Below are positions 1 through 64,000 of a stretch of DNA of 64,000 nucleotides, one piece after another (the first letter of the stretch is position 1; the number at the start of each line of letters is the position of its first letter). Both the position numbers and the translations under genes were made by a program. Origin of the DNA: Bacteroidota bacterium (GTDB lineage: Bacteria; Bacteroidota; Bacteroidia; Chitinophagales; Chitinophagaceae); contig JACPEA010000004.1 of assembly GCA_016183765.1 (NCBI GenBank), positions 38,533 through 102,532 on the forward strand, written 5' to 3'. The notes under the pieces were generated by a model that saw nothing but the letters and a program-made list of their open reading frames with translations, made no database searches and was not told the DNA's origin.

Positions 1-1403
1 TAAACTGCTCCTTCACCCGGGAACTGGACCAGCAGAAATATTTCACGTACCTGCGCAGTGTCAAAAAGAATATCGACCTGTTCCGCGAAGCCAATATACC
101 ATTGCAGGCAGAACTGAGCGTAATGCAGCAGCAATATGGCGCCATTGCCGGTAAAATGACGGTAGAAGTGGGCGGACAGGAATATACCCTGCAACAGGCA
201 GCTAAATTCCTGGAAAGCCACGACCGGAAATTGCGGGAAGAAGTATACCGCAAAATACAGGAGAGAAGACTGCAGGATAAACAGGCCATGCACGACCTGT
301 ACACGCAGCTTGTGCATAAAAGGAACGAAGTGGCCAAGAACGCCGGTTTTGCCAATTACCGCGACTATAAGTTTGTGGAACTGGGCCGTTTCGATTATAG
401 CAAGGAGGACTGTTTCCAATTCCATGAAGCGGTGAAACTGCATGTGCTGCCACTGATAGAGAAGATCTACCAGAAGAAAAAAGAGAAACTAAAACTTGAT
501 ACCCTGCGCCCATGGGATACAGAAGCGGAACCGGAAGGGGTGGAGCCACTGAAACCCTTCACCAATGGTAACGATCTCTACGAGAAATCGGTGAAGTGTT
601 TTGAGCAGATGAACCCGTTTTTTGCCGATTGCTTGCGAAAGATGAACGATTTGAAACATTTTGATCTCGAAAGCCGCAAAGGCAAAGCTCCCGGTGGATA
701 TAACTGTCCGCTGTCTGAAAGTGGTGCACCTTTCATTTTCATGAATGCTGCCGGGCAAATGAGCGATGTTACCACCATGGTACACGAAGGTGGACACGCC
801 ATACATTCTTTCCTGGCACACGAACTGGAACTGAGTGCGTTCAAAGAATATCCAATGGAAATTGCCGAAGTGGCCAGCATGAGCATGGAGCTGTTCAGCA
901 TGAATCACTGGGAAGCGTTCTTCGATAACCAGGAAGACCTGAAACGCGCCAAAGAACACCAGCTTGAAAGGACCATCACCATTTTCCCCTGGATCGCGAT
1001 TATTGATAAGTTCCAGCATTGGGTATACGAAAACCCCGATCATACCATCGAAGAGAGAACAACGGAATGGATGAAGATCCTGAATGAATTCTCTACCAAC
1101 AGCATCGATTATACCGGCCTGGACATGTTCCGCGAAATAGGCTGGCAGCGCCAGTTACACCTATTTGAAGTGCCTTTCTATTATATCGAATATGGAATTG
1201 CCCAGTTAGGCGCCATTGGTATGTGGATGCAGTACCAGCAAAACCCGCAACAGGCTTTGCAGAACTACATCAATGCCCTGAGCCTGGGCGGCACCAAAAC
1301 CTTACCGGAATTATACAAGGCAGCCGGTCTGAAATTCGACCTGTCTCCCGCCCATATCAAAACACTGATGGAATTCACCGCCACCGAAATGGATAAGCTG
1401 TAA
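1..1403 (+). CDS. M3 family oligoendopeptidase (PepF-like), 5' end outside the window
   Basis: C-terminal 466 residues of a zinc metallopeptidase of the M3 oligopeptidase family. The reading frame (first full codon at base 3) is open to the left edge, so the true start lies upstream. The zinc-binding HEGGH motif is encoded at 783-797, and the third zinc ligand is expected in the following EIAEVASMSMEL stretch. The enzyme should cleave short peptides in the cytoplasm; no signal peptide can be judged because the N-terminus is missing. A strong hairpin terminator follows the stop. The family assignment is firm; the exact substrate range is not visible. Confidence 0.9.
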   Translation, partial: NCSFTRELDQQKYFTYLRSVKKNIDLFREANIPLQAELSVMQQQYGAIAGKMTVEVGGQEYTLQQAAKFLESHDRKLREEVYRKIQERRLQDKQAMHDLYTQLVHKRNEVAKNAGFANYRDYKFVELGRFDYSKEDCFQFHEAVKLHVLPLIEKIYQKKKEKLKLDTLRPWDTEAEPEGVEPLKPFTNGNDLYEKSVKCFEQMNPFFADCLRKMNDLKHFDLESRKGKAPGGYNCPLSESGAPFIFMNAAGQMSDVTTMVHEGGHAIHSFLAHELELSAFKEYPMEIAEVASMSMELFSMNHWEAFFDNQEDLKRAKEHQLERTITIFPWIAIIDKFQHWVYENPDHTIEERTTEWMKILNEFSTNSIDYTGLDMFREIGWQRQLHLFEVPFYYIEYGIAQLGAIGMWMQYQQNPQQALQNYINALSLGGTKTLPELYKAAGLKFDLSPAHIKTLMEFTATEMDKL

Positions 1404-1416
1404 ACTGCCTCGCACA

Positions 1417-1470
1417 CGAAGAAAAAGAGAAGGGAACTTCGGAATATCCTTCTCTTTTTCTTCGTTTCTC
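1417..1470 (+). terminator. Rho-independent terminator of the M3 peptidase gene
   Basis: A perfect 17-bp inverted repeat (1417-1433 with 1448-1464) with a 14-base loop starts 13 bases after the peptidase stop. The right arm is T-rich and runs into TTTCTCTTTT. The left arm is equally A-rich, so the structure can also terminate the convergent ricT-like gene. Confidence 0.85.
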
Positions 1471-1530
1471 TTTTATTGAAATCATCCTCCCAACAAAAAA
1501 CGCCGCCTACCCGGCAGCGTTTCTATTATA

Positions 1531-2985
1531 TTAATTTTCCTTAGGCGGTTCCTGTCTGGGTGGCCCCTGCGGCGGCTTCTGTCCCTGTGGTCTTGGCCCC
1601 TGGTTCCTTTGCCCTCCCTGCTGTCCCCCGCGGTTTTGTTGCGGAGGTCTTTGTCCCTGAGGTCTCTGTTCTCTCTGGTTGGGTTGTTTGGGTGCCTGTC
1701 CGCCGCCTTGCTGCTGCGCTCCACGGTTTTGTTGCTGTGGCCTGCCCCCTTGTTTCTGTCCCTGTCCGCCGGCATCTCTTTGACCCTGTGGCCTGCCTCC
1801 CTGGTTTCTTCCGCCCTGGTTCTTTTGTCCCTGCTGGTTACCACGGTTACCACGCTCCTGGTCTCTTCTGCGGCGGTCGTTTTTTTCCAGTGTTTTTAAA
1901 CTGATCTGTCCTACCAGGTCAACAAATGCTGCCGGTTCATTTTCTTCCCTTTGTTTACTGCTTACAATTTCAATGGCCTGTAATTCATCCACTTTCTGCC
2001 CTTCGCGGTTCAGTCGTTTGATCTCTTTTACGCGTTGTATGGTCAGTGGGTAGTGTTTGGTGTTATTGGGCAACACATACCACATCAGGTTCTTGAAGAT
2101 ATCTTTTTTGATCAGGTGTGCGGTACCCATGGCGGTATCCAGGGTTTCTGCATAATCGGGAAACTGCTGCAGCGCATCCAGGTAAGTATCCAGTTCGTAG
2201 TTCAGGCAGCATTTCAGCCTGCCGCACTGGCCGCTCAGTTTGGTTTGATTGATGGAGAGGTTCTGGTAACGGGCGGCGGTGGTATTTACGCTCTTGAACT
2301 CGTTCAGCCAGGTACTGCAGCACAATTCGCGGCCACAGCTTCCGATACCACCCACTTTGGCGGCTTCCTGGCGGATACCGATCTGGCGCATTTCCACTTT
2401 TACTTTAAAATCGCTGGCATATACTTTGATCAGCTCACGAAAATCCACCCGGTCGTCGGCGGTATAAAAGAATGTGCCCTTTTTGCCATCGGCCTGTATC
2501 TCCACTTCGCTCAGTTTCATTTGTACATTCAACTGGCGGGCAATGGCACGGCTGCGGGCCAGGATCTCTTTTTCCCGGCTTTTACTGATCTGGAAGGTCT
2601 CAATATCCCTTTCCGAACTACGGCGCAGGATCTTTTTCATTTCCGCACTGAACTCATCTACCCCTTTTTTCTTCATCTGCAGGCGTACCAGTTCACCGGT
2701 CAGGCTTACTTCGCCTACGTCAAAACCACTCACCCCTTCTACGGTCACATAATCACCTTTGTCAAAATATTGTAATGTGGTATTGCGGTAGAATTCTTTA
2801 CGGCTTCCCTGTTTAAAAGTGATCTCAATGACCTTACAATTGCTTTCAGGGTCGCTGAATGGAAGGTTTAACAACCAGTCGTGCACATTCATCCGGTTAC
2901 AGCCACCCGTGCTGCAACCGCCGTTGCTTTTGCATCCCCCCGGTTTTCCCCCGTCTTTGGAGGAACTACATGATCCACAGCCCAT
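1531..2985 (-). CDS. PSP1-domain (RicT/YaaT-like) protein with Cys-rich head and low-complexity tail
   Basis: A 484-residue cytoplasmic protein of the PSP1/RicT (YaaT) family. The core (about residues 45-345) has the family cysteine patterns GSCGRELCC (C217, C222, C223) and CGRLKCC (C254, C259, C260). In Bacillus the RicAFT complex containing RicT carries Fe-S clusters and affects RNA processing; the Bacteroidota role is not established. Two additions stand out. Residues 1-30 are Gly/Ser/Cys-rich with five cysteines (3, 6, 18, 24, 29). Residues 371-484 are a disordered tail almost entirely of Q, G, R, P and N, resembling RNA-binding RGG-type tails. It lies downstream of holB on the same strand with a 305-bp gap. 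Confidence 0.85.
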   Translation of the reverse strand: MGCGSCSSSKDGGKPGGCKSNGGCSTGGCNRMNVHDWLLNLPFSDPESNCKVIEITFKQGSRKEFYRNTTLQYFDKGDYVTVEGVSGFDVGEVSLTGELVRLQMKKKGVDEFSAEMKKILRRSSERDIETFQISKSREKEILARSRAIARQLNVQMKLSEVEIQADGKKGTFFYTADDRVDFRELIKVYASDFKVKVEMRQIGIRQEAAKVGGIGSCGRELCCSTWLNEFKSVNTTAARYQNLSINQTKLSGQCGRLKCCLNYELDTYLDALQQFPDYAETLDTAMGTAHLIKKDIFKNLMWYVLPNNTKHYPLTIQRVKEIKRLNREGQKVDELQAIEIVSSKQREENEPAAFVDLVGQISLKTLEKNDRRRRDQERGNRGNQQGQKNQGGRNQGGRPQGQRDAGGQGQKQGGRPQQQNRGAQQQGGGQAPKQPNQREQRPQGQRPPQQNRGGQQGGQRNQGPRPQGQKPPQGPPRQEPPKEN

Positions 2986-3290
2986 ATTGAACAGATAAGT
3001 GGTTAGTTAATAAAATGAGAGGGACTGTTTGGACGGGCAATAGTACTGCTATGATGCTTTGGTTGTGTCACTCACGTCAGGGTCCGGGGCGTTGATCGGC
3101 CCGGCCGGTACAAACGTGATGCTCGCATCTGCCTTCAAAATATATTGATAAGCGTAAAACAGTGCAACGTGTATGACTGGGAACCGGTTTCAGGGTACCC
3201 CCAACCTTACACAAACCCACACAAAATCCTTCTCACTGCCTGGTTGGCATGTATGGTCAGGCACCTGCCCTCCGATACCACCTTCCGAAG
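2986..3290. other. Intergenic gap between ricT-like gene and holB
   Basis: 305 bases with no credible gene on either strand. A short hairpin (3237-3242 with 3258-3263) sits just beyond the holB stop and could be a weak terminator. The promoter of the ricT-like gene must lie here unless it reads through from holB, but I see no clear TAnnTTTG element. Confidence 0.5.
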
Positions 3291-4490
3291 CTAGTTCATC
3301 AAAATTAGGGTTTTGTTCTGAATGATATGGTACAGTTTAATGCTCAGGGCCTGGAACAGCATTTTGGCATTGGCATTCCGCTCTATATAGTAGGCGGCCC
3401 GGTCAAGCTCCTCAATAATGGCCTGTTGCTGGCTCACAGAAGCTATTTTGTTCAGTCTTTGGGCAAAATCCTTCTCATGATCGCCCAAAAACACCCCATC
3501 TGCCCCCAATATCTTGATCCGGATGCTCTGCTCAAGCAGGTGGTTAAAATAGCGGAGGAACTGTTTCTGTTTCTCTCTGCCCAGTTTGGCGGCTTCTTCG
3601 GTGAATTTCACCTGTGCCATGGGACCACCTTTCAGGGTGGCATTCAGCCATTCGCGAAGCAGGCTCTGCCAGTCCTGGTCGGCATGTTGTATCAGTTGCA
3701 GGGCTTCCCGGTAATTACCCTCGCAGATCCCGGCTATTTGCCGGGCAGCATCCGGGGCCAGTTTGGCCCTTTCTATGAGTGCCTGCTCTATTTCGCTGTT
3801 GCCGGGCATGGGTATCTTTACCAACTGGCAGCGACTCAATATGGTCGGGAGTATCTGCTCATCGTTCTCAGCCACCAGGATGAATAAGGTATTGGGTGGG
3901 GGCTCTTCTATCAGTTTCAGTAGTTTGTTGCCCTCCTTGCCCAGGTATTCCGGCATCCAGAGCAGCAGCACTTTGTATTCGCTTTCAAAACTTTTCAGGC
4001 TCAGTTGCCGGTTGATCTCGTTGCATTCTTCTGCGGTGATATTACCCTGTTTGTTCTCAGCACCAATGAATTGCAACCAGTCGTACACATTGCCGTAAGG
4101 GTAATTTTTCAGGAACTCCCTCCACTCAGCTATATAATCCGAACTAACGGGTTTATCGCCCGATTTTTTTGGGATCACCGGGTAGGTGAAATGAAGGTCC
4201 GGATGTATCAGCTGTTCAGCACGTTGAAAAGCCGGCTGGCCGGCAATGGCATCAGGATGTATATAGGTGGGGGTAGGTTCCAGTGCCGTCATGCCACCGA
4301 ACAGGTCTTCCACTACCGGTGCAGGTTGGGGAAGTGATACGATGTATTGCGCAAAAGCCAATGCCAGCGGCAAAGCGCCGCTTCCTTCCTTGCCCAGGAA
4401 CAGCAAAGCATGGCTCAAACGGTTCTGTTCTACCATTTCGGCCAGGTGTTGTTTGACCGCCTGCTGACCTATCACATCTTTGAATAACAT
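3291..4490 (-). CDS. holB: DNA polymerase III delta' subunit (clamp-loader ATPase-like)
   Basis: A 399-residue clamp-loader subunit of the DnaX/HolB AAA+ family, opening with the typical phrase FKDVIGQQAVKQHL. The P-loop is degenerate (GKEGSGALPLA, no GKT/S), as expected for delta', which is not an active ATPase. A clamp-loader SRC motif (LSRCQLVKIPM) follows. The long segment between P-loop and SRC, with TYIHPDAIAG and DLHFTYPVIPKKSG, resembles that of Bacteroidota homologues. The zinc-module cysteines of the enterobacterial protein are not seen. It works in the cytoplasm at the replication fork. The ATG at 4488-4490 is preceded by an AT-rich leader without a Shine-Dalgarno sequence. Confidence 0.88.
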   Translation of the reverse strand: MLFKDVIGQQAVKQHLAEMVEQNRLSHALLFLGKEGSGALPLALAFAQYIVSLPQPAPVVEDLFGGMTALEPTPTYIHPDAIAGQPAFQRAEQLIHPDLHFTYPVIPKKSGDKPVSSDYIAEWREFLKNYPYGNVYDWLQFIGAENKQGNITAEECNEINRQLSLKSFESEYKVLLLWMPEYLGKEGNKLLKLIEEPPPNTLFILVAENDEQILPTILSRCQLVKIPMPGNSEIEQALIERAKLAPDAARQIAGICEGNYREALQLIQHADQDWQSLLREWLNATLKGGPMAQVKFTEEAAKLGREKQKQFLRYFNHLLEQSIRIKILGADGVFLGDHEKDFAQRLNKIASVSQQQAIIEELDRAAYYIERNANAKMLFQALSIKLYHIIQNKTLILMN

Positions 4491-4538
4491 TGCAGATTCG
4501 GGATTCTAAGGCGTCAAAAGTAAAGGTTCCTGAAAAGA

Positions 4539-4574
4539 AAAAGGAGAATGTTTGTTAACAAACATTCTCCTTTT
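4539..4574 (-). terminator. Perfect 36-bp palindrome downstream of the glutathione peroxidase gene
   Basis: Two 18-base arms (4539-4556 and 4557-4574) are exact reverse complements with no spacer. The outer parts are A-rich on one side and T-rich on the other, so it can act as a terminator in both directions. It lies 33 bases after the stop of the minus-strand peroxidase gene and about 50 bases upstream of holB, insulating the two. Confidence 0.8.
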
Positions 4575-4607
4575 CAAAAACATATGATCCGCAAATACGT
4601 GAATGGA

Positions 4608-5141
4608 TTATTTCAGGTATTTCAAAATTTCTTCGCTGTCGGGTTTTACTTTGCTTTCAAAATAGGCGATCATTTTGCCGTTCTCATCCAGCAGGAATTT
4701 GTTAAAGTTCCATTTGATCTCTGCATCCAGCACACCGTTCTGGTTTTTGTGGGTAAGCCACTGGTAGATAGGGGCGGTATCATCTCCTTTCACGCTTACT
4801 TTGCTGGCCAGCGGGAAAGTTACGCCAAAACGGGCTTTACAGAATTCCTGGATCTCCCCATCGCTGCCTGGCTCCTGTCCGCCGAAATTATTGGCCGGGA
4901 AACCTACGATCACAAGTTTATCCTTGTATTGTTCATACACTTTTTCCAAAGCTTCGTACTGGGGGGTATACCCACATTTGGAAGCTGTGTTCACCACCAG
5001 TATCTTTTTACCCTTGAACCTGGCAAAATCAATGGTCCCACCTTCAATGGATTTCACTTTAAAACTATGTATGGACGGGTTGCCCGGTAAGGTAAAAGCG
5101 CTCAGCATAACTGCAATGGCAATGGTTAGGTAGTATTTCAT
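4608..5141 (-). CDS. Exported glutathione peroxidase-family thiol peroxidase
   Basis: A 177-residue thiol peroxidase of the glutathione peroxidase family. Residues 1-20 form a signal peptide, so it acts outside the cytoplasm. The peroxidatic cysteine is C56 in NTASKCGYTPQY; the family Gln lies in FPANNFGGQEP (Q89); the Trp/Asn pair lies in KWNFNKFL. A second cysteine, C101 in EFCKARFG, is placed as the resolving cysteine of thioredoxin-dependent members, so the physiological reductant is probably a thioredoxin-like protein rather than glutathione. It is a single-gene unit closed by a perfect palindromic terminator. Confidence 0.92.
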   Translation of the reverse strand: MKYYLTIAIAVMLSAFTLPGNPSIHSFKVKSIEGGTIDFARFKGKKILVVNTASKCGYTPQYEALEKVYEQYKDKLVIVGFPANNFGGQEPGSDGEIQEFCKARFGVTFPLASKVSVKGDDTAPIYQWLTHKNQNGVLDAEIKWNFNKFLLDENGKMIAYFESKVKPDSEEILKYLK

Positions 5142-5248
5142 GGTTGGTTGTTTTTGTAAAGAACAGATAAATATAAAAAAGGTTTTGCATTAGGAACGGT
5201 TAAAAGTGAATAATAATGGCAAGCGTATGATCGTTTTACCATAATCCA

Positions 5249-5276
5249 ATTACTAACTATTGACTATTAACTACCC
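5249..5276. repeat. Phased heptamer array at the comF stop codon
   Basis: Four 7-bp units in strict phase: ATTACTA, ACTATTG, ACTATTA, ACTACCC. They share the AYTNNNN pattern of the arrays at 49816-49950 and 62402-62429. The array overlaps the comF stop codon (5271-5273). Confidence 0.55.
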
Positions 5277-5993
5277 AGTATATCCTACTGCCGCCACGCT
5301 CAACTGTGTTCCGGGGATTTCCAGTATAGACGATCCGCAGGCTTCCAGGGTTGCCCCGGTGGTGATCACGTCATCCACGAGAAGGATATGTTTGTGGGTC
5401 AGCGATTCCGGCTGTGTCACTGCGAACACATTTTCCATATTCTGCCAGCGGCTTAACCGGTTACGATGGGTTTGTGTTTCGGTAAAACGCACCCGGGTTA
5501 CGGCATTGATAAGAACGGGCTTTTTCCATATCTCCCTGATGCCTTCGCATAACAGGGCTGACTGGTTATAACCACGGATGAATTCTTTCTGCGGATTCAG
5601 TGGAAGGGGTATCATCACTTCTACTCCCGCAAAGCGTTCAGCATTGGCCAGTGCATGTCCCAGCATCCTGCCTAAAAAATAGCCTGCTTCCCGGTTATTC
5701 TTATATTTTAACTGAACCAGCAGGTGTTGCAGTAATGAAGCTTTGGTAAAATAATAAACTGCTGCGGCATGATTCACTGGTAATCTTCCATAGAAAGTTT
5801 TTTCTACCGGGTTACCGGCTTTGTTAAAGAATCCGGTAACCGGCAAACGGTGTATGCAGCGGGTACATAGGAACTGCACATCAGATACCAGGGCCGAGCC
5901 GCAACCCTCACAGTTATGCGGATAAAAAAGATGCAACAGGGAAGACAGGTATTTGCTACCAAAACTGGTCATGATGCAAATTTCCTTTGGCAT
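5271..5993 (-). CDS. comF: ComF family phosphoribosyltransferase-like protein
   Basis: 240 residues. The N-terminal zinc-ribbon has two cysteine pairs (C28/C31 and C43/C46). A type I phosphoribosyltransferase fold follows, with its PRPP loop at residues 203-215 (ILLVDDVITTGAT). Also visible are the ComF-typical QLKYKNNREAGYFLGRMLG and RGYNQSALL stretches. In naturally competent bacteria ComF takes part in DNA uptake in the cytoplasm; comEC in this window makes a competence role plausible. The start may be Met8 (5970-5972) rather than Met1. Confidence 0.9.
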   Translation of the reverse strand: MPKEICIMTSFGSKYLSSLLHLFYPHNCEGCGSALVSDVQFLCTRCIHRLPVTGFFNKAGNPVEKTFYGRLPVNHAAAVYYFTKASLLQHLLVQLKYKNNREAGYFLGRMLGHALANAERFAGVEVMIPLPLNPQKEFIRGYNQSALLCEGIREIWKKPVLINAVTRVRFTETQTHRNRLSRWQNMENVFAVTQPESLTHKHILLVDDVITTGATLEACGSSILEIPGTQLSVAAVGYTG

Positions 5994-6024
5994 TGCATAG
6001 GGAAATCAGGTATTTACCGCAATT

Positions 6025-6067
6025 GAGTGGTAAGTAATAAGTGCTAAGTAATAGGTTGCGGGCTAAT
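6025..6067. repeat. Phased heptamer array downstream of radA
   Basis: Units GAGTGGT, AAGTAAT, AAGTGCT, AAGTAAT, AGGTTGC are in 7-bp phase. AAGTAAT occurs twice with one unit between. Read on the other strand they give ATTACTT, AGCACTT, ATTACTT, the same AYTNNNN pattern as the other arrays. It lies 18 bases after the radA stop, between radA and comF. Confidence 0.5.
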
Positions 6068-6085
6068 GGGAGGTGGGGTTATATC

Positions 6086-7456
6086 TTAGAAGAGTTGCTG
6101 GTATACTTCATCCACCCTGCTGAGGGCTATTACCTGTATTTTATAGGCTTTGGGGTCGAAGCTTTTTTTGTTGTATTTGGATACGATGATCTTTTCAAAA
6201 CCCAGTTTTTCCGCTTCGGCAATCCTTTGTTCAATACGGTTTACGGCGCGGATCTCACCGTTGAGGCCCACTTCACCGGCAAAACAGATATGTGCGGGCA
6301 GGGGTGTGTCTTCGTAGGAGGATAGCAGGGCGCAGATCACCGCCAGGTCGATGGATGGGTCTTCCACTTTAATACCACCGGCAATGTTCACAAAAACGTC
6401 TTTCAGGCCAAACTGGAAACCTCCTCTTTTCTCCAGCACGGCCAGTAATAATTGTAAACGGCGCAGGTCAAAACCGCTAACGGTTCTTTGCGGGGTTCCG
6501 TATACGCTTTGTGTTACCAGGGCCTGCACTTCAATCAATAATGGGCGCATGCCCTCCAGTGTTGCTGCAATGGCACTGCCGCTTAACTGTTCTTCTCTTT
6601 GAGCGATGAGTATTTCGGAAGGGTTGGCAACGATGCGCATGCCGTCTCCCGTCATTTCATAGATGCCTAATTCCGCGGTACTTCCGAAACGGTTCTTCAG
6701 TGTACGCAGGATGCGGTAAGCATAATGCCGGTCACCTTCAAACTGCAGAACGGTATCTACCATATGCTCCAGTATTTTGGGTCCGGCTATCGCTCCGTCC
6801 TTGGTGATATGGCCGATCAGGAAAACGGGTGTATTGGTCTCTTTGGCAAACCGCTGAAATTCCGCTGCACATTCCCGGATCTGTGAAACACTGCCTGCCG
6901 ATGAATCGATCAGGTTGGATTGTAAAGTTTGTATCGAATCAACAATCACCAGCTGTGGCTTCAGTTTCCTGATCTCCTGAAAGATGGTCTGGGTGCTGGT
7001 TTCGGTGAGTAAATAAAAATGATCATTGTGAATTTTCAAACGGTCTGCACGCATTTTGATCTGCTGTTCACTCTCTTCCCCACTGATATACAGAACACGC
7101 AGTTGATCGATCAGCAGCCCGTTCTGCAGGAACAGCGTACTTTTTCCGATACCGGGTTCTCCTGCCACCAATATAATGCTGCCGGGAACAATGCCACCGC
7201 CCAGTACACGGTTCAGTTCCGTATCTTTTGTGGCGATCCTTTTTTCAGTAGTACTTATGACATCCTGTAAAGCAACTGTTTTGCTATTCCTCTTTTCACT
7301 GCTGTAGTTGTTCCAGTTTTCTTCCTTGTTGGTTCCCTTATCAAGGATCTCTTCTGTAAATGTGTTCCATTGTGAGCAGCCCGGACACTTACCAATCCAT
7401 TTAGCACTTTCATATCCGCAGTTGCTGCAGAAGAAGGCTGTTTTTATTTTACTCAT
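6086..7456 (-). CDS. radA: DNA repair protein RadA (Sms)
   Basis: 456 residues, the usual family length. Domains in order: C4 zinc finger (C10, C13, C24, C27), RecA-like ATPase with Walker A GEPGIGKST at 99-107 and Walker B QLVIVDSIQ near 168-176, the RadA-specific KNRFG motif at 254-258, and a C-terminal Lon-protease-like domain containing GGIKVEDPSIDLAV. RadA promotes branch migration of recombination intermediates during repair and, in competent species, of incoming DNA. It is divergent from the SusC gene and separated from it by about 880 bases. A promoter candidate at 7659-7688 implies a leader of about 200 bases that contains a nested inverted repeat. Confidence 0.95.
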   Translation of the reverse strand: MSKIKTAFFCSNCGYESAKWIGKCPGCSQWNTFTEEILDKGTNKEENWNNYSSEKRNSKTVALQDVISTTEKRIATKDTELNRVLGGGIVPGSIILVAGEPGIGKSTLFLQNGLLIDQLRVLYISGEESEQQIKMRADRLKIHNDHFYLLTETSTQTIFQEIRKLKPQLVIVDSIQTLQSNLIDSSAGSVSQIRECAAEFQRFAKETNTPVFLIGHITKDGAIAGPKILEHMVDTVLQFEGDRHYAYRILRTLKNRFGSTAELGIYEMTGDGMRIVANPSEILIAQREEQLSGSAIAATLEGMRPLLIEVQALVTQSVYGTPQRTVSGFDLRRLQLLLAVLEKRGGFQFGLKDVFVNIAGGIKVEDPSIDLAVICALLSSYEDTPLPAHICFAGEVGLNGEIRAVNRIEQRIAEAEKLGFEKIIVSKYNKKSFDPKAYKIQVIALSRVDEVYQQLF

Positions 7457-7525
7457 GCGATAAAGATAAACTGAGTTGCGAATGTGTTAACACCGGGAGC
7501 CAAAACGATGAAAGTAATGTAAGCG

Positions 7526-7634
7526 GTAACGGATAGTAAACCGGGAAAACAAATGTTGGCGGCCGGGAAAACTGAATTTTCAAAGCGGCATTCCCGGAAT
7601 GTAAAAGGGCCAACATTACTGTTGACCCCGTTAC
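7526..7634 (-). promoter_or_regulatory. Nested inverted-repeat structure in the probable radA 5' leader
   Basis: Four inverted-repeat pairs nest in the correct order to fold as one long interrupted stem: 7526-7532 with 7628-7634 (7 bp), 7552-7560 with 7609-7617 (9 bp), 7563-7568 with 7592-7597 (6 bp) and 7567-7571 with 7577-7581 (5 bp; shares two bases with the previous arm). All arms are exact. Because the likely radA transcript crosses the region, it may be a structured leader or a small repetitive element. Confidence 0.5.
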
Positions 7635-7658
7635 TTACTAACCCATTAAATTCTTGCA

Positions 7659-7688
7659 CTAAATTACAATAATGAGGCAGATTCCAAA
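7659..7688 (-). promoter_or_regulatory. Candidate radA promoter (Bacteroidota sigma-A type)
   Basis: On the minus strand, TTTG (7685-7688) lies 18 bases upstream of TAATTTAG (7659-7666), a 7-of-8 match to the TAnnTTTG -7 element. Transcription would start near 7652 and give a 5' leader of nearly 200 bases. Confidence 0.4.
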
Positions 7689-8338
7689 ATTATTTTTTGT
7701 CACACCCGACAGAATTCCTTTCTCCGAGAATAAGTCATTTTATTTAGTTTAATTAATTATTATAATTGTAAATAATTGATTATTAATATTTTATAAATAA
7801 ATCATGAATCATCTCTTTTTTCGCGACTTCTTAGCTATTCAGTAAGAAAGTGATTATGAGTTGCTTAAACATTGGCAACAATTATATAAAAATATATTTA
7901 ATGTGTTAATGACATGATAACGTTTTTCGGCGATCTGACAGCACCCTGATTCTTCTTTCTGGTGTTAAGAAGGCCTAAATCGAATAAATAAAAATAATAT
8001 ATGTGTTTAACCAGATTTCTGACCGTATTATTTTGAGAAAAGACGACAAATCATGTTTTTTAAAAGGAGGATGTGATTTTTCGTATCCAGGTAAAATAAT
8101 AGGTCATAGTAGTCTTTCTCCCTGATGATTTTTAGATAATAGGGTTCCCTGAATGGCATCAGAATGGATTTTCACCGATAAAAATCAGTGTTTCACCCAA
8201 AATAAGGAACTATTTTAACATACATTTAGGATTAAAAAAAGATTAAAATGTCATAATAAAAAAGGTTAAAACGCAGCTTTTCTTTTACTTAGGTGGTCAG
8301 AAAGGCTGATAAACGGCCACTTTCAAAAAAATCACAAC
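7689..8338. other. Long AT-rich non-coding region upstream of the SusC-like gene
   Basis: About 650 bases, very AT-rich, between divergent radA and susC-like genes. No reading frame on either strand looks like a protein. A weak plus-strand promoter candidate is TTATTTTG at 8028-8035 with TTTA 18 bases upstream (8006-8009). If real it would leave a leader of roughly 290 bases for the SusC-like gene. I see no recognisable riboswitch, RNA gene or mobile element. Confidence 0.4.
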
Positions 8339-11300
8339 ATGAGAAAAAAACTGCTAATGACGGTTTGCGCATATGCCATGGCCATACTGGTCGGCTTTGC
8401 ACAGACAACTGTAACCGGTAAGGTTATGGACGACAAAGGGTCTCCTGTATCGGGAGCCACTGTATTAGAGAAAGGTACCAGGAACGGTGTCAGCGCCGGA
8501 AACGATGGTGTTTTTTCTATTAAAGTAAAGAATGGCGCAACACTGGTGGTTTCTGCATTAGGTTTTGAAACCAAGTCCATCGCCGCATCTTCTTCCAACC
8601 TGATGGTTCAGCTGGTTACCGATATCCGCTCCCTGAGTGAAGTGGTGGTAACGGGTGTGGGCGCTGCTACCAGTAAGAAAAAACTGGGTATCGCTGTTGA
8701 GGCAGTTAACGTGGGCAACCAGGTAAAGGTTCCGTCTGGCGATGTTGGCCAACAGCTGGTTGGCCAGGTAGCCGGAGCGCAGATCTCTTCTACCAATGGT
8801 AACCCCGGTCAGCCGCTGAATATCCTGCTGCGTGGCATCAATACCATCCAGGGCGGAACTTTCCCGATGATCCTGATAGATGGTCTGGAAGTACGCGCTA
8901 CTGACCTGGGTTCTATCGACGTAAACATCATCGAAAGGGTGGAAGTGGTACAGGGTGCCGCTGCAGCCTCTTTGTATGGTGCGCAGGGTGCGAATGGCGT
9001 TATACAGTTATTCACTAAAAAAGCGAAAGCCGGCCGGCTGAATATTGATGTCAGCAGCAGCGCTACCACCAACGAACTGCTGAACGTGGGTGGCCTGTCC
9101 AAATCCAAATTCCACGCTTTTGCCACCGACGCCAGCAACAATGTCATCAAAGCTAACGGTCAGCCCCTGGTCTTCGATCCTGCTTTGAGTGCATATGATG
9201 CAAACGTTCAGTACAGTGCATTAAACGTAGCCAGCTTTGCCAACAAAGCTTACGACAAAAACCTGCAGTACTACGACCACTATAAAATGTTCCTGAAGAA
9301 AGGATATGTACTGAACAACTCCGTGACCATCTCCGGCAGCAGGGATAAAGTAGATTTCCTGTTGTCTGCTTCTTACAATAAGCAGAACTCCAACTTTAAA
9401 GACAACGGAGACTACGCACGTACCAATTTAACAAGCAAACTGAGTGTAGAACTGGCCAAGAACCTGAAACTGACCAGTTTGACCCAGTTGGTGTATACCA
9501 AGAACACGCTGAACGACCAGTCTGGCCGCAGTATCTTCTTTAGCATCAACAACTCACGTCCTTTTGCCAACTACGACTTCAGGGACCAGGATGGTAACTA
9601 TGGCGTATACTTTGGTGATGCCGTGGGTGTGAACGGTGCCAACCCCAATTTTGTTAACCAGTACACCAGTACGCTGATCAACAAAGTGGATATTGTTCAG
9701 AACTTCAACCTGAACTACCGTTTTGCCCGTTACCTGGAACTGGATGCTAAGTACAGTCTGAATGTATCGAACAATAACACTACATACCGTTTCGAAGACC
9801 AGTCGCTGAATAAGAACGCGGTGTATAACGATTACTTCTACAGTAACTATAACCCCAATTCTTCTCCCACCAGCACGGGTGAGATCGACAACTATGTAGA
9901 GCGTACCACTTTCCAGAACTTTGTAGGTACGGCTACCGTACGTACAGACTTTGATAAGGATTTCGGACTGAAAGTTCCTGTGAAAACTGTTACCACTGTT
10001 GCCTTCGACTATCGTAAGAATAACTACAAGCAATTCGCAGCCTATGGATACGACGCTCCTGGTTACAATCCATGGAATGCTTCGCAGGCTGCTGTATATA
10101 AAGTGATCTCTGATTATGTAGAGCCTTTCATCACATACGGTTTCCTGGCCAACCAGCGCTTTGAATGGAGCGACCTGGCCGGTGTGGCAGTAGGTGTAAG
10201 AAGCGACTATTCTTCTGCTTTCGGCAGTGGTGCTACTGCACAGACCTTCCCAAGAGGCGATGCGTTCCTGAACATTTCACGCTTTAAGTTCTGGGAGAGT
10301 TCCAAGATCTCCAATGTGATCTCTGACTTCAAGATCAGGGCTGCTTATGGTGAAGCGGGTATCCAGCCGGGTGCTTTCCAGCGTTTCCCGGTACTGGGTG
10401 CGTCAAACCTGGGTTCTAACAGCGTGTTCAGATTTCCTACCACCAGTCCTAACCCCAAACTGGCAGTGGAACTGTCTAAAGAAACTGAATTCGGTTTCGA
10501 CCTCGGTTTCAACCTGCTGAAGGGCGACTGGTTGAAAAATGCCAACTTCTCTTTCACTTACTGGAAAAGAAATACGGATAATGCGATCTATCGTGTAGAT
10601 GCCGCTCCTTCCACCGGTGTGGGTAGCATCCTGAACAATGCATTCGGTCTGGGATCAAATGGTATCCAGGCTTCATTGAACCTGAATGTATTGTCTAAGA
10701 AAGACTTTAGCTGGGATTTCACCACTAACTTCTCTAAGCAGACTTCAGAGATCACCAGTGTAACAGGTGCCGATGTGGTGGTCCTTTCTGCCGCGGGAAG
10801 TACCGGTTTGACCCTGAAGCCCGGTTTGAAGATCGGCCAGATCTTCGGCTTCCTGGTACTGAGGTCAGTTGACCAGGTAGATCCTAACACAGGTCAGCCT
10901 TTCATCCCCAAAGCCAACCAGGGTAATTACACAGTGGCCAGCAATGGCTGGGTAGTGAACAAGACCACCAAACAACCGATCAGCTCTCCTGGTCAGTACA
11001 GTTTTGGTGATCCTAACCCCAAGTTCAATATGAGCTTTATCAACAATTTCAACTACAAAGGGTTCCTGTCACTGAGTATGCAGTGGGATTGGGTGAACGG
11101 AAGCCACCTGTACAACCAGACCAAGGAATGGATGTACCGTGATGGTATCCACTCTGACTATGCAACGCCATTGAATATTGATGGCGTAAGCCAGGCGTAT
11201 ACTGCTTTCTATCGTGGTATTTACCAGGTGGGACAGAACAACGGTACCAAAGATTACTTCTATGAAGACGCTTCTTTTGCCCGTTTAAGGAACCTGTCTG

Positions 11301-11515
11301 TAGGTATCGATTTCTCAAAATTGCTTAAGATCAAAACATTCCAGCGTTTACAATTGGTGCTGTCAGGTCGTAACCTGGTAACCATCACCAAGTACACAGG
11401 TATGGATCCGGAAGTAAGTTCAGGTTCATCCAACTCTTCATTTGATCGTGGAGTTGACCATAACACGCTTCCTAACACCAAAGCCTATACCATTGGTTTG
11501 AATGTTGGATTTTAA
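8339..11515 (+). CDS. SusC/RagA-family TonB-linked outer-membrane transporter
   Basis: 1058 residues. Signal peptide (1-22), a carboxypeptidase-regulatory-like beta-sandwich (about 24-100, starting TVTGKVMDDKGSPVSGATV), a TonB plug (about 105-220, with VAGAQISSTNGNPGQPLNILLRG and the linker DGLEV), then a 22-stranded barrel ending in the typical terminal phenylalanine (TIGLNVGF). It forms the outer-membrane channel under the SusD-like lid encoded 24 bases downstream. No degradative enzyme, ECF sigma/anti-sigma pair or hybrid two-component sensor lies next to it, so the nutrient it imports cannot be inferred. The upstream non-coding leader is unusually long. Confidence 0.95.
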   Translation: MRKKLLMTVCAYAMAILVGFAQTTVTGKVMDDKGSPVSGATVLEKGTRNGVSAGNDGVFSIKVKNGATLVVSALGFETKSIAASSSNLMVQLVTDIRSLSEVVVTGVGAATSKKKLGIAVEAVNVGNQVKVPSGDVGQQLVGQVAGAQISSTNGNPGQPLNILLRGINTIQGGTFPMILIDGLEVRATDLGSIDVNIIERVEVVQGAAAASLYGAQGANGVIQLFTKKAKAGRLNIDVSSSATTNELLNVGGLSKSKFHAFATDASNNVIKANGQPLVFDPALSAYDANVQYSALNVASFANKAYDKNLQYYDHYKMFLKKGYVLNNSVTISGSRDKVDFLLSASYNKQNSNFKDNGDYARTNLTSKLSVELAKNLKLTSLTQLVYTKNTLNDQSGRSIFFSINNSRPFANYDFRDQDGNYGVYFGDAVGVNGANPNFVNQYTSTLINKVDIVQNFNLNYRFARYLELDAKYSLNVSNNNTTYRFEDQSLNKNAVYNDYFYSNYNPNSSPTSTGEIDNYVERTTFQNFVGTATVRTDFDKDFGLKVPVKTVTTVAFDYRKNNYKQFAAYGYDAPGYNPWNASQAAVYKVISDYVEPFITYGFLANQRFEWSDLAGVAVGVRSDYSSAFGSGATAQTFPRGDAFLNISRFKFWESSKISNVISDFKIRAAYGEAGIQPGAFQRFPVLGASNLGSNSVFRFPTTSPNPKLAVELSKETEFGFDLGFNLLKGDWLKNANFSFTYWKRNTDNAIYRVDAAPSTGVGSILNNAFGLGSNGIQASLNLNVLSKKDFSWDFTTNFSKQTSEITSVTGADVVVLSAAGSTGLTLKPGLKIGQIFGFLVLRSVDQVDPNTGQPFIPKANQGNYTVASNGWVVNKTTKQPISSPGQYSFGDPNPKFNMSFINNFNYKGFLSLSMQWDWVNGSHLYNQTKEWMYRDGIHSDYATPLNIDGVSQAYTAFYRGIYQVGQNNGTKDYFYEDASFARLRNLSVGIDFSKLLKIKTFQRLQLVLSGRNLVTITKYTGMDPEVSSGSSNSSFDRGVDHNTLPNTKAYTIGLNVGF

Positions 11516-11539
11516 TCTTAATCATAAAATTTAGAAGAC

Positions 11540-13177
11540 ATGAAGAACAATAAAATTCTGGTTGGGATACTGGGTATGGCTTTGAGCATGACTGCTTGTA
11601 AGAAGGACCTGGATATCTCCAATACCAATCAACCTACGCCAGAGAGCGCACAGAACGAAGCCGGTGTGATATCGCTGGCCCAGGGTTCTATCTACAGAAA
11701 TGGTTTTTACGACCTTAAATACTCCGATGGTGTTTACGGACGTTTCTGGGCCGGTGCTACCGGATTCCAGGAACTGATGGGTGATATCATTGGTGCAGAA
11801 GCTGCGAATGCTTTTATGAACCAGATCGGATGCCCCAATAAGGTGACCCTCGACAACGGTACCGTTGTACTGAATCCAAGCGCCATTAATACACAGTACG
11901 CTTTGCTGCGTAATATCAACAACAACCAGCAGCAGGGTAGTAACGCCACTTATTATGAGTGGGCATACATGTACAATATGATCACTGCTGCCAACTCGAT
12001 CCTGAAGATCTCCGAAAGCACCACATTTACCGGTGCAGGTGCCGCCACCAAAAAAGCAACGGTTCAGGCCTGGGCTTACTGGTGGAAGGGATACGCATAT
12101 GCAAGGATCGGTTCTATCTATTATGCAGGTCTTATCCAGAATGCTGCGACAACCGATGCAACCACCAACGGTAACTATGTAACCAAGGAAGCGATCATCA
12201 CCGAGTCAAATGCGAACTTCGACAAGTGTGCTACTGCGCTGGCTGCTGCTACTTCCGCTACCGATTATTCCACTGTACTGGCGCAACTGCTGCCTTCATT
12301 TGTACAGAAGGGGAAAGGGGGTGTACTGACCACCGCTATGTGGCAGCGTAACATCAATACCATGAAGGCCCGCAATATCCTGGTGAATACGCCGAAATCA
12401 GCGATGACCGCTACCCAGTGGCAGTCTATCCTTACTTTGGTAAACAACGGTATCACAGCTACCGACTATATCTTCACCGGACGTACCGATCCTAACGGTG
12501 ATTTCCTGGGTACTACCGTCGCCGACAAGATTCAGTCTCAGGGTAACGCCACCAATACCTACAAACTCAGTGAGCGTTGGGTGCAGGAGTTCAGGGCTGG
12601 TGACAAGCGGAAAGACAATAACGTTCGTACGCTTCCCAACATAGGTATTTTCAATACAGACCGTGGTAACTCGTTCAACACCCGTTTCAGCCTGACCAAT
12701 GGTGGTTCCGGTCTTCCGGGTGTGATCGTGTACGCAAACCTGGTGGCAGGTGCCAACGAGATCACCCTTTGCGGAACCTATGAAGAGAATGAGCTGATGA
12801 AAGCGGAAGCGCTGATCCAGACCAACCAGATCGACCTGGGTGCTAAATCCATCGATAATGTAAGGGCTTACCAGGGTGCCGGCCTTGCCGCTCTGTCCGC
12901 AGGTATGACCCAGGCAGCTGCTTACGAGGAACTGAGAAGTGAAAGAAGGGTAGCCCTGGCTTTCAAAGGATTGTCTTTCTATGATGCACGTCGCTGGGAG
13001 ATCATCGCGCCAGACAAATCACGTACAGGATGTAATGTGATCTCTGCTGCCGGTGTACTGAATACCAATGCTACCATCGTATACGGATTCCTGGATTACT
13101 GGGATGTTCCGGATAATGAACTGGCCTACAATCCTGCAGCAGCAGGTTCTGCGGCGGTTAAGAATCCGAAGCAGTAA
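11540..13177 (+). CDS. SusD/RagB-family nutrient-binding lipoprotein
   Basis: 545 residues with a lipoprotein signal peptide; the lipobox cysteine is C20 (LSMTACKKD). The body has SusD-type features: TPR-like helical regions (e.g. ARIGSIYYAGLIQ) and the C-terminal segment ELRSERRVALAFKGLSFYDARRW, which matches the conserved RagB/SusD signature. It caps the SusC-like channel at the cell surface and binds the ligand. It is co-transcribed with the SusC gene (24-bp gap) and followed by a hairpin terminator. Confidence 0.93.
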   Translation: MKNNKILVGILGMALSMTACKKDLDISNTNQPTPESAQNEAGVISLAQGSIYRNGFYDLKYSDGVYGRFWAGATGFQELMGDIIGAEAANAFMNQIGCPNKVTLDNGTVVLNPSAINTQYALLRNINNNQQQGSNATYYEWAYMYNMITAANSILKISESTTFTGAGAATKKATVQAWAYWWKGYAYARIGSIYYAGLIQNAATTDATTNGNYVTKEAIITESNANFDKCATALAAATSATDYSTVLAQLLPSFVQKGKGGVLTTAMWQRNINTMKARNILVNTPKSAMTATQWQSILTLVNNGITATDYIFTGRTDPNGDFLGTTVADKIQSQGNATNTYKLSERWVQEFRAGDKRKDNNVRTLPNIGIFNTDRGNSFNTRFSLTNGGSGLPGVIVYANLVAGANEITLCGTYEENELMKAEALIQTNQIDLGAKSIDNVRAYQGAGLAALSAGMTQAAAYEELRSERRVALAFKGLSFYDARRWEIIAPDKSRTGCNVISAAGVLNTNATIVYGFLDYWDVPDNELAYNPAAAGSAAVKNPKQ

Positions 13178-13210
13178 TATCCTGAATATATTTTCCTGGT
13201 AACAGGATCG

Positions 13211-13242
13211 ATCAGGGCCCTTAATTGGGCCTTGATTGTTTT
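13211..13242 (+). terminator. Terminator after the SusD-like gene
   Basis: A 10-bp stem with one G-T pair (13211-13220 with 13227-13236) and a 6-base loop, followed by TGTTTT. It lies 34 bases after the SusD stop, so the next gene is probably transcribed separately or by read-through. Confidence 0.75.
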
Positions 13243-13278
13243 AGGGAAGGTTGTAACTTACCCGTACAAATCCGATCT

Positions 13279-13986
13279 ATGCGTACCTGTTATGTGCAAC
13301 TATTCCTGCTTTTTTTTCTCGGCAACGGCATTGCGGCCCAGAGTAATGGCCTAGTGGTGAAAGGCAAGTGGCCCAGCCAGGTATTCATCAGCGATGTGAA
13401 CGGACGCCCTTTTGAAAGCCGGTTTGACGATGTAAGCGGCTCGCCTTATTTCAATGCAGCCTACAAGTATGCAGACATCACACTGAAACAGGGAAGAAAG
13501 TTCTCGCAGGTTAAAATGAAGATCAACCTGGTTACGCAGGAAACCATTTTTGTATCGGCCAACGGTATTGAGGGCTATATGGAGGCAGGTATGGTAAAAG
13601 AGATCAGTTATGCGGATACTACCGCGGGTGGTATCCTGCTGTATAAGTTTCAGACAGGCTTCCCGGCTGTGGACAGGCAGAACGATAAACATTTTTACCA
13701 GGTACTGGCAGAGGGGCGATGCAGCCTCCTCAGGTCGGTCGTTAAGAAAGTGATAGAACGACGCAATGAGCTGTCGGGCGAAGTGGTTAAGGAATTTGAA
13801 TCAACTGAAAATGTTTACCTGTATGTAAACAGAGAAATGAAACGGTTCAAAAAGGACAAGGAGGCTGTTCTTTCGGTACTGTCGGATAAACAGGCAGAAC
13901 TTAACCAGTACGTGACTGAATGCAAAACGAATTTCAAAAACCTTGACCAGGTGGTACTGTTGCTGAATTATTATAATTCGCTTTGA
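13279..13986 (+). CDS. Secreted protein of unknown function
   Basis: 235 residues from the ATG at 13279. This start is chosen because it opens directly with a signal peptide (MRTCYVQLFLLFFLGNGIAAQ); an upstream in-frame TTG at 13225 would begin inside the preceding terminator. The mature protein starts with a beta-rich half (GLVVKGKWPSQVFISDVNG, ADITLKQGRKFSQVKMKIN). The C-terminal half is charged and helical, with a likely coiled-coil around KRFKKDKEAVLSVLSDKQ. I do not recognise the family. Weak clues (periplasmic, small) are consistent with a cell-envelope accessory protein, but no role can be assigned. It ends at a bidirectional terminator. Confidence 0.7.
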   Translation: MRTCYVQLFLLFFLGNGIAAQSNGLVVKGKWPSQVFISDVNGRPFESRFDDVSGSPYFNAAYKYADITLKQGRKFSQVKMKINLVTQETIFVSANGIEGYMEAGMVKEISYADTTAGGILLYKFQTGFPAVDRQNDKHFYQVLAEGRCSLLRSVVKKVIERRNELSGEVVKEFESTENVYLYVNREMKRFKKDKEAVLSVLSDKQAELNQYVTECKTNFKNLDQVVLLLNYYNSL

Positions 13987-14000
13987 TCCATACATACTAT

Positions 14001-14034
14001 AAAAAAACTCAGGTTGTTGAACCTGAGTTTTTTT
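14001..14034. terminator. Bidirectional terminator between convergent genes
   Basis: A perfect 15-bp stem (14001-14015 with 14020-14034) and GTTG loop, with seven A on the left and seven T on the right. It serves the plus-strand secreted protein gene and the minus-strand rng gene. Confidence 0.92.
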
Positions 14035-14050
14035 ATGCCTGATGTGTTCA

Positions 14051-15604
14051 TCAGAATTTGATCTCTTCTTCGTGTTCGTTGAAGAATTTGAATTCGATGA
14101 GGTGATAATTGGTATTGGCCTGCGCCTTCAGGTTGGTCTTGTATTTACGCTTCCATTTTTTGATGATGGAAGTGAAGAAACCTTTGGTGAGGTAAGAGTA
14201 TACGATCGGGTGCACCACCAATGTCAGGTTCTTGTGTGCATGGGTGATCAGGTAATGCAGGCGTTTTTCGATCTCATCTTCCAGTAACAGCGTTGAAGTG
14301 ATCTTGCCGGTACCGTTACAGGCCGGACAGTTCTCGGAAGTATTGATGTTTACTTCCGGGCGCATACGCTGGCGGGTAATCTGCAGCAGCCCGAATTTGG
14401 AAATTGGCAGTACAGAATGTTTGGCCCGGTCGGTCTTCATATAACCTTCCATTGCTTCCTGTACCTTTCTTTTGTTGTCGGGCAGCTTCATGTCGATAAA
14501 GTCTACCACGATGATTCCGCCGATATCCCTCAAACGAAGCTGGCGTGCAATTTCCTCTGCCGCTTCGAGATTGGTTTCAAGGGCATTGTCTTCCTGGTTA
14601 TTGCTCACGCTTTTGTAACCGCTGTTCACATCGATCACATGCAGGGCTTCTGTATGTTCGATGATCAGGTAAGCGCCGCTGGGCAGGTTTACTGTTTTGC
14701 CAAAAGATGATTTTACCTGTTTGGTAACCCCAAACTGGTCGAAGATGGGCAGGCCGTTATTCTGGTACAGGCTTACGATATCTGTTTTATCCGGCGCAAT
14801 ACGCTGAATATAACTCTGCGTTACCGTGAACAGGCTCTTATCGTTCACCACCACTTTGTTGAAATCGGCACTGAGCAGGTCGCGCAGGATGCTGGTGGTC
14901 TTGTTCTCTTCGCTCAGGATCCTTACGGGAGCCACGGCGCCTTTCAGGTTGGTCTTGATGGTTTTCCAGGTCTCCTGCAGTGCCAGCAGGTCCTGGTGCA
15001 GTTCGGCGGTGCTCTTGCCTTCGGCTGCGGTCCTTACGATCACGCCAAAATTCTTTGGGCGGATGGCTTCCACGATCTTATGCAAACGTTTCCTTTCTTC
15101 CGAAGAGTGGATCTTTTTGGAAACGGCAACGATCTCATTAAAGGGTGTCAAAACCACAAACCTGCCGGGAAGCGATAATTCGCAGCTCAGGCGGGGACCT
15201 TTGGCTGCGATCGGTTCTTTCAAGATCTGGACCAATACATGCGGTTTGCCGTTCAGTACTTCGTTGATCTTACCGGTTTTCACGATCTCCGGTTCGGAAT
15301 GGAATTTGGAAAAGTCGAACCCGTTCGGGTCCTTGTTGTTCATGGCCAGCTGGGTAAATTTCAGGATGGAACGTACATAAGGACTGAGGTCGGTATAATG
15401 AAGAAATGCATCTTTTTCAAACCCAACATCCACAAATGCAGCATTCAGTCCAGGGATCAGCTTTTTTACCTTGCCAAGATAGAGATCGCCTACGGCAAAA
15501 CTGGCATCCGTTTTCTCGTTATGCAGTTCAACCAGTTTTTTGTCCTCCAGGAATGCGATCTCCACACCTGTCGGACTGGCATTAATGATTAATTCTTTGT
15601 TCAC
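14051..15604 (-). CDS. rng: Ribonuclease G/E family endoribonuclease, GTG start
   Basis: 517 residues from a GTG at 15602-15604, where the product begins NKELIINASPTGVEIA as in related proteins. The upstream in-frame extension (to 15751) looks non-coding and crosses a terminator. Visible parts: S1 RNA-binding domain (GDLYLGKVKKLIPGLNAAFV), catalytic metal-binding stretches HVIDVNSGYKS and GGIIVVDFIDM, and the zinc-link CPAC near the C-terminus. The length matches RNase G rather than E, as there is no long scaffold tail. It processes and degrades RNA in the cytoplasm. It is separated from the small ribosome-associated-type gene by a terminator. Confidence 0.92.
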   Translation of the reverse strand: MNKELIINASPTGVEIAFLEDKKLVELHNEKTDASFAVGDLYLGKVKKLIPGLNAAFVDVGFEKDAFLHYTDLSPYVRSILKFTQLAMNNKDPNGFDFSKFHSEPEIVKTGKINEVLNGKPHVLVQILKEPIAAKGPRLSCELSLPGRFVVLTPFNEIVAVSKKIHSSEERKRLHKIVEAIRPKNFGVIVRTAAEGKSTAELHQDLLALQETWKTIKTNLKGAVAPVRILSEENKTTSILRDLLSADFNKVVVNDKSLFTVTQSYIQRIAPDKTDIVSLYQNNGLPIFDQFGVTKQVKSSFGKTVNLPSGAYLIIEHTEALHVIDVNSGYKSVSNNQEDNALETNLEAAEEIARQLRLRDIGGIIVVDFIDMKLPDNKRKVQEAMEGYMKTDRAKHSVLPISKFGLLQITRQRMRPEVNINTSENCPACNGTGKITSTLLLEDEIEKRLHYLITHAHKNLTLVVHPIVYSYLTKGFFTSIIKKWKRKYKTNLKAQANTNYHLIEFKFFNEHEEEIKF

Positions 15605-15749
15605 AAAATAGCAACTTTTACATACAAAATAACAGCCGGGTATGCGGCAAACCAACACACACTTAGATCCGTATCGCTCGTCACCGGATCGGGAAGGAAA
15701 AGGAAAAGTTGCAGCGTAGAAAGGTAGTGACGATATCCTGGAAAGTGTC

Positions 15750-15782
15750 AAAAGCAGTCACACCAAAAGTGTGACTGCTTTT
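15750..15782 (-). terminator. Terminator after the AURKAIP1/COX24-like gene
   Basis: A perfect 14-bp stem (15750-15763 with 15769-15782) and 5-base loop, with runs of A and T at the outer ends. It lies 26 bases after the stop of the 31-residue gene and separates it from rng. Confidence 0.88.
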
Positions 15783-15808
15783 TATAAAGGTCAGATGAAA
15801 GAACAGGA

Positions 15809-15904
15809 TTACTTGTTCTTCTTCTTATGACGATTCTTTCTTAAACGTTTTTTACGTTTATGAGTCGCAATTTTATGACGCTTTCTCTTCTTACCACAAG
15901 GCAT
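15809..15904 (-). CDS. 31-residue AURKAIP1/COX24-domain basic protein
   Basis: A very short gene giving MPCGKKRKRHKIATHKRK followed by KRLRKNRHKKKNK; more than half the residues are Lys, Arg or His. The sequence is nearly identical to the short AURKAIP1/COX24-domain (DUF1713) proteins annotated across Bacteroidota, homologous to the C-terminus of mitochondrial ribosomal protein mS38 and related to actinobacterial bS22. A ribosomal small-subunit role is therefore likely, though inferred by homology. It is the last gene of the HU-TPR cluster and has its own strong terminator. Confidence 0.85.
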   Translation of the reverse strand: MPCGKKRKRHKIATHKRKKRLRKNRHKKKNK

Positions 15905-15937
15905 ACACTTAGTAATTTTGTTTGTTAATGAATAGAT

Positions 15938-16786
15938 TTATTTTTTCAATTCGGTAATCCTTTTATCGAGCTCTTTCTGCGCTTCCGGTATTTTTACCAG
16001 TGTTTTCACTGTTTCATACCATTTCACAGCATTGGTCTTATCGCCCTTCGCTTCGTAACATTCGGCAAGGTTAAAAATGGCTTCCAGGTTGTCGGGTTGT
16101 TTCTGAACAACGATGGAGAACCGTTCAATGGCCTTGTCGTACTGTCCGCTTCTTTTCCCTCCCATGCCTAATACCATCTGGGCGTATATATTGCCCGGAT
16201 CTTTCTGGGCAATCTCCCGTACAGGTAAGATACCTTCCATTGGATTGTCAGAAATATTGCCGAACAGATAACAGGCCCCGATGCCGATCCGGCTCGAATC
16301 GTTGGCGGGGTTCAGTACCAAAGCTTTCTCTAAAAGAACTTTTGCATTGCTGGCCAGCCAGTTTTGCATGGCCGGTTGCCCCTCTGTCATCAGGTTATCT
16401 AAAAACAGATGGGCGGCAAAGGTGAGGCTTTTTTCAGAATTTTCCAACTTGGCGGCCTCTGCAGTATAATAAGCATAGGGCTCGAACATGCGGGCCGAGT
16501 CTTTCCAGAAGCGCGCCAGCTGGTGAAAAACGTGTAACTGTTGCTCTTTTACATCACCCCGGATAACGGAATTCTCCAGTTTCAGGAGGCGTTGGTTCTG
16601 GGCAGGACTGATCTTTTCCTTGGCTTTTACCAGGATCTCTTCAAATTTAATTGATTGATGATCAGTGTGTTGCTCTTGTTTTGCTTCTGTAGCAGGTTGT
16701 TTTTTGGGGATGGTTTTGCCAAAAAAATACAGAAGAACAAATAAAAGGAGACCGGCTCCGACCAATAAGTATTGCTTTTTTTTCAC
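15938..16786 (-). CDS. Membrane-anchored TPR protein
   Basis: 282 residues. One N-terminal membrane helix (about residues 6-22, YLLVGAGLLLFVLLYFF) follows a KKK start, so the body is expected in the periplasm. The linker is charged (KKQPATEAKQEQH). The remainder is helical, with tetratricopeptide repeats clearest near the C-terminus (GQYDKAIERFSIVVQKQPDN, LEAIFNLAECYEAKGDKTNA). It probably mediates protein-protein contact; partners unknown. It lies 21 bases downstream of the HU gene on the same strand and 33 bases upstream of the 31-residue gene, so the three likely form one transcript. Confidence 0.8.
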   Translation of the reverse strand: MKKKQYLLVGAGLLLFVLLYFFGKTIPKKQPATEAKQEQHTDHQSIKFEEILVKAKEKISPAQNQRLLKLENSVIRGDVKEQQLHVFHQLARFWKDSARMFEPYAYYTAEAAKLENSEKSLTFAAHLFLDNLMTEGQPAMQNWLASNAKVLLEKALVLNPANDSSRIGIGACYLFGNISDNPMEGILPVREIAQKDPGNIYAQMVLGMGGKRSGQYDKAIERFSIVVQKQPDNLEAIFNLAECYEAKGDKTNAVKWYETVKTLVKIPEAQKELDKRITELKK

Positions 16787-16807
16787 TCCAGGTTGCTTTG
16801 CGCAAAG

Positions 16808-17098
16808 TTAGTCAGGCTTGCGTTTGCTTTTTACTTCGCTAACAAATTCTTTCGCCGGTTTAAAAGCAGGTATATAATGTTCAGGTATTTCAACGGCCAC
16901 ATTCTTTTTGATATTACGCCCGATCTTGGCAGCACGCTTTTTGGTAATAAAGCTGCCAAACCCGCGTATATAGATGTTTTGGCCGTTTGAAAGGCTTTCT
17001 TTCACTTCTTTGAACATGGTTTCCAGCGTCACCAATACATCCACTTTCGGAATACCGGTTTTGTCTGAGATCTGGTTAATGAGATCTGATTTTCGCAT
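16808..17098 (-). CDS. HU/IHF-family DNA-binding protein
   Basis: 96 residues, full family length. Starts MRKSDLINQISDKTGIPKVD and contains the beta-arm motif GFGSFITKKRAAKIGRN, the classic HU signature. After the family core (ending FKPAKEFVSEVK) there is only a short basic tail (SKRKPD). It bends and compacts DNA in the nucleoid. Divergent from mutY, with a 220-bp AT-rich spacer that must hold both promoters. Confidence 0.93.
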   Translation of the reverse strand: MRKSDLINQISDKTGIPKVDVLVTLETMFKEVKESLSNGQNIYIRGFGSFITKKRAAKIGRNIKKNVAVEIPEHYIPAFKPAKEFVSEVKSKRKPD

Positions 17099-17321
17099 TG
17101 TTAATGGTTTTAAAGTAGGTACAGACCTTAAAATAAGATAAAAATATCGAATAATGCAAGAAAGATGGCGTAAATATTATAGGCGTTACTAATTGATAAA
17201 TAAAAGGTTCAAGAATCGTGGTCAAAAACATGTTTGATATATGATATTATTGTTATATAGTTTAATTTTTAGCCATTCATCTTTCGAGCTGTTCTTTTGA
17301 GTCATATTTGTGCTTCAGGTT

Positions 17322-18380
17322 ATGGAAAAAACGTTTACAAATACATTATTGCGCTGGCATAAACAGCATAATGACCGCGAAATGCCCTGGAAGGGGGAGA
17401 AAGACCCCTACAAAATATGGCTCAGCGAAGTCATCCTGCAGCAGACCCGCGTGGCCCAGGGCTGGCAGTACTACAATAATTTCATCCGCAAATATCCTAC
17501 TATCCAAAACCTGGCCAAAGCGCCTGATCAGGAAGTATTTAAATTATGGGAGGGGCTGGGTTATTATAATCGCTGCAAAAACCTGCTTTTTACTGCCCGG
17601 CAGATCGTGAAGGAACGGAAAGCTGTTTTTCCCGATCAATACGAAGACATTCTCGCTTTAAAGGGTGTTGGTCCCTATACGGCCGCCGCTATCGCCTCTT
17701 TTGCTTACAATCTGCCCTACGCCGTGGTGGATGGGAACGTATTCAGGGTATTGTCGAGGTATTTCGGAATAGAAGAGGCCATAGATTCTGCCAAGGGTAA
17801 ACAGCTTTTTACAGAACTGGCTACCCGGGTGCTTGCCAGGAAAGAAGCAGGTTTGTATAACCAGGCCATCATGGACTTTGGAGCCACCATCTGCAGGCCT
17901 TTTGCCCCCGCCTGCATTCATTGCCCGCTGAACAGCCACTGCAAAGCTTTTGCAGAAGGCAGGGTGAACCGGTTGCCCATCAAAGAAAAGACACTGTTAC
18001 GGAAGAACCGGTGGTTTTACTATTTCCTTTTCAGTTATAAAGGAAAATACCTGCTGAACCAGCGCAGGGCCAATGATATCTGGCAGAACCTGTTCGAGTT
18101 TTACCTGCTTGAAACGGAAGAGCAGGTATTTTGGGACGAAACAAAAGTGAGGCAATGGTTGCAGGAACAGATAGGTGTCAGGAAAGCGGTGGTGAGCAAG
18201 ATCTCTTCTTTGCATAAACAACAACTTACCCACCAGCAGATCAGGGGGCAGTTCATTCGTGTAGAACTGGAAAGTCTTCCCCGTTTCCTGGAGCATTACC
18301 GTTGGGAAACACCGAAAAGCCTGCAAAAACTGGCATTCCCCAAATTCATTACCGGATACCTGGAACAGGATGGGGTATAA
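17322..18380 (+). CDS. mutY: A/G-specific adenine glycosylase MutY
   Basis: 352 residues from ATG 17322 (a GTG at 17310 is also in frame). Removes adenine mispaired with 8-oxoguanine. Helix-hairpin-helix LKGVGPYTAAAI at about 113-124; catalytic Glu36 (LSEVILQQTRV) and Asp137 (VVDGNVFR); the 4Fe-4S cluster cysteines C191, C198, C201, C207 in CX6CX2CX5C spacing. The C-terminal NUDIX-like domain (FYYFLFSYKGKYLLNQR onward) recognises 8-oxoG. It opens the mutY-ssb-gldE-gldD cluster seen in many Bacteroidota. A near-consensus -7 element CATATTTG lies at 17303-17310. Confidence 0.95.
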   Translation: MEKTFTNTLLRWHKQHNDREMPWKGEKDPYKIWLSEVILQQTRVAQGWQYYNNFIRKYPTIQNLAKAPDQEVFKLWEGLGYYNRCKNLLFTARQIVKERKAVFPDQYEDILALKGVGPYTAAAIASFAYNLPYAVVDGNVFRVLSRYFGIEEAIDSAKGKQLFTELATRVLARKEAGLYNQAIMDFGATICRPFAPACIHCPLNSHCKAFAEGRVNRLPIKEKTLLRKNRWFYYFLFSYKGKYLLNQRRANDIWQNLFEFYLLETEEQVFWDETKVRQWLQEQIGVRKAVVSKISSLHKQQLTHQQIRGQFIRVELESLPRFLEHYRWETPKSLQKLAFPKFITGYLEQDGV

Positions 18381-18510
18381 AAAAGTAGTTTCATACTATT
18401 GTACCGGCTTTGTATAACGTTCGTGAAATTTTACAGCCCCCTTCTTTTCTTTCTTAAAAAAAGTTATTTTTAAGAGTGATTCAACTTTCGACGAACTTAA
18501 AACCTATCGT

Positions 18511-18942
18511 ATGAGAGGCGTTAACAGAGTAATGTTGATCGGTAACCTGGGTAAAGATCCGGATGTGCAACACCTGGAAGGAAATATCGCGGTGGCCAAA
18601 TTCCCATTGGCAACTACGGAAACCTACAAAGACAGGTCGGGCAAACTGGTATCGCAAACAGAGTGGCACACGGTGGTATTATGGCGCGGACTGGCAGAAC
18701 TGGCGCAGAAATACCTGCACAAGGGAAGCCTGATTTATGTAGAAGGCAGGCTGCGCACTCGTAGTTGGGAAGACAAGGAGGGTAACAAAAAATTTGCTAC
18801 GGAAGTGGTAGGCGATAACCTGATCATGCTGGATAAAAGAGCGGAAGGCCATGGCGCTCATGGAGCACATGATCCGCTGGAGGGATATCCTGGTGATGAG
18901 ATACCGCCCATCACCGATCCGGGTGAAAGTCTGCCTTTCTGA
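18511..18942 (+). CDS. ssb: Single-stranded DNA-binding protein
   Basis: 143 residues. The OB-fold spans roughly 3-105, starting RGVNRVMLIGNLGKDPDV. A short Gly/His/Ala linker leads to an acidic C-terminal tip ending ITDPGESLPF, the partner-binding tail of SSB proteins. It binds ssDNA during replication and repair. It sits between mutY and gldE; the 130-bp gap after mutY suggests its own promoter. Confidence 0.95.
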   Translation: MRGVNRVMLIGNLGKDPDVQHLEGNIAVAKFPLATTETYKDRSGKLVSQTEWHTVVLWRGLAELAQKYLHKGSLIYVEGRLRTRSWEDKEGNKKFATEVVGDNLIMLDKRAEGHGAHGAHDPLEGYPGDEIPPITDPGESLPF

Positions 18943-18961
18943 TCAAACCTGTAAAAAACTA

Positions 18962-18969
18962 TACTTTTG
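18962..18969 (+). promoter_or_regulatory. Candidate -7 promoter element upstream of gldE
   Basis: TACTTTTG is an exact match to the Bacteroidota TAnnTTTG element, 52 bases before the gldE start and 20 bases after the ssb stop. A good TTTG at the -33 position is not evident, so the call rests on the -7 box alone. Confidence 0.35.
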
Positions 18970-19020
18970 GTAAACAGAATCAGGTTGTAATACGCCTGAT
19001 ATGCTGATCGTTCATTAAAA

Positions 19021-20373
19021 ATGCTGGCTTTGGATCATCACCCGGTTCTTCAGATATTTTCACATCCTACTTTACTGGCAGCCATACAGGCACAGGGTAC
19101 CACCGTTCTGGTAATGATCCTGTTCCTGTTATTGTTCCTGTCATTTGTACTGTCGGGCTCCGAAGTGGCGTTCTTCTCGCTTAGCTATAAAGACATCAAT
19201 AACCTGAAATCGAAACAGCAGCCTGCTTACCAAAGGATCGTAGACCTGCTGGAAGAGCCCAAAGTGTTATTGGCATCCCTGCTCATAGCCAATAGTTTCA
19301 TCAATATTTCCATCATCATCATCTCCAACCTGCTCATCGATAACATGTTCAATTTTGAGCAGTTCGACGCGGTATGGATCGAGTTCCTGATCAAAGTGAT
19401 CGTTGTGTCGTTCCTGCTGGTCCTGTTCGGTGAAGTGATGCCGAAAGTGCTGGCCACGCAGAACAATGTGCGGTTTGCCAAAGACTTTGGAGGTATTGTA
19501 CAGGCGGTTTCTTATACCTGTGCCGGACTGAGTAAACGACTGGTCAGGTATTCGGATATCATTGAAAGAAAACTGACCAACCGTCCGGGTGGATCCTATA
19601 GCCTGGAAGAACTGGATCATGCCATTGACCTGACCACGCAGAATACCGCATCGGAAAATGAAAAGAATATCCTGAAAGGCATTGTCAAATTTGGCAACAT
19701 CACCGTGAAACAGATCATGAAAACAAGGGTGGATGTGCATGGGGTGGACCATAGTCTCCGCTTTGGGGAGCTGATAGCCACGGCCAGGGAACTCAGCTAC
19801 AGCCGTTTGCCGATATATAAGGAAGACCTGGATAATGTAGTGGGTATGATTCACACCAAGGACCTGATAGCCTACCTGAACGAACCGGATGATTATGACT
19901 GGCACCCGCTGATGCGCCCGCCCTATTTTGTACACGAACAGAAATTCATTGAAGACCTGCTGAAAGAGTTCCAGTCTAAACGGATCCATTTTGCAGTCGT
20001 AGTGGACGAATTTGGCGGAACCAGCGGAATCGTTACGCTGGAAGATATCTTAGAGGAAGTGATCGGTGAGATCAAGGATGAGTTTGACGAAGAGGAAACG
20101 GGTTACAAAAAGCTGGACGAGTACAATTATATCTTTGAAGGCAGGACCATGATCAATGATGTATGTAAGATCATGGATATCCCCACTGATACTTTTGATG
20201 TGATCAAAGGCGAAAGCGATTCGCTGGCCGGTCTGGTGCTGGAGCTGGCGGGAGAAATTCCGCAGCCTGCAAAAGTGCTGCAATCGGGCGACTTTGAATT
20301 CACCGTGCTGGAAGTGGAGAAGAACCGCATACAGAAAGTGAAAGTATCGATCAAGCCACAGTTACCATTATGA
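19021..20373 (+). CDS. gldE: Gliding motility-associated protein GldE (CNNM/CorC-type membrane protein)
   Basis: 450 residues. N-terminal CNNM/DUF21 membrane domain with several helices (TVLVMILFLLLFLSFVLSG; ASLLIANSFINISIIIIS), a CBS pair (about 225-345, with QIMKTRVDVHGVD and DNVVGMIHTKDLIAYL), and a C-terminal CorC/HlyC domain. GldE was named from Flavobacterium gliding and supports the GldD lipoprotein; homologues elsewhere transport divalent cations. Its stop overlaps the gldD start by 4 bases, indicating translational coupling. Presence of gldE and gldD does not by itself prove gliding, since they also occur in non-gliding type IX secretors. Confidence 0.93.
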   Translation: MLALDHHPVLQIFSHPTLLAAIQAQGTTVLVMILFLLLFLSFVLSGSEVAFFSLSYKDINNLKSKQQPAYQRIVDLLEEPKVLLASLLIANSFINISIIIISNLLIDNMFNFEQFDAVWIEFLIKVIVVSFLLVLFGEVMPKVLATQNNVRFAKDFGGIVQAVSYTCAGLSKRLVRYSDIIERKLTNRPGGSYSLEELDHAIDLTTQNTASENEKNILKGIVKFGNITVKQIMKTRVDVHGVDHSLRFGELIATARELSYSRLPIYKEDLDNVVGMIHTKDLIAYLNEPDDYDWHPLMRPPYFVHEQKFIEDLLKEFQSKRIHFAVVVDEFGGTSGIVTLEDILEEVIGEIKDEFDEEETGYKKLDEYNYIFEGRTMINDVCKIMDIPTDTFDVIKGESDSLAGLVLELAGEIPQPAKVLQSGDFEFTVLEVEKNRIQKVKVSIKPQLPL

Positions 20374-21020
20374 TGAAATCAGCGAATAGTGTAGGGCCCA
20401 ACTGCCTTATTGTGCCACGGCGGGTACGCACAGTTACGGTCATGGTTAGTTGTCTCTTTGTTTTTTCCGTGATCCTCTCTTCCTGCAACAGCACTTTTAC
20501 GCCGAAGCCCGCAGGTTATTACAGGATCGATTTTCCGGAAAAAAAATACCAGGTGTTTGATGCGCCCGGTTACCCTTATTCCTTTGAATACCCGGTATAC
20601 GGACGGGTGGTGAAAGACAGTACATTTTTTGGTGAAGCCACGGAGAATCCCTGGTGGATCAATGTTGATTTCCCGCAATTCAATGGGCGCATCTACATCA
20701 GCTATAAAGAGATCGGCAGGAACAATTTTGACACGCTGGTGAAACACTCGTTTGCCTTAACGGGCAAACACACGGCCAAAGCCTATTCGATAGATGATAC
20801 CCTGATCGCTACCCCGAACGGAGTTCACGGGATCTTTTTTACAGTGGGAGGAGATGTAGCAACGGCCAACCAGTTTTTTGTGACCGATTCCACCCGTCAT
20901 TTTTTAAGAGGGGCACTTTATTTCGATGCCACACCCAATGCAGACTCGCTGGGTATCGTGAACCGTTTTCTGCTCGACGATATGAAACACCTGGTCAACA
21001 CTTTCCGCTGGAAGAAATGA
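20370..21020 (+). CDS. gldD: Gliding motility lipoprotein GldD
   Basis: 216 residues. A longish n-region (RRVRTVTVMVSCLFVFSVILS) leads to the lipobox cysteine C39 (LSSCN). The mature part contains the GldD signature PAGYYRIDFPEKKYQ and later PWWINVDFPQFNGRIYISYK. GldD is needed for gliding and type IX secretion-related functions in Flavobacterium. Translation overlaps gldE by 4 bases (ATGA). The start may be either of two adjacent ATG codons. Confidence 0.93.
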   Translation: MMKSANSVGPNCLIVPRRVRTVTVMVSCLFVFSVILSSCNSTFTPKPAGYYRIDFPEKKYQVFDAPGYPYSFEYPVYGRVVKDSTFFGEATENPWWINVDFPQFNGRIYISYKEIGRNNFDTLVKHSFALTGKHTAKAYSIDDTLIATPNGVHGIFFTVGGDVATANQFFVTDSTRHFLRGALYFDATPNADSLGIVNRFLLDDMKHLVNTFRWKK

Positions 21021-21054
21021 GTTTCGGGCTCCTGAACATTTCCCAACGGTAAAA

Positions 21055-21139
21055 GCCGCCCTGGAAAAGGCGGCCGTAAGGCAAACGGTACACCCTGCCG
21101 GTGACCTGTTCCTGTGTAACGGCCCATGGCCGGCAGGGT
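21055..21139 (+). terminator. Inverted repeats downstream of gldD
   Basis: A short stem (21055-21060 with 21069-21074) and a 10-bp perfect inverted repeat with a 28-base loop (21092-21101 with 21130-21139) lie in the gap after gldD. Neither has a clear T-tract, so terminator function is uncertain; the GC-rich arms could also be a small dispersed element. Confidence 0.35.
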
Positions 21140-21231
21140 TACGTTCGAAATGTTAATTCTTTCAGAGCCCCGGACGGTAAATGCTGCCTGAATGGGATTA
21201 TCTTTGGCGGCGAACAATACCCGAGAGATAG

Positions 21232-21819
21232 ATGATAGCAATTGATAATAAACTCATCAGCGATGAAGTGCTGGAAGAGCAGTTTGTTTGTGACCTTACC
21301 AGGTGTAAGGGCGGCTGCTGCGAAGATGGGGATGCCGGTGCACCTATGGAAAAATGGGAACTGGAGAAACTCAAGGAATACTACGAAGTGATCAAACCCT
21401 ATATGACCGAAGAAGGGATACGTGAAGTGGAAAGGCAGGGTAAGTATATTTACGATAAAGAATTCGGCTGGGTAACCCCCACCATCAATGGCGCTATCTG
21501 TGTGTACGGATACCGCGATAAGCAGGGTGTGATCAAGTGCGGGATAGAGCAGGCATATAATGAGGGTAAACTGGACTGGAAGAAACCGATCAGCTGTCAC
21601 CTGTTCCCGATCAAGATCCAGAAAAGCAAACGTGATCCTGATATGGAATATGTGAATTATGAACCGAGGGAAGACCTGTGTGCTGCGGCCTGCGCACTGG
21701 GCAAGAAACTGAAAGTGCCTGTGTATGTTTTCCTGAAAGATTCCCTGATCAGGAAATACGGAGAAGAGTTCTATGCAACACTGGAAGCCACTGCCGCACA
21801 CCTGAATAAAAACAAGTAA
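21232..21819 (+). CDS. DUF3109 family cysteine-rich protein
   Basis: 195 residues, matching DUF3109, a family widespread in Bacteroidota with no assigned function. No signal peptide. Conserved cysteines are grouped as FVCDLTRCKGGCCEDGDAG near the N-terminus, SCHLFPIKI in the middle and DLCAAACALGKKLKVPVYVF near the C-terminus, plus a CVYGY turn. The pattern resembles YkgJ-type cysteine clusters that bind Zn or Fe, so a metal-binding cytoplasmic protein is likely. Start ATG at 21232 gives the usual IDNKLISDEVLEEQFVCDL opening. Confidence 0.85.
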   Translation: MIAIDNKLISDEVLEEQFVCDLTRCKGGCCEDGDAGAPMEKWELEKLKEYYEVIKPYMTEEGIREVERQGKYIYDKEFGWVTPTINGAICVYGYRDKQGVIKCGIEQAYNEGKLDWKKPISCHLFPIKIQKSKRDPDMEYVNYEPREDLCAAACALGKKLKVPVYVFLKDSLIRKYGEEFYATLEATAAHLNKNK

Positions 21820-21858
21820 CCATAAGAATCCCGGCTGTTAAACCAATACCATCCTCAC

Positions 21859-23235
21859 ATGAAAGATACCGCAGCATCCTTCATTGCTAAGAGTACGATC
21901 AAAGCGGCCGACCTGGAGCACAGGCGGAAGATCAATTTCAATATCGGTAAATACAATGCCGTAGTGCCACAGGGCAAACAGCAGTTTGGCGGTCAGGTGA
22001 TGGATGCACGTGAACTTGCCAAGAACCGTAAATGGGATGCCATTGAACATCTTGACCAATACCTCCTGGAATTTGAGAAAAAGATCACGGCCCGCGGAGC
22101 CCAGGTGATCTGGGCCGAGAACGCTGCTGAAGCCACAGATGCCATTGGTAAGATCTGTAAAGAGAAACAGTGCAAAACGCTGGTGAAGAGCAAGAGCATG
22201 GTTACCGAAGAGATACACCTGAACCATTACCTGGAATCGATGGGTATTGAAAGTGTGGAGACAGACCTGGGCGAATATATTCAGCAGCTGGATGGAGAAC
22301 CTCCTTACCATATTGTAACACCTGCCATGCACAAAAGCAAGGAAGATGTGGCCCGGTTGTTTGCCGATAAACTCGGCGTGCCTGCAGGGCTCTCACCCGA
22401 AGAGCTTACGCTTGTTGCCCGAAGGATACTTCGCGAAAAATATGTAGAGGCGAAAGTAGGTGTTACCGGCGCCAATTTTATTGTGGCCGATGTGGGTGGT
22501 ATTGCCGTAACAGAAAATGAGGGTAATGCACGTTTAAGCTGTGGTATGCCCAAAACACATATTGTGGTGGTAGGCATTGAAAAAGTAATACCCTCCCTCA
22601 ATGACCTTGCCTTATTCTGGCCCCTGCTGGCTACTTATGGCACCGGGCAAAAGGTTACTTCCTATAACACACTGGTATCGGGTCCCCGCCAGGAAGGTGA
22701 GACCGACGGACCGGAAGAAATGTATGTGATACTGCTGGATAATGGCCGGACCAACCTGCTGAAAAATCCTGTATCGCGTGAGGCATTATATTGCATCCGC
22801 TGCGGCGCCTGTTTGAATGCCTGCCCGGTATACAAGAATATTGGGGGACACGCTTACGAAACCACGTACAGCGGCCCGATCGGGAAAGTGATCACGCCGT
22901 ACCTGCGTGGAATGGATGATTACAAACACCTGAGTTATGCCTCTTCCCTGTGTGGCAACTGCACGGAGGTCTGCCCGGTACGCATCAACCTGCACGAATT
23001 GCTGCTGGATAACCGCCACGAAGCCGTGGTGAGCGGATCCAGTTCTTTGGCTGAACGACTGGCCTGGAAAATGTGGAAAACGGCCAGCATGAATCGCGGC
23101 ATGATGAACATGGGTACGGGCAAGATGAAGAACTGGGTGGTGAATAAAGTATTCAAAGGCTGGACAACCCACCGTAGCGAGCTGGATTTCAGTGCGAAGA
23201 CCTTTAATGAGATGTGGAGAGAGAAATACCGATAA
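21859..23235 (+). CDS. lutB: LutB-like LUD-domain iron-sulfur protein (lactate utilisation type)
   Basis: 458 residues. An N-terminal LUD domain (about 60-290; e.g. TLVKSKSMVTEEIHLNHYLE and GITGANF-like VGVTGANFIVADVGG) precedes two 4Fe-4S motifs, CIRCGACLNACPVYK and CGNCTEVCPVRIN. LutB works with LutA and LutC to oxidise L-lactate; here neither partner is adjacent, so they must be elsewhere or the protein serves another oxidoreductase. It follows the DUF3109 gene by 39 bases on the same strand. Confidence 0.9.
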   Translation: MKDTAASFIAKSTIKAADLEHRRKINFNIGKYNAVVPQGKQQFGGQVMDARELAKNRKWDAIEHLDQYLLEFEKKITARGAQVIWAENAAEATDAIGKICKEKQCKTLVKSKSMVTEEIHLNHYLESMGIESVETDLGEYIQQLDGEPPYHIVTPAMHKSKEDVARLFADKLGVPAGLSPEELTLVARRILREKYVEAKVGVTGANFIVADVGGIAVTENEGNARLSCGMPKTHIVVVGIEKVIPSLNDLALFWPLLATYGTGQKVTSYNTLVSGPRQEGETDGPEEMYVILLDNGRTNLLKNPVSREALYCIRCGACLNACPVYKNIGGHAYETTYSGPIGKVITPYLRGMDDYKHLSYASSLCGNCTEVCPVRINLHELLLDNRHEAVVSGSSSLAERLAWKMWKTASMNRGMMNMGTGKMKNWVVNKVFKGWTTHRSELDFSAKTFNEMWREKYR

Positions 23236-23283
23236 CCATCCCATAATCCTGATTCATTGGAAAGCGATAGTGTTGATACGGTA

Positions 23284-24570
23284 GTGGTGTATACAACGCG
23301 TATAACAGCGCGGGTGAAATATATTTTTCATACCCTGTTTGCAAATATTCTGCTTACAGATTCCGTAGAAGTCTTTCCTGATAAGTCAGCGATTTACATC
23401 AATTATTCGCACAAACCCATAGAAGGTTACTTCCACGTTGTACCCGCTGGACTATTAACAGAAGAAGATATTTATGAGCAGTCCATTAAAACTGCTCACT
23501 GGGAAGGCCTTCCCATATTTTTTCAGACACCGGGCGATCTGCCTTTCGATATGTTCTCTGCTTCTTTTTATCTGCTATCAAGGTATGAGGAATACCTGCC
23601 TTATGAACCGGACCTGTATGACCGGTATCCGCATACAAACAGTATGGCATACAAAGAAGGTTTCCTGCAACAACCATTGATCAACCAGTGGCTGCAAAAA
23701 CTGCAATATATTTTGTGCGAACGGGCGCATCGGTCAGTACTCAGGCTGTACCCGTCTGCCTTCCGTTTTATTCCTACCTACGATGTTGATGAGGCATTCA
23801 GTTACCTGCACAAACCTGTCTGGAAAAATGTGTTGGGTTTTTACCGCGATCTGTTGCAGGGGAAGTTTGAACAGGTGGTGGAACGTGGTAATGTATACAG
23901 CGGCAGGAAAAAAGACCCCTACGATTCATTTGACTGGATGGAAGCGCAACACAGGCAACTGGCTATCGAGCCTGTCTATTTTTTTCTCACGATCCTGAAA
24001 AGAGGCAGGTACGATAAAAATTTACCGGCAAGTTCCAGGCACCTGCAAGAGCTGTACAGGCGGTTGTCACTGAAACATGCGGTAGGGTTACATCCTTCCT
24101 GGCAGAGTGGTACTGAAAAGGAATTGCTGGAGAAAGAACTGCAGGCCTTACAAAAGATCATTCAAAGGCCGGTATCCATATCGCGTAATCATTATCTGCG
24201 TTTCCGTTTGCCAGATACGTACCGGCAATTGCTGGCGACAGGCATTTCCGAAGAATATTCCATGGCCTATGGAACGATAAACGGGTTCAGGGCCTCTTAC
24301 TGCCAGCCTTTTTACTGGTACGACCTGGGAAAAGAAACGGCAACCACCCTTCGCATACATCCCTTCTGTTTTATGGATGCTACTTCTTTTTTCAGCCAGG
24401 GATATGGTGCAACTGAAGCGGCGGAAGAACTGCAATACTATCACGATATGGTGAAAGGGCTGGGTGGCGAATTCATCACGGTTTTTCACAACCATTTCCT
24501 GACGGAACAACCGCAATGGATACCGTGGCGGGAAATGTACAGGGATTTTTTGGAAAAGAATTTCGGATAA
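23284..24570 (+). CDS. Polysaccharide-deacetylase-like protein (DUF7033 N-terminal type)
   Basis: About 428 residues. The N-terminal part (VVYTTRITARVKYIFHTLF) resembles the DUF7033 domain found before NodB-like deacetylases in Bacteroidota. The C-terminal part has degenerate NodB motifs: FIPTYDVDEAFSY (paired aspartates), VGLHPSWQSG, SISRNHYLRF and the late FHNHFL. No signal peptide, so a cytoplasmic site is likely. The substrate is unknown. No ATG exists near the start; I prefer the GTG codons at 23284 or 23287 because homologues begin with VVYT, but a TTG at 23257 is also possible. It lies just after lutB on the same strand. Confidence 0.75.
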   Translation: MVYTTRITARVKYIFHTLFANILLTDSVEVFPDKSAIYINYSHKPIEGYFHVVPAGLLTEEDIYEQSIKTAHWEGLPIFFQTPGDLPFDMFSASFYLLSRYEEYLPYEPDLYDRYPHTNSMAYKEGFLQQPLINQWLQKLQYILCERAHRSVLRLYPSAFRFIPTYDVDEAFSYLHKPVWKNVLGFYRDLLQGKFEQVVERGNVYSGRKKDPYDSFDWMEAQHRQLAIEPVYFFLTILKRGRYDKNLPASSRHLQELYRRLSLKHAVGLHPSWQSGTEKELLEKELQALQKIIQRPVSISRNHYLRFRLPDTYRQLLATGISEEYSMAYGTINGFRASYCQPFYWYDLGKETATTLRIHPFCFMDATSFFSQGYGATEAAEELQYYHDMVKGLGGEFITVFHNHFLTEQPQWIPWREMYRDFLEKNFG

Positions 24571-24602
24571 AAGAATGGAAGTTCCGATTCGGTGAATGAG
24601 GC

Positions 24603-25529
24603 TCACATCGCGTCAGCATCTGTTGTCTGTGTCAGGATCTCTTTCTGTTTCCGCAGGCTCTGGTTCACCAGGTATACGCCTACCAGCGTGATCAGTGAAC
24701 CGATGATGATGCTGATCGTGATCTTTTCACTCATCACCAGCGACCCTACAAAAATAGCAACGATGGGGTTGATGTAGGCGTACAGTGCAGCCACGGCAGG
24801 TTCCAGGTGTTTCATTGTGTAGATGAATGCAGCGAAAGTGATGAGGTTACTGGCGATAACCAGGTAGGCGATGGCTCCCCAGGTTTCGGCAGGGATATCG
24901 GCCACTGGTATATGATCGCCCGAAATCAATAACATGAGGTACAGGATGACAGCGCTGATCAGCATCTGCCAGCCGGTGGCGTTATAGGCGTTCATCTTCA
25001 TCTTGGTGCGCGACAGTACAATGGTTCCCACGCTCCAGCTTAACATGGCCAGTACCGAGAGGAGGATGCCCCATACATATCCTTCCGTTTGGTTCTGAAA
25101 GGCATTGTCGTAGAACACCACAGCAATACCGCCGATGCCCAGGAACAGTCCGATAAAAGTGCCTGTTGTGATCTTCGTGTTTTTAAAGAAGATCCTTTCA
25201 ATGATCACCACCGAAAGCGGGTATAATGCAGAGATCAGCGCGCCCATACCACTGGGCACATATTTCAGCGCAACCGTAGCAATGCCATTGGCCGACAGGA
25301 ATAGGAGCACAGCCATCATGGTCAGCCACCGGAACTCTTTCCAGGTAGGTATTTTCTCCCCCTTTACTAAAAAAAATGCGACCAGTATGACACCTGCAAT
25401 AAACTGCCTGATAGAAGCCACTTCCAGTCCGGGCACTTTCTGCACGCCAATCTTACTGGCGATCCAGCTGGTTCCCCAGACGATGCTGGTAAGTGTTAAC
25501 CCGATATAAGCTTTCTGTTTGGTGGTCAT
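24603..25529 (-). CDS. EamA (DMT superfamily) transporter
   Basis: 308 residues with ten hydrophobic helices in two EamA repeats. It starts at ATG 25527-25529 (MTTKQKAYIGLTLTSIVWGT), because the in-frame extension to 25640 is not hydrophobic and runs back into the purH 3' end. Typical signatures: LTSIVWGTSWIASKIGV, VPSGMGALISALYPLSVVII and HLEPAVAALYAYINPIVAIF. An inner-membrane exporter or permease for a small metabolite that cannot be predicted. It lies 53 bases downstream of purH on the same strand. Confidence 0.9.
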   Translation of the reverse strand: MTTKQKAYIGLTLTSIVWGTSWIASKIGVQKVPGLEVASIRQFIAGVILVAFFLVKGEKIPTWKEFRWLTMMAVLLFLSANGIATVALKYVPSGMGALISALYPLSVVIIERIFFKNTKITTGTFIGLFLGIGGIAVVFYDNAFQNQTEGYVWGILLSVLAMLSWSVGTIVLSRTKMKMNAYNATGWQMLISAVILYLMLLISGDHIPVADIPAETWGAIAYLVIASNLITFAAFIYTMKHLEPAVAALYAYINPIVAIFVGSLVMSEKITISIIIGSLITLVGVYLVNQSLRKQKEILTQTTDADAM

Positions 25530-25545
25530 TATGCAGGCTTGCCGC

Positions 25546-25568
25546 CACCTCCCCTGTCTGGAGAGGTG
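25546..25568 (-). other. GC-rich hairpin between purH and the EamA gene
   Basis: A 9-bp stem with one G-T pair (25546-25554 with 25560-25568) and 5-base loop, 14 bases after the purH stop and 16 bases before the EamA start. No T-run follows, so attenuation or RNA processing is as likely as termination. Confidence 0.4.
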
Positions 25569-25582
25569 TTTGTTGTCTTGGA

Positions 25583-27076
25583 TTAGTGTTTGAAGTGGCG
25601 CATACCTGTCATCACCATGGCCAGACCATTGGTAACACAATAATCAACGCTGTCTTTATCTCTTACTGAACCGCCGGGCTGTATAAAAGCTTCGATACCT
25701 GCGGCATGGGCGATCTGTACACAGTCATTGAATGGGAAAAATGCATCAGAAGCCAGTACAGCGCCTTTCAGGTCAAAGTTGAACTGCCTGGATTTATCGA
25801 TAGCCTGGCGCAGTGAATCGATGCGGCTTGTCTGTCCGCAACCTTTACCCACCAGCTGTTTGTTCTTGATCAGTGCGATGGCATTACTTTTCAGGTGTTT
25901 ACATACCAGGTTGCCGAATACCAGGTCTTCTTTTTCCGCGTCGGTAGAAGGACGGCCGCCCACTTCTTCCCATTTGCTGTAGTTGCCTACATCGGCACCC
26001 TGTTCCAGTACGCCATTCAGGAGTGATTTGGAAGGTATTTTCAGTTGTGCATTCAATGTTTTCAGTTGCAGCAGTATGCGGTTCTTTTTGCTCTTCAGTA
26101 CTTCCAGCGCATCTGCATCGAATGCTGGGGCGATCAGTACTTCGAAGAATATTTCGTTGATGGCGTCTGCCGTGGTTTTGTCGATGGTGTTGTTGCAAAC
26201 CAGTACACCCCCGAAAGCGCTTTCAGGATCACCGGCAAGGGCCGCATCCCAGCTTTGTTTTACGGAAGCCCTCTCGGCGATGCCGCAAACATTGGTGTGT
26301 TTGATGATGCCGAATACGGATTGTTTTGATCCGGTAAATTCCTGTATCAGCTGAACAGCTGCATCCACATCGACCAGGTTGTTGTAAGAAAGTTCCTTGC
26401 CGTTCAGTTGTGTGAACAATTCAGAAAGGTTACCATGGAAAGTGGCCGACTGGTGGGGGTTCTCGCCATAACGCAATACCTGCTGCATGCCGGGGTTAAA
26501 ATAGTTGCTGATGGCAATATCGTAATGCATAACTACTTCAAAGGCTTTGGCCGCATAGGTTTTACGCTGTTCGAGGCTGGTCTCTCCTTTTTGTTCGGTC
26601 AGTAATTTTTCGAGAGAAGCATAATCGTCTTTAGCGGCGATCACTACCAGGTCGCGGAAGTTTTTGGCGGCAGCGCGGATCATGGACGGGCCGCCGATAT
26701 CGATCTTTTCAATGATCAGTTTTTCTTCGCTGGTGGTACGTAGGGTCTCTTCAAAAGGGTACAGGTCAACGATCACCAGGTCGATCTCTGGTATCTTATA
26801 TTCTTTCATCTCTGCCAGGTCCTGGGCCTCATATCTTCTGCCCAGGATACCGCCGAAAATAGCAGGATGCAGGGTCTTTACCCTGCCGCCGAGTATGGAT
26901 GGGTAAGTGGTCAGGCTTTCTACGGGTACACAGGTAATGCCGAGGTCTTCCAGGAATTTCTGCGTTCCGCCGGTAGAATAGATCGTGATCCCGAGCTCTT
27001 GTAATTTTTTGGCAATGGGTTCCAGTCCGTCTTTATAAAAAACGGAGATAAGGGCAGATTGAATTTTCTTTTGCAT
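25583..27076 (-). CDS. purH: Bifunctional AICAR formyltransferase/IMP cyclohydrolase
   Basis: 497 residues; catalyses the last two steps of IMP synthesis. The N-terminal MGS-like cyclohydrolase domain (about 1-190) has ITIYSTGGTQKFLEDLG and GGRVKTLHPAIFGGILG. The C-terminal transformylase has YGENPHQSATFHG, the KHTNVCGIA stretch with catalytic Lys-His, and the ending AFIQPGGSVRDKDSVDYC. The protein is a little shorter than E. coli PurH (529). ATG at 27074-27076. It lies 52 bases downstream of comEC on the same strand. Confidence 0.96.
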   Translation of the reverse strand: MQKKIQSALISVFYKDGLEPIAKKLQELGITIYSTGGTQKFLEDLGITCVPVESLTTYPSILGGRVKTLHPAIFGGILGRRYEAQDLAEMKEYKIPEIDLVIVDLYPFEETLRTTSEEKLIIEKIDIGGPSMIRAAAKNFRDLVVIAAKDDYASLEKLLTEQKGETSLEQRKTYAAKAFEVVMHYDIAISNYFNPGMQQVLRYGENPHQSATFHGNLSELFTQLNGKELSYNNLVDVDAAVQLIQEFTGSKQSVFGIIKHTNVCGIAERASVKQSWDAALAGDPESAFGGVLVCNNTIDKTTADAINEIFFEVLIAPAFDADALEVLKSKKNRILLQLKTLNAQLKIPSKSLLNGVLEQGADVGNYSKWEEVGGRPSTDAEKEDLVFGNLVCKHLKSNAIALIKNKQLVGKGCGQTSRIDSLRQAIDKSRQFNFDLKGAVLASDAFFPFNDCVQIAHAAGIEAFIQPGGSVRDKDSVDYCVTNGLAMVMTGMRHFKH

Positions 27077-27128
27077 GTTGTGGTGTTTAACCCGGTGGGG
27101 TTGGATAAATTAAGAATGGCAATCGTTC

Positions 27129-29216
27129 TCAGAGATCCATTTCATAAGCTCCCTGCTCAGAAATGGTTTGGTGCCGCAAATGTAGGCTGTCGGCAGCTTT
27201 TTTCCAGTACCGTATTTTCCACAATGGATTACTGCTGTCAAATAGATAGGCTGAACAGGCGAACCGGCTGGCCAATTGCGCAAGTTTGATATCGGGGTTA
27301 CCGCTGAGGATGATGAGATCCACGCTGATCTTCCTGGCGGGTACAGGAATGGTAACGGGCTGGTGAATGATCAGGATCTTTTTGTGCGGCCCTGCCACCA
27401 GTGGCCCCAATACTTTTATGCGGGAAAGGGATTTCCGTTCGGAAACGCCATACAGGATACGGGAAGGGCGCAGGTGGTAGCTGGCCAGGGTGCTATTATG
27501 CAGGCGTGCATCGCCCAGGAACAGGCAGTCAGCGCCATCCAGTATATCGATGGCCCGGTAACGGGGTATATTGTATACGATCAGCTTTTGTTGCTGTTTT
27601 TGCCGGATCCGGGTAAAACTACCCGCCAGGAACAGCCCGGCGGCACAGCAGAGACCGCCCATGAGCCAGGCAGTTCTTCTGGAAAACAACCAGGCAGCTA
27701 TGCCGATCAATATGCCATACAGTAACCAGAGTTGTAACAGGCTGAATGGGATATTGCCGGTTACAGCAAAAGGCAACCGGCTGGTCTGCTCAATGAGCCG
27801 GTTAAGCAGGTTGATGCAGAAGCTGAGTGCGGCACCTGTAAACTGATTCAGCAGATCCACAGGATATACCAGCAGCAGGAACATCTCGCCATATAAAATG
27901 ATGCCGGATAAAGGCACGGCGATAAAGTTGGTGAAGAAGAACAGGTTGGGAAACTGGTGAAAATAGTACAGTACCAATGGCAGCGTGAACACCTGGGCCG
28001 AAATAGTGATGGCACTGAGTTGCCAGGCTGCTTTGAGGAGTTGATTGGCAAAATAGAGTCGGCGATACAGGGGTTTCGTGAAAACAACGATACTGAGTAC
28101 GGCGCTGTAGGAAAGCTGGAAACCCACATCCCAGAGAAAATAAGGGTTATAGGCCAGCAGGCAGCAGGCAGATGCGGCCAATGTATTGTAGATATGGTTT
28201 TTTCGTCCCAGACTTTCACCGATGACGATAAACGAGAACATGACAACAGACCGCAGGATGGAAGCACCGGCGCCGGCCAGTAAACTGAAGCCCCAGAGCA
28301 CCGATAGCATGATCAGTGGTTTGCCCCAGTATAACCAGCGCTGTTTGCGGAAAGGCTTCAGCAATAACAGCAGCAGCCCATAGATCATTCCGAGGTGCAG
28401 GCCACTGATAGCGATGATATGCACCACGCCGGTATTGCTGTAGGCAAGCACCAGGTTTTTGTCAAGATCATCCCGGTAACCGATCAGCAAAGCCTCGGCA
28501 AGACTGTATGTTTTTTCTGCAGGCATCGCTTTACGGATGATGCCAAGAACTGCATTGCGGGTACGGATGAAGAATGCAGTTACTTCATTTCTGTTGGATC
28601 CATTCAGTACCGAATAGGAACCCTTTTTCAAAAATACCTGGTAATGGATGTCCTGCCGGGCGCAGTAAGTTGCGTAATCAAATGACCCGGGGTTCCCGCT
28701 GCTGGTAATGCGTTGCAGTGGCTGGCGCAGGGTCAGCATAGATCCATACTGAACTGCAGGAGGTACGCTGTCTTTTGTGAAATATAACAGGACATGACCA
28801 CTGACACGTTCCCAGCTCTGTCTGCGGTAAAGCCAGTCGATACTGGCCATCGCTTTGTAGGAATTGCTTTTGCTGACAAGTGGCTCCTGCAGGGTAACGA
28901 TCAGTTTTGACGTATCTGCCAGGTAGTGGCCCGCCCAGTTTGTATGGGAACTGCTGTGTTGCCACTGCATTCTTATAGCGCCGAAGCTAAGCAGCAGCAG
29001 GTTCAGCAATACGCCTGTGACCCATCTCCATTGGTATTTTCTGGAAACAGGGAGCCGCTGCATTACAAAGACCAGCAGGAGGGCAGCAATGCCAGCAATA
29101 CCGGTGAAACGGGCAGGTAGTTCTGTGTATTCTGCCAGTACGATGCCGGTTACGAACGGAACCAGTAACCGGAGCATAGGTGAAGTACGCCAGAAAGGGA
29201 TGCCAAATTGCCGCAT
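27129..29216 (-). CDS. comEC: ComEC/Rec2-type DNA uptake channel
   Basis: 695 residues. Two N-terminal membrane helices and a DUF4131-type OB region (about 60-200, including FTKDSVPPAVQYGSMLTLR) precede the multi-helix competence domain with the signature NTGVVHIIAISGLHLGMIYG. In competent bacteria it carries single-stranded DNA across the inner membrane. The C-terminal part after about residue 530 is where a metallo-beta-lactamase-like domain usually sits, but no HxHxDH motif is visible, so that nuclease-like part is degenerate. With comF and radA also in the window, competence is plausible but unproven. Confidence 0.9.
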   Translation of the reverse strand: MRQFGIPFWRTSPMLRLLVPFVTGIVLAEYTELPARFTGIAGIAALLLVFVMQRLPVSRKYQWRWVTGVLLNLLLLSFGAIRMQWQHSSSHTNWAGHYLADTSKLIVTLQEPLVSKSNSYKAMASIDWLYRRQSWERVSGHVLLYFTKDSVPPAVQYGSMLTLRQPLQRITSSGNPGSFDYATYCARQDIHYQVFLKKGSYSVLNGSNRNEVTAFFIRTRNAVLGIIRKAMPAEKTYSLAEALLIGYRDDLDKNLVLAYSNTGVVHIIAISGLHLGMIYGLLLLLLKPFRKQRWLYWGKPLIMLSVLWGFSLLAGAGASILRSVVMFSFIVIGESLGRKNHIYNTLAASACCLLAYNPYFLWDVGFQLSYSAVLSIVVFTKPLYRRLYFANQLLKAAWQLSAITISAQVFTLPLVLYYFHQFPNLFFFTNFIAVPLSGIILYGEMFLLLVYPVDLLNQFTGAALSFCINLLNRLIEQTSRLPFAVTGNIPFSLLQLWLLYGILIGIAAWLFSRRTAWLMGGLCCAAGLFLAGSFTRIRQKQQQKLIVYNIPRYRAIDILDGADCLFLGDARLHNSTLASYHLRPSRILYGVSERKSLSRIKVLGPLVAGPHKKILIIHQPVTIPVPARKISVDLIILSGNPDIKLAQLASRFACSAYLFDSSNPLWKIRYWKKAADSLHLRHQTISEQGAYEMDL

Positions 29217-29421
29217 AACCTAAACCTACACAAAACCGGTTGCCTTTTTCAGAACCGGAACGGAATCAGGTATAAATACGGAGTATAAGCCGGTGTAGCA
29301 GGGTTCGCTGGCAAATGTTTGGCAGTGATGAGGCCCGTACCGATTTTCCGGTAAAAATTAATTTGGAAAACCTCTTTTCTTTTTTAAAAAACCCAAAAAC
29401 AATTGTAGCTTCGAATTCGAT

Positions 29422-29440
29422 ATGTGTATAAATTACACAT
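29422..29440 (+). promoter_or_regulatory. Palindromic operator candidate before the amylase gene
   Basis: A perfect 7-bp inverted repeat ATGTGTA/TACACAT around a TAAAT centre, ending 13 bases before the amylase ATG (29454). A second perfect palindrome, TCGAATTCGA, lies at 29411-29420. A site this close to the start suits a repressor or a promoter-proximal activator of the starch locus; no regulator gene adjoins it. Confidence 0.45.
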
Positions 29441-29453
29441 TACGATTTGAGCC

Positions 29454-32366
29454 ATGCAGAAGATCTGCTACATGAAAGGAGTAGGAATAGCCTGCTTGCT
29501 GCTATTCCTGATAAGTCCATCCTATGCGCAATTATTACGGTGGTCCCCTGTATTTCCAAAGGAATCTTCCCTGCCCGTAACCATCACCTGCGATGCTTCT
29601 GCCGGTAATAAAGGATTATTGGGGTACAACCCTGTTTCAGATGTGTATGTTCATATTGGTGTGATCACCAGTCTCAGTACCAGTTCTTCCGACTGGAAAT
29701 ATGTGGTGAATACAAATTTCAATGTGCCTGCAGCATCAGTTCAGGCCAGTTCTCTGGGAAATGACAGGTGGTCGTTTACGATCAATGGCGGCTTGCGGTC
29801 GTTTTTTGCTATTACCAATGCTTCGGAACGGATACTGAAGATCGCCATACTTTTCCGGAACGGAAATGGCAGCAAAGTGCAAAGGAATACGGATGGTTCT
29901 GATATGTATGTGCCGGTGTATGATGATGGATTATATACACGTATCGATTCTCCACTGCAGCAACCTTTGTTTCGTCCCGTCCCGCAAACGTTTGCAGCCG
30001 CAGTTGGGGATCATCTTCCGGTAAAAGCCGTATCCAGTAAACCGGCTGACTGCCGGATTGTATTCAATGGAAATGTGGTGGGTGTTGCGGCGGCAGCCAG
30101 TTCCGTGAGTGCTGATCTTGTGATCAATACTACGGGTTCGCAAACGGTTATTGCGGAAGCGGATGATGGCGTCAGTATTGCAAGGGATACGCTCCGTTTC
30201 CTGGTAAATGAGAATGTGAAAATAGCAGCTTTGCCGGCGGATGTAAAAGATGGTATCAATTATGAACCGGGCGACAGTTCGGTTATATTGGTGCTTTTTG
30301 CACCTCATAAAAAAAGAGTGGCGGTATTGGGTGATTTTACTAACTGGACCGAGTCGCTTTCCTCGCAAATGAATATGACACCCGATAGCAGTCGTTTCTG
30401 GCTGCGTATCGGTGGTCTTGTGCCGGGCACAGAGTATGCTTATCAATACCTGGTGGATGGAACTGTCCGCATAGCGGATTATTATGCTGAAAAAATACTG
30501 GACCCGGCCAACGATCCGTATATCCCTGCCAGTACGTATCCCGGCCTTAAAGCGTATCCCTCCGGGAAAACAACAGGTATCGTAAGCGTTTTGCAAACGG
30601 CAAAGCCTGCCTATAACTGGGCGGTAAATAATTTTAAACGACCCGACAAAAAAAACCTGGTGATCTATGAATTGCTTCTGCGTGATTTTATTGGGACACA
30701 CGATTTCAAGACACTGAAAGACACCCTGAATTACCTGGTAAACCTGGGAGTGAATGCCATTGAACTGATGCCCTTCAGCGAATTCGAAGGCAACCTGAGC
30801 TGGGGGTATAATCCTAATTTCTTTTTTGCACCTGATAAATATTATGGCAATGAAAACAGTATCCGTCAGTTTGTGGATGCCTGCCACCAGAAAGGTATTG
30901 CGGTGATCATGGACCTGGTGATGAACCATTGCATGAGTTCATCGCCCATGGCACAACTGTACTGGGATGCAGCCAATAACAGGCCTGCAGCGGACAATCC
31001 CTGGCTGAACCCGGTGGCCACACACCCTTATAATGTAGGCAATGATTTCAACCATGAAAGCGAGGCAACCAAAAAACTGGTGGCTGATGTAGTGCGGCAT
31101 TGGCTTACAAAATATCAACTGGACGGGTTTCGATGGGATCTTTCCAAAGGGTTTACCCAGGTGAATAACCCTGCTGATGTGAATGCATGGAGCAGTTACG
31201 ATGCCAGTCGTATTGCCACCTGGAAAAGAATATATGATACGATGCAACAAGTATCGCCCAATGCCTATTGTATACTGGAACATTTTGCTGCCAATACCGA
31301 GGAAAAAGAACTTGCTGATTATGGGATGCTGTTATGGGGCAACCAGAATTATGCATTTAACCAGGCAACCATGGGTTATAACAGCGGCAGTGATTTTAGC
31401 AGCGGGATATCCAAAAGCAGGGGATGGTCCAACCCCGCACTCATTACCTATCAGGAAAGCCACGATGAGGAAAGGCTGATGTACAAAAACCTCAGCTATG
31501 GCAACAATGCCGGAAACTATACGGTGAAAGACAGCGCTACTGCCCTGAAGCGGAATGAGATGGCCGCTGCTTTCTGGGCCATGATACCGGGTCCTAAAAT
31601 GTTATGGCAGTTTGAAGAGCTGGGCTATCCTTATTCCATCAATACCTGTGGCACGGGTACGGTAGATCCCGGTGGCGGCTGTCGCACAGAAGCCAAGCCC
31701 ATTCACTGGGAGTATCTGAACCAGCCTGCCCGTAAGGCGCTGTTCGATGTATATGCCAAACTCATCAGGCTGAAACTGACACTTGGTTTTGCCGGCACTT
31801 TCACAGGCAATGCCGTTAGCTGGGATCTTTCGGGTTATGTAAAATGGCTGCAACTTAAGGGCGATTCACTGCAACTCATCGTCATTGGAAATTTTGATGT
31901 GAATCCGCAGACGGCTGCCGTCAGTTTTCCCTCGGCCGGTACCTGGTACAGTTACCTGGGTAGCGCCATCAAAACTGTGGATGCAGGTCCGCAAACCATC
32001 AGTCTGCAGCCGGGTGAATACTATGTATATACCAGCCGCAACCTGAATCATGCAGTGGTTACAGCCGTTAACACGGTGGTAAACGATCCGGTAGTTTTTC
32101 CGGTTTCCATCATGCCCAATCCGGTTATCGGTTCCGCACAGGTATTGTACCGGTTACCGGAAGCGGCCGATGTTACCGTTGGCATACTGGATATGTCAGG
32201 TAAGAATCTGGGAACTGTTTTCAAAGGGTTCAGACCTGCGGGAAAACGGACGCTTACCCTGCAGGGGGCTTTCCTGGCAGAGAAAATGCAGGCGAACGGA
32301 ATATACCTGTTGCGTATACAATATAACCGGAAAACGAGGGTAGAAAAATTTATGCTGATCCGATAA
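29454..32366 (+). CDS. Secreted GH13 alpha-amylase-type glycoside hydrolase with T9SS sorting domain
   Basis: 970 residues. Signal peptide (ending SPSYAQ), beta-sandwich N-terminal region with a CBM48-like segment (VILVLFAPHKKRVAVLGDF, about 270-350), then a GH13 barrel: GVNAIELMPFSEF, VIMDLVMNHC, nucleophile D562 (GFRWDLSKGF), acid/base E609 (ILEHF) and D671 (ESHDEER), all present. The final ~85 residues form a type IX secretion sorting domain (starts FPVSIMPNPVIGSAQVLY, ends KFMLIR), so the enzyme is exported and anchored at the surface. It cleaves alpha-glucans such as starch or glycogen. It heads the amylase-susC-susD-susE-susF operon. Translation could also start at Met7 (29472). Confidence 0.93.
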   Translation: MQKICYMKGVGIACLLLFLISPSYAQLLRWSPVFPKESSLPVTITCDASAGNKGLLGYNPVSDVYVHIGVITSLSTSSSDWKYVVNTNFNVPAASVQASSLGNDRWSFTINGGLRSFFAITNASERILKIAILFRNGNGSKVQRNTDGSDMYVPVYDDGLYTRIDSPLQQPLFRPVPQTFAAAVGDHLPVKAVSSKPADCRIVFNGNVVGVAAAASSVSADLVINTTGSQTVIAEADDGVSIARDTLRFLVNENVKIAALPADVKDGINYEPGDSSVILVLFAPHKKRVAVLGDFTNWTESLSSQMNMTPDSSRFWLRIGGLVPGTEYAYQYLVDGTVRIADYYAEKILDPANDPYIPASTYPGLKAYPSGKTTGIVSVLQTAKPAYNWAVNNFKRPDKKNLVIYELLLRDFIGTHDFKTLKDTLNYLVNLGVNAIELMPFSEFEGNLSWGYNPNFFFAPDKYYGNENSIRQFVDACHQKGIAVIMDLVMNHCMSSSPMAQLYWDAANNRPAADNPWLNPVATHPYNVGNDFNHESEATKKLVADVVRHWLTKYQLDGFRWDLSKGFTQVNNPADVNAWSSYDASRIATWKRIYDTMQQVSPNAYCILEHFAANTEEKELADYGMLLWGNQNYAFNQATMGYNSGSDFSSGISKSRGWSNPALITYQESHDEERLMYKNLSYGNNAGNYTVKDSATALKRNEMAAAFWAMIPGPKMLWQFEELGYPYSINTCGTGTVDPGGGCRTEAKPIHWEYLNQPARKALFDVYAKLIRLKLTLGFAGTFTGNAVSWDLSGYVKWLQLKGDSLQLIVIGNFDVNPQTAAVSFPSAGTWYSYLGSAIKTVDAGPQTISLQPGEYYVYTSRNLNHAVVTAVNTVVNDPVVFPVSIMPNPVIGSAQVLYRLPEAADVTVGILDMSGKNLGTVFKGFRPAGKRTLTLQGAFLAEKMQANGIYLLRIQYNRKTRVEKFMLIR

Positions 32367-32403
32367 AATAATAATGCACATATAAACAGAAAAAACAAAG
32401 ATT

Positions 32404-35400
32404 ATGAAATCCAAACGAATGCTTGTCGCTTTGTTTCTGGCTCTCCTGGTTTGCAGTTTGCAGGCCCTGGCCCAGGACAGAGTGGTTACCGGTAAGGTAA
32501 CAGATGCTAAAGACGGAAGCGTGATGGCAAATGCAACCGTGCAGGTAAAAGGCACTAAAACAGCAACCCAGACCGATGCCAGCGGATATTATGAAATTGT
32601 GGTTCCGGCTTCAGCGACCAAACTGCTGGTCACTTCGGTTGGATACGGTGACCAGGAAGTGAATATCAGCGGGAATACGGTTGATGTTCAGCTGAGTGCT
32701 ACCACCGTACAACTAAGTGATGTGATTGTGATCGGTTATGGTACGGTAAGGAAAAAAGATCTTACTGGATCTGTTTCGGTAGTGGCCGCCAAAGATTTTA
32801 ACAAAGGGCCCATCACCACCCCCGAACAACTGATCGTGGGTAAAGTGGCCGGTGTTCAGGTCACTTCAAACAGCGGTGCCCCCGGTTCAGGTAGTACCAT
32901 CCGTATACGGGGAGGTGCTTCACTGAATGCGAGTAATGATCCTTTGATCGTGATCGACGGTGTGCCGCTCGACAATGGCGGTATCAGCGGATCAGCCAAT
33001 GCGCTTTCCCTGATCAACCCCAATGATGTGGAATCGTTCAATATCCTGAAAGATGCGTCTGCCACGGCCATTTATGGTGCACGAGGTTCCAATGGTGTTA
33101 TTATCATCACCACTAAAAAAGGTAAAAGTGGAAAACCGGTGTTCAATTTCGGCACGCAGGCATCCCTGTCGGCAATCACCAAAGAAGCCGATGTATTATC
33201 TGCCGACCAGTTCCGCAGCATCGTAAATGCCAACGGAACCGCTGCACAGAAAGCGCTGCTGGGTAATGCCAATACCAACTGGCAGAAACAGATCTACCAG
33301 ACTGCTTTTACCAGCGACAATAACCTGAGTGTTTCCGGTTCACTTGGTAAAATGCCTTACCGGATTTCAGCCGGTTACCTGAACCAGGAGGGTGTGCTGA
33401 AAAAAGATAAACTTCAACGCACTTCGGTGAATATCAGCCTCACTCCCAAATTTTTCAAAGACCACCTGTCTGTTGCGCTGAATGTATTGGGTAGCCAGAG
33501 CAAAAACAAATTTGCCAACCAGGGTGCCATTGGGTCGGCCGTTAATTTTGATCCCACACAGCCTGTAACATCGGGAAGCAGCCGTTTTGGCGGATACTGG
33601 GAATGGCTGGATCCCACTTCTATCAGTGGATTAAAAGGACTTTCTCCCAGGAATCCTCTTGGATTGCTGCTGATGCGTGATGACCGGAGTACCGTTCAGA
33701 GAAGCGTTGGTAGTGCGCAGTTTGATTACAAAGTACATTTTCTGCCCGACCTGCGTGTGAAACTGAATCTCAGCTATGACATTTCAAAAGGAGAGGGAAC
33801 CGTGTTTATTCCCGATAGCGCTGCTGCCACCTATAACCGGTTCCAGGATGCAGCCGGTAAATGGAAAAGCGGACAGAACAATTATTACAGGCAGGAGAAA
33901 TCAAACGGGTTTATTCAGTTTTACCTGAATTATGTGAAAGAGATCGCATCCATCAAAAGCCGTGTAGATGTAACGGCCGGTTATGAATACAATGACTACC
34001 GCACTACTAATTATTCGTATGCAGATTATTCGGCAGATGGCACCAAACGCCCGAATTCAGATCCTACCTATGCAGTGGACAAACCTCAAAACACCATCGT
34101 TTCTTTTTACGGAAGATTGAATTATGCGTTCATGAACCGCTACCTGTTAACAGCCACTTTCCGGAGAGACGGATCTTCCAGGTTCAGTCCTTCCAACCGC
34201 TGGGGTAATTTCCCCTCTGCGGCACTGGCATGGAAGATCATCGAAGAGCCCTTCCTGAAGGGCTCACGTGCGGTGAGCGACCTGAAACTACGTGTGGGAT
34301 ATGGTGTTACAGGACAACAGGACGGTATCGGTGACTACGATTATATATCTTATTATAACCTGAGCAGCTCTACGGCGCAGTACCAGTTGGGAAATACCTT
34401 TTACCAGATGTACCGCCCCGGGGGATATTACGCCAACCGTAAATGGGAGCAGACAGCCACATCCAATATTGCCATTGATTATGGTTTCCTGAATAACCGG
34501 ATTACTGGTTCACTGGAATTCTATTACAGGAAGACCAAAGACCTGCTGAACCTGATTACACAGCCGGCGGGAACCAATTTCTCTAACCAGATTGTAGCCA
34601 ATGTGGGTGATATGGAGAACAAGGGTGTTGAATTTTCTGTGAACCTGGTTCCGGTGCGCAAAAAAGAACTGGAATGGAATATAGGATTCAACTTTACGTA
34701 TAATAAAAACAATATCACCAAACTCACCATATCAGATGATCCCAATTATCCCGGTAACCTGTATGGCGGGATTTCCGGCGGTACGGGTAACACTATCCTG
34801 ATCAATTCAGTGGGGTACAGCCGCGGATCTTTCTATGTATACAAACAGGTGTATGATAAAAACGGAAGCCCGATTGATAACCTGTTTTCCGACAGGAACC
34901 GGGATGGTATCATCAGTGATAAGGACCTGTACCGTTATAAAAGTGTAGATCCGAATGTATTACTCGGTTTCAGTTCCAGTGTGAACTATAAAAAATGGTC
35001 GGCTGGTTTTGTCATGCACGGAAGCGTAAACAATTATCTCTACAACAATGTAGCTTCCAGTACAGGTACGTTGCGAAATATCCTGAACCCCCTCAACTTC
35101 CTGAGCAATGGTTCTGCCGATATTCTTAAAACAGGATTTAGCGGTAACGGTTCGCAATACTATCTCTCGGACTATTATGTGCAGAATGCCTCTTTCCTGC
35201 GGATGGATAATATCAGCGTTGCCTACAATTTCGGGAAAGTGCTGCATAACAAAGCCAACCTGCGTGCAGGTGCCATTGTGCAGAATGTATTTGTGATCAC
35301 CAAGTACAAGGGGTCTGACCCGGAGATCAATGGAGGGATAGACAATAATTTTTATCCCAGGCCGCGTGTGTATGCACTCAGCCTCAATCTTGATTTCTAA
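32404..35400 (+). CDS. susC: SusC-type TonB-linked outer-membrane maltooligosaccharide transporter
   Basis: 998 residues. Signal peptide (to about 24, ending QALAQ), regulatory beta-sandwich (VVTGKVTDAKDGSVMANATV), plug with GYGTVRKKDLTGSVSVV and GVQVTSNSGAPGSGSTIRIRG, then a beta-barrel ending in FYPRPRVYALSLNLDF. With SusD it imports oligosaccharides released by the surface amylase. The 37-base gap to the amylase and 29-base gap to susD show one operon. Alpha-glucan specificity is inferred from the neighbours. Confidence 0.95.
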   Translation: MKSKRMLVALFLALLVCSLQALAQDRVVTGKVTDAKDGSVMANATVQVKGTKTATQTDASGYYEIVVPASATKLLVTSVGYGDQEVNISGNTVDVQLSATTVQLSDVIVIGYGTVRKKDLTGSVSVVAAKDFNKGPITTPEQLIVGKVAGVQVTSNSGAPGSGSTIRIRGGASLNASNDPLIVIDGVPLDNGGISGSANALSLINPNDVESFNILKDASATAIYGARGSNGVIIITTKKGKSGKPVFNFGTQASLSAITKEADVLSADQFRSIVNANGTAAQKALLGNANTNWQKQIYQTAFTSDNNLSVSGSLGKMPYRISAGYLNQEGVLKKDKLQRTSVNISLTPKFFKDHLSVALNVLGSQSKNKFANQGAIGSAVNFDPTQPVTSGSSRFGGYWEWLDPTSISGLKGLSPRNPLGLLLMRDDRSTVQRSVGSAQFDYKVHFLPDLRVKLNLSYDISKGEGTVFIPDSAAATYNRFQDAAGKWKSGQNNYYRQEKSNGFIQFYLNYVKEIASIKSRVDVTAGYEYNDYRTTNYSYADYSADGTKRPNSDPTYAVDKPQNTIVSFYGRLNYAFMNRYLLTATFRRDGSSRFSPSNRWGNFPSAALAWKIIEEPFLKGSRAVSDLKLRVGYGVTGQQDGIGDYDYISYYNLSSSTAQYQLGNTFYQMYRPGGYYANRKWEQTATSNIAIDYGFLNNRITGSLEFYYRKTKDLLNLITQPAGTNFSNQIVANVGDMENKGVEFSVNLVPVRKKELEWNIGFNFTYNKNNITKLTISDDPNYPGNLYGGISGGTGNTILINSVGYSRGSFYVYKQVYDKNGSPIDNLFSDRNRDGIISDKDLYRYKSVDPNVLLGFSSSVNYKKWSAGFVMHGSVNNYLYNNVASSTGTLRNILNPLNFLSNGSADILKTGFSGNGSQYYLSDYYVQNASFLRMDNISVAYNFGKVLHNKANLRAGAIVQNVFVITKYKGSDPEINGGIDNNFYPRPRVYALSLNLDF

Positions 35401-35429
35401 TTCAATCCATCATTCATAATAACAGATAT

Positions 35430-37043
35430 ATGAAAAATACATTCTTAAAACCATTCCTCGTCGCAGCTTTCATGGCAGGTGCCTGGGTGTCCTGCACCAA
35501 GAAGCTGGACCTTATACCTACGAATGGAATTACGGCTGCCAATGTGTACAGCACTACGGCAGGTTATAAACAGGCATTTGCCAAGTTGTATGGTAGTTTT
35601 GCCCTGACCGGGAACCAGGGACCTGCCGGTAATGGCGATATCCAGGGTATTGATGAAGGAACTTCCGATTTTTTCCGTTTGTACTGGAAAGCACAGGAGC
35701 TGAGTACAGATGAAGCGGTAGTAGCCTGGGGAGATCCTGGTATCCAGGATTTTCACCGTATGAACTGGACATCGGATAACCCTATGCTGAAAGGGTTGTA
35801 TTACCGTTCTTTTTACCAGATCACGCTTTGCAATGATTTTGTGAACCAGGCATCCGATGCTACACTTGCTGCCAGGGGTATTACCGGTACAGAGGCAGAT
35901 AATATACGCGCTTACAAAGCTGAAGCCCGTTTTCTGCGTGCCTACCAATACTGGGTGCTCATGGACCTGTTTGGCAATCCTCCTTTTGCAACAGAAACGG
36001 ATGCTATTGGTACTTTCCTGCCTAAGCAGATCAGTCGCGCAGACCTGTTTACGTACATAGAGTCTGAATTAAAAGCCATCGAACCTTTGCTGCCTGCTGC
36101 CAAGGCAAATGAATATGGGCGTGCAGACAAGGCCGCGGCCTGGGCATTGCTTGCGAGGATGTATCTGAATGCACAGGTATATACCGGTACGGCAAAATAT
36201 ACAGAAGCGATCACCTATGCGCAGAAAGTGATTGGTGCGGGGTACACACTTGTTGCCGATTATCGCTGGCTGATGCGCGCCGATAACCAGCAGAATACCA
36301 ATGAATTTATTTTTACCATTAATTACGACGGACAGAAAACGCAGGGTTATGGCGGCACCACTTTCCTGGCACATGCTTCGCTTGGCGGATCAATGAATGC
36401 CGGCGATTACGGGCTGGATTATGCATGGGCCGGTATCCGTGCCACCAAGAACCTGACCAACCTGTTCCCCGATCTGACAGGGGCCCAGGATAACAGGGCC
36501 GAGTTTTATACCAACGGACAAAACAAGGAGATCAATGACCTTACGGTATTCACAGACGGCTACGGCGTAAATAAATATGTAAACAAAACAAGGCCCACCA
36601 CAGCAAATATGCTCACATCTGGCAGTGCGGGATCGAACCAGACTTTTGCCGATATCGATTTCCCCGTATTCCGACTGGCAGAAATGTACCTGATCTATGC
36701 GGAAGCGGTTGTTCGCGGTGGTGCCGGTGGCGACCTGGTAACCGCCCTTGGCTATATTAACAAACTGCGCCAGCGTGCTTATGGTAATACCAGCGGAAAT
36801 ATCATACCCACACAGCTTACTGCCGATTTCATCCTGGATGAGAGGGCCCGCGAATTGTATTGGGAGGGGGCACGTCGCACAGACCTGATCCGTTACGGAA
36901 AATTTGTGGAAGGTACTTATCTCTGGCCCTGGAAAGGGGGTGTAAAAGATGGTGCATCAGTAGGTGATTTTCGCAAGCTGTACCCCATTCCTTCATCGGA
37001 TGTTTCTTCCAACGTTAACCTGAAACAAAATCCCGGCTATTAA
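35430..37043 (+). CDS. susD: SusD-type starch-binding lipoprotein
   Basis: 537 residues with lipobox cysteine C22 (GAWVSCTKK). Conserved RagB/SusD features: TDAIGTFLPKQISRADLFTYI, the DERARELYWEGARRTDLIRYGKF signature with surrounding helices, and a C-terminal end VNLKQNPGY. It binds alpha-glucan at the surface above SusC. It lies in the middle of the starch operon. Confidence 0.94.
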   Translation: MKNTFLKPFLVAAFMAGAWVSCTKKLDLIPTNGITAANVYSTTAGYKQAFAKLYGSFALTGNQGPAGNGDIQGIDEGTSDFFRLYWKAQELSTDEAVVAWGDPGIQDFHRMNWTSDNPMLKGLYYRSFYQITLCNDFVNQASDATLAARGITGTEADNIRAYKAEARFLRAYQYWVLMDLFGNPPFATETDAIGTFLPKQISRADLFTYIESELKAIEPLLPAAKANEYGRADKAAAWALLARMYLNAQVYTGTAKYTEAITYAQKVIGAGYTLVADYRWLMRADNQQNTNEFIFTINYDGQKTQGYGGTTFLAHASLGGSMNAGDYGLDYAWAGIRATKNLTNLFPDLTGAQDNRAEFYTNGQNKEINDLTVFTDGYGVNKYVNKTRPTTANMLTSGSAGSNQTFADIDFPVFRLAEMYLIYAEAVVRGGAGGDLVTALGYINKLRQRAYGNTSGNIIPTQLTADFILDERARELYWEGARRTDLIRYGKFVEGTYLWPWKGGVKDGASVGDFRKLYPIPSSDVSSNVNLKQNPGY

Positions 37044-37077
37044 TCCGGATCAATGTTATCATTAAAACATAGATGTT

Positions 37078-37911
37078 ATGAAAACAAGATTTTTAAAATT
37101 CTTACTCATCGGAGCGGCTTTTTGTTTGGTGAACGCCTGCACAAAAGATGAGGCAAGAGATACTTTTGTGGGGTCCACTGCACCGGCCTTAACGGCATCT
37201 GTCTCCTCCACCATACCCCTGGCGTATGCAACAGCAGACCAGGAAGCGGTGAAGCTGTCGTGGACAAATCCGAACTACCAGTTTGCTTCAGGCGTAAGTT
37301 CACAGGATGTTTCTTATCTGATAGAGATAGATACTACCGGCGCCAACTTTACCAATCCTTCCAGGCAAACGGTTTCCTTAAGCAAAGACCTGTCTGTTTC
37401 TTTTACTCAGGCACAACTGAATGATTACCTGTTGAACCAGCTGCAACTGAAAGCCGGTATAGCACATAACCTGGATATTCGTGTAACGGCATCTCTTGCC
37501 GCTGCTGCAACAAAAGTGGTATCGAATGTATTGAAGTTCACGGTCACGCCTTATGCCATTCCGCCCAAAGTAGCAGTGCCTTCTTCCGGTGACCTGTTCC
37601 TGGTAGGAAGCGCTACAGCCGGAGGATGGAACAATCCTGTTCCGGTGCCCAGCCAGAAGTTCACCAAAATAAGTGCCACTTTATATGAGATCACGGTACC
37701 CTTAACGGGTGGCCAGGAATACCTGTTCCTGCCGGTGAATGGCGACTGGAGTCATAAGTATGCGGTAAAAGATAAAACTCTTGCGGGCCTTGCGGACGGG
37801 GGAGATTTCGGGTATGATAAAAACGACAATTTTCCCGGCCCGGCCACCAGCGGCACGTACAAGATCTCTGTAGATTTTCAGCGTGGCAAATTCACGGTTA
37901 CCAAACAATAA
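37078..37911 (+). CDS. SusE-like starch-binding outer-membrane lipoprotein (one CBM)
   Basis: 277 residues. Lipobox cysteine C21 (CLVNACTKD). The N-terminal SusE domain (about 35-160) has LAYATADQEAVKLSWTNPNY. One C-terminal starch-binding module (encoded from 37591) carries the LFLVGSATAGGWNNPVPVPS opening and NGDWSHKYAV, with the Trp residues expected to stack on glucose rings. Bacteroides SusE has two such modules, so this is a reduced version. It should hold substrate at the surface near SusC and SusD. Confidence 0.85.
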   Translation: MKTRFLKFLLIGAAFCLVNACTKDEARDTFVGSTAPALTASVSSTIPLAYATADQEAVKLSWTNPNYQFASGVSSQDVSYLIEIDTTGANFTNPSRQTVSLSKDLSVSFTQAQLNDYLLNQLQLKAGIAHNLDIRVTASLAAAATKVVSNVLKFTVTPYAIPPKVAVPSSGDLFLVGSATAGGWNNPVPVPSQKFTKISATLYEITVPLTGGQEYLFLPVNGDWSHKYAVKDKTLAGLADGGDFGYDKNDNFPGPATSGTYKISVDFQRGKFTVTKQ

Positions 37912-37948
37912 TGCTTCAAGGAAAACAAGTCATTAAAAAAATAAGGTT

Positions 37949-39094
37949 ATGGAAAAAATAATCAAACGCTTCGTTCTTGCCTGTATCCCGTTACTCGCGC
38001 TGGTTGCCTGTAAAAAAGAAGGCGATCTTGTTGTGTATGCCCCGGGAACCACGGCGAACATCAGCACCAGCGCCAGTGCGGTTGCAGCAACACCCGCAGA
38101 TTCACTGAAAACAGTATTTACGGTAAGCTGGAGCAGTCCCAGATATTCTGTGGATTCGTCTACGGTAAAATACATTGTTGAAATTGACTCATCCGGCCGG
38201 AATTTCAGCAAAGCGGTGTCCAAAACCGTTACCGGTTTGCTCAGTGCTTCGTATACGGCGAAAGAACTGAATAATATCCTGCTGGGATATGGGTTCTCTT
38301 TTGGGGTTGCATACGATATGGATATACGGGTCACTTCTTCTTATGCCAATAACAATGAGCAGTTGAAGTCGGCTACGATAAAAGTTAAAATGACACCCTA
38401 TAAGATTCCTCCCAAAGTAGCACCACCGGCTTCAGGAAAACTGTTCCTGGTAGGCAGTGCCACTGCTGGTGGATGGGGTAACCCCGTTCCCACACCCACA
38501 CAGGAATTTTCAAAAATCGATTCTGTTACCTACGCAGGGGTATTTGACCTGACAGGAGGCAATGAATTCCTGATATTGCCTGTGAATGGTGACTGGAGCC
38601 ATAAATATTCCGTGGGTGATAAATCTGTTACAGGCTTAAATGCTGGAGGTAGTTTCGGGTATGACCTCAGCGATAATATTCCGGCACCCGGCACCAGCGG
38701 CAAGTACCTCATCAAGCTTGATTTTCAGGCCGGTAAGTTTACCGTAACACCGTTTACCGGCGTATTGCCAGTCAACCTGTTCATGGTAGGCGATGCCACC
38801 GCCGGTGGATGGAGCAATCCCGTTCCGGTACCCACCCAGCAGTTCACACGCGTGAATTCTTCACAGTTTGAATTAACTACGGCGATCACAGGTGGAAAAC
38901 AGTATTTGCTCTTACCTGTGAATGGCGACTGGAGCCATAAGTTTTCAGTAGAAGATAATTCCATTGCCTCCCTGAAAACCGGCGGAACTTTCAAATATGA
39001 TGCACCTGCCAATTTCCCCGGGCCCGATGTTACGGGTAATTATAAGTTTGTGGTAAATTTTGCAACCTATACGTATACAGTTACGAAACAGTAG
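37949..39094 (+). CDS. SusE/SusF-like starch-binding outer-membrane lipoprotein (two CBMs)
   Basis: 381 residues. Lipobox cysteine C21 (LALVACKKEGD). It has the same N-terminal SusE-type domain as its upstream neighbour and then two starch-binding modules in tandem, encoded from about 38438 and 38771, each with a TAGGW...NPVP opening and an NGDWSHK turn. The three modules in the two adjacent genes are close in sequence, so the pair looks like a recent duplication with module gain or loss. It ends the starch operon at a strong terminator. Confidence 0.87.
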   Translation: MEKIIKRFVLACIPLLALVACKKEGDLVVYAPGTTANISTSASAVAATPADSLKTVFTVSWSSPRYSVDSSTVKYIVEIDSSGRNFSKAVSKTVTGLLSASYTAKELNNILLGYGFSFGVAYDMDIRVTSSYANNNEQLKSATIKVKMTPYKIPPKVAPPASGKLFLVGSATAGGWGNPVPTPTQEFSKIDSVTYAGVFDLTGGNEFLILPVNGDWSHKYSVGDKSVTGLNAGGSFGYDLSDNIPAPGTSGKYLIKLDFQAGKFTVTPFTGVLPVNLFMVGDATAGGWSNPVPVPTQQFTRVNSSQFELTTAITGGKQYLLLPVNGDWSHKFSVEDNSIASLKTGGTFKYDAPANFPGPDVTGNYKFVVNFATYTYTVTKQ

Positions 39095-39120
39095 CGTGGG
39101 ATTGGTTCTTAGTAAGTAAA

Positions 39121-39152
39121 CAATAAAAGAGGCCGTCGGGCCTCTTTTATTG
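39121..39152. terminator. Bidirectional terminator of the starch operon and carB half-gene
   Basis: A perfect 14-bp stem (39121-39134 with 39139-39152), GTCG loop and outer TTTTATTG arm. It stands between the convergent susF-like and carB-like genes. Confidence 0.92.
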
Positions 39153-39182
39153 TTTATGTATTGGCTGATTCAGCCCAAAAGG

Positions 39183-40376
39183 TTATCGGCTCAGGTTCAT
39201 ACTTCTTTCCTTGTACAGGGTACGGAAGTAAGGGTCTCTCAGATCTTTGATGAAGCGGATGGCTTCGCCGGTGCTCTTCATTTCGGGACCCAGTTCCTTG
39301 TTCACGCCGGGGAATTTTTCAAAGCTGAATACGGGTTCTTTGATCGCGTAACCGTCCAGTTTTTTCTCCATGGTAAAGTCGGTCAGTTTAGCTGCGCCGA
39401 GCATCACTTTGGTAGCGATATTCAGGTAAGGTATCTGGTAGGCTTTGGCAATGAAAGGTGTGGTGCGCGATGCCCTTGGGTTGGCTTCGATCACGTATAC
39501 TTTACCGTCTTTAATGGCGAACTGGATATTGATCAGACCTTTGATCTTCAGGGCCCTGGCAATTTTCTCGGAATAATATTCCATGGTTTCCACCACCAGC
39601 GGGGTCAGGTTGAATGCAGGTAATACCGCGTTGCTGTCGCCACTGTGGATACCAGCGGGTTCAATATGTTCCATCACACCCATGATGTGGAAATTCTCAC
39701 CGTCAAAAATGGCATCTACTTCAGCTTCCTGGCAACGGTCAAGGAAATGGTCGATCAGGATCTTGTTCCCCGGCAGGTGTTTCAGCAGGCTGATCACGGC
39801 TTTCTCCACTTCATCGTCGTTGATCACAATACGCATGCGCTGTCCACCGATCACATAACTGGGTCTTACCAGTACAGGGTACCCCACGCGGTTGGCTACA
39901 GCAATGGCCTCATCGGCATCCACGGCAGTGCCATATTCCGGGTAGGGGATTTTGAGGTCTTTCAGCAGGTCACTGAACCGGCCGCGATCTTCGGCGATAT
40001 CCATGTCTTCAAAATGGGTACCGATGATCTTGACCCCGTTCTCGTGTAAACGTTTGGCCAGTTTTAAGGCAGTTTGTCCGCCCAGCTGTACAATCACTCC
40101 TTCGGGTTTTTCCAGTTCAATGATCTCCCAAAGGTGTTCCCAGTATACCGGTTCGAAATAGAGTTTATCCGCCATATCAAAATCGGTAGATACGGTTTCG
40201 GGGTTACAGTTCACCATAATGGCTTCATAACCACACTCTTTTATGGCCAGTAGGCCATGTACGCAACAGTAGTCAAATTCAATTCCCTGGCCAATACGGT
40301 TAGGGCCACTGCCCAAAACGATGACTTTTTTCTTTTGCGAAGGAATTGATTCGTTGGAGTTCAATGTAGGGTTCAT
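39183..40376 (-). CDS. C-terminal half of carbamoyl phosphate synthase large subunit (stand-alone carbamate-phosphorylating ATP-grasp unit)
   Basis: 397 residues, against about 1070 for intact CarB. From residue 17 it aligns with the second synthetase unit of E. coli CarB (VIVLGSGPNRIGQGIEFDYC; MVNCNPETVSTDFD; ADKLYFEPV). It ends with FPGVNKELGPEMKSTGEAI, where E. coli domain C ends, so it lacks the first ATP-grasp half, the oligomerisation domain and the allosteric MGS domain. ATP-grasp landmarks (YPVLVRPSYVIGG, GINIQF-like LINIQFAIKDGKVYVIEANPRASR) are intact. The sequence before the ATG (40374-40376) has no CarB-like frame, so this is a clean gene rather than a truncation in the window. 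The other half must be encoded elsewhere. Confidence 0.88.
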   Translation of the reverse strand: MNPTLNSNESIPSQKKKVIVLGSGPNRIGQGIEFDYCCVHGLLAIKECGYEAIMVNCNPETVSTDFDMADKLYFEPVYWEHLWEIIELEKPEGVIVQLGGQTALKLAKRLHENGVKIIGTHFEDMDIAEDRGRFSDLLKDLKIPYPEYGTAVDADEAIAVANRVGYPVLVRPSYVIGGQRMRIVINDDEVEKAVISLLKHLPGNKILIDHFLDRCQEAEVDAIFDGENFHIMGVMEHIEPAGIHSGDSNAVLPAFNLTPLVVETMEYYSEKIARALKIKGLINIQFAIKDGKVYVIEANPRASRTTPFIAKAYQIPYLNIATKVMLGAAKLTDFTMEKKLDGYAIKEPVFSFEKFPGVNKELGPEMKSTGEAIRFIKDLRDPYFRTLYKERSMNLSR

Positions 40377-40462
40377 TTCTGCGAGGAATTGCGCAAAATT
40401 AGGGTTACGGGCGAATTTTGGGCGATTTTTTTTGAATAGGCCCGGAAATTCAATGCCACCGC

Positions 40463-40486
40463 GGCCTGGAACGTTTTGCCCAGGCC
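40463..40486 (-). other. GC-rich hairpin between the efflux operon and the carB half-gene
   Basis: A perfect 7-bp stem GGCCTGG/CCAGGCC with a 10-base loop, 43 bases after the last gene of the RND operon. No T-run follows; it is at most a weak terminator. Confidence 0.4.
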
Positions 40487-40528
40487 TCCGATGGCAGGAA
40501 TCTGACAGATACAGCTAATCTGCCGGTA

Positions 40529-40750
40529 CTAACAACAGTTCGTATTGTTTTTGCCGGAACCATCCTTGTCTTTCACCCCGGCAGTTTTGAGTATGAACTC
40601 CAACGGGCAGAAGCGGGTAAAAGATGATTGCAGCAGGTTGGCCCCTACGAATGCGGCAAGCCATAACCACTGGATGTTGACATTAAATGCCAGGATCACG
40701 CTGGTAAGTACAAAAGTGCCGGCAACGGCGCGAACGATTCTTTCTTTCAT
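40529..40750 (-). CDS. DUF2892-type small membrane protein
   Basis: 73 residues matching the YgaP-like DUF2892 membrane domain: two hydrophobic stretches (VRAVAGTFVLTSVILAFNV and WLWLAAFVGANLLQ) and the family motif SFTRFCPLEFILKTAG. A Cys-Cys pair ends the protein. The domain is often joined to rhodanese in YgaP but stands alone here. It is the last gene of the RND efflux operon, 15 bases after the PII-like gene. Function unknown. Confidence 0.85.
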   Translation of the reverse strand: MKERIVRAVAGTFVLTSVILAFNVNIQWLWLAAFVGANLLQSSFTRFCPLEFILKTAGVKDKDGSGKNNTNCC

Positions 40751-40765
40751 AATGTATCTGTTTTT

Positions 40766-41074
40766 TTATTTTGAGAAATTATCTACGGGTACGATAAAGG
40801 CCCGCAACGGAAAATCCTCTGTCAGGCTATGGTTGTATTCTTGGATCAGTTTCAAGGCAGCCGCTGCTTTCTCTTCTGCGGTGAAGGAGAACAACAGTAC
40901 CGAATCAAAACGGGCTTCACCTGCGGTGAACCAGTCGTCCAGCAGGTTATGACTGCTCCCGTCCTTGAATCCGCTGATGTCTGTAGCGCTGAATACATAT
41001 ATCTCTGCTTTTTTCAGGAGAGCAGCGGCCTGGTCGCTGTATTCTTTCAGTGCGGTGATGATAAGTAGTTTCAT
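40766..41074 (-). CDS. Small PII-like protein of the efflux operon
   Basis: 102 residues, no membrane segment. The alternation of strands and helices (MKLLIITALKEYSDQAAALL, FDSVLLFSFTAEEKAAAALK, FPLRAFIVPVDNF) fits a ferredoxin-like PII/DUF3240-type fold, and similar small proteins accompany CusA-type RND pumps. No nucleotide-binding T-loop can be recognised. It is encoded 11 bases after the RND gene, so it is probably a cytoplasmic modulator or trimeric partner of the pump. The family placement is tentative. Confidence 0.6.
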   Translation of the reverse strand: MKLLIITALKEYSDQAAALLKKAEIYVFSATDISGFKDGSSHNLLDDWFTAGEARFDSVLLFSFTAEEKAAAALKLIQEYNHSLTEDFPLRAFIVPVDNFSK

Positions 41075-41085
41075 GGTGTCTGTTT

Positions 41086-44000
41086 TTATTTGGTTTTGTT
41101 GCGCATCATTTTAAAATAGAGCAAGGGTACTACCAGCAGCGTCAGGAAGGTGGAGGTAATGGTTCCTCCCATCAGCGAGATGGCCAGTCCCTGGAATATC
41201 GGATCGAAGAGGATGATCACAGCACCCAGTACTACGGCACCTGCGGTCAGCAGGATAGGAGTAGTTCTTACGGCACCTGCCTCAATGATCGCCTGCTTCA
41301 GTGGAATGTTCTCGCGTAAACGGATATTGATGAAATCGATCAGCAATATCGAGTTTCGCACCATCACACCCGCCAGGGCAATGAAACCGATCATGGATGT
41401 GGCGGTGAAATAGGCGCCCATTACCCAGTGACCCAGCAGGATACCGATCAGGGATAGCGGTATGGCCGCCAGCATGACCACCGGAACGGTGAAATTCTGG
41501 AACCAGCCCACAATGAGCATATAGATGATGATGATCACGGCTGCAAAGGCAATACCCAGGTCGCGGAACACTTCGTAAGTGATCTGCCACTCTCCATCCC
41601 ATTTCAGGGTATACACATCTTCATTTTCTGGCTGGTGGGTATATTCTTCCGCCAGCGCCGTATATCCTGCCGGCAGTTTGATGTTCTTCAGGCTGTCAGA
41701 TATTTTAGAGATGGCATAGAAGGGACTCTCCAGCTGACCGGCCATATCTGCCAGTACATACACCACTTCTTTCTGGTTCTTACGGTAAATACTCTTGTCC
41801 TTTTTCGTTGTATGAACGGTCACTACATCGCGCAGCGCCACCTGGTTGCCCTGCATACCGGTCACCTGCAGGTCAAGCACCTGGCTGATATTGCTTTTAT
41901 CGGCATCTTTCAGCTGCAAACGGATCGGTACCTGGTTAAAAGCATGGGGCAGGTTCAGGTTACCGGATGGCATACCTGATAAGGCAGCCTGAACGGTAGC
42001 GGTTACCTGAGCAGTGGCTATGCCATGGCGCATGGCTTTTTCTTTGTCAACGGTTACCTGGTATTCGTTCTGGTCGTCTTCCACCATCCAGTCGATATCC
42101 ACCACATCTGCCGTTGAGGTCATCATTTGTTTGATCTGACGGGCAATGGCGATCTGCTGGTCATAATCCGGTCCGTACACTTCTGCCACCAGTGTAGAAA
42201 GAACGGGAGGGCCCGGAGGAACTTCCACCACTTTTACGTTGGCATTGTATTTGGCAGCGATCTGCTGAATAGGTCCACGCATTTCTTTTGCGATATCATG
42301 ACTCTGTTTGCTGCGCTCGGTCTTGTCTACCAGGTTCACCTGTATGTCCGCCACATTATCCCCTCTTCTCAGGTCGTAGTGACGCACCAGTCCGTTAAAG
42401 CTGATCGGAGCTGAAGTACCCACATATCCTTCATAGTTCTTTACCAGGGGTTGCGCCGCCACATAACTGGCGATATCGGATGCTACCGCCTGTGTTTTTT
42501 CGAGTGTGGTACCTTCGGGCATATCGATCACTACCTGGAACTCATTCTTATTATCGAAAGGCAGCATTTTTACAGCTACAGATTTGGTATAGAACAATAC
42601 CATCGATCCCAGCAGTATCACAACAGTACCCATGATGAAGGCCCATCTTTTCCAGCGTGTTTCCAGCATGGGCAGCAGGAAGGAGGTATAGATCCTGTAG
42701 ATCTTACTCTCTTCCAGTTTTTCACCATGGTGGTCTTCGTGGGCATCACCTTTTTTCTCTTTCTCGCGGAGGAAGAGGTAACCCAGGTAGGGTGTGAGCG
42801 TCAGCGCCACGATCAGTGATAACAGCATGGCAATGGATGCGCCGATCGGCATGGGACTCATATAAGGTCCCATCAGTCCGGACACAAATGCCATCGGTAA
42901 AACCGCAGCAACTACCGTGAAGGTTGCCAGGATGGTGGGGTTACCCACTTCATTGATGGCATAGATGGCTGCCTGTAATGGCGGCAGTTTACGCATCTTG
43001 AAATGCCGGTGCATGTTCTCGGCAATAATGATGGAGTCATCTACCACGATACCTGTAATGAATACCAGTGCGAACAGGGTGATCCGGTTCAGTGTGTAAT
43101 CCATCATATAATAACTGAACAGGGTAAGGGCGAATGTTACAGGTACTGAGAGGAATACCACCAGTCCACCGCGCCATCCCATGGCCAGCATCACGAACAG
43201 GGTCACTACCACGATGGAGATAAACAGGTGGAATAGCAGTTCCGATACTTTATGCGATGCGGTATCGCCATAGTTGCGGGTTTCACTTACCTGTACATCG
43301 GAAGGAAGCAGGCCTTTTTTCAGGTGTTCCACTTTCGCTTTCACCTGTGTGGCCAGCTTCATGGCATCGGCGCCTTTTTTCTTGCCGATAGCCAGGGTTA
43401 CAGCGGGGTAAGAGGCTTTGTATTTTTTGTAGCCGGCAGTATCTGCCTTGCCATATCCATAAAATACATACTGCGATGCGGTAGAAGGGGCTTCCTCCAC
43501 TTTGGCCACCTGCTTCAGATATACGGGCTGGCCGGCTTTCATGCCTACCACGAGTTTTGCCACATCTTCTGCGCTATTCAGGAAATCGCCTGTCTGTACA
43601 GAAAAAGCAGAGTCTGTTTGCACCAGGGTACCTGCGTCGGTTTGTGTATTGCCTGCCTGTATGGCTTTGCTGATGGTGAGGAAATCAACCCCGTTCACTG
43701 CCATCAGTGACTTGTTCAGCACCACTTTCACTTCACGGTTCCTGCCGCCTGAGAGGCTGATATCGGCTACATCCGGAACTTTCTTTAATTCATTGGAGAG
43801 CTCCTGACCGATCAGTTTTAAACGGTAGTCGTCGTATTGTTCACCCCACAAGGTGAGCGCCATTACCGGTACATCATCAATGGCCCTTGTTTTGATCAGG
43901 GGCAATGTGGTGCCCTGCGGCATCGCATCCATGTGTTTCATGAGTTCACTGTACAGTTTCACCAGTGAACGCTCCACATCTTCACCCACATAGAACTGTA

Positions 44001-44292
44001 CGATCAACATGGCTTGTCCCTTCATGGAAGTGGAGTACACATATTCCACACCCTTGATATTGGAGATGAATTTTTCCAGGGGTGCAGCTACTTTGGTCTC
44101 CACTTCTTTGGGCGAAGCGCCGGGGTAGCCTATAAAGATATCGGCCATCGGAACCTGTATCTGCGGTTCTTCTTCACGGGGCATCAGGAAAGTACTGTAG
44201 GCACCGATGAGGAGGAAAGCGAACATCAGCAGGATGGTCAGCTTTGACTGTAAAAATGCTTTGGCTATATTACCTGATAGTCCTTTTTCCAT
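41086..44292 (-). CDS. RND-family efflux pump inner-membrane transporter (AcrB/HAE1 type)
   Basis: 1068 residues, full length for AcrB-type pumps. TM1 (KLTILLMFAFLLIGAYSTFL) leads to the porter domain; the central membrane block carries the TM4 pair GIVVDDSIIIAENMH needed for proton relay, followed by MPIGASIAMLLSLIVALT. The C-terminal half repeats the pattern (TSMIGFIALAGVMVRNSILLIDF). It exports substrates from the periplasm and inner membrane using the proton gradient. An HAE1-like drug or hydrophobe exporter fits better than a heavy-metal CusA; substrate unknown. Three bases separate it from the adaptor gene. Confidence 0.93.
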   Translation of the reverse strand: MEKGLSGNIAKAFLQSKLTILLMFAFLLIGAYSTFLMPREEEPQIQVPMADIFIGYPGASPKEVETKVAAPLEKFISNIKGVEYVYSTSMKGQAMLIVQFYVGEDVERSLVKLYSELMKHMDAMPQGTTLPLIKTRAIDDVPVMALTLWGEQYDDYRLKLIGQELSNELKKVPDVADISLSGGRNREVKVVLNKSLMAVNGVDFLTISKAIQAGNTQTDAGTLVQTDSAFSVQTGDFLNSAEDVAKLVVGMKAGQPVYLKQVAKVEEAPSTASQYVFYGYGKADTAGYKKYKASYPAVTLAIGKKKGADAMKLATQVKAKVEHLKKGLLPSDVQVSETRNYGDTASHKVSELLFHLFISIVVVTLFVMLAMGWRGGLVVFLSVPVTFALTLFSYYMMDYTLNRITLFALVFITGIVVDDSIIIAENMHRHFKMRKLPPLQAAIYAINEVGNPTILATFTVVAAVLPMAFVSGLMGPYMSPMPIGASIAMLLSLIVALTLTPYLGYLFLREKEKKGDAHEDHHGEKLEESKIYRIYTSFLLPMLETRWKRWAFIMGTVVILLGSMVLFYTKSVAVKMLPFDNKNEFQVVIDMPEGTTLEKTQAVASDIASYVAAQPLVKNYEGYVGTSAPISFNGLVRHYDLRRGDNVADIQVNLVDKTERSKQSHDIAKEMRGPIQQIAAKYNANVKVVEVPPGPPVLSTLVAEVYGPDYDQQIAIARQIKQMMTSTADVVDIDWMVEDDQNEYQVTVDKEKAMRHGIATAQVTATVQAALSGMPSGNLNLPHAFNQVPIRLQLKDADKSNISQVLDLQVTGMQGNQVALRDVVTVHTTKKDKSIYRKNQKEVVYVLADMAGQLESPFYAISKISDSLKNIKLPAGYTALAEEYTHQPENEDVYTLKWDGEWQITYEVFRDLGIAFAAVIIIIYMLIVGWFQNFTVPVVMLAAIPLSLIGILLGHWVMGAYFTATSMIGFIALAGVMVRNSILLIDFINIRLRENIPLKQAIIEAGAVRTTPILLTAGAVVLGAVIILFDPIFQGLAISLMGGTITSTFLTLLVVPLLYFKMMRNKTK

Positions 44293-44295
44293 AGA

Positions 44296-45405
44296 TTATT
44301 TTTTGATGGTTACAGGCGCACCGTTGTATAAGTTGCCTTCTGCTGACAGAATAAAGGTTTCGTTAGCGGCCAGTCCGGATAATACTTCTACCTGGTCGCC
44401 GGTGGTATTGCCCAGTCGTAACCAGCGCAGCAGCGCAGTATTTTGTGAGCTCACGGTGTACACACCTGATAACTGATCGCGGGTTACAATGGCTTTGGTA
44501 GGGATCAGGATCTTGCCTGCCTCTTTTGTTGTATGGGTAATATTTCCTTTTACCGGTATGCTCAGGTGTACATACATACCTGCATATAATTGTTTGGCTT
44601 CTGCGGCAGGAACAGAGATCTTCACGATATACTGTCCGCCTGTAAATTGCGAAGAAGGGTTGATCTGGCTCACTTTTCCGGTAATGAGTTTGTTCACGGA
44701 TTCGATACTCATTTTCACCTCATCTCCCAGTTGTACAGCAGCGATCTGGTTCTCCGGAATGGAGGCGCTTACCTGCAGGTTACCGGATTGCTCCAGTGTC
44801 AGTACTGGCATACCCGGGTTGGCCATGCTGCCCGCATCGGCCAGTTTCTGGGTAATGGTGCCAGAGAAGGGTGCGGTTACATGTGCGTAGGTCATCTGCG
44901 CATTCACTTCGTTGCGCATTTGTCTGGCAGCATCCACACTGGCTTTGGCTGATTGGTATTGTAAGGTTATCTGGTCCAGTTCTTTGGCACTGGCACTTTG
45001 TTGTTTGTACAGGGCTGTGTACCTGTCAAGATCCTTTTGCGCAGAACGCAGGGCAGCTTCTGCCTGTGCAATCATGGCATCGGTCTGTGCCCTTTTAGCG
45101 GTGATGTCTGTGCTGTTAACAGAAAAAAGCAACTGTCCTGCAGAAACACGATCACCCACTTTCACTTTCATCTGGGTGATATAACCCATTACGCGGGTAC
45201 TGATGTTAACGGATTGGCTGGCTTCTACCTGTCCACTGGCTTCTATAACCCCTGCCTGCACGGATGCACCGCCTGCAGTGGTTGTTTGTACCGTTATGGG
45301 TGCTTCGCTTTTGGCGGCTGTCTCTGTTGTATTGCCGGAGCAGGCTGCCAGGGAAATCAATGCCGCGGCGGTCAGCAGGGAAAGATTGAGTCTATTAACT
45401 ATCAT
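44296..45405 (-). CDS. RND periplasmic adaptor (membrane fusion) lipoprotein
   Basis: 369 residues. Lipobox cysteine C22 (ISLAACSGN). The biotinyl-lipoyl part is split by an alpha-hairpin: VNISTRVMGYITQMKVKVGD, the coiled-coil AMIAQAEAALRSAQKDLDRY and AHVTAPFSGTITQKLADAG; a beta-barrel and membrane-proximal domain follow. It links the inner-membrane pump to the TolC-like channel. It lies between tolC-like and RND genes with gaps of 21 and 3 bases. Confidence 0.92.
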   Translation of the reverse strand: MIVNRLNLSLLTAAALISLAACSGNTTETAAKSEAPITVQTTTAGGASVQAGVIEASGQVEASQSVNISTRVMGYITQMKVKVGDRVSAGQLLFSVNSTDITAKRAQTDAMIAQAEAALRSAQKDLDRYTALYKQQSASAKELDQITLQYQSAKASVDAARQMRNEVNAQMTYAHVTAPFSGTITQKLADAGSMANPGMPVLTLEQSGNLQVSASIPENQIAAVQLGDEVKMSIESVNKLITGKVSQINPSSQFTGGQYIVKISVPAAEAKQLYAGMYVHLSIPVKGNITHTTKEAGKILIPTKAIVTRDQLSGVYTVSSQNTALLRWLRLGNTTGDQVEVLSGLAANETFILSAEGNLYNGAPVTIKK

Positions 45406-45426
45406 AGCAATGTATTTGCGGGTTAA

Positions 45427-46761
45427 TTATTTGGTGGTGGTTAAGAATTGTAAATAGGTAAGCGTGCTTTTCTGCATGAACTGTGCCTGTGCCAGTAACA
45501 TTTTCTGCTGTGCCAGCTGGTTTTGTGCCATCAGTACATCGGTGGTGTTCACCAGGCCCTGGCTATAGCGGTTGCGGATGATGCGTAAAGCTTCTTCTGC
45601 CTGTTCGGCAGCAGTGGTCTGCTGGCTGATCCGGTAACGGGTGTCGTCCAGCTGGCGTTTGGTTTTACGGATCTCGACCGTACCCTGTTGCAGCTGTTCC
45701 TGTAATTGTTCCTGCAGTTTTGTTTTTTCGAGTGTCTGGGTGGCGGCTTTGTTCTTTGCCTGGTTGCCTTTGAAGATATCCCACGATAACTGGAGGCCTG
45801 CGAAATAGGCATTGGCGCCGAATCCGAAGACCTTTTTATCGTTCAACTGGTAGTTGCCAAAAGCATTGAGTTTGGGCAACATGGAGTTTCGGGTGCTTTT
45901 GATGGCCAGGTCGTAGGCCAATACGGCTGTATTCATGGCCCTGATATCTGAACGTGCGGTTGAAACGCTGTCGGAATAATCAGCCACAGATAATATAACG
46001 GGTTCTGTGCTGTAAACCTGTCCGGCTTCCGTATTCATTAACTGACTCAGTTGGTCTGAGATGTTGCTGATCTGTGATCGGGCCTCGGCAAGCTGTGTCT
46101 CTACTGTTTTTACCTGTACTTCTACCTGTAACAGGTCTGATTTCTGCAGTAATCCCTGCTGGTAGCGGTCGTTGGTGAACCGGTAGATCTCTTTTACGGT
46201 GGCCAGCGCATCCTGTAAAACCTTTACGGCCTCATAGGCGAACTCAAGTTGCAGGTAGGCGTTGGTGACCTGCATGGTAACTGCTTCTTTGGTGCGCTGG
46301 GTTTTGAAAGCGTATACTTCTGATTCTTTCAAGGCCGCTTTGCGCAGAAAAGTCATGTCTGGGTTGAAGAGGGGCTGCTGCACACTCAACTGTGTCATCA
46401 CGTTGGATGTGGCGCCCGGGCTGTTCAGTGTGGCAGGAATAAAATCGCTTGACTGCACCTGTGCCTGCTGTAACTTGAAGCCAAAAGCGGTCAGGGGCTG
46501 GTTGGTGGTAAAACCTGTATAGGAAAGGGTTACCTGTGGCAGCCAGATGGCTTCTGTTTGTTTGAACTGGGAAAGGGAAATCTTTTCAGCGGTTTTGGCA
46601 ATGGTCACCTGGCTGTTTTGCTCCTGTGCCAGTTTAATGGCATCGCTGAGCAGCAGGGGTTTGGGATTGCCCTGTGCTGTAGCAGCTACGGCAGCAAATA
46701 CCGTTGCCAGGGAGAGCGTCCAGGTACGCAGAAAATAAGAAATACGGCTTGTATATGTCAT
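45427..46761 (-). CDS. TolC-family outer-membrane efflux channel
   Basis: About 444 residues from ATG 46759-46761, chosen because a signal peptide starts there (MTYTSRISYFLRTWTLSLAT...AATAQ); an in-frame ATG at 46824 only adds a non-hydrophobic lead. The two-fold repeat of long helices is visible (TVKEIYRFTNDRYQQGLLQKS and ALRIIRNRYSQGLVNTTDV), both with the RYxxGL motif of the family. It completes the tripartite efflux pump. Confidence 0.92.
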   Translation of the reverse strand: MTYTSRISYFLRTWTLSLATVFAAVAATAQGNPKPLLLSDAIKLAQEQNSQVTIAKTAEKISLSQFKQTEAIWLPQVTLSYTGFTTNQPLTAFGFKLQQAQVQSSDFIPATLNSPGATSNVMTQLSVQQPLFNPDMTFLRKAALKESEVYAFKTQRTKEAVTMQVTNAYLQLEFAYEAVKVLQDALATVKEIYRFTNDRYQQGLLQKSDLLQVEVQVKTVETQLAEARSQISNISDQLSQLMNTEAGQVYSTEPVILSVADYSDSVSTARSDIRAMNTAVLAYDLAIKSTRNSMLPKLNAFGNYQLNDKKVFGFGANAYFAGLQLSWDIFKGNQAKNKAATQTLEKTKLQEQLQEQLQQGTVEIRKTKRQLDDTRYRISQQTTAAEQAEEALRIIRNRYSQGLVNTTDVLMAQNQLAQQKMLLAQAQFMQKSTLTYLQFLTTTK

Positions 46762-46850
46762 ATGCTTCTTTTTGTGGAAGCAAAAGTACCAGCCTAAAAA
46801 AGCCTGTACTGTAACATATGTCACATATCCCGTAAGTGAGTTGGGGAACC

Positions 46851-47066
46851 TTAATCCTGCAGTTCTTCGCAGTAGTAACCGGCTTGTTGCAGCAGGTTTT
46901 CGACCGATTGGGCCGACAGTTCCCCTGCTTCTATGCGGAGCACATTATCGCAGTCGTGCATGTCCACATTCCAGCGTTGTATGCCGGGAATGGTTTGTAA
47001 TACCGTTCTGGCCTGGTTAACCAGTTCAGGATTGTGCAGGTTGGTCTTGAAAACGAGGATATTCAT
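46851..47066 (-). CDS. Small HMA-like ferredoxin-fold protein without metal-binding CXXC
   Basis: 71 residues. The pattern MNILVFKTNLHNPELVNQAR...IPGIQRWNVDMHDCDNVLRI...ENLLQQAGYYCEEL matches the beta-alpha-beta-beta-alpha-beta order of heavy-metal-associated domains (Atx1/CopZ-like). The GMxCxxC metal site is absent, so it is unlikely to carry copper in the usual way. It lies within the efflux operon between the membrane protein and the TolC gene. Confidence 0.65.
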   Translation of the reverse strand: MNILVFKTNLHNPELVNQARTVLQTIPGIQRWNVDMHDCDNVLRIEAGELSAQSVENLLQQAGYYCEELQD

Positions 47067-47126
47067 GGTATGGATCGTATTTTCTCTAAAATCTCTATTT
47101 GATCGGGATAGGGAAGCCTGTTTGTG

Positions 47127-47486
47127 CTAATGGATACCTGCATCGGCATCCTGATCCGTTTTACCCCACATGCGGCAACGGTTGCGCCATTCCTGTTTGA
47201 TCTTCTCTTTTTCTTCGGGGGTCATTCCCTGCCATTTCTCCTTCATCCCCTGTTTCCAATGGCTGTTTTTCGGACGGCAGCCCCATCCGCCGCCGCTCCC
47301 GAATAGTATCTTGCTCAGCAGTAACAAACCCAACGCCTGCCAGAAGCTGATCTCCGAAACGCCACTGACGGCCGGTGCCAGTACCTGGTTCCACAATGCC
47401 ATCACCACATAACCCAGCAGGCTGCCAATGACTATGGCCAGTACAATAAAACCTGCAATCTTTTTTATCCAGAATTTCTGATTCAT
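47127..47486 (-). CDS. Two-helix membrane protein of unknown function in the ECF/RND operon
   Basis: 119 residues. Two hydrophobic segments (IAGFIVLAIVIGSLLGYVVM, about 11-30; FWQALGLLLLSKILFG, about 48-63) come before a Gly-rich turn with a cysteine (GSGGGWGCRPKNSHW). The basic C-terminus has MTPEEKEKIKQEWRNRCRMWG. It starts 11 bases after the sigma factor stop. Its place directly after an ECF sigma gene would suit a membrane regulator, but it lacks the zinc motif of classic anti-sigma factors. I do not recognise the family. Confidence 0.7.
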   Translation of the reverse strand: MNQKFWIKKIAGFIVLAIVIGSLLGYVVMALWNQVLAPAVSGVSEISFWQALGLLLLSKILFGSGGGWGCRPKNSHWKQGMKEKWQGMTPEEKEKIKQEWRNRCRMWGKTDQDADAGIH

Positions 47487-47497
47487 GGCAATCTTGT

Positions 47498-48076
47498 TTA
47501 TGTATATAATAATTCGTTCCGCAAACTGCTAAGCCTTTCTCTCAAATGAAGGACGGCGTATCGTTTCCGGCTGAGTAAGGTATTGATGCTGTCTCCCGTC
47601 TGTTCCGAAAGGGTCTTGAACGGGATGCCCTCTATTTCGTTTAATATGAATACGTCCCGTTGTGCCTGCGGCAGCTCGTTCAGCGCGTCGTGAAGTGCTT
47701 CCCAGAAAAGGTTACGCAGGTAATCGGTCTCGGGATTGTTCGATTCGTCGAAGAAGAGGTTGGTCCAGTCAAAACCAGCTTCGTCATCAGCTTCCGTATA
47801 TACATCTTCGAGCAGGTCCGGTTTCCGTTTGCGCTGCCGGTCGGTGATCTTGTTACGGGTAACGGTGAATAACCAGGCCGTCAGTTGTTCAATGGGTTGT
47901 GTATTGCCGATGAACTGGTAGAATACATCCTGCAGGATATCTTCGGCATCCGCTTCATTGGTTACCCTTTTACGGATAAACCCCATCAACCGTTTGCTGT
48001 ACGTGTTGATGACGTCGGTGATCATATTCCTTCGGGTTTCGACCATTTGGGCAGGTATCGTCAACGCCTTATTCAT
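47498..48076 (-). CDS. ECF-type RNA polymerase sigma factor
   Basis: 192 residues. Region 2 (LMGFIRKRVTNEADAEDILQDVFYQF) binds the -10 element, and region 4 (ALNELPQAQRDVFILNEIEGIPFKTLSEQTGDS) is an HTH for the -35. The linker is acidic. It is the first gene of the RND efflux operon and probably controls it. The start could be Met18 instead of Met1. No clear Bacteroidota promoter or ECF target site is evident upstream. Confidence 0.92.
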   Translation of the reverse strand: MNKALTIPAQMVETRRNMITDVINTYSKRLMGFIRKRVTNEADAEDILQDVFYQFIGNTQPIEQLTAWLFTVTRNKITDRQRKRKPDLLEDVYTEADDEAGFDWTNLFFDESNNPETDYLRNLFWEALHDALNELPQAQRDVFILNEIEGIPFKTLSEQTGDSINTLLSRKRYAVLHLRERLSSLRNELLYT

Positions 48077-48161
48077 TTATAAGAACGGTAGACGGGTAAG
48101 GCAAGGTAATATTTTAGCCCGGGAAAAATTTTAACGGTATAGCGGGAGGAAGTAGCATATC

Positions 48162-48242
48162 GAATATTGAGCAAGGAATGATGAATGTTGGCCGAACTGT
48201 CACTTCAACATTCATCATTCCTTGCTCGTCTGTTCAATATTC
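48162..48242 (-). terminator. Long interrupted hairpin downstream of the sulfatase gene
   Basis: A perfect 22-bp inverted repeat (48169-48190 with 48206-48227, 15-base loop) is extended, after a short bulge, by GAATATT/AATATTC arms at 48162-48168 and 48236-48242. It starts next to the sulfatase stop (48244). The stem includes ATTCATC and ATTCCTT units in 7-bp phase, linking it loosely to the heptamer arrays of the window. It is likely a terminator; a small repetitive element is the alternative. Confidence 0.6.
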
Positions 48243-48243
48243 C

Positions 48244-49794
48244 TCACCTGAGTTCTCCTGCGGCTTCATGGTCGTCGTATTGGTTGCGCAGGCGGAGCAA
48301 TTCTTTTTTCATATCGGCCAGGATGCCCTGGTACTTTTGGTCGTTCACCAGGTTGGTGAGTTCGGCGGGGTCTTTCTGCAGGTCAAACAGCTGCCATTCT
48401 TTAACAGTGTAGAAATAGAGCAGTTTGTAACGGTCGGTTCGAACCCCCACGTGTTGCAATACGGTATGGTCTGCCTTGTATTCATAAAAATGGTAGTAGA
48501 GACTGTTCCTGGGCAATGTTTTAGCGGGGTTTTCGAGAACAGGCCGCAGGCTCAACCCCTGCATGTTGCCAGGTATGGAGGCTCCCGCAACGTCCAGGAT
48601 AGTGGGTGCATAGTCGATGTTCTGCACCAGGGTATTGGTCCTGGTTCCGGGTTTGATATGGCCGGGCCATCTTGCCAGCAAAGGAGACCGCATGGAAATA
48701 TCGTACATCCATCGCTTATCGAACCAGCCGTTCTGACCAAGATAAAAACCCTGGTCTGATGTGTAGATCACCAGGGTATTGCTGGCCAGTCCGCTCTTGT
48801 CCAGGTAATCCAGTACCCTGCCGATATTCTCGTCAACCGATGCCACGCAGGCCAGGTAGTCCTGCATGTACCACTGGTATTTCAGTTGTAACAGTTCTTT
48901 TCCCTGCGGACGCAGTTTGCGGATGGTTTCACCACGTTCCTTGTAGATCTCTATGAAACGTTTTCTTTCTGCAACCGGTACGCGGTTGATGATGGACCGG
49001 TAATAATTGATCTCTGCAGAATCGGGTTGTAACCAGGGGATATCCATCAGGTAAGCGGGATCCACTTTCAGGTCGCTGGATAGTTTCATGTCGGGCAGGA
49101 TGCTCATGGTCTGCAAACGCCAGGCAGCACCCCGTCCTGTGGTGTCCGTGTACAGGCTTGCCGGTTCGGGGAAGGTTTTGGTATGGTATAATTCCAGATA
49201 ACGCAGGGAAGGGAAGAAATAACGATGCGGTGCTTTGTGATGTAACAACAGCATAAAGGGTTTGGTGCTGTCTCTTTTTTCCTGCAGCCACTGTAAAGAT
49301 TCATCCGTGATCACATCGGTGGCATAACCATGAGAGGTGCTGGTATCGCCATTCATGTGGATGATGCGGGGCTCATAGTATTGCCCCTGTCCGGGCAGTA
49401 TCTTCCAGTAATCAAACCCGGTAGGGTAAGTGCTGAGATGCCATTTGCCGATCACGGCTGTCTGGTAACCGGCCTGTTGCATCAGTTTGGGCATGGTCTG
49501 CTGTGAGCCGTCAAAACGGGAACGGTTGTCGATAAAACCGTTCTTATGCGAATGAAGGCCTGTAAGCAGGGTAGCCCTTGCGGGTCCGCAGATGGAATTA
49601 CCCACAAATGATCGGGTAAAGAGGATACCTTCTTTTGCCAGCCTGTCGATATTGGGAGTGTGGATCAGTGTTTTGTTATAGGCACTGATAGCGTTGGCGT
49701 CGTGGTCATCACTCATGATATAGAGGATGTTGGTTTTTTGCTGACCCATTGCGAGTAATGGAATCAGGCCAAGCAGGATAAACAGTTGTTTCAT
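48244..49794 (-). CDS. Secreted sulfatase (alkaline-phosphatase superfamily)
   Basis: 516 residues. Signal peptide (about 1-18). Metal-binding aspartates D29/D30 (YIMSDDHDANAI) and the sulfatase motif CGPAR at 69-73; C69 must be converted to formylglycine by a maturase, which is not encoded in the window. Other conserved parts: IGKWHLSTYPTGFDYW and LLLHHKAPHRYFFPS. It hydrolyses sulfate esters, probably on glycans, in the periplasm or outside. No glycoside hydrolase or Sus pair adjoins it. Confidence 0.92.
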   Translation of the reverse strand: MKQLFILLGLIPLLAMGQQKTNILYIMSDDHDANAISAYNKTLIHTPNIDRLAKEGILFTRSFVGNSICGPARATLLTGLHSHKNGFIDNRSRFDGSQQTMPKLMQQAGYQTAVIGKWHLSTYPTGFDYWKILPGQGQYYEPRIIHMNGDTSTSHGYATDVITDESLQWLQEKRDSTKPFMLLLHHKAPHRYFFPSLRYLELYHTKTFPEPASLYTDTTGRGAAWRLQTMSILPDMKLSSDLKVDPAYLMDIPWLQPDSAEINYYRSIINRVPVAERKRFIEIYKERGETIRKLRPQGKELLQLKYQWYMQDYLACVASVDENIGRVLDYLDKSGLASNTLVIYTSDQGFYLGQNGWFDKRWMYDISMRSPLLARWPGHIKPGTRTNTLVQNIDYAPTILDVAGASIPGNMQGLSLRPVLENPAKTLPRNSLYYHFYEYKADHTVLQHVGVRTDRYKLLYFYTVKEWQLFDLQKDPAELTNLVNDQKYQGILADMKKELLRLRNQYDDHEAAGELR

Positions 49795-49815
49795 GATGGG
49801 GGTGTTCGTGAGTTG

Positions 49816-49950
49816 TCAATGGGCAATGGTGAATGGTGAATCGTGAGTAGGGAGTAAGGGATATAGATTGATGTATAATAGGGGGTCATTCACAATTCAC
49901 CATTGCCCATTACCTACTAACCACTCCCTACTCACGATTCACCACTCACG
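49816..49950. repeat. Two opposed arrays of phased 7-bp repeats
   Basis: Left array (49816-49857): TCAATGG, GCAATGG, TGAATGG, TGAATCG, TGAGTAG, GGAGTAA, all in 7-bp phase. Right array (49888-49950): ATTCACA, ATTCACC, ATTGCCC, ATTACCT, ACTAACC, ACTCCCT, ACTCACG, ATTCACC, ACTCACG. The left array read on the other strand gives the same units as the right. A 17-bp pair (49818-49834 with 49895-49911) and a 21-bp pair (49835-49855 with 49923-49943) are exact but crossed in order (A-B-A'-B'), so they cannot form one simple hairpin. Confidence 0.75.
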
Positions 49951-50010
49951 CGAAACAAATTACTGCTTTTATGATAACGGCGTAACTTTAGGATCTGAAA
50001 AAACAGACTT

Positions 50011-50916
50011 ATGGAATTTGGCCGTGTGCCCGAATCTGAATTGGGAAATATTGATTTTCGTTTAGCGGCCGAACCCGTTTTTAACCAGGCGGTACTACCG
50101 GGTAAACCGGTTGCTGATCCCAAAGTGTACTTAGGTTGTGCCAAATGGGGTAGGACCGAATGGGTGGGAAAGATTTATCCACCCAAGACAAAAGAAAAAG
50201 ATTTTCTGTCGCATTACGTAAAACATTACAACAGTATTGAACTGAATGCCACACATTATAAAGTGTATGGTGCTGAAGCCATTACTAAATGGGCAGAGAA
50301 GGCGGGCGACAGGGATTTTGTATTCTGTCCGAAAATGTACCAGGGCGTTACACACAGGGGAACTTTGCTGAACAAGGATTTTATCACTTCCGGGTTCCTG
50401 CGTGGTATTGTGGCTTTTGAAAAACACCTGGGCCCTGTGTTTGTTCAGGTAAGTGATGCTTTCAGTACCCGTCGTAAAGAGGAGCTGTTCCGTTTTCTGC
50501 AATCGCTGCCCACGGATATGCAGTTTTTCCTGGAGGTGCGGCATCCCGATTGGTTTTCGGATGAACAGGTCCGGACGGAGCTGTTTGATTTTCTCCGCTC
50601 CATCCGGATGGGGATCGTGATCACCGATACCAGTGGCAGGAGGGACTGTGCACATATGCACCTGACAGTGCCCAAGGCATTTATCCGGTATGTGGGCAAC
50701 AGCCTGCATCCGACGGATTATACAAGGGTGGACGATTGGATTAACCGCATGCAGTACTGGCTCAACAACGGGTTGGAGGAACTGTACTTTTTCATGCATA
50801 TGCACGACGAAGCCTATTCACCTGAACTGACAGTGTACATGGTGGATAAGCTGAATGCGGCTTGCGGACTGAACCTGACCAAGCCGGCGTTTTTGCCACC
50901 GACTACTTTATTCTGA
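50011..50916 (+). CDS. DUF72 (YecE-like) family protein
   Basis: 301 residues of the DUF72 TIM-barrel family, whose function is not settled. The core begins KVYLGCAKWGRTEWVGKIYP and continues with HYNSIELNATHYKVYG, FCPKMYQGVTH and VQVSDAFSTRRKEEL, matching YecE landmarks (GTSGW-type start, NTVE/ELN-type motif, and the EVRHPDWF stretch with catalytic-looking Glu and Arg). A 40-residue N-terminal extension precedes the core. No signal peptide. A TAACTTTA box, close to TAnnTTTG, lies at 49983-49990. It stands 17 bases upstream of the frameshifted lipoprotein gene. Confidence 0.88.
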   Translation: MEFGRVPESELGNIDFRLAAEPVFNQAVLPGKPVADPKVYLGCAKWGRTEWVGKIYPPKTKEKDFLSHYVKHYNSIELNATHYKVYGAEAITKWAEKAGDRDFVFCPKMYQGVTHRGTLLNKDFITSGFLRGIVAFEKHLGPVFVQVSDAFSTRRKEELFRFLQSLPTDMQFFLEVRHPDWFSDEQVRTELFDFLRSIRMGIVITDTSGRRDCAHMHLTVPKAFIRYVGNSLHPTDYTRVDDWINRMQYWLNNGLEELYFFMHMHDEAYSPELTVYMVDKLNAACGLNLTKPAFLPPTTLF

Positions 50917-50933
50917 TCATGTAAAAAAGGGTT

Positions 50934-51484
50934 ATGAAAAAATATCTGATCATGTCTCTGATACTACTGCTGGCTGGTTGCTCCGGCACACGGGTTCTGC
51001 ATACTGAAACAGGTGATAATGCAGACCTGACCCGGTACCAGCGCTTTGATTTTTTCCAGGTAAAAGCATCCGGCGATACAGTAAGTGCCTTGTTCACTGA
51101 GCGGATCAATGTATTAAAAGAAGCCATTACGGTGGAAATGGAGCGCCGGGGTATCATTACACTACTAACCATCCTCAGTTGCTGGTTAATATCGGCATCC
51201 GTATCAAGGAAGAAGTGCAGACAAGGGAGACCGACTGGCGTACTGATGGCGCTCCCCGTTATATCGGCCAGCGTAATTACAGCTGGAAAAGCGAATCGAT
51301 AGAAGTAGGCCGTTATCATGAAGGCACAGTTGCCATTCACCTGGTGGATGCCGCCGAGAACAAAATGGTGTGGAGAGGTATTGTACGCGGCATTGTTCCG
51401 GAGAACCAGAAGAATGTACAGGCTGAAGTGCAGAAAGGCATCAGTATGCTGTTTGATAAGTTTCCTGTTCCGAAAAAACAATAA
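50934..51484 (+). pseudogene. Frameshifted DUF4136-type lipoprotein
   Basis: The first frame gives a lipoprotein start (MKKYLIMSLILLLAGCSG, lipobox C16) and continues to ...AITVEMERRG. The protein is then continued only in a frame shifted by one base (YHYTTNHPQLLVNIGIRIKE through PRYIGQRNYSWKS to PVPKKQ, ending 51484). One extra G in the GGGG run at 51148-51151 would restore a single reading frame of about 183 residues with typical DUF4136 features. Either the gene is a recent pseudogene or the base is a sequencing error; both halves otherwise look intact. Function of the family: envelope lipoprotein, role unclear. Confidence 0.75.
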
Positions 51485-51494
51485 AGGTTCCTGT

Positions 51495-52775
51495 TTACCT
51501 GATCTCATACAATTCTTCCCAACGTGTGGTATAGCGTGGGCTGCGCAGTTCCTGGCGCATCTTCCAGTTGCGGGTAGTGCCCGAAGCAGCAAACTTGAGT
51601 ACGTCATCACGCATGGCGAAGTTCACATTGTCGATCATGCTCATCAGCATGCGGTTCCTGTTGCCGGAGGGTTCATTAAAAAGGTTGCCTTGTATGGAAC
51701 TGTCGGGAACGATACCGCTTAACATGACCCCCGCTTTCTTATACACTTTGGTGTGATCGTATAACCGCTCTGCCAGCGATACGGCTGGTTTGATGAGTTC
51801 ATGCGTACAGGAAGTGGCCAGTGGCAGGATAATATGGCTGCTGATGGTGGGTCCGTGTCTGAAATGGGTGCTGTGCGTCTGCTCGCGCGGCACCACGAAT
51901 ACACTGATGGTATTGGCCGCGCTGTGTTGCCTGCGTAATTTTTCTGCAGCACGGGATGTGTAAGTGGCGATGGCTTCCTTGATGTCTTTCAGGTTGTTCA
52001 CCGGGCTGCCGAACATACGTGTGGTAGCGATCATTTTTTTGTTCACCAGTTCATCCAGCATATGTATGCTCTCGATGCCTTTGAGTTCGCGTACCAGTCT
52101 GGCGCCGGTTACCCCACCCAGGTGTTTGGTGGCCCAGTTGATGTCTTTGATGCTGAGGTCATATGCGTTATTGATATTGCTGTTGCGGAGTTTTACCGAG
52201 TATTGGTGTCCAATGCCCCATACCTCTTCAATGGGCGTTCGTTGCAGTGCCTGCTCGGTTTTCCGGGGGGTGTCGAGTACGAGTACGCAGTTGGTGACCT
52301 GTTTGTGTTTTTTGGCCAGGCGGTTGGCCACTTTGCTCAGCACTTTGGTGGGCGCCACACCGATGGATACCTGTATGCCCGTCCATTGCTCCACGGTCCT
52401 GCGCAGGTGCAGTGCAAATACCGGTAATTCTTCATTCGGTATATGCGAGAGATCGAGAAAACATTCGTCGACCGAGTATACTTCCACAGTATTCCGGGGA
52501 AGCTGCATGCGCAGGGTTTCCATTACGCGCCAGCTGAGGTCGCCGTAAAGATTGTAGTTGGAAGAAAAAGTGGCCACACCATATTTTTCTATCAGCGGTT
52601 TGGCTTTGAAATAAGGGCCGGCCATTTCAACACCCAATGCTTTGGCTTCATCACTTCGGGAGATGATGCAGCCGTCGTTGTTGCTGAGTACCACCACGGG
52701 CCGGTGCTGCAGGTCCGGCCTGAACAGGCGTTCGCAGGAGCAGTAAAAACTGTTGCAGTCGACGATGGCTTTCAT
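51495..52775 (-). CDS. umuC: DNA polymerase V catalytic subunit UmuC (Y-family)
   Basis: 426 residues. Translesion polymerase of the Y family. Metal ligands D6 (MKAIVDCNSFYCSCERLF) and D103/E104 (VYSVDECFLDLS), steric-gate region near SFYCSCE, and the Y-family helix-hairpin-helix after TPIEEVWGIGHQYSVKL. The little-finger domain follows (LVNKKMIATTRMFGSPV), as does the UmuC-specific C-terminus. It pairs with umuD upstream (137-bp gap). It is expected to be SOS-controlled; the gap carries a hairpin and a heptamer array. Confidence 0.95.
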   Translation of the reverse strand: MKAIVDCNSFYCSCERLFRPDLQHRPVVVLSNNDGCIISRSDEAKALGVEMAGPYFKAKPLIEKYGVATFSSNYNLYGDLSWRVMETLRMQLPRNTVEVYSVDECFLDLSHIPNEELPVFALHLRRTVEQWTGIQVSIGVAPTKVLSKVANRLAKKHKQVTNCVLVLDTPRKTEQALQRTPIEEVWGIGHQYSVKLRNSNINNAYDLSIKDINWATKHLGGVTGARLVRELKGIESIHMLDELVNKKMIATTRMFGSPVNNLKDIKEAIATYTSRAAEKLRRQHSAANTISVFVVPREQTHSTHFRHGPTISSHIILPLATSCTHELIKPAVSLAERLYDHTKVYKKAGVMLSGIVPDSSIQGNLFNEPSGNRNRMLMSMIDNVNFAMRDDVLKFAASGTTRNWKMRQELRSPRYTTRWEELYEIR

Positions 52776-52777
52776 GA

Positions 52778-52812
52778 CAATGGTTGATGGTTACTTGATA
52801 ATTGGTGAAATG
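52778..52812. repeat. Phased heptamer array between umuD and umuC
   Basis: Units CAATGGT, TGATGGT, TACTTGA, TAATTGG, TGAAATG in 7-bp phase, starting 3 bases before the umuC start codon. They resemble the CAATGG-type units at 49816-49836. Confidence 0.45.
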
Positions 52813-52860
52813 GTTTTCAGGCAAGCTGCGTTTCTGCTCTGCCCAACGAGGGGCGGAACG

Positions 52861-52897
52861 GTGCCGTGTGCGACGCAACGGATGCTGCACACGGCAC
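52861..52897 (-). other. Hairpin in the umuD-umuC gap
   Basis: A perfect 11-bp inverted repeat GTGCCGTGTGC/GCACACGGCAC with a 15-base loop, 16 bases after the umuD stop and before umuC. There is no T-run. It may lower or uncouple umuC expression. Confidence 0.5.
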
Positions 52898-52912
52898 TGT
52901 GGCCGGGCCCTG

Positions 52913-53344
52913 TCAAATGGTTCTGATAGAATGTACAACCACGCCCCATACTGCGTAACTGCTGAACTCATCCACCTGAATATTGCCGTATTTTTTGTTT
53001 TCGGCCGCCAGTGTGGCGCCTTTGATCTGTACCTGTAAACGCCGCACCAGTAGCTCGCCATTGAGTATGGCCACGATGATCTTCCCGTTCACCGCCTTGA
53101 TGCTCCGGTCAACGATCAGCACATCACCGCTGAAGATGCCGGCATCTGTCATGGCATCGCTGTTCATGCGGAAGAAAAAAGTGGCCGGTTTGTTGCGGAT
53201 CAGCTGTTCGTTCAGGTCAATGCCGCGTTCCATATAATCATCGGCCGCGGCACCAAAACCGGTGGCGTTGGCAGTGGGGATGTTCCACTGATTGAATTTC
53301 TTGGAGCCCTTGTAGGCGGCTCCGTACCATGTTTCCCCGTCCAT
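52913..53344 (-). CDS. umuD: UmuD-like S24 peptidase subunit with substituted catalytic lysine
   Basis: 143 residues. Partner of UmuC in error-prone repair. The family start is recognisable (ATGFGAAADDYMERGIDLN equals the E. coli segment before and after its cleavage site), and Ser62 (MNSDAMTDAG) matches catalytic Ser60. The usual lysine of the Ser/Lys dyad (E. coli K97, VKKLQ) is arginine here: codons for VRRLQ, R101. The cleavage dipeptide is Thr-Gly rather than Cys-Gly or Ala-Gly. Self-cleavage may therefore be lost or altered. The short 5' leader and the palindrome at 53365-53377 point to tight control. Confidence 0.9.
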   Translation of the reverse strand: MDGETWYGAAYKGSKKFNQWNIPTANATGFGAAADDYMERGIDLNEQLIRNKPATFFFRMNSDAMTDAGIFSGDVLIVDRSIKAVNGKIIVAILNGELLVRRLQVQIKGATLAAENKKYGNIQVDEFSSYAVWGVVVHSIRTI

Positions 53345-53360
53345 ATAAATTAAATTTTGC

Positions 53361-53392
53361 TATGCTAAATTATTTAGTAAATTTATGCTAAA
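53361..53392 (-). promoter_or_regulatory. Operator/promoter candidate of umuD
   Basis: A perfect 13-bp palindrome CTAAATTATTTAG (53365-53377) overlaps the minus-strand -7 candidate TAATTTAG (53365-53372). TATGCTAAA occurs as a direct repeat at 53361-53369 and 53384-53392, 23 bases apart. This is a plausible SOS or autoregulatory repressor site between divergent umuD and a 2H-phosphoesterase gene. Confidence 0.5.
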
Positions 53393-53412
53393 ATCATTAT
53401 CCAGGTAAAAAT

Positions 53413-54009
53413 ATGTTTATGGAAACAGGGTTAGTAAGCAACCGGCCGTTCCACGCACCGGTGCAGCAATTTTTTGAGTACCTGCTGGTAGCCAAACCGG
53501 ATGCGGCAGTATATGATAAATTGATACAGGAGAAACAGCGGTTTACCCTGCAATACCATGCACCCATTGCCGAGAAAACAAAACCCCATATTACAGTGGC
53601 CAATTTCCTGGCAAGGGAAGAAATGGAGTCTACCATTATCCGCTGGATGCACCGCATCATCAGTAACCAGCAACGGTTCAGGGTAACGTTGGACAGGTAC
53701 TGCGGTTTTAAACCCCATACCATTTACGTAAGGGTGCAGGACCACCTGCCTTTTCAGCAACTGGCCAGGGAACTGAAAGTGGTTGACCAGTATGTGCGGG
53801 GATATGGTTGTCCTGAAATGCACCTGATCACAAGGCCGCATATGACCATTGCGAGGAGACTGTCCGCAAGCGTATACCAGCAGGCAGAGGCGGATTATGC
53901 GCAAAAGGATTTTCAGGCATCATTTGAAGTGAATGAGCTGGTGCTGCTGCGGAGGACACACCAGTTCGATGCCTGTAAACAGGTAAACGTGTTCGGTCTT
54001 CGGCCCTGA
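53413..54009 (+). CDS. 2H phosphoesterase family protein (2'-5' RNA ligase-like), copy 1
   Basis: 198 residues. Two HxT-type catalytic motifs: H59-I-T61 (TKPHITVANF) and H143-M-T145 (TRPHMTIARR), about 84 residues apart, as in the LigT/2H superfamily that handles 2'-5' linkages and cyclic phosphates in RNA and nucleotides. No signal peptide. It is divergent from umuD across a shared control region and followed after 111 bases by a second 2H gene of the same type. RNA substrate is inferred from the family. Confidence 0.85.
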   Translation: MFMETGLVSNRPFHAPVQQFFEYLLVAKPDAAVYDKLIQEKQRFTLQYHAPIAEKTKPHITVANFLAREEMESTIIRWMHRIISNQQRFRVTLDRYCGFKPHTIYVRVQDHLPFQQLARELKVVDQYVRGYGCPEMHLITRPHMTIARRLSASVYQQAEADYAQKDFQASFEVNELVLLRRTHQFDACKQVNVFGLRP

Positions 54010-54120
54010 CCCATCAGGTTCTCTTTCTGCCCGGCAGAGAGGCAACCAGGGAAAGAAGGGTTACCGTTGCGCATTCAGTGATCATAGTCATCATAAACAG
54101 AATCATACCCCCTCAGCGCT

Positions 54121-54723
54121 ATGCGATCAGATATATTGATGAATTACGCCACTGCTGAATATATGCTGGTGATAGAGCCACCGGAAATCTTGCGTGACCA
54201 ACTGCAGGCTGTAAAGAAACATTTTGCAGACAGTTACGATTGTGCGGAGGCAGTCAAGGGTAGGCCACATATTACCCTGCTGCGTTTTCAGCAATTTGAA
54301 ATGATTGAAAAACGGGTCATACACCGTTTGCGGGTAGTATCGGAGGCGCATGCCTCGTTTCTGGTAGAGCTGGAGGATTTTAGCAGTTTTCCCACGCATA
54401 CCATCTGTTTTCGGGTCAGTACGCAGACGCAGACAGGGCAGTTGATCAAATCATTGCGAACGGTACAACACCTGTTAAAGATAGATAAGGAACGGAAACC
54501 GCATTTTATTACCGAACCACACGTTACGCTGGCCACCCAATTGCTGCCCTGGCAATATGAGAAAGGCTGGTTGGAAATGAGTCATACGCATTTCAGCGGG
54601 CGTTTCATGGCAGAACAGCTGGTACTGCTGCGCAGAAGAGAGGGAGAAACAAAGTATGAAACGGTGAAAAGGTTTGTGATGAAGAATGAGAAGACGCATA
54701 TGGTACAAGGCGCCTTGTTTTGA
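54121..54723 (+). CDS. 2H phosphoesterase family protein (2'-5' RNA ligase-like), copy 2
   Basis: 200 residues. HxT motifs at H50-I-T52 (GRPHITLLRF) and H134-V-T136 (TEPHVTLATQ), with the same spacing as the first copy, so the two are likely a tandem duplication that has diverged. It ends 22 bases before the radical SAM gene, suggesting one operon. Met7 is an alternative start. Confidence 0.83.
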   Translation: MRSDILMNYATAEYMLVIEPPEILRDQLQAVKKHFADSYDCAEAVKGRPHITLLRFQQFEMIEKRVIHRLRVVSEAHASFLVELEDFSSFPTHTICFRVSTQTQTGQLIKSLRTVQHLLKIDKERKPHFITEPHVTLATQLLPWQYEKGWLEMSHTHFSGRFMAEQLVLLRRREGETKYETVKRFVMKNEKTHMVQGALF

Positions 54724-54745
54724 TGCCCGTTTGTAACAAAGGTTG

Positions 54746-55843
54746 ATGTATGGTGTAAAAAAGAGTCCAATGGAAGAAGAGCTGCCTAAAGAAAATACTT
54801 ATTTGAAAGGCCGCGGCGCCCAGTTTAATCCGAAGAACCGCTTTTTGAAAAATGAGAAGGTGCGGGAACAGGTGGAGAGTATTGATGACTGGACCGAGCC
54901 TAACCTGGCCACGGTTTACCTGGAAGATCATGCCAAAAGCATTGTGAACAAAGTGGAGAGTCCTGATGTGGGTATGTGGTACAGCATGAATCCCTACCAG
55001 GGATGTGAACATGGCTGTATCTATTGTTATGCCCGTAATGTACATGAATACTGGGGGTATAGTGCCGGCCTCGATTTTGAACGGAAGATCATTGTGAAGA
55101 AGAATGCGCCGGAACTACTGCGTAAATTTTTGATGAACAGGAATTGGGAATGTGTTCCTATCAGCCTGAGCGGCAATACCGATTGTTATCAGCCTGCAGA
55201 GAAAAGGTTCGAACTTACCAAACGCATGCTGGAAGTGTGCCATGAATTTAATCAGCCTGTAGGAATGATCACCAAAAATGCCGGTATCCTGCGTGATAAG
55301 GTCCTGTTACAGCAGATGGCAGAAAAGAAACTCGTAAGCGTACTGGTCAGTATCACGTCCTTTAATGAAGACCTGCGGCGGGTGATGGAACCCCGTACCA
55401 CGACGGCGCAGCAGCGTTTGCGTGTGATCAGGGAGTTAAGTGATGCCGGCGTACGAACCGGCGTGATGCTGGGCCCGATGATACCCGGACTGAACGAGCA
55501 TGAAATGCAACGTATCATGGAAGCAGCCAGTAAGAATGGGGCGGTGTTTAGTGCGTATACCTTTATCCGGTTAAATGGAGCCATCAAACTGATCTTTCAC
55601 GACTGGCTGTACAAGAATTTTCCCGACAGGGCCGATAAGGTATGGAACCTGATACAGCATGGCCATGGTGGTAAGGTGAATGACAGTCGTTATGGTGTAC
55701 GCATGCGTGGCGAAGGGCCGATCTCCGACCTGGTGGCACAGCAATTTAAAAAATACAATAAACTCTATGGCCTCAATGCAGAGCGTTGGGAACTGGATTG
55801 CAGTAAGTTCAGAAGGCCGGGCGAGCAGGGTAAGTTGTTTTGA
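54746..55843 (+). CDS. PA0069-family radical SAM protein (SplB-related)
   Basis: About 365 residues. Radical SAM 4Fe-4S motif CX3CX2C in GCEHGCIYCYARN, preceded by MWYSMNPYQ. The N-terminal KGRGAQFNPKNRF lead and the later RVMEPRTTTAQQRL and RYGVRMRGEG stretches match the PA0069 family, relatives of spore photoproduct lyase (SplB) with unproven function. A role in nucleic-acid repair or modification is thus a fair guess, supported by the umuDC and 2H neighbours. ATG at 54746 or 54770 are both possible starts. Confidence 0.85.
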   Translation: MYGVKKSPMEEELPKENTYLKGRGAQFNPKNRFLKNEKVREQVESIDDWTEPNLATVYLEDHAKSIVNKVESPDVGMWYSMNPYQGCEHGCIYCYARNVHEYWGYSAGLDFERKIIVKKNAPELLRKFLMNRNWECVPISLSGNTDCYQPAEKRFELTKRMLEVCHEFNQPVGMITKNAGILRDKVLLQQMAEKKLVSVLVSITSFNEDLRRVMEPRTTTAQQRLRVIRELSDAGVRTGVMLGPMIPGLNEHEMQRIMEAASKNGAVFSAYTFIRLNGAIKLIFHDWLYKNFPDRADKVWNLIQHGHGGKVNDSRYGVRMRGEGPISDLVAQQFKKYNKLYGLNAERWELDCSKFRRPGEQGKLF

Positions 55844-55911
55844 GAGAGAATTTGTATATTGTATTTCCTCCCGCTGAATATAATAGACTTCGCTCGATTA
55901 AAAATCTATTT

Positions 55912-57027
55912 ATGGCACGTAAAGACTTGCACGAAAAGCCGTTTGATGAAACGACAATTGCAAAATTGGAGGTATTTGAAGATTATGCTCAAGCATGGAT
56001 TCCAACTTTTGTAATGAGTGGGATAAGTAATACAATCTGCATTTTTGATTTCTTTGCGGGGACAGGGTACGATAAAAATTCGGTCGAAGGAAGCCCAATA
56101 CGAATTCTAAATAAAATCAAACAACAAATTGGGAATATCTTTCAAAAAGGAATAAAGGTTAAAGTATATCTAAATGAATGGGAGCCACAGAAAAAAGAGC
56201 AAGAAAAATTTGACCTTTTAAAAACGGCCTGCCTTGATTATTTGAAACAAAATAATGATGTAAAACGAGCAATTGAGTTAGAATTTTACAATGAAGACTT
56301 CGAAGACTTATTCCCCAAAGTTTTGCCAATTATTCAACAGTATCCTAGCCTCGTTTACTTTGATCAAAATGGAATTAAATTTTTGTCGGAAAAGTATTTT
56401 TTAGAATTAGAGAAAACAAAGCAAACTGACTTTCTTTATTTTGTTTCAGCATCTTATTTTTGGCGATTTGGAGAAAGCAAAGAATTCAAGGTTCATTTAG
56501 ATATTGACATGGCAGCTGCCAAAAAAGACCCATATAGGTTTATTCATAGAAATATAATCGAACAGCTAAGACAAAAACTGCCGTCTAATTCTAAGTTGAA
56601 ACTATATCCTTTTTCCCTCAAAAAGGGGCCAAATATTCACGGAATTATCTTCGGTGCATCACACCCAAGAGCTGTAGATAAGTTTTTGTCAATTGCATGG
56701 AAAAGAAATGAAACAAATGGAGAAGCTAATTTTGATATAGATGAGGACAATAAAAAAACTCAACTGACAATATTTGAAGGGAAAAGGTTGACAAAAGTGG
56801 AAGATTTTAAAGATAGGGTTCGAAGAAAAATATTGGCAAACGAAATAAGAAACAATTTTGACCTGCTAAATTTCGTTTATGATGAAGGTCATGTTGGGAA
56901 TCATGCTTCAGAGTGTTTGAGGGAAATGAAAAAGAATAAAGAGATAAATTTTGATGGTAATTCTCCATTAGTTACTTATGACAATGTTTATAAAATCAAG
57001 AAAAAAATCGAATATAAAATTTTATAA
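55912..57027 (+). CDS. tcmP: TcmP-like three-Cys-motif partner protein (methyltransferase-like fold)
   Basis: 371 residues from ATG 55912; the in-frame TTG at 55840 overlaps the upstream stop and gives an unrelated lead. The protein belongs to the three-Cys-motif partner (TcmP) family, always found beside a Gp37/Gp68 protein, as here (2-base gap). Residues 44-52 (IFDFFAGTG) look like methyltransferase motif I; LNEW at 87-90 supplies the acidic residue of motif II; VYFDQNG at 148-154 stands where family members have DP-type motif IV, here DQ. The region is much more AT-rich than its neighbours, which suggests acquisition. A SAM-dependent modification of nucleic acid is a hypothesis only. Confidence 0.8.
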
Positions 57028-57029
57028 TA

Positions 57030-57761
57030 ATGGCACAATCAAGCATTGAATGGACAGAAATGACCTGGAACCCAACCACAGGTTGCAATAAAATTTCTGC
57101 AGGCTGTAAATTCTGTTACGCAGAGGTAATGTCTAAGCGTTTACAAGCGATGGGGATTGATAAATATAAGGATGGGTTTGAATTGAGAACTCATGAGGAT
57201 GCTTTGGCAATTCCTTATTCTTGGAAATCGTCTAAGGTAGTTTTTGTTAATTCTATGAGTGATCTGTTTCATAAAGATGTACCGTTGGATTTCATTCAAA
57301 AAGTATTCAAAGTAATGAATGGGAATCCACAGCATACTTTTCAGGTGCTTACAAAACGGGCAGATATTCTGTTTAAATATCACAAACAACTGAACTGGAC
57401 ACATAATATCTGGATGGGGGTTTCTGTGGAAGATTCTAGGGTCACGAAAAGAATAGATTACCTGCGAAAGACGGGTGCAAAGGTGAAATTTCTTTCCTGT
57501 GAGCCATTAATTGGTCCATTATCTGATATAAACCTTACGAATATCGATTGGGTGATTGTTGGAGGAGAAAGTGGTCGAAAGCCGAGGCCTATGGATGTAG
57601 ACTGGGTATTGGATATTCAGCAACAATGTGAAAAAGCGAAGGTCGCTTTCTTCTTTAAGCAGTGGGGAGGCGTTAATAAAAAGAAAACGGGTCGTGAATT
57701 GAAGGGCAGAACTTATGATGAAATGCCGGAAATCGTTCACGGAGTTGAAATGGCTTATTAA
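57030..57761 (+). CDS. Gp37/Gp68 (DUF5131) three-Cys-motif radical-SAM-like protein
   Basis: 243 residues. The opening [19 protein letters not shown] is the family hallmark. Cysteines C19, C26 and C29 (CX6CX2C) form the three-Cys motif thought to hold an Fe-S cluster in a divergent radical SAM domain. Later conserved parts: [40 protein letters not shown] and [19 protein letters not shown]. It is found on phages and mobile islands. It follows tcmP with a 2-base gap, so the two act together. The start of the island's AT bias and this gene's end coincide with the borders of the pair. Confidence 0.88.
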
Positions 57762-57802
57762 CTTCCTCAAATTTCAGTTAGCAATCTTCTTACCTTCGGG
57801 TC

Positions 57803-58492
57803 ATGAAAACAATCGGCCTTATTGGTGGGGTTACCTGGTTATCTACTGCTGAATATTATCGCATACTGAATGAGTTGGTGAATGCCAGGGAAGGAGGTGT
57901 GAGCTCTGCCCGTATCATTATCTATTCTGTCAATTTCCAGGAGATCAAAACACTGACAGAGGCCGGTGATTGGGACCGTATTGCCGGAATCATGTGCGAT
58001 GCGGCCCGCCGCCTGGAAAGGGCCGGGGCCGATTGCATACTGCTGGGTGCCAATACCATGCATAAGGTAGCGGATGCGGTGCAGGAAGCGGTGTCTATTC
58101 CGCTGATACATGTGGCCGTGGTTACAGCCAATGCGATCAAACAGCAAAATATAGCTACGGTTGCGCTGTTGGGCACCAAATATGTGATGCAGCAGGAGTT
58201 TTACCGGCAAAAACTGGAAGAGCAGGGCTTGCGGGTATTGATCCCCACGCAGGAGGGAATTGATTATATCAACAACGCTATCTATACGGAATTTGCCAAA
58301 GGTGTTTTTACCGCCGAAGCCAAACAGCATTTCCTGCAAATTATTGATACCCTGGTGACACAGGGAGCATCGGGTGTCATTTTCGGCTGTACGGAAATCC
58401 CCATTTTGTTGAAACAGGAAGATTGCAGTGTTCCTGTGTTTGATACCACTTTACTGCACGCAACAGCCGCAGTTGATTTTGTGTTGTCGTGA
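57803..58492 (+). CDS. Aspartate/glutamate racemase-family protein
   Basis: 229 residues. Typical start MKTIGLIGGVTWLSTAEYYR. The second catalytic cysteine is present (C196, GCTEIPIL). The first is not: the usual CNT is ANT (A83-N84-T85, GANTMHK), as Thr or other residues occur in YgeA-like broad-range racemases. Activity may be reduced, or directed to other substrates. Base composition returns to the local average. It is transcribed with the same direction as the Gp37/Gp68 gene after 41 bases. Confidence 0.85.
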   Translation: MKTIGLIGGVTWLSTAEYYRILNELVNAREGGVSSARIIIYSVNFQEIKTLTEAGDWDRIAGIMCDAARRLERAGADCILLGANTMHKVADAVQEAVSIPLIHVAVVTANAIKQQNIATVALLGTKYVMQQEFYRQKLEEQGLRVLIPTQEGIDYINNAIYTEFAKGVFTAEAKQHFLQIIDTLVTQGASGVIFGCTEIPILLKQEDCSVPVFDTTLLHATAAVDFVLS

Positions 58493-58648
58493 AGAGGGGG
58501 CGGACTTATCAATTCCTTATCTGGTTGAAATGGATCGTTTGTTTATGAATGAACTGCTTGCAATGCCGGCCGGATCCTGCCAGAAAGAACAAAAGGTTCA
58601 GTAGCTTTCCGTACGAAGCTTTATTTTCGCCATAAATCAGGCAGTAAC

Positions 58649-60106
58649 ATGGAGGCAGTGATCAAAGCCATCGGCGAACTTTTTGTGTCATCCGGTCATC
58701 CCCGGCCCGACCGTATTGAGAAATTACCGCAGAGCGGGAGTGACCGGGTGTATTTCAGGATATACGCCGGTAATGAAACTTTTATCGCCACCTATAACCT
58801 GAACCAGCGGGAGACCCAGACATTCATCTATTTCAGCCGCCATTTTAAACAGGTCTGTTTGCCTGTTCCCAAAATACTGGCTGTGAATGCAGAGGATACG
58901 ATCTACATACAGGAGGACCTGGGCACAGAATCCCTGTTGAATAAACTGGAGCAGAACGGGCATGGGGATTATGTGTATGGATTGTTTCAGCAGAGCCTGT
59001 CTGAACTGGCACGCGTGCAGATCCTGGGCGACCAGGGGTTGAACTATGAGTGGTGCCTTACTGCCAAAGAGTTTGGTAAACAGGCCATCATGAGTGACCT
59101 GTTGTATTTCAAGTATTATTTCCTGGACACATTACAGCTGCCCTATGATAAACAGGCCATGCTCGATGATTTCGATGCCTTGAGTACCTATCTTACACGT
59201 ACGGAGAACAAATATTTTATGTTCCGCGATTTTCAGAGTCGGAATATAATTGTGAAAGAAGATAAAGTGAGCTTTATCGACTACCAGGGGGGGATGAAAG
59301 GTGCGCTGCAATACGATGTGGCATCTCTGCTCTGGCAGGCCAAAGCGGAACTGAGCGAACAATGGAAAGATTCACTGCTTGATTATTACATGGACGAAGT
59401 GGATAAACTCCTGCAAAAACCGGTTGATCGCATCACTTTTGTGAGCCAGTATAATGGTTATGTATTGATCCGTTTACTGCAGGTGATGGGCGCTTATGGT
59501 TTCCGCGGATTGTTTGAGCGGAAGGCACATTTCCTGGCCAGCATACCGTTGGCATTGCGCAACCTGAAATTTTTTATCGAACATAAACGCATCGGTATCG
59601 TAACCCCGGAGTTCGACCGCGTACTGCGATTGGTGGTGGCCGAAGATATGATCAAGCGATTCGAACCCATCCAGGCGAACGAAAACACTCCGCTGCTGAT
59701 CGAGATCAACAGTTTCAGTTATAAAAAAGGAATTCCTGCTGATCCGACAGAAAATGGCGGTGGTTTTGTGTTTGATATGCGCGGTATCCTGAATCCGGGT
59801 CGTTTTGATGAATACAAAACCCAGACGGGGAAAGACAAGCCCGTTCAGGATTTCCTGGAGCAGCGTACGCATATGAACGAATTCCTGAACAGCGTTTGGG
59901 ACCTGATCGATATTACTGTGGCAGAATACCTGCGCCGGGGATTCAGTCATCTGATGATCAACTTTGGTTGCACCGGCGGACAACACCGCAGTGTGTATGC
60001 TGCGGAGCAAACAGCCCGCCACCTGCGTAACAAATACAAGGTAAAAGTAAAACTGGAGCACACCAATCAGGCGAACTGGGTAAAGGACTTGCCTGCTTCC
60101 AGCTAA
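58649..60106 (+). CDS. AmgK-like amino-sugar kinase fused to a RapZ C-terminal domain
   Basis: 485 residues in two parts. Residues 1 to about 330 are an aminoglycoside/choline-kinase-type fold closest in pattern to AmgK (MurNAc/GlcNAc 1-kinase): YFMFRDFQSRNIIV with catalytic Asp, then FIDYQGGMKGALQYDVASLL with the DYQ metal site. From about 348 the sequence is a RapZ C-terminal domain: SYKKGIPADP, FVFDMRGILNPG and NFGCTGGQHRSVYAAE (GCTGG at 440-444). In E. coli this domain binds GlcN6P and small RNAs; RapZ's N-terminal P-loop domain is absent here. The kinase may thus be tuned by amino-sugar levels. It lies 33 bases upstream of a MurU-like gene. Confidence 0.87.
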   Translation: MEAVIKAIGELFVSSGHPRPDRIEKLPQSGSDRVYFRIYAGNETFIATYNLNQRETQTFIYFSRHFKQVCLPVPKILAVNAEDTIYIQEDLGTESLLNKLEQNGHGDYVYGLFQQSLSELARVQILGDQGLNYEWCLTAKEFGKQAIMSDLLYFKYYFLDTLQLPYDKQAMLDDFDALSTYLTRTENKYFMFRDFQSRNIIVKEDKVSFIDYQGGMKGALQYDVASLLWQAKAELSEQWKDSLLDYYMDEVDKLLQKPVDRITFVSQYNGYVLIRLLQVMGAYGFRGLFERKAHFLASIPLALRNLKFFIEHKRIGIVTPEFDRVLRLVVAEDMIKRFEPIQANENTPLLIEINSFSYKKGIPADPTENGGGFVFDMRGILNPGRFDEYKTQTGKDKPVQDFLEQRTHMNEFLNSVWDLIDITVAEYLRRGFSHLMINFGCTGGQHRSVYAAEQTARHLRNKYKVKVKLEHTNQANWVKDLPASS

Positions 60107-60139
60107 TCCGTAATCCATCAATCTTCCAATCCATTCTGC

Positions 60140-60856
60140 ATGAAAGCAATGATCTTCGCCGCAGGCCTTGGTTCCCGCTTAAAACCCTGGACCGATTTTC
60201 ATCCCAAAGCACTGGCTTTGGTGAATGGGAAGTCGTTGTTGCAAAGGAATATTGAATACCTGCAGCAGTTCGGTATCCGCGACGTGATCGTGAATGTGCA
60301 TCATTTTGCCGATCAGGTGGTACAAGCCATCGAACAGTATCATGGATGGGGTAGCCGGGTAAGTATTTCAGATGAAAAGGATGAAGTGCTCGAAACAGGA
60401 GGCGGACTGAAGAAAGCCGCTGCTTATTTTGCCGGCGAGAAAGACTTTGTGGTCATGAATGCTGATATATTGACCAGGCTTGACCTGGGAGCCATGATAC
60501 AGCAGCACCGATCAGGAAATGCTTTGGCCACACTGGCTGTGAGTGAAAGAGAGACTTCGCGTTATTTCCTGTTTGATGAAGAAAATATCCTTTCCGGCTG
60601 GCAGAATGTAAAAACAGGCGAAGAGAAGATTGTACGTAAAAAGACCCCGATTTTTCGTAAGGCTTTTAGTGGTATCCATGTAATCAATACCGACTTGTTG
60701 ACCATGATCAGACAGACCGGTAAGTTCTCGATGGTTGATGTATACCTGGACCTGGCGAAAGAACATATTATTTCCTGTTATGACCATACCGGAGCCGTGC
60801 TGATCGATGTGGGCAAGCCGGAAAATATTCAAAAGGCAGAAGCTCTCTTTCCCTAA
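60140..60856 (+). CDS. MurU-like nucleotidyltransferase (sugar-1-phosphate)
   Basis: 238 residues. NTP-transferase signature MKAMIFAAGLGSRLKPWTD with the Gly-rich GXGXR loop, the LETGGGLKKA turn and the metal aspartate in VVMNADI. It has no C-terminal acetyltransferase or beta-helix, like MurU, which makes UDP-MurNAc from MurNAc-1-P made by AmgK. Directly after the AmgK-RapZ fusion gene (33 bases), this supports a peptidoglycan-recycling or amino-sugar salvage pair. GlcNAc-1-P or another sugar phosphate remains possible. Confidence 0.85.
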   Translation: MKAMIFAAGLGSRLKPWTDFHPKALALVNGKSLLQRNIEYLQQFGIRDVIVNVHHFADQVVQAIEQYHGWGSRVSISDEKDEVLETGGGLKKAAAYFAGEKDFVVMNADILTRLDLGAMIQQHRSGNALATLAVSERETSRYFLFDEENILSGWQNVKTGEEKIVRKKTPIFRKAFSGIHVINTDLLTMIRQTGKFSMVDVYLDLAKEHIISCYDHTGAVLIDVGKPENIQKAEALFP

Positions 60857-60865
60857 TATTGATAC

Positions 60866-61879
60866 ATGAACAGGATCCGTTTTGCGATCGTAGGTTGTGG
60901 TGCTATTACAGCACGTCATGTGGTTCATATACAGGCTTATGGACAGCTGGTAGCTGTTTGTGATGTGGTTGCTGATAAAGCACTTTTATTTGCAAACAAA
61001 TACCGGGTTCCCTGCTACTTTACGATAAATGATCTTCTTGCTGGTGAAACAGTCATTGATGTGGTAGTGATCTGCACACCCAATGGATTGCATGCCGGCC
61101 AGTGTGTCCAGCTCTTGCAAAAAGGGATGCATGTTCTGGTGGAGAAACCCATGGCCCTCACGGTTTCCGATTGCGAGCGAATGATCCGGACGGCGGAGCT
61201 GTCGGGGAAACAATTGTTCACTGTGATGCAGAACCGTTTCAACCCTCCCGTTCAGGCGGTTAAAAAAATACTGGATGCGGGTGGTTTTGGCCAACTGTAT
61301 GGCATGCAGCTCACCTGCTTCTGGAACCGCGATCAGCACTACTATCAATCAGCGGACTGGCGGGGCAGCCAATCGCAGGATGGCGGTGTGCTGTTTACGC
61401 AGTTCAGTCATTTCATCGATCTCGTATATTGGTTTTTTGGTGAAGTGCAAAACGTGCTGGCCATGACTGAAAACCTGGCACACAGGGATGTAAGTGAAAT
61501 AGATGATTGCGGAGCGGTTATCCTGCAATTCAGGAACGGCATGATCGGGACCATTCATTATTCAGTGAATAGTTTTCAGCAGAACAGGGAGGGCTCGCTG
61601 ACCATTTCAGGTGAAAAAGGCATGGTGAAGATCGGTGGGACCTATTTGAATACGATCGAGTACACATCGTTCCAGGACCAGGTATTGGAGCAACTGCCGG
61701 CGGGTTCAGGTGCAAATGAATATGGAACTTACCAGGGCTCTATGAGCAATCATGATAAAGTCTATGAAAGCCTGGTGAATACGCTGGAGAATGGCACACC
61801 TTATTACACCAGTAGTCGGGACGGACTGAAAACGGTGGAGATCATAGAAAAGATCTACCGTGCTGCCAATTTGCGCTAA
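60866..61879 (+). CDS. Gfo/Idh/MocA-family sugar-nucleotide dehydrogenase (WlbA-like)
   Basis: 337 residues. Rossmann start RIRFAIVGCGAITARHVV, active-site EKP (VLVEKPMALT, 93-95) and the C-terminal domain motif DWRGSQSQDGGVLFTQFSHFIDLVYWF, close to WlbA/WbpB, which oxidise UDP-GlcNAcA at C3. Oxidation of a nucleotide sugar in the cytoplasm is likely. Together with the acetyltransferase 17 bases downstream it suggests synthesis of an acetamido sugar for surface glycans, though no aminotransferase is visible here. Confidence 0.82.
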   Translation: MNRIRFAIVGCGAITARHVVHIQAYGQLVAVCDVVADKALLFANKYRVPCYFTINDLLAGETVIDVVVICTPNGLHAGQCVQLLQKGMHVLVEKPMALTVSDCERMIRTAELSGKQLFTVMQNRFNPPVQAVKKILDAGGFGQLYGMQLTCFWNRDQHYYQSADWRGSQSQDGGVLFTQFSHFIDLVYWFFGEVQNVLAMTENLAHRDVSEIDDCGAVILQFRNGMIGTIHYSVNSFQQNREGSLTISGEKGMVKIGGTYLNTIEYTSFQDQVLEQLPAGSGANEYGTYQGSMSNHDKVYESLVNTLENGTPYYTSSRDGLKTVEIIEKIYRAANLR

Positions 61880-61896
61880 CTTAGTTTACTGTCTGA

Positions 61897-62349
61897 ATGA
61901 AATATCAATCAACCCATATCGGCATTCGCGATGTGCAATTCGGGGAAAATGTCCGGGTAGTTGAGCCTTGTAATTTATATGGCTGCCAGATCGGGCATGA
62001 TTGTTTTGTAGGCCCGTTTGTAGAGATCCAGAAAAATGTGGTGATCGGTGATCGTTGTAAAATTCAATCACATTCCTTCATCTGTGAAAAAGTGACCATC
62101 GGCTCGGATTGTTTTATCGGCCACGGCGTCATGTTTGTGAACGATACTTTTCAACAAGGAGGCCCGGCGGGTGACCCTGCTCTATGGAAGCCGACCCATA
62201 TCGGCAATCATGTGTCCATAGGAAGTAACACTACTTTGTTACCCGTTACCATCTGCGATCAGGTAGTGGTAGGCGCCGGATCGGTAGTTACCCGGGATAT
62301 CACAGAACCCGGCGTGTATGCGGGTAATCCTGCAAGGAGAATTCAATGA
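61897..62349 (+). CDS. Left-handed beta-helix acyltransferase (WlbB/WbpD-like)
   Basis: 150 residues with hexapeptide repeats throughout (IGHDCFVGPFVEIQKNVVIG, IGSDCFIGHGVMFVND), and the typical end VVVGAGSVVTRDITEPGVYA, PARRIQ. This matches trimeric N-acetyltransferases of nucleotide sugars (WlbB, WbpD, QdtC). The catalytic histidine would be in FIGHGVMF. It lies 17 bases after the dehydrogenase gene and is expected to acetylate the amino sugar made by that pathway. Confidence 0.85.
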   Translation: MKYQSTHIGIRDVQFGENVRVVEPCNLYGCQIGHDCFVGPFVEIQKNVVIGDRCKIQSHSFICEKVTIGSDCFIGHGVMFVNDTFQQGGPAGDPALWKPTHIGNHVSIGSNTTLLPVTICDQVVVGAGSVVTRDITEPGVYAGNPARRIQ

Positions 62350-62431
62350 GTGGATGAGTGGATGAATCGTCAGCCGTGAGTGACGGTGATACAGACTCCC
62401 TACTCACGACTCACGATTCACGATTCACGAT
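62350..62431. repeat. Heptamer repeats between convergent genes
   Basis: Four exact-phase 7-bp units ACTCACG, ACTCACG, ATTCACG, ATTCACG at 62402-62429, preceded by ACTCCCT at 62395-62401 and followed by a partial unit. The same ACTCCCT-ACTCACG order occurs at 49923-49936. To the left, GTGAGTG and GGATGAGT/GGATGAAT units are degenerate reverse copies. It lies between the stops of the beta-helix acyltransferase and the HGSNAT-like gene, so it may also terminate transcription. Confidence 0.7.
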
Positions 62432-62433
62432 CC

Positions 62434-63585
62434 CTACACTTTGATATAGATCTTCTTCTTATCCAGCAGGTACACAATTGACCAGTACATGGCGATCATG
62501 CATAAGGCATACAGCAGCGATCCAACGCGGAGGTCGGTAGATATATTCTTGCAGATATGCTCATAAAACCAGGGGAAAGCGGAAGTATACACGGGTTTGC
62601 CTTCGGGAGAAATATGATCTTCCCAGCGGAGAAGGGCCAGCACCCTTGGTAAAAAACCGCTTAATACAAAAATGAACAGCGGGTTCTTTCCAAACACATC
62701 AAAAAACCGGCTCCAGGCGCCTCTCTTTTCCCTGAACTCGATCAGGAAAATGAGGGTGCTGAGCACCAGTATGGCAAGACCGGAGGTATACAGCGTATAA
62801 CTGCTGGTCCAGATCTTTTTGTTGATGGGGAATACCAGGTCCCAGCAGTAACCGGTGAAAACCAGTACCAGTCCCGTAACAAACAAGTTGGATAACATCT
62901 CAAAACTCTTTCCTTTCTGCTGTATGTATTGTCCAACCAGGAAACCGAAGATCACCTGAACAATGGCGGCAAGCGTGCTTGGCAGTCCTTCGGGATCAAA
63001 GGGAACGCCTTCACCTTTATAAATATGGGTTACACCCAGGAGGTTGATGTCGATCTGTGTGCCAAACCAGCCTTGTAAGCTATAGGGGTCACCCGGTGTT
63101 CCCAGCAGCAGGCAGATGAGCCAGTATACCAGTAATAAAATTCCGCTGATCACAAAAGAACCCCTTGCTTTGGCATAAAACACGATCACCGAGGCAAAGA
63201 AATAACAGAGCGCGATCCTTTGCAGCACACCCAGTATGCGAACATTCTCCCACGGTTTGCCTACGAGCATCTCCCCGTCCCATTTGATGAAAGGGCTCCA
63301 GTTCAGGAACAGGCCGATCGCAAAAATAAGCAGGGTTCTTTTGATCACTTTTTTCCAGAATACGCCCTGTCCTGCCTGTTCAAAACGGGGCATCACAAAT
63401 GCCATGGCATTACCTACCGCGAAAAGGAAAAAAGGAAATACAAGATCTGTGGGAGTGGCCCCATGCCAGGGTGCATGTTTCAGCGGACCAAAAATATGGC
63501 CCCAGCTACCCGGGTTATTGACCAGTATCATCAGGGCAACCGTGGCACCCCGGAAAACATCAAGCGAGTAATAGCGTTGGTTCAT
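62434..63585 (-). CDS. HGSNAT-like (DUF5009-type) membrane acyltransferase
   Basis: 383 residues with about ten membrane helices. The start MNQRYYSLDVFRGATVALMI and the loop LKHAPWHGATPTDLVFPFFLF match the heparan-alpha-glucosaminide N-acetyltransferase fold; the histidine in that loop is the expected catalytic residue that carries the acetyl group across the membrane. In Bacteroidota such proteins modify extracytoplasmic glycans. The substrate is not known. It is convergent with the beta-helix acyltransferase gene and divergent from rmlB. Confidence 0.85.
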   Translation of the reverse strand: MNQRYYSLDVFRGATVALMILVNNPGSWGHIFGPLKHAPWHGATPTDLVFPFFLFAVGNAMAFVMPRFEQAGQGVFWKKVIKRTLLIFAIGLFLNWSPFIKWDGEMLVGKPWENVRILGVLQRIALCYFFASVIVFYAKARGSFVISGILLLVYWLICLLLGTPGDPYSLQGWFGTQIDINLLGVTHIYKGEGVPFDPEGLPSTLAAIVQVIFGFLVGQYIQQKGKSFEMLSNLFVTGLVLVFTGYCWDLVFPINKKIWTSSYTLYTSGLAILVLSTLIFLIEFREKRGAWSRFFDVFGKNPLFIFVLSGFLPRVLALLRWEDHISPEGKPVYTSAFPWFYEHICKNISTDLRVGSLLYALCMIAMYWSIVYLLDKKKIYIKV

Positions 63586-63736
63586 GGCAGGCGTTTATGG
63601 AATGAAGATAAGAAAGTTAGCTGCATAGTTTACCGGCTTTTCCCTCTGAATGGGTTTGGATAGTTGTGATTTCTTTCACGGGTTACTAGCTGTAATTATT
63701 GTTACTTTGTGGCTTACCTATATCATTTATTTGCGT

Positions 63737-64000
63737 ATGAGCAGGAATGTATTGATCACAGGCGGAGCAGGATTCATTGGTTCCCATGTGGTGCGTTTAC
63801 TGGTGAACAAATACCCGGATTACCGGATCATCAACCTGGATGCTTTGACCTATGCCGGTAACCTGGAAAACCTGGCCGATATTGAGAAAGCGCCCAATTA
63901 TGTGTTCTCCAAAACCAATATCCTGGATATTGATGCGCTGAAACAGGTATTTGAGACCTACCAGGTCAGCGATGTGATCCACCTGGCGGCCGAATCGCAT
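63737..64000 (+). CDS. rmlB: dTDP-glucose 4,6-dehydratase, 3' end outside the window
   Basis: First 88 residues. Start MSRNVLITGGAGFIGSHVVR, with the NAD-binding GGAGFIGSH motif, then INLDALTYAGNLENL and DVIHLAAESH, the hallmark of RmlB/RfbB. It converts dTDP-glucose to the 4-keto-6-deoxy sugar, the first committed step toward dTDP-rhamnose and related sugars. The window ends within the frame. A TTACTTTG box, one mismatch from TAnnTTTG, lies at 63702-63709. Confidence 0.93.
   Translation, partial: MSRNVLITGGAGFIGSHVVRLLVNKYPDYRIINLDALTYAGNLENLADIEKAPNYVFSKTNILDIDALKQVFETYQVSDVIHLAAESH

Follow-up and report, generated by a model that had tools for sequence, protein, structure and literature searches.

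A two-gene TcmP–DUF5131 island behind a resident PA0069-family radical-SAM gene, with whole-gene replacement of TcmP between conserved neighbors

Within the 64-kb stretch of DNA analyzed here, which we call the window, two genes lie on the forward strand with a gap of 2 bp between them. The first (55912..57027, with its ATG at 55912) encodes a TcmP protein of 371 aa, predicted to comprise a methyltransferase-fold domain followed by a C-terminal winged helix, and it belongs to the TcmP type that we denote type 0. The second (57030..57761) encodes a DUF5131 (Gp37/Gp68) protein of 243 aa, a predicted small radical-SAM enzyme. Directly upstream on the same strand lies a resident gene of the PA0069 radical-SAM family (54770..55843), with a CX3CX2C motif and a match of 474 bits to NF033668 (cut-off 360), which is a conserved neighbor. 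This is preceded on the forward strand by two genes for LigT-like 2H phosphoesterases (54121..54723, PF13563 48.1 bits, and 53413..54009, PF13563 66.3 bits) that belong to the resident locus and are syntenic in relatives. Divergent from the LigT–PA0069 genes, on the reverse strand, is a gene for a UmuD-like SOS autoprotease (52913..53344, NF007621 132.7 bits, cut-off 110), and on the same strand lies that for a UmuC-like translesion polymerase (51495..52775, PF00817 124 bits, with PF11799 and PF13438). On the other side of the pair, and outside the unit, there is an aspartate/glutamate racemase-like gene (57803..58492, forward strand, TIGR00035 225.5 bits).

Comparison with a sister genome (G063) places the boundaries of the pair exactly. 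The blastn blocks shared by the two genomes end at 55844 and restart at 57791 of the window, and the same anchors span 32 bp in G063 as against 1,946 bp here. The inserted stretch (55845..57790, forward strand) thus separates PA0069 from the racemase gene, which in G063 directly follows PA0069. The sister genome holds the empty site, and its PA0069 protein, which is 97% identical, has no insert behind it. No further long same-strand ORF is found within the insert beyond the two genes. A search for repeats gave five direct and seven inverted pairs of 12–25 nt, none of which brackets the insert. We therefore reject a larger mobile element as the source of the two genes.

The base composition of the insert is clearly different from that of its surroundings. 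The segment 55845–57791 (1,947 bp) has a GC content of 34.8%, against 47.5% for the window overall. Four 500-bp intervals between 56000 and 57249 have GC fractions of 0.314–0.326, compared with 0.44–0.54 in intervals clear of the unit. The twelve lowest-GC sliding stretches of 1,947 bp across the window (step 50) all overlap this segment, and GC3 is 0.28 for TcmP and 0.37 for DUF5131 as against 0.53–0.65 in seven neighboring genes. A first-pass annotation of this DNA had remarked on the 2-base gap and a sharp fall in GC, and had proposed an island to be checked by sliding GC, codon usage and occupancy in relatives; all of this is borne out, and not every relative has the pair at this site. Since DUF5131 is present in just 6 of 147 genus genomes and 69 of 394 family genomes (62 of the 331 of good quality; our own is included in each count), the unit is sporadic. 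TcmP–DUF5131 is a horizontally placed two-gene island, inserted exactly, with an empty site in a sister genome. We reject a prophage origin, as the window's TcmP type was not found in 50,697 phage records. In a pattern-limited scan of viral contigs for the same type, none of 141 pattern stretches was a relative.

TcmP scores 116.6 bits against TIGR04474, above the curated cut-off of 53. Its model has a predicted Rossmann methyltransferase fold, for which the best Foldseek matches are RlmJ and, at a lower score, Trm1, although the E-values are weak for the models of both proteins (at best 2.8e-4 for TcmP and 1.4e-3 for DUF5131). Examined as a class I SAM methyltransferase, TcmP exhibits the Rossmann fold (in the prediction), motif I and an acidic motif II. 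Motif I is DFFAGTG (residues 46–52, 56047..56067, forward strand), the predicted SAM-binding loop, and motif IV is DQNG (residues 151–154, 56362..56373, forward strand). TcmP proteins fall into five types, namely 0 (~372 aa, with DQNG), 1 (~278 aa), 2 (~385 aa), 3 (~284 aa) and 4 (~387 aa), and scanned members of each score 104–152 bits against TIGR04474. The types were formed by single linkage with thresholds of 33% identity and 60% coverage, so that the most distant type 0 members lie below 33% (L181 and L210 are 28% identical). In L219, L223, L225 and L231 the middle gene could not be typed, being broken, missing, split or not readable as a single ORF. Across the five types (117 rows), D46, G50 and G52 of motif I and the acidic E/D89 are kept with one or two exceptions, and D151 of motif IV is kept in every row. 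The claim that TcmP resembles a methyltransferase is thus upheld, and the structure lacking a SAM-binding site that might have told against it did not emerge from the prediction. Judged from the model, TcmP is probably methyltransferase-like, with methylation itself putative. Its identity to RlmJ (rRNA m6A2030) and Trm1 (tRNA m2,2G26) is 9–13%, and it differs from both in its C-terminal winged helix, in having DQNG rather than a DP motif and in its partner radical-SAM protein.

In amino-methyltransferases motif IV reads D/N-P-P-Y or DPxG. The proline following the aspartate is absent from the window's TcmP, where residue 152 is glutamine. Q152 is found in 83 of 83 type 0 proteins, and proline occupies that position in 34 of 34 proteins of the other four types. 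DQ for DP had been pointed out at the outset; it is exact and, as judged by the alignment, defines the window's TcmP subfamily. Given this uniform replacement we do not class the window's TcmP among active N-methyltransferases, and it may bind rather than methylate. Taken further, this would make the window-type TcmP a non-catalytic adaptor that binds the target, its DQ motif and winged helix delivering DUF5131 so that the radical enzyme alone does the chemistry. The partition of Q152 and proline between the types speaks for such a role, as does the GMT-like winged helix-turn-helix at residues 278–350 (56743..56961, forward strand; PF22560 42.1 bits, cut-off 27). Besides the window's TcmP, one of the three type 2 proteins that were tested and the single type 4 protein examined score above this cut-off. 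However, the retention of the motif I glycines, E89 and D151 in type 0 argues for a SAM pocket that is used, and the TcmP proteins tested from type 1 (two) and type 3 (one) give no match to the winged helix. We consider a purely adaptor role improbable.

The DUF5131 protein matches PF07505 over its full length (profile positions 1–243 of 243) with 332.6 bits, against a cut-off of 28.9. Three cysteines, C19, C26 and C29, form a CX6CX2C loop (57084..57116, forward strand) that is the predicted 4Fe-4S site. This motif, as first annotated, holds without exception, and the cysteines are invariant in all 38 aligned DUF5131 proteins. In the model the loop lies between the strand at residues 16–18 and the helix at residues 30–40. 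The predicted structure has a radical-SAM fold that is closest to spore photoproduct lyase, with viperin, RlmN and lipoyl synthase also among the top matches. The protein gives no match to the Pfam Radical_SAM model PF04055, and PF07505 alone appears at E-values up to 0.001; since PF04055 can miss divergent members, we refer to a radical-SAM fold and not to a canonical radical-SAM enzyme. Profile alignment of DUF5131 with PA0069 is confined to a 19-column cysteine loop, with a probability of 63%. On the strength of the model and the cysteines, DUF5131 is predicted to hold a 4Fe-4S cluster and to cleave SAM reductively. DUF5131 differs from SplB, the spore photoproduct lyase, in having CX6CX2C where CX3CX2C is usual, in being ~100 residues shorter and in usually lying beside TcmP, and we know of no photoproduct substrate for it. 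Sequence searches of the PDB with TcmP and DUF5131 returned only matches that we take as chance or low-complexity, such as Clostridioides toxin repeats over 41–42 residues at E 0.0015 or worse.

The two families had been said always to pair. From the TcmP side this stands, for DUF5131 lies behind TcmP in 79 of 80 GTDB loci of the window's TcmP type, and in the remaining locus TcmP extends past the end of its contig. From the DUF5131 side it does not: of the six genus genomes with DUF5131, three have a distant copy (34–37% identity), and G037 has a close one (76%) with no TcmP match in four queries. Pairing is therefore from the TcmP side only. DUF5131 matches at least 8,000 proteins (all of the 8,000 scored), and 159 phage records contain it. 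Of three phage stretches that were read, two show DUF5131 and a TcmP gene of another type arranged tail to tail, and such pairs in phages fit a role in modification on the phage side no less than they fit host defense.

PA0069 is a recurrent neighbor of the pair. It lies directly upstream on the same strand in 23 of 60 family loci examined, which strengthens the link between the two radical-SAM genes that the first-pass annotation had drawn from this one locus. The 60 loci comprise the window, L120 and L121 from a genus search, and 57 of the 79 non-own DUF5131 places, all of at least 240 bits; the 22 weaker places were left out. L157 is counted as adjacent, although it lies at a contig end and retains the last 25 residues of PA0069 only, and L187, where a PA0069 relative lies ~2.5 kb upstream of DUF5131 on the opposite strand, is not. 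Three of the 37 loci without PA0069 directly upstream (L206, L213 and L236) are cut on that side by the contig end. In L206, from genome G381, PA0069 is found on another contig and is followed there by a gene that we take to be TcmP-like from its motif (two rows of our PA0069 set); this may be a further, uncounted adjacent case. PA0069 is near-core, being present in 321 of 394 family genomes, mostly as a single copy, so that by our estimate random placement would give ~0.02 adjacent cases. We therefore reject simple chance adjacency. At the same time PA0069 is dispensable for the pair, in view of the 37 family loci that do without it and its position beside only 3 of 80 GTDB loci. Conversely, most family genomes have PA0069 without the pair.

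There is a less functional way to view this recurrence. The site behind PA0069 could be a landing site that is tolerated and persists by descent in a small number of DUF5131 lineages, with PA0069 itself functionally unrelated, and such a positional accident is in our judgment a serious possibility, if rather less than an even one. It would accommodate the simplicity of the insert, with its two genes and plain ends. It is also consistent with a DUF5131 tree of 69 rows (26 adjacent, 41 not, 2 unknown) on which PA0069 adjacency changes only four times, so that adjacency is clustered without being a single event, and with the general variability of gene content behind PA0069. This last point comes from 66 of 72 loci, a non-random set in which several genomes appear twice, six loci are already known unit carriers and the next genes are known as clusters only. 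The clusters are many, but most occur in one or a few of the 66 loci, whereas TcmP recurs with different types, which argues against mere tolerance of the site. The other point against an accident is that the identities of PA0069 and DUF5131 correlate only where the two genes adjoin (r = 0.45, n = 20, 0 of 5,000 permutations); genes that lie apart show no correlation (r = −0.17, p = 0.84, n = 10). When the adjacent set was cut to 10 rows the median r was 0.43 with a 5–95% range of 0.04–0.68, and for this reason the contrast is suggestive only.

Types 0, 1, 2 and 3 of TcmP are all found behind PA0069. L188 and L198 come from one genus, and their PA0069 proteins are 95.4% and their DUF5131 proteins 95% identical, yet their TcmP proteins (type 0 and type 2) share just 23% identity. 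DNA similarity between these two loci ends no more than 10 bp from the PA0069 stop codon and restarts 19–20 bp before the DUF5131 start. The same pattern of breakpoints is seen on comparing the window with L201, the window with L120, and L218 with L221. In the controls, L185/L193 and L195/L204, both loci have the same TcmP type and the alignment continues through TcmP. In a tree of 21 PA0069-linked DUF5131 proteins a split (support 100/99) separates 10 rows from 11; both groups contain all four TcmP types, with ten changes of type in all. DUF5131 identity is the same within TcmP types (77.3%, 40 pairs) as between them (77.2%, 113 pairs). Thus TcmP has been swapped wholesale among four or more widely divergent types, and the breakpoints lie within ~20 bp of the edges of the gene.

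GC content falls in the order PA0069 > DUF5131 > the stretch between them in 20 of 20 loci, to which an intrinsic AT-richness of such genes may contribute. Over 900 and 700 bp flanking TcmP in L188/L198, identity is flat. We therefore reject recent recombination tracts beside the swapped gene, and the exchange is either not very recent or has left no visible tract. The census of neighbors covers 135 of 139 loci, L219, L230, L236 and L041 having dropped out. L004 and L186 have identical DUF5131 proteins, as do L067 and L181, and each of these pairs is apparently a single contig that goes by two names.

In five family loci (L181, L182, L192, L210 and L220) the unit lies inside a type I restriction–modification operon. 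The order is HsdR–TcmP–DUF5131–HsdS in four of these and HsdM–HsdS–TcmP–DUF5131–HsdR in L220, with spacings from an overlap to ~125 bp. Two loci from outside the family, L078 and L029, look similar. The HsdR and HsdS labels are backed, for five members each, by the neighbor scan that follows; the HsdM genes are presumed from their sequence, with sub-cut-off TIGR00497 matches at those places in L182 and L220. A PADLOC and Pfam scan of 122 neighboring proteins from 34 non-PA0069 loci has type I genes beside 5 of the 34, among the families listed (the first 25 of 243 PADLOC and 85 Pfam). Of 117 family genomes, 77 have HsdM-like genes, 26 of these over the cut-off, and from this we estimate that chance nearness would account for well under one locus. 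The swap of TcmP type is seen in this setting too: between L181 (type 0) and L182 (type 1) identity is 65% for HsdR, 55% for HsdS, 81% for HsdM and 82% for DUF5131, against 24% for TcmP.

The pair also matches existing defense profiles. The neighboring genes match both component profiles of the PADLOC candidate PDC-M30, TcmP with 483 bits to PDC-M30A (1.2e-145) and DUF5131 with 431–434 bits to PDC-M30B/M41B (2.3e-130 for M30B). No PADLOC profile matches PA0069. At this site the congener G029 has a TcmP that matches PDC-M41A with 400 bits. PADLOC treats PDC-M30 and PDC-M41 as two separate candidates, whereas here TcmP proteins of the M30A and M41A kinds share one slot, bounded by the same pair of radical-SAM genes, and the two are therefore alleles of that slot. 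Together with the restriction operons, this gives substance to the idea of a setting in conflict with phage.

Our literature search returned listings of TcmP or PDC-M30 only, with no experiment on the pair, no function for DUF5131 and no phage-protection assay. In one study PDC-M30 is recorded in 32 strains of a 100-strain Pseudomonas aeruginosa panel, of which 68.8% were phage-resistant (PMC10855318). A table of NolR-affected genes in Sinorhizobium meliloti lists a TcmP gene next to the phage-defense gene hna (PMC12445080). Three other papers likewise have listings of TcmP or PDC-M30 (PMC12429752, PMC11878078 and PMC7387457).

The resident genes allow a different biological setting, that of DNA-damage repair. 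The pair would then extend an SOS repair locus, with PA0069 (SplB-like) and DUF5131 (of spore photoproduct lyase fold) reversing or removing damaged or alkylated bases that TcmP recognizes. Yet a sporadic, AT-rich unit with an allele-wise replaced middle gene is, to our knowledge, unusual for repair enzymes, and this unit is also found inside type I restriction operons and listed under two PADLOC defense candidates. We regard repair as unlikely for these reasons, even though the locus in the window has umuDC and PA0069 and the closest fold to DUF5131 is that of spore photoproduct lyase. SplB-like radical-SAM photolyases have been reported from SOS-linked operons (PMC3765255), which matches the place of PA0069 beside umuDC and lends repair some further weight.

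The interpretation that we prefer follows from the wholesale replacement of TcmP between conserved neighbors, which makes it likely that the locus is a module for modifying nucleic acids that can be retargeted, with phages as its predicted adversary. In its specific form, PA0069–TcmP–DUF5131 would be a base-modifying anti-phage module in which the swapped TcmP chooses the target and the radical enzymes perform or finish the chemistry; we advance this tentatively, with confidence that stops somewhat short of even. The insert places TcmP and DUF5131 next to the resident PA0069, on its downstream side. From its model and motifs TcmP is predicted to bind SAM through its Rossmann fold in the manner of RlmJ, which acts on adenine N6 of rRNA, and Trm1, which acts on guanine N2 of tRNA, and to position a base with the motif IV aspartate and the winged helix. 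DUF5131 would use its 4Fe-4S cluster to generate a 5'-deoxyadenosyl radical within a barrel like that of spore photoproduct lyase, again as predicted from model and motifs. TcmP might select a specific base and either methylate it or flip it, whereupon DUF5131 would make or remove a radical-derived modification at that base. The modification could mark self DNA or RNA, or could disable that of an invader, and PA0069 may contribute a related step or reverse one. Selection by phages would drive the replacement of TcmP, as it does that of the specificity subunits of restriction systems. The proposed mechanism is plausible. The structural and evolutionary pattern of this uncharacterized pair is well supported: the genomes show directly that the order PA0069–TcmP–DUF5131 recurs, that the insertion is exact and has an empty counterpart in a sister genome, and that TcmP is replaced between conserved neighbors. 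Overall, the reading offered by the first-pass annotation is partly supported.

Two known systems bear comparison with the unit. The Radical SAM mobile pair A/B (TIGR04471/TIGR04470) likewise has two radical-SAM genes in one locus, but here the TcmP gene lies between them. DUF5131 scores 86.2 bits against pair A (cut-off 355) and PA0069 88.3 bits against pair B (cut-off 410), both far below the cut-off, and no pair A match over the cut-off was found in 148 phylum genomes; we therefore reject a true radical SAM mobile pair. In type I restriction–modification systems HsdS is exchangeable between conserved partners. The likeness is that one module is replaced between conserved partners, and the differences are that the unit in the window has no adjoining restriction or Hsd gene and that the whole gene is replaced. 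The broadest form of our interpretation would be a tripartite immune system with two different radical-SAM enzymes, retargeted by replacement of an entire methyltransferase-fold gene and occurring alone or in type I restriction operons, in effect a radical-chemistry counterpart of restriction–modification with an exchangeable specificity subunit. We think this rather unlikely, though worth stating.

These results provide a partner logic for DUF5131, in which a constant protein of radical-SAM fold is combined with a variable protein of methyltransferase fold and, in one family, with a second constant radical-SAM protein. They merge two PADLOC candidates, PDC-M30 and PDC-M41, into one system, and L188 and L198 are natural chimeras with which the choice of target could be tested. 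If the interpretation is true, radical chemistry on nucleic acids would enter bacterial immunity, and would do so tied to the world of SOS and SplB repair.

PA0069, the radical-SAM gene that precedes the TcmP-DUF5131 unit, is present in 321 of the 394 genomes of the family set, but in only 29 of the 147 of the genus set. Many of those genus genomes listed as lacking it are smaller than 2.5 Mb. In G037, a congener of the window genome, PA0069 was not found, and LigT1 and umuDC are retained at the DUF5131 locus. A short ORF resembling a PBECR3 nuclease (PF18812, 40 bits; L083:2451-2720, minus strand) lies there between LigT1 and DUF5131.

In genome G473 the last quarter of the DUF5131 profile is matched at 50 bits (G473:C43:73102-73248), approximately 1.8 kb downstream of PA0069, and this remnant may derive from a degraded copy of the unit in the same position. 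In G441, PA0069 is followed by DUF5131, starting 132 bp on with no TcmP in between (L223:344-477), which looks like the loss of just the TcmP gene.

Downstream, the window carries a gene in which profile matches place an APH-type kinase domain fused to a RapZ C-terminal domain (58649-60106), and this fusion gene is found downstream in several relatives too. An ORF of around 147 aa is common to eight loci (L188, L209, L221, L004, L186, L201, L203 and L204), of which L004 and L186 are apparently one contig. By its sequence it resembles an IS200/REP-type transposase, and in L188, L209 and L221 it lies between umuC and umuD.

TcmP and DUF5131 are arranged head-to-tail at the bacterial loci, whereas in Gordonia phage Jablanski (L117:3983-5852) and Synechococcus phage Ssp-JY39 (L118:4001-5619) the two genes are tail to tail and their ends overlap.

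The DUF5131 profile also gives a weak match within the PA0069 gene of genome G479 (G479:C59:11750-12205; E = 2.5e-4), which hints at a kinship of the two at the level of sequence.
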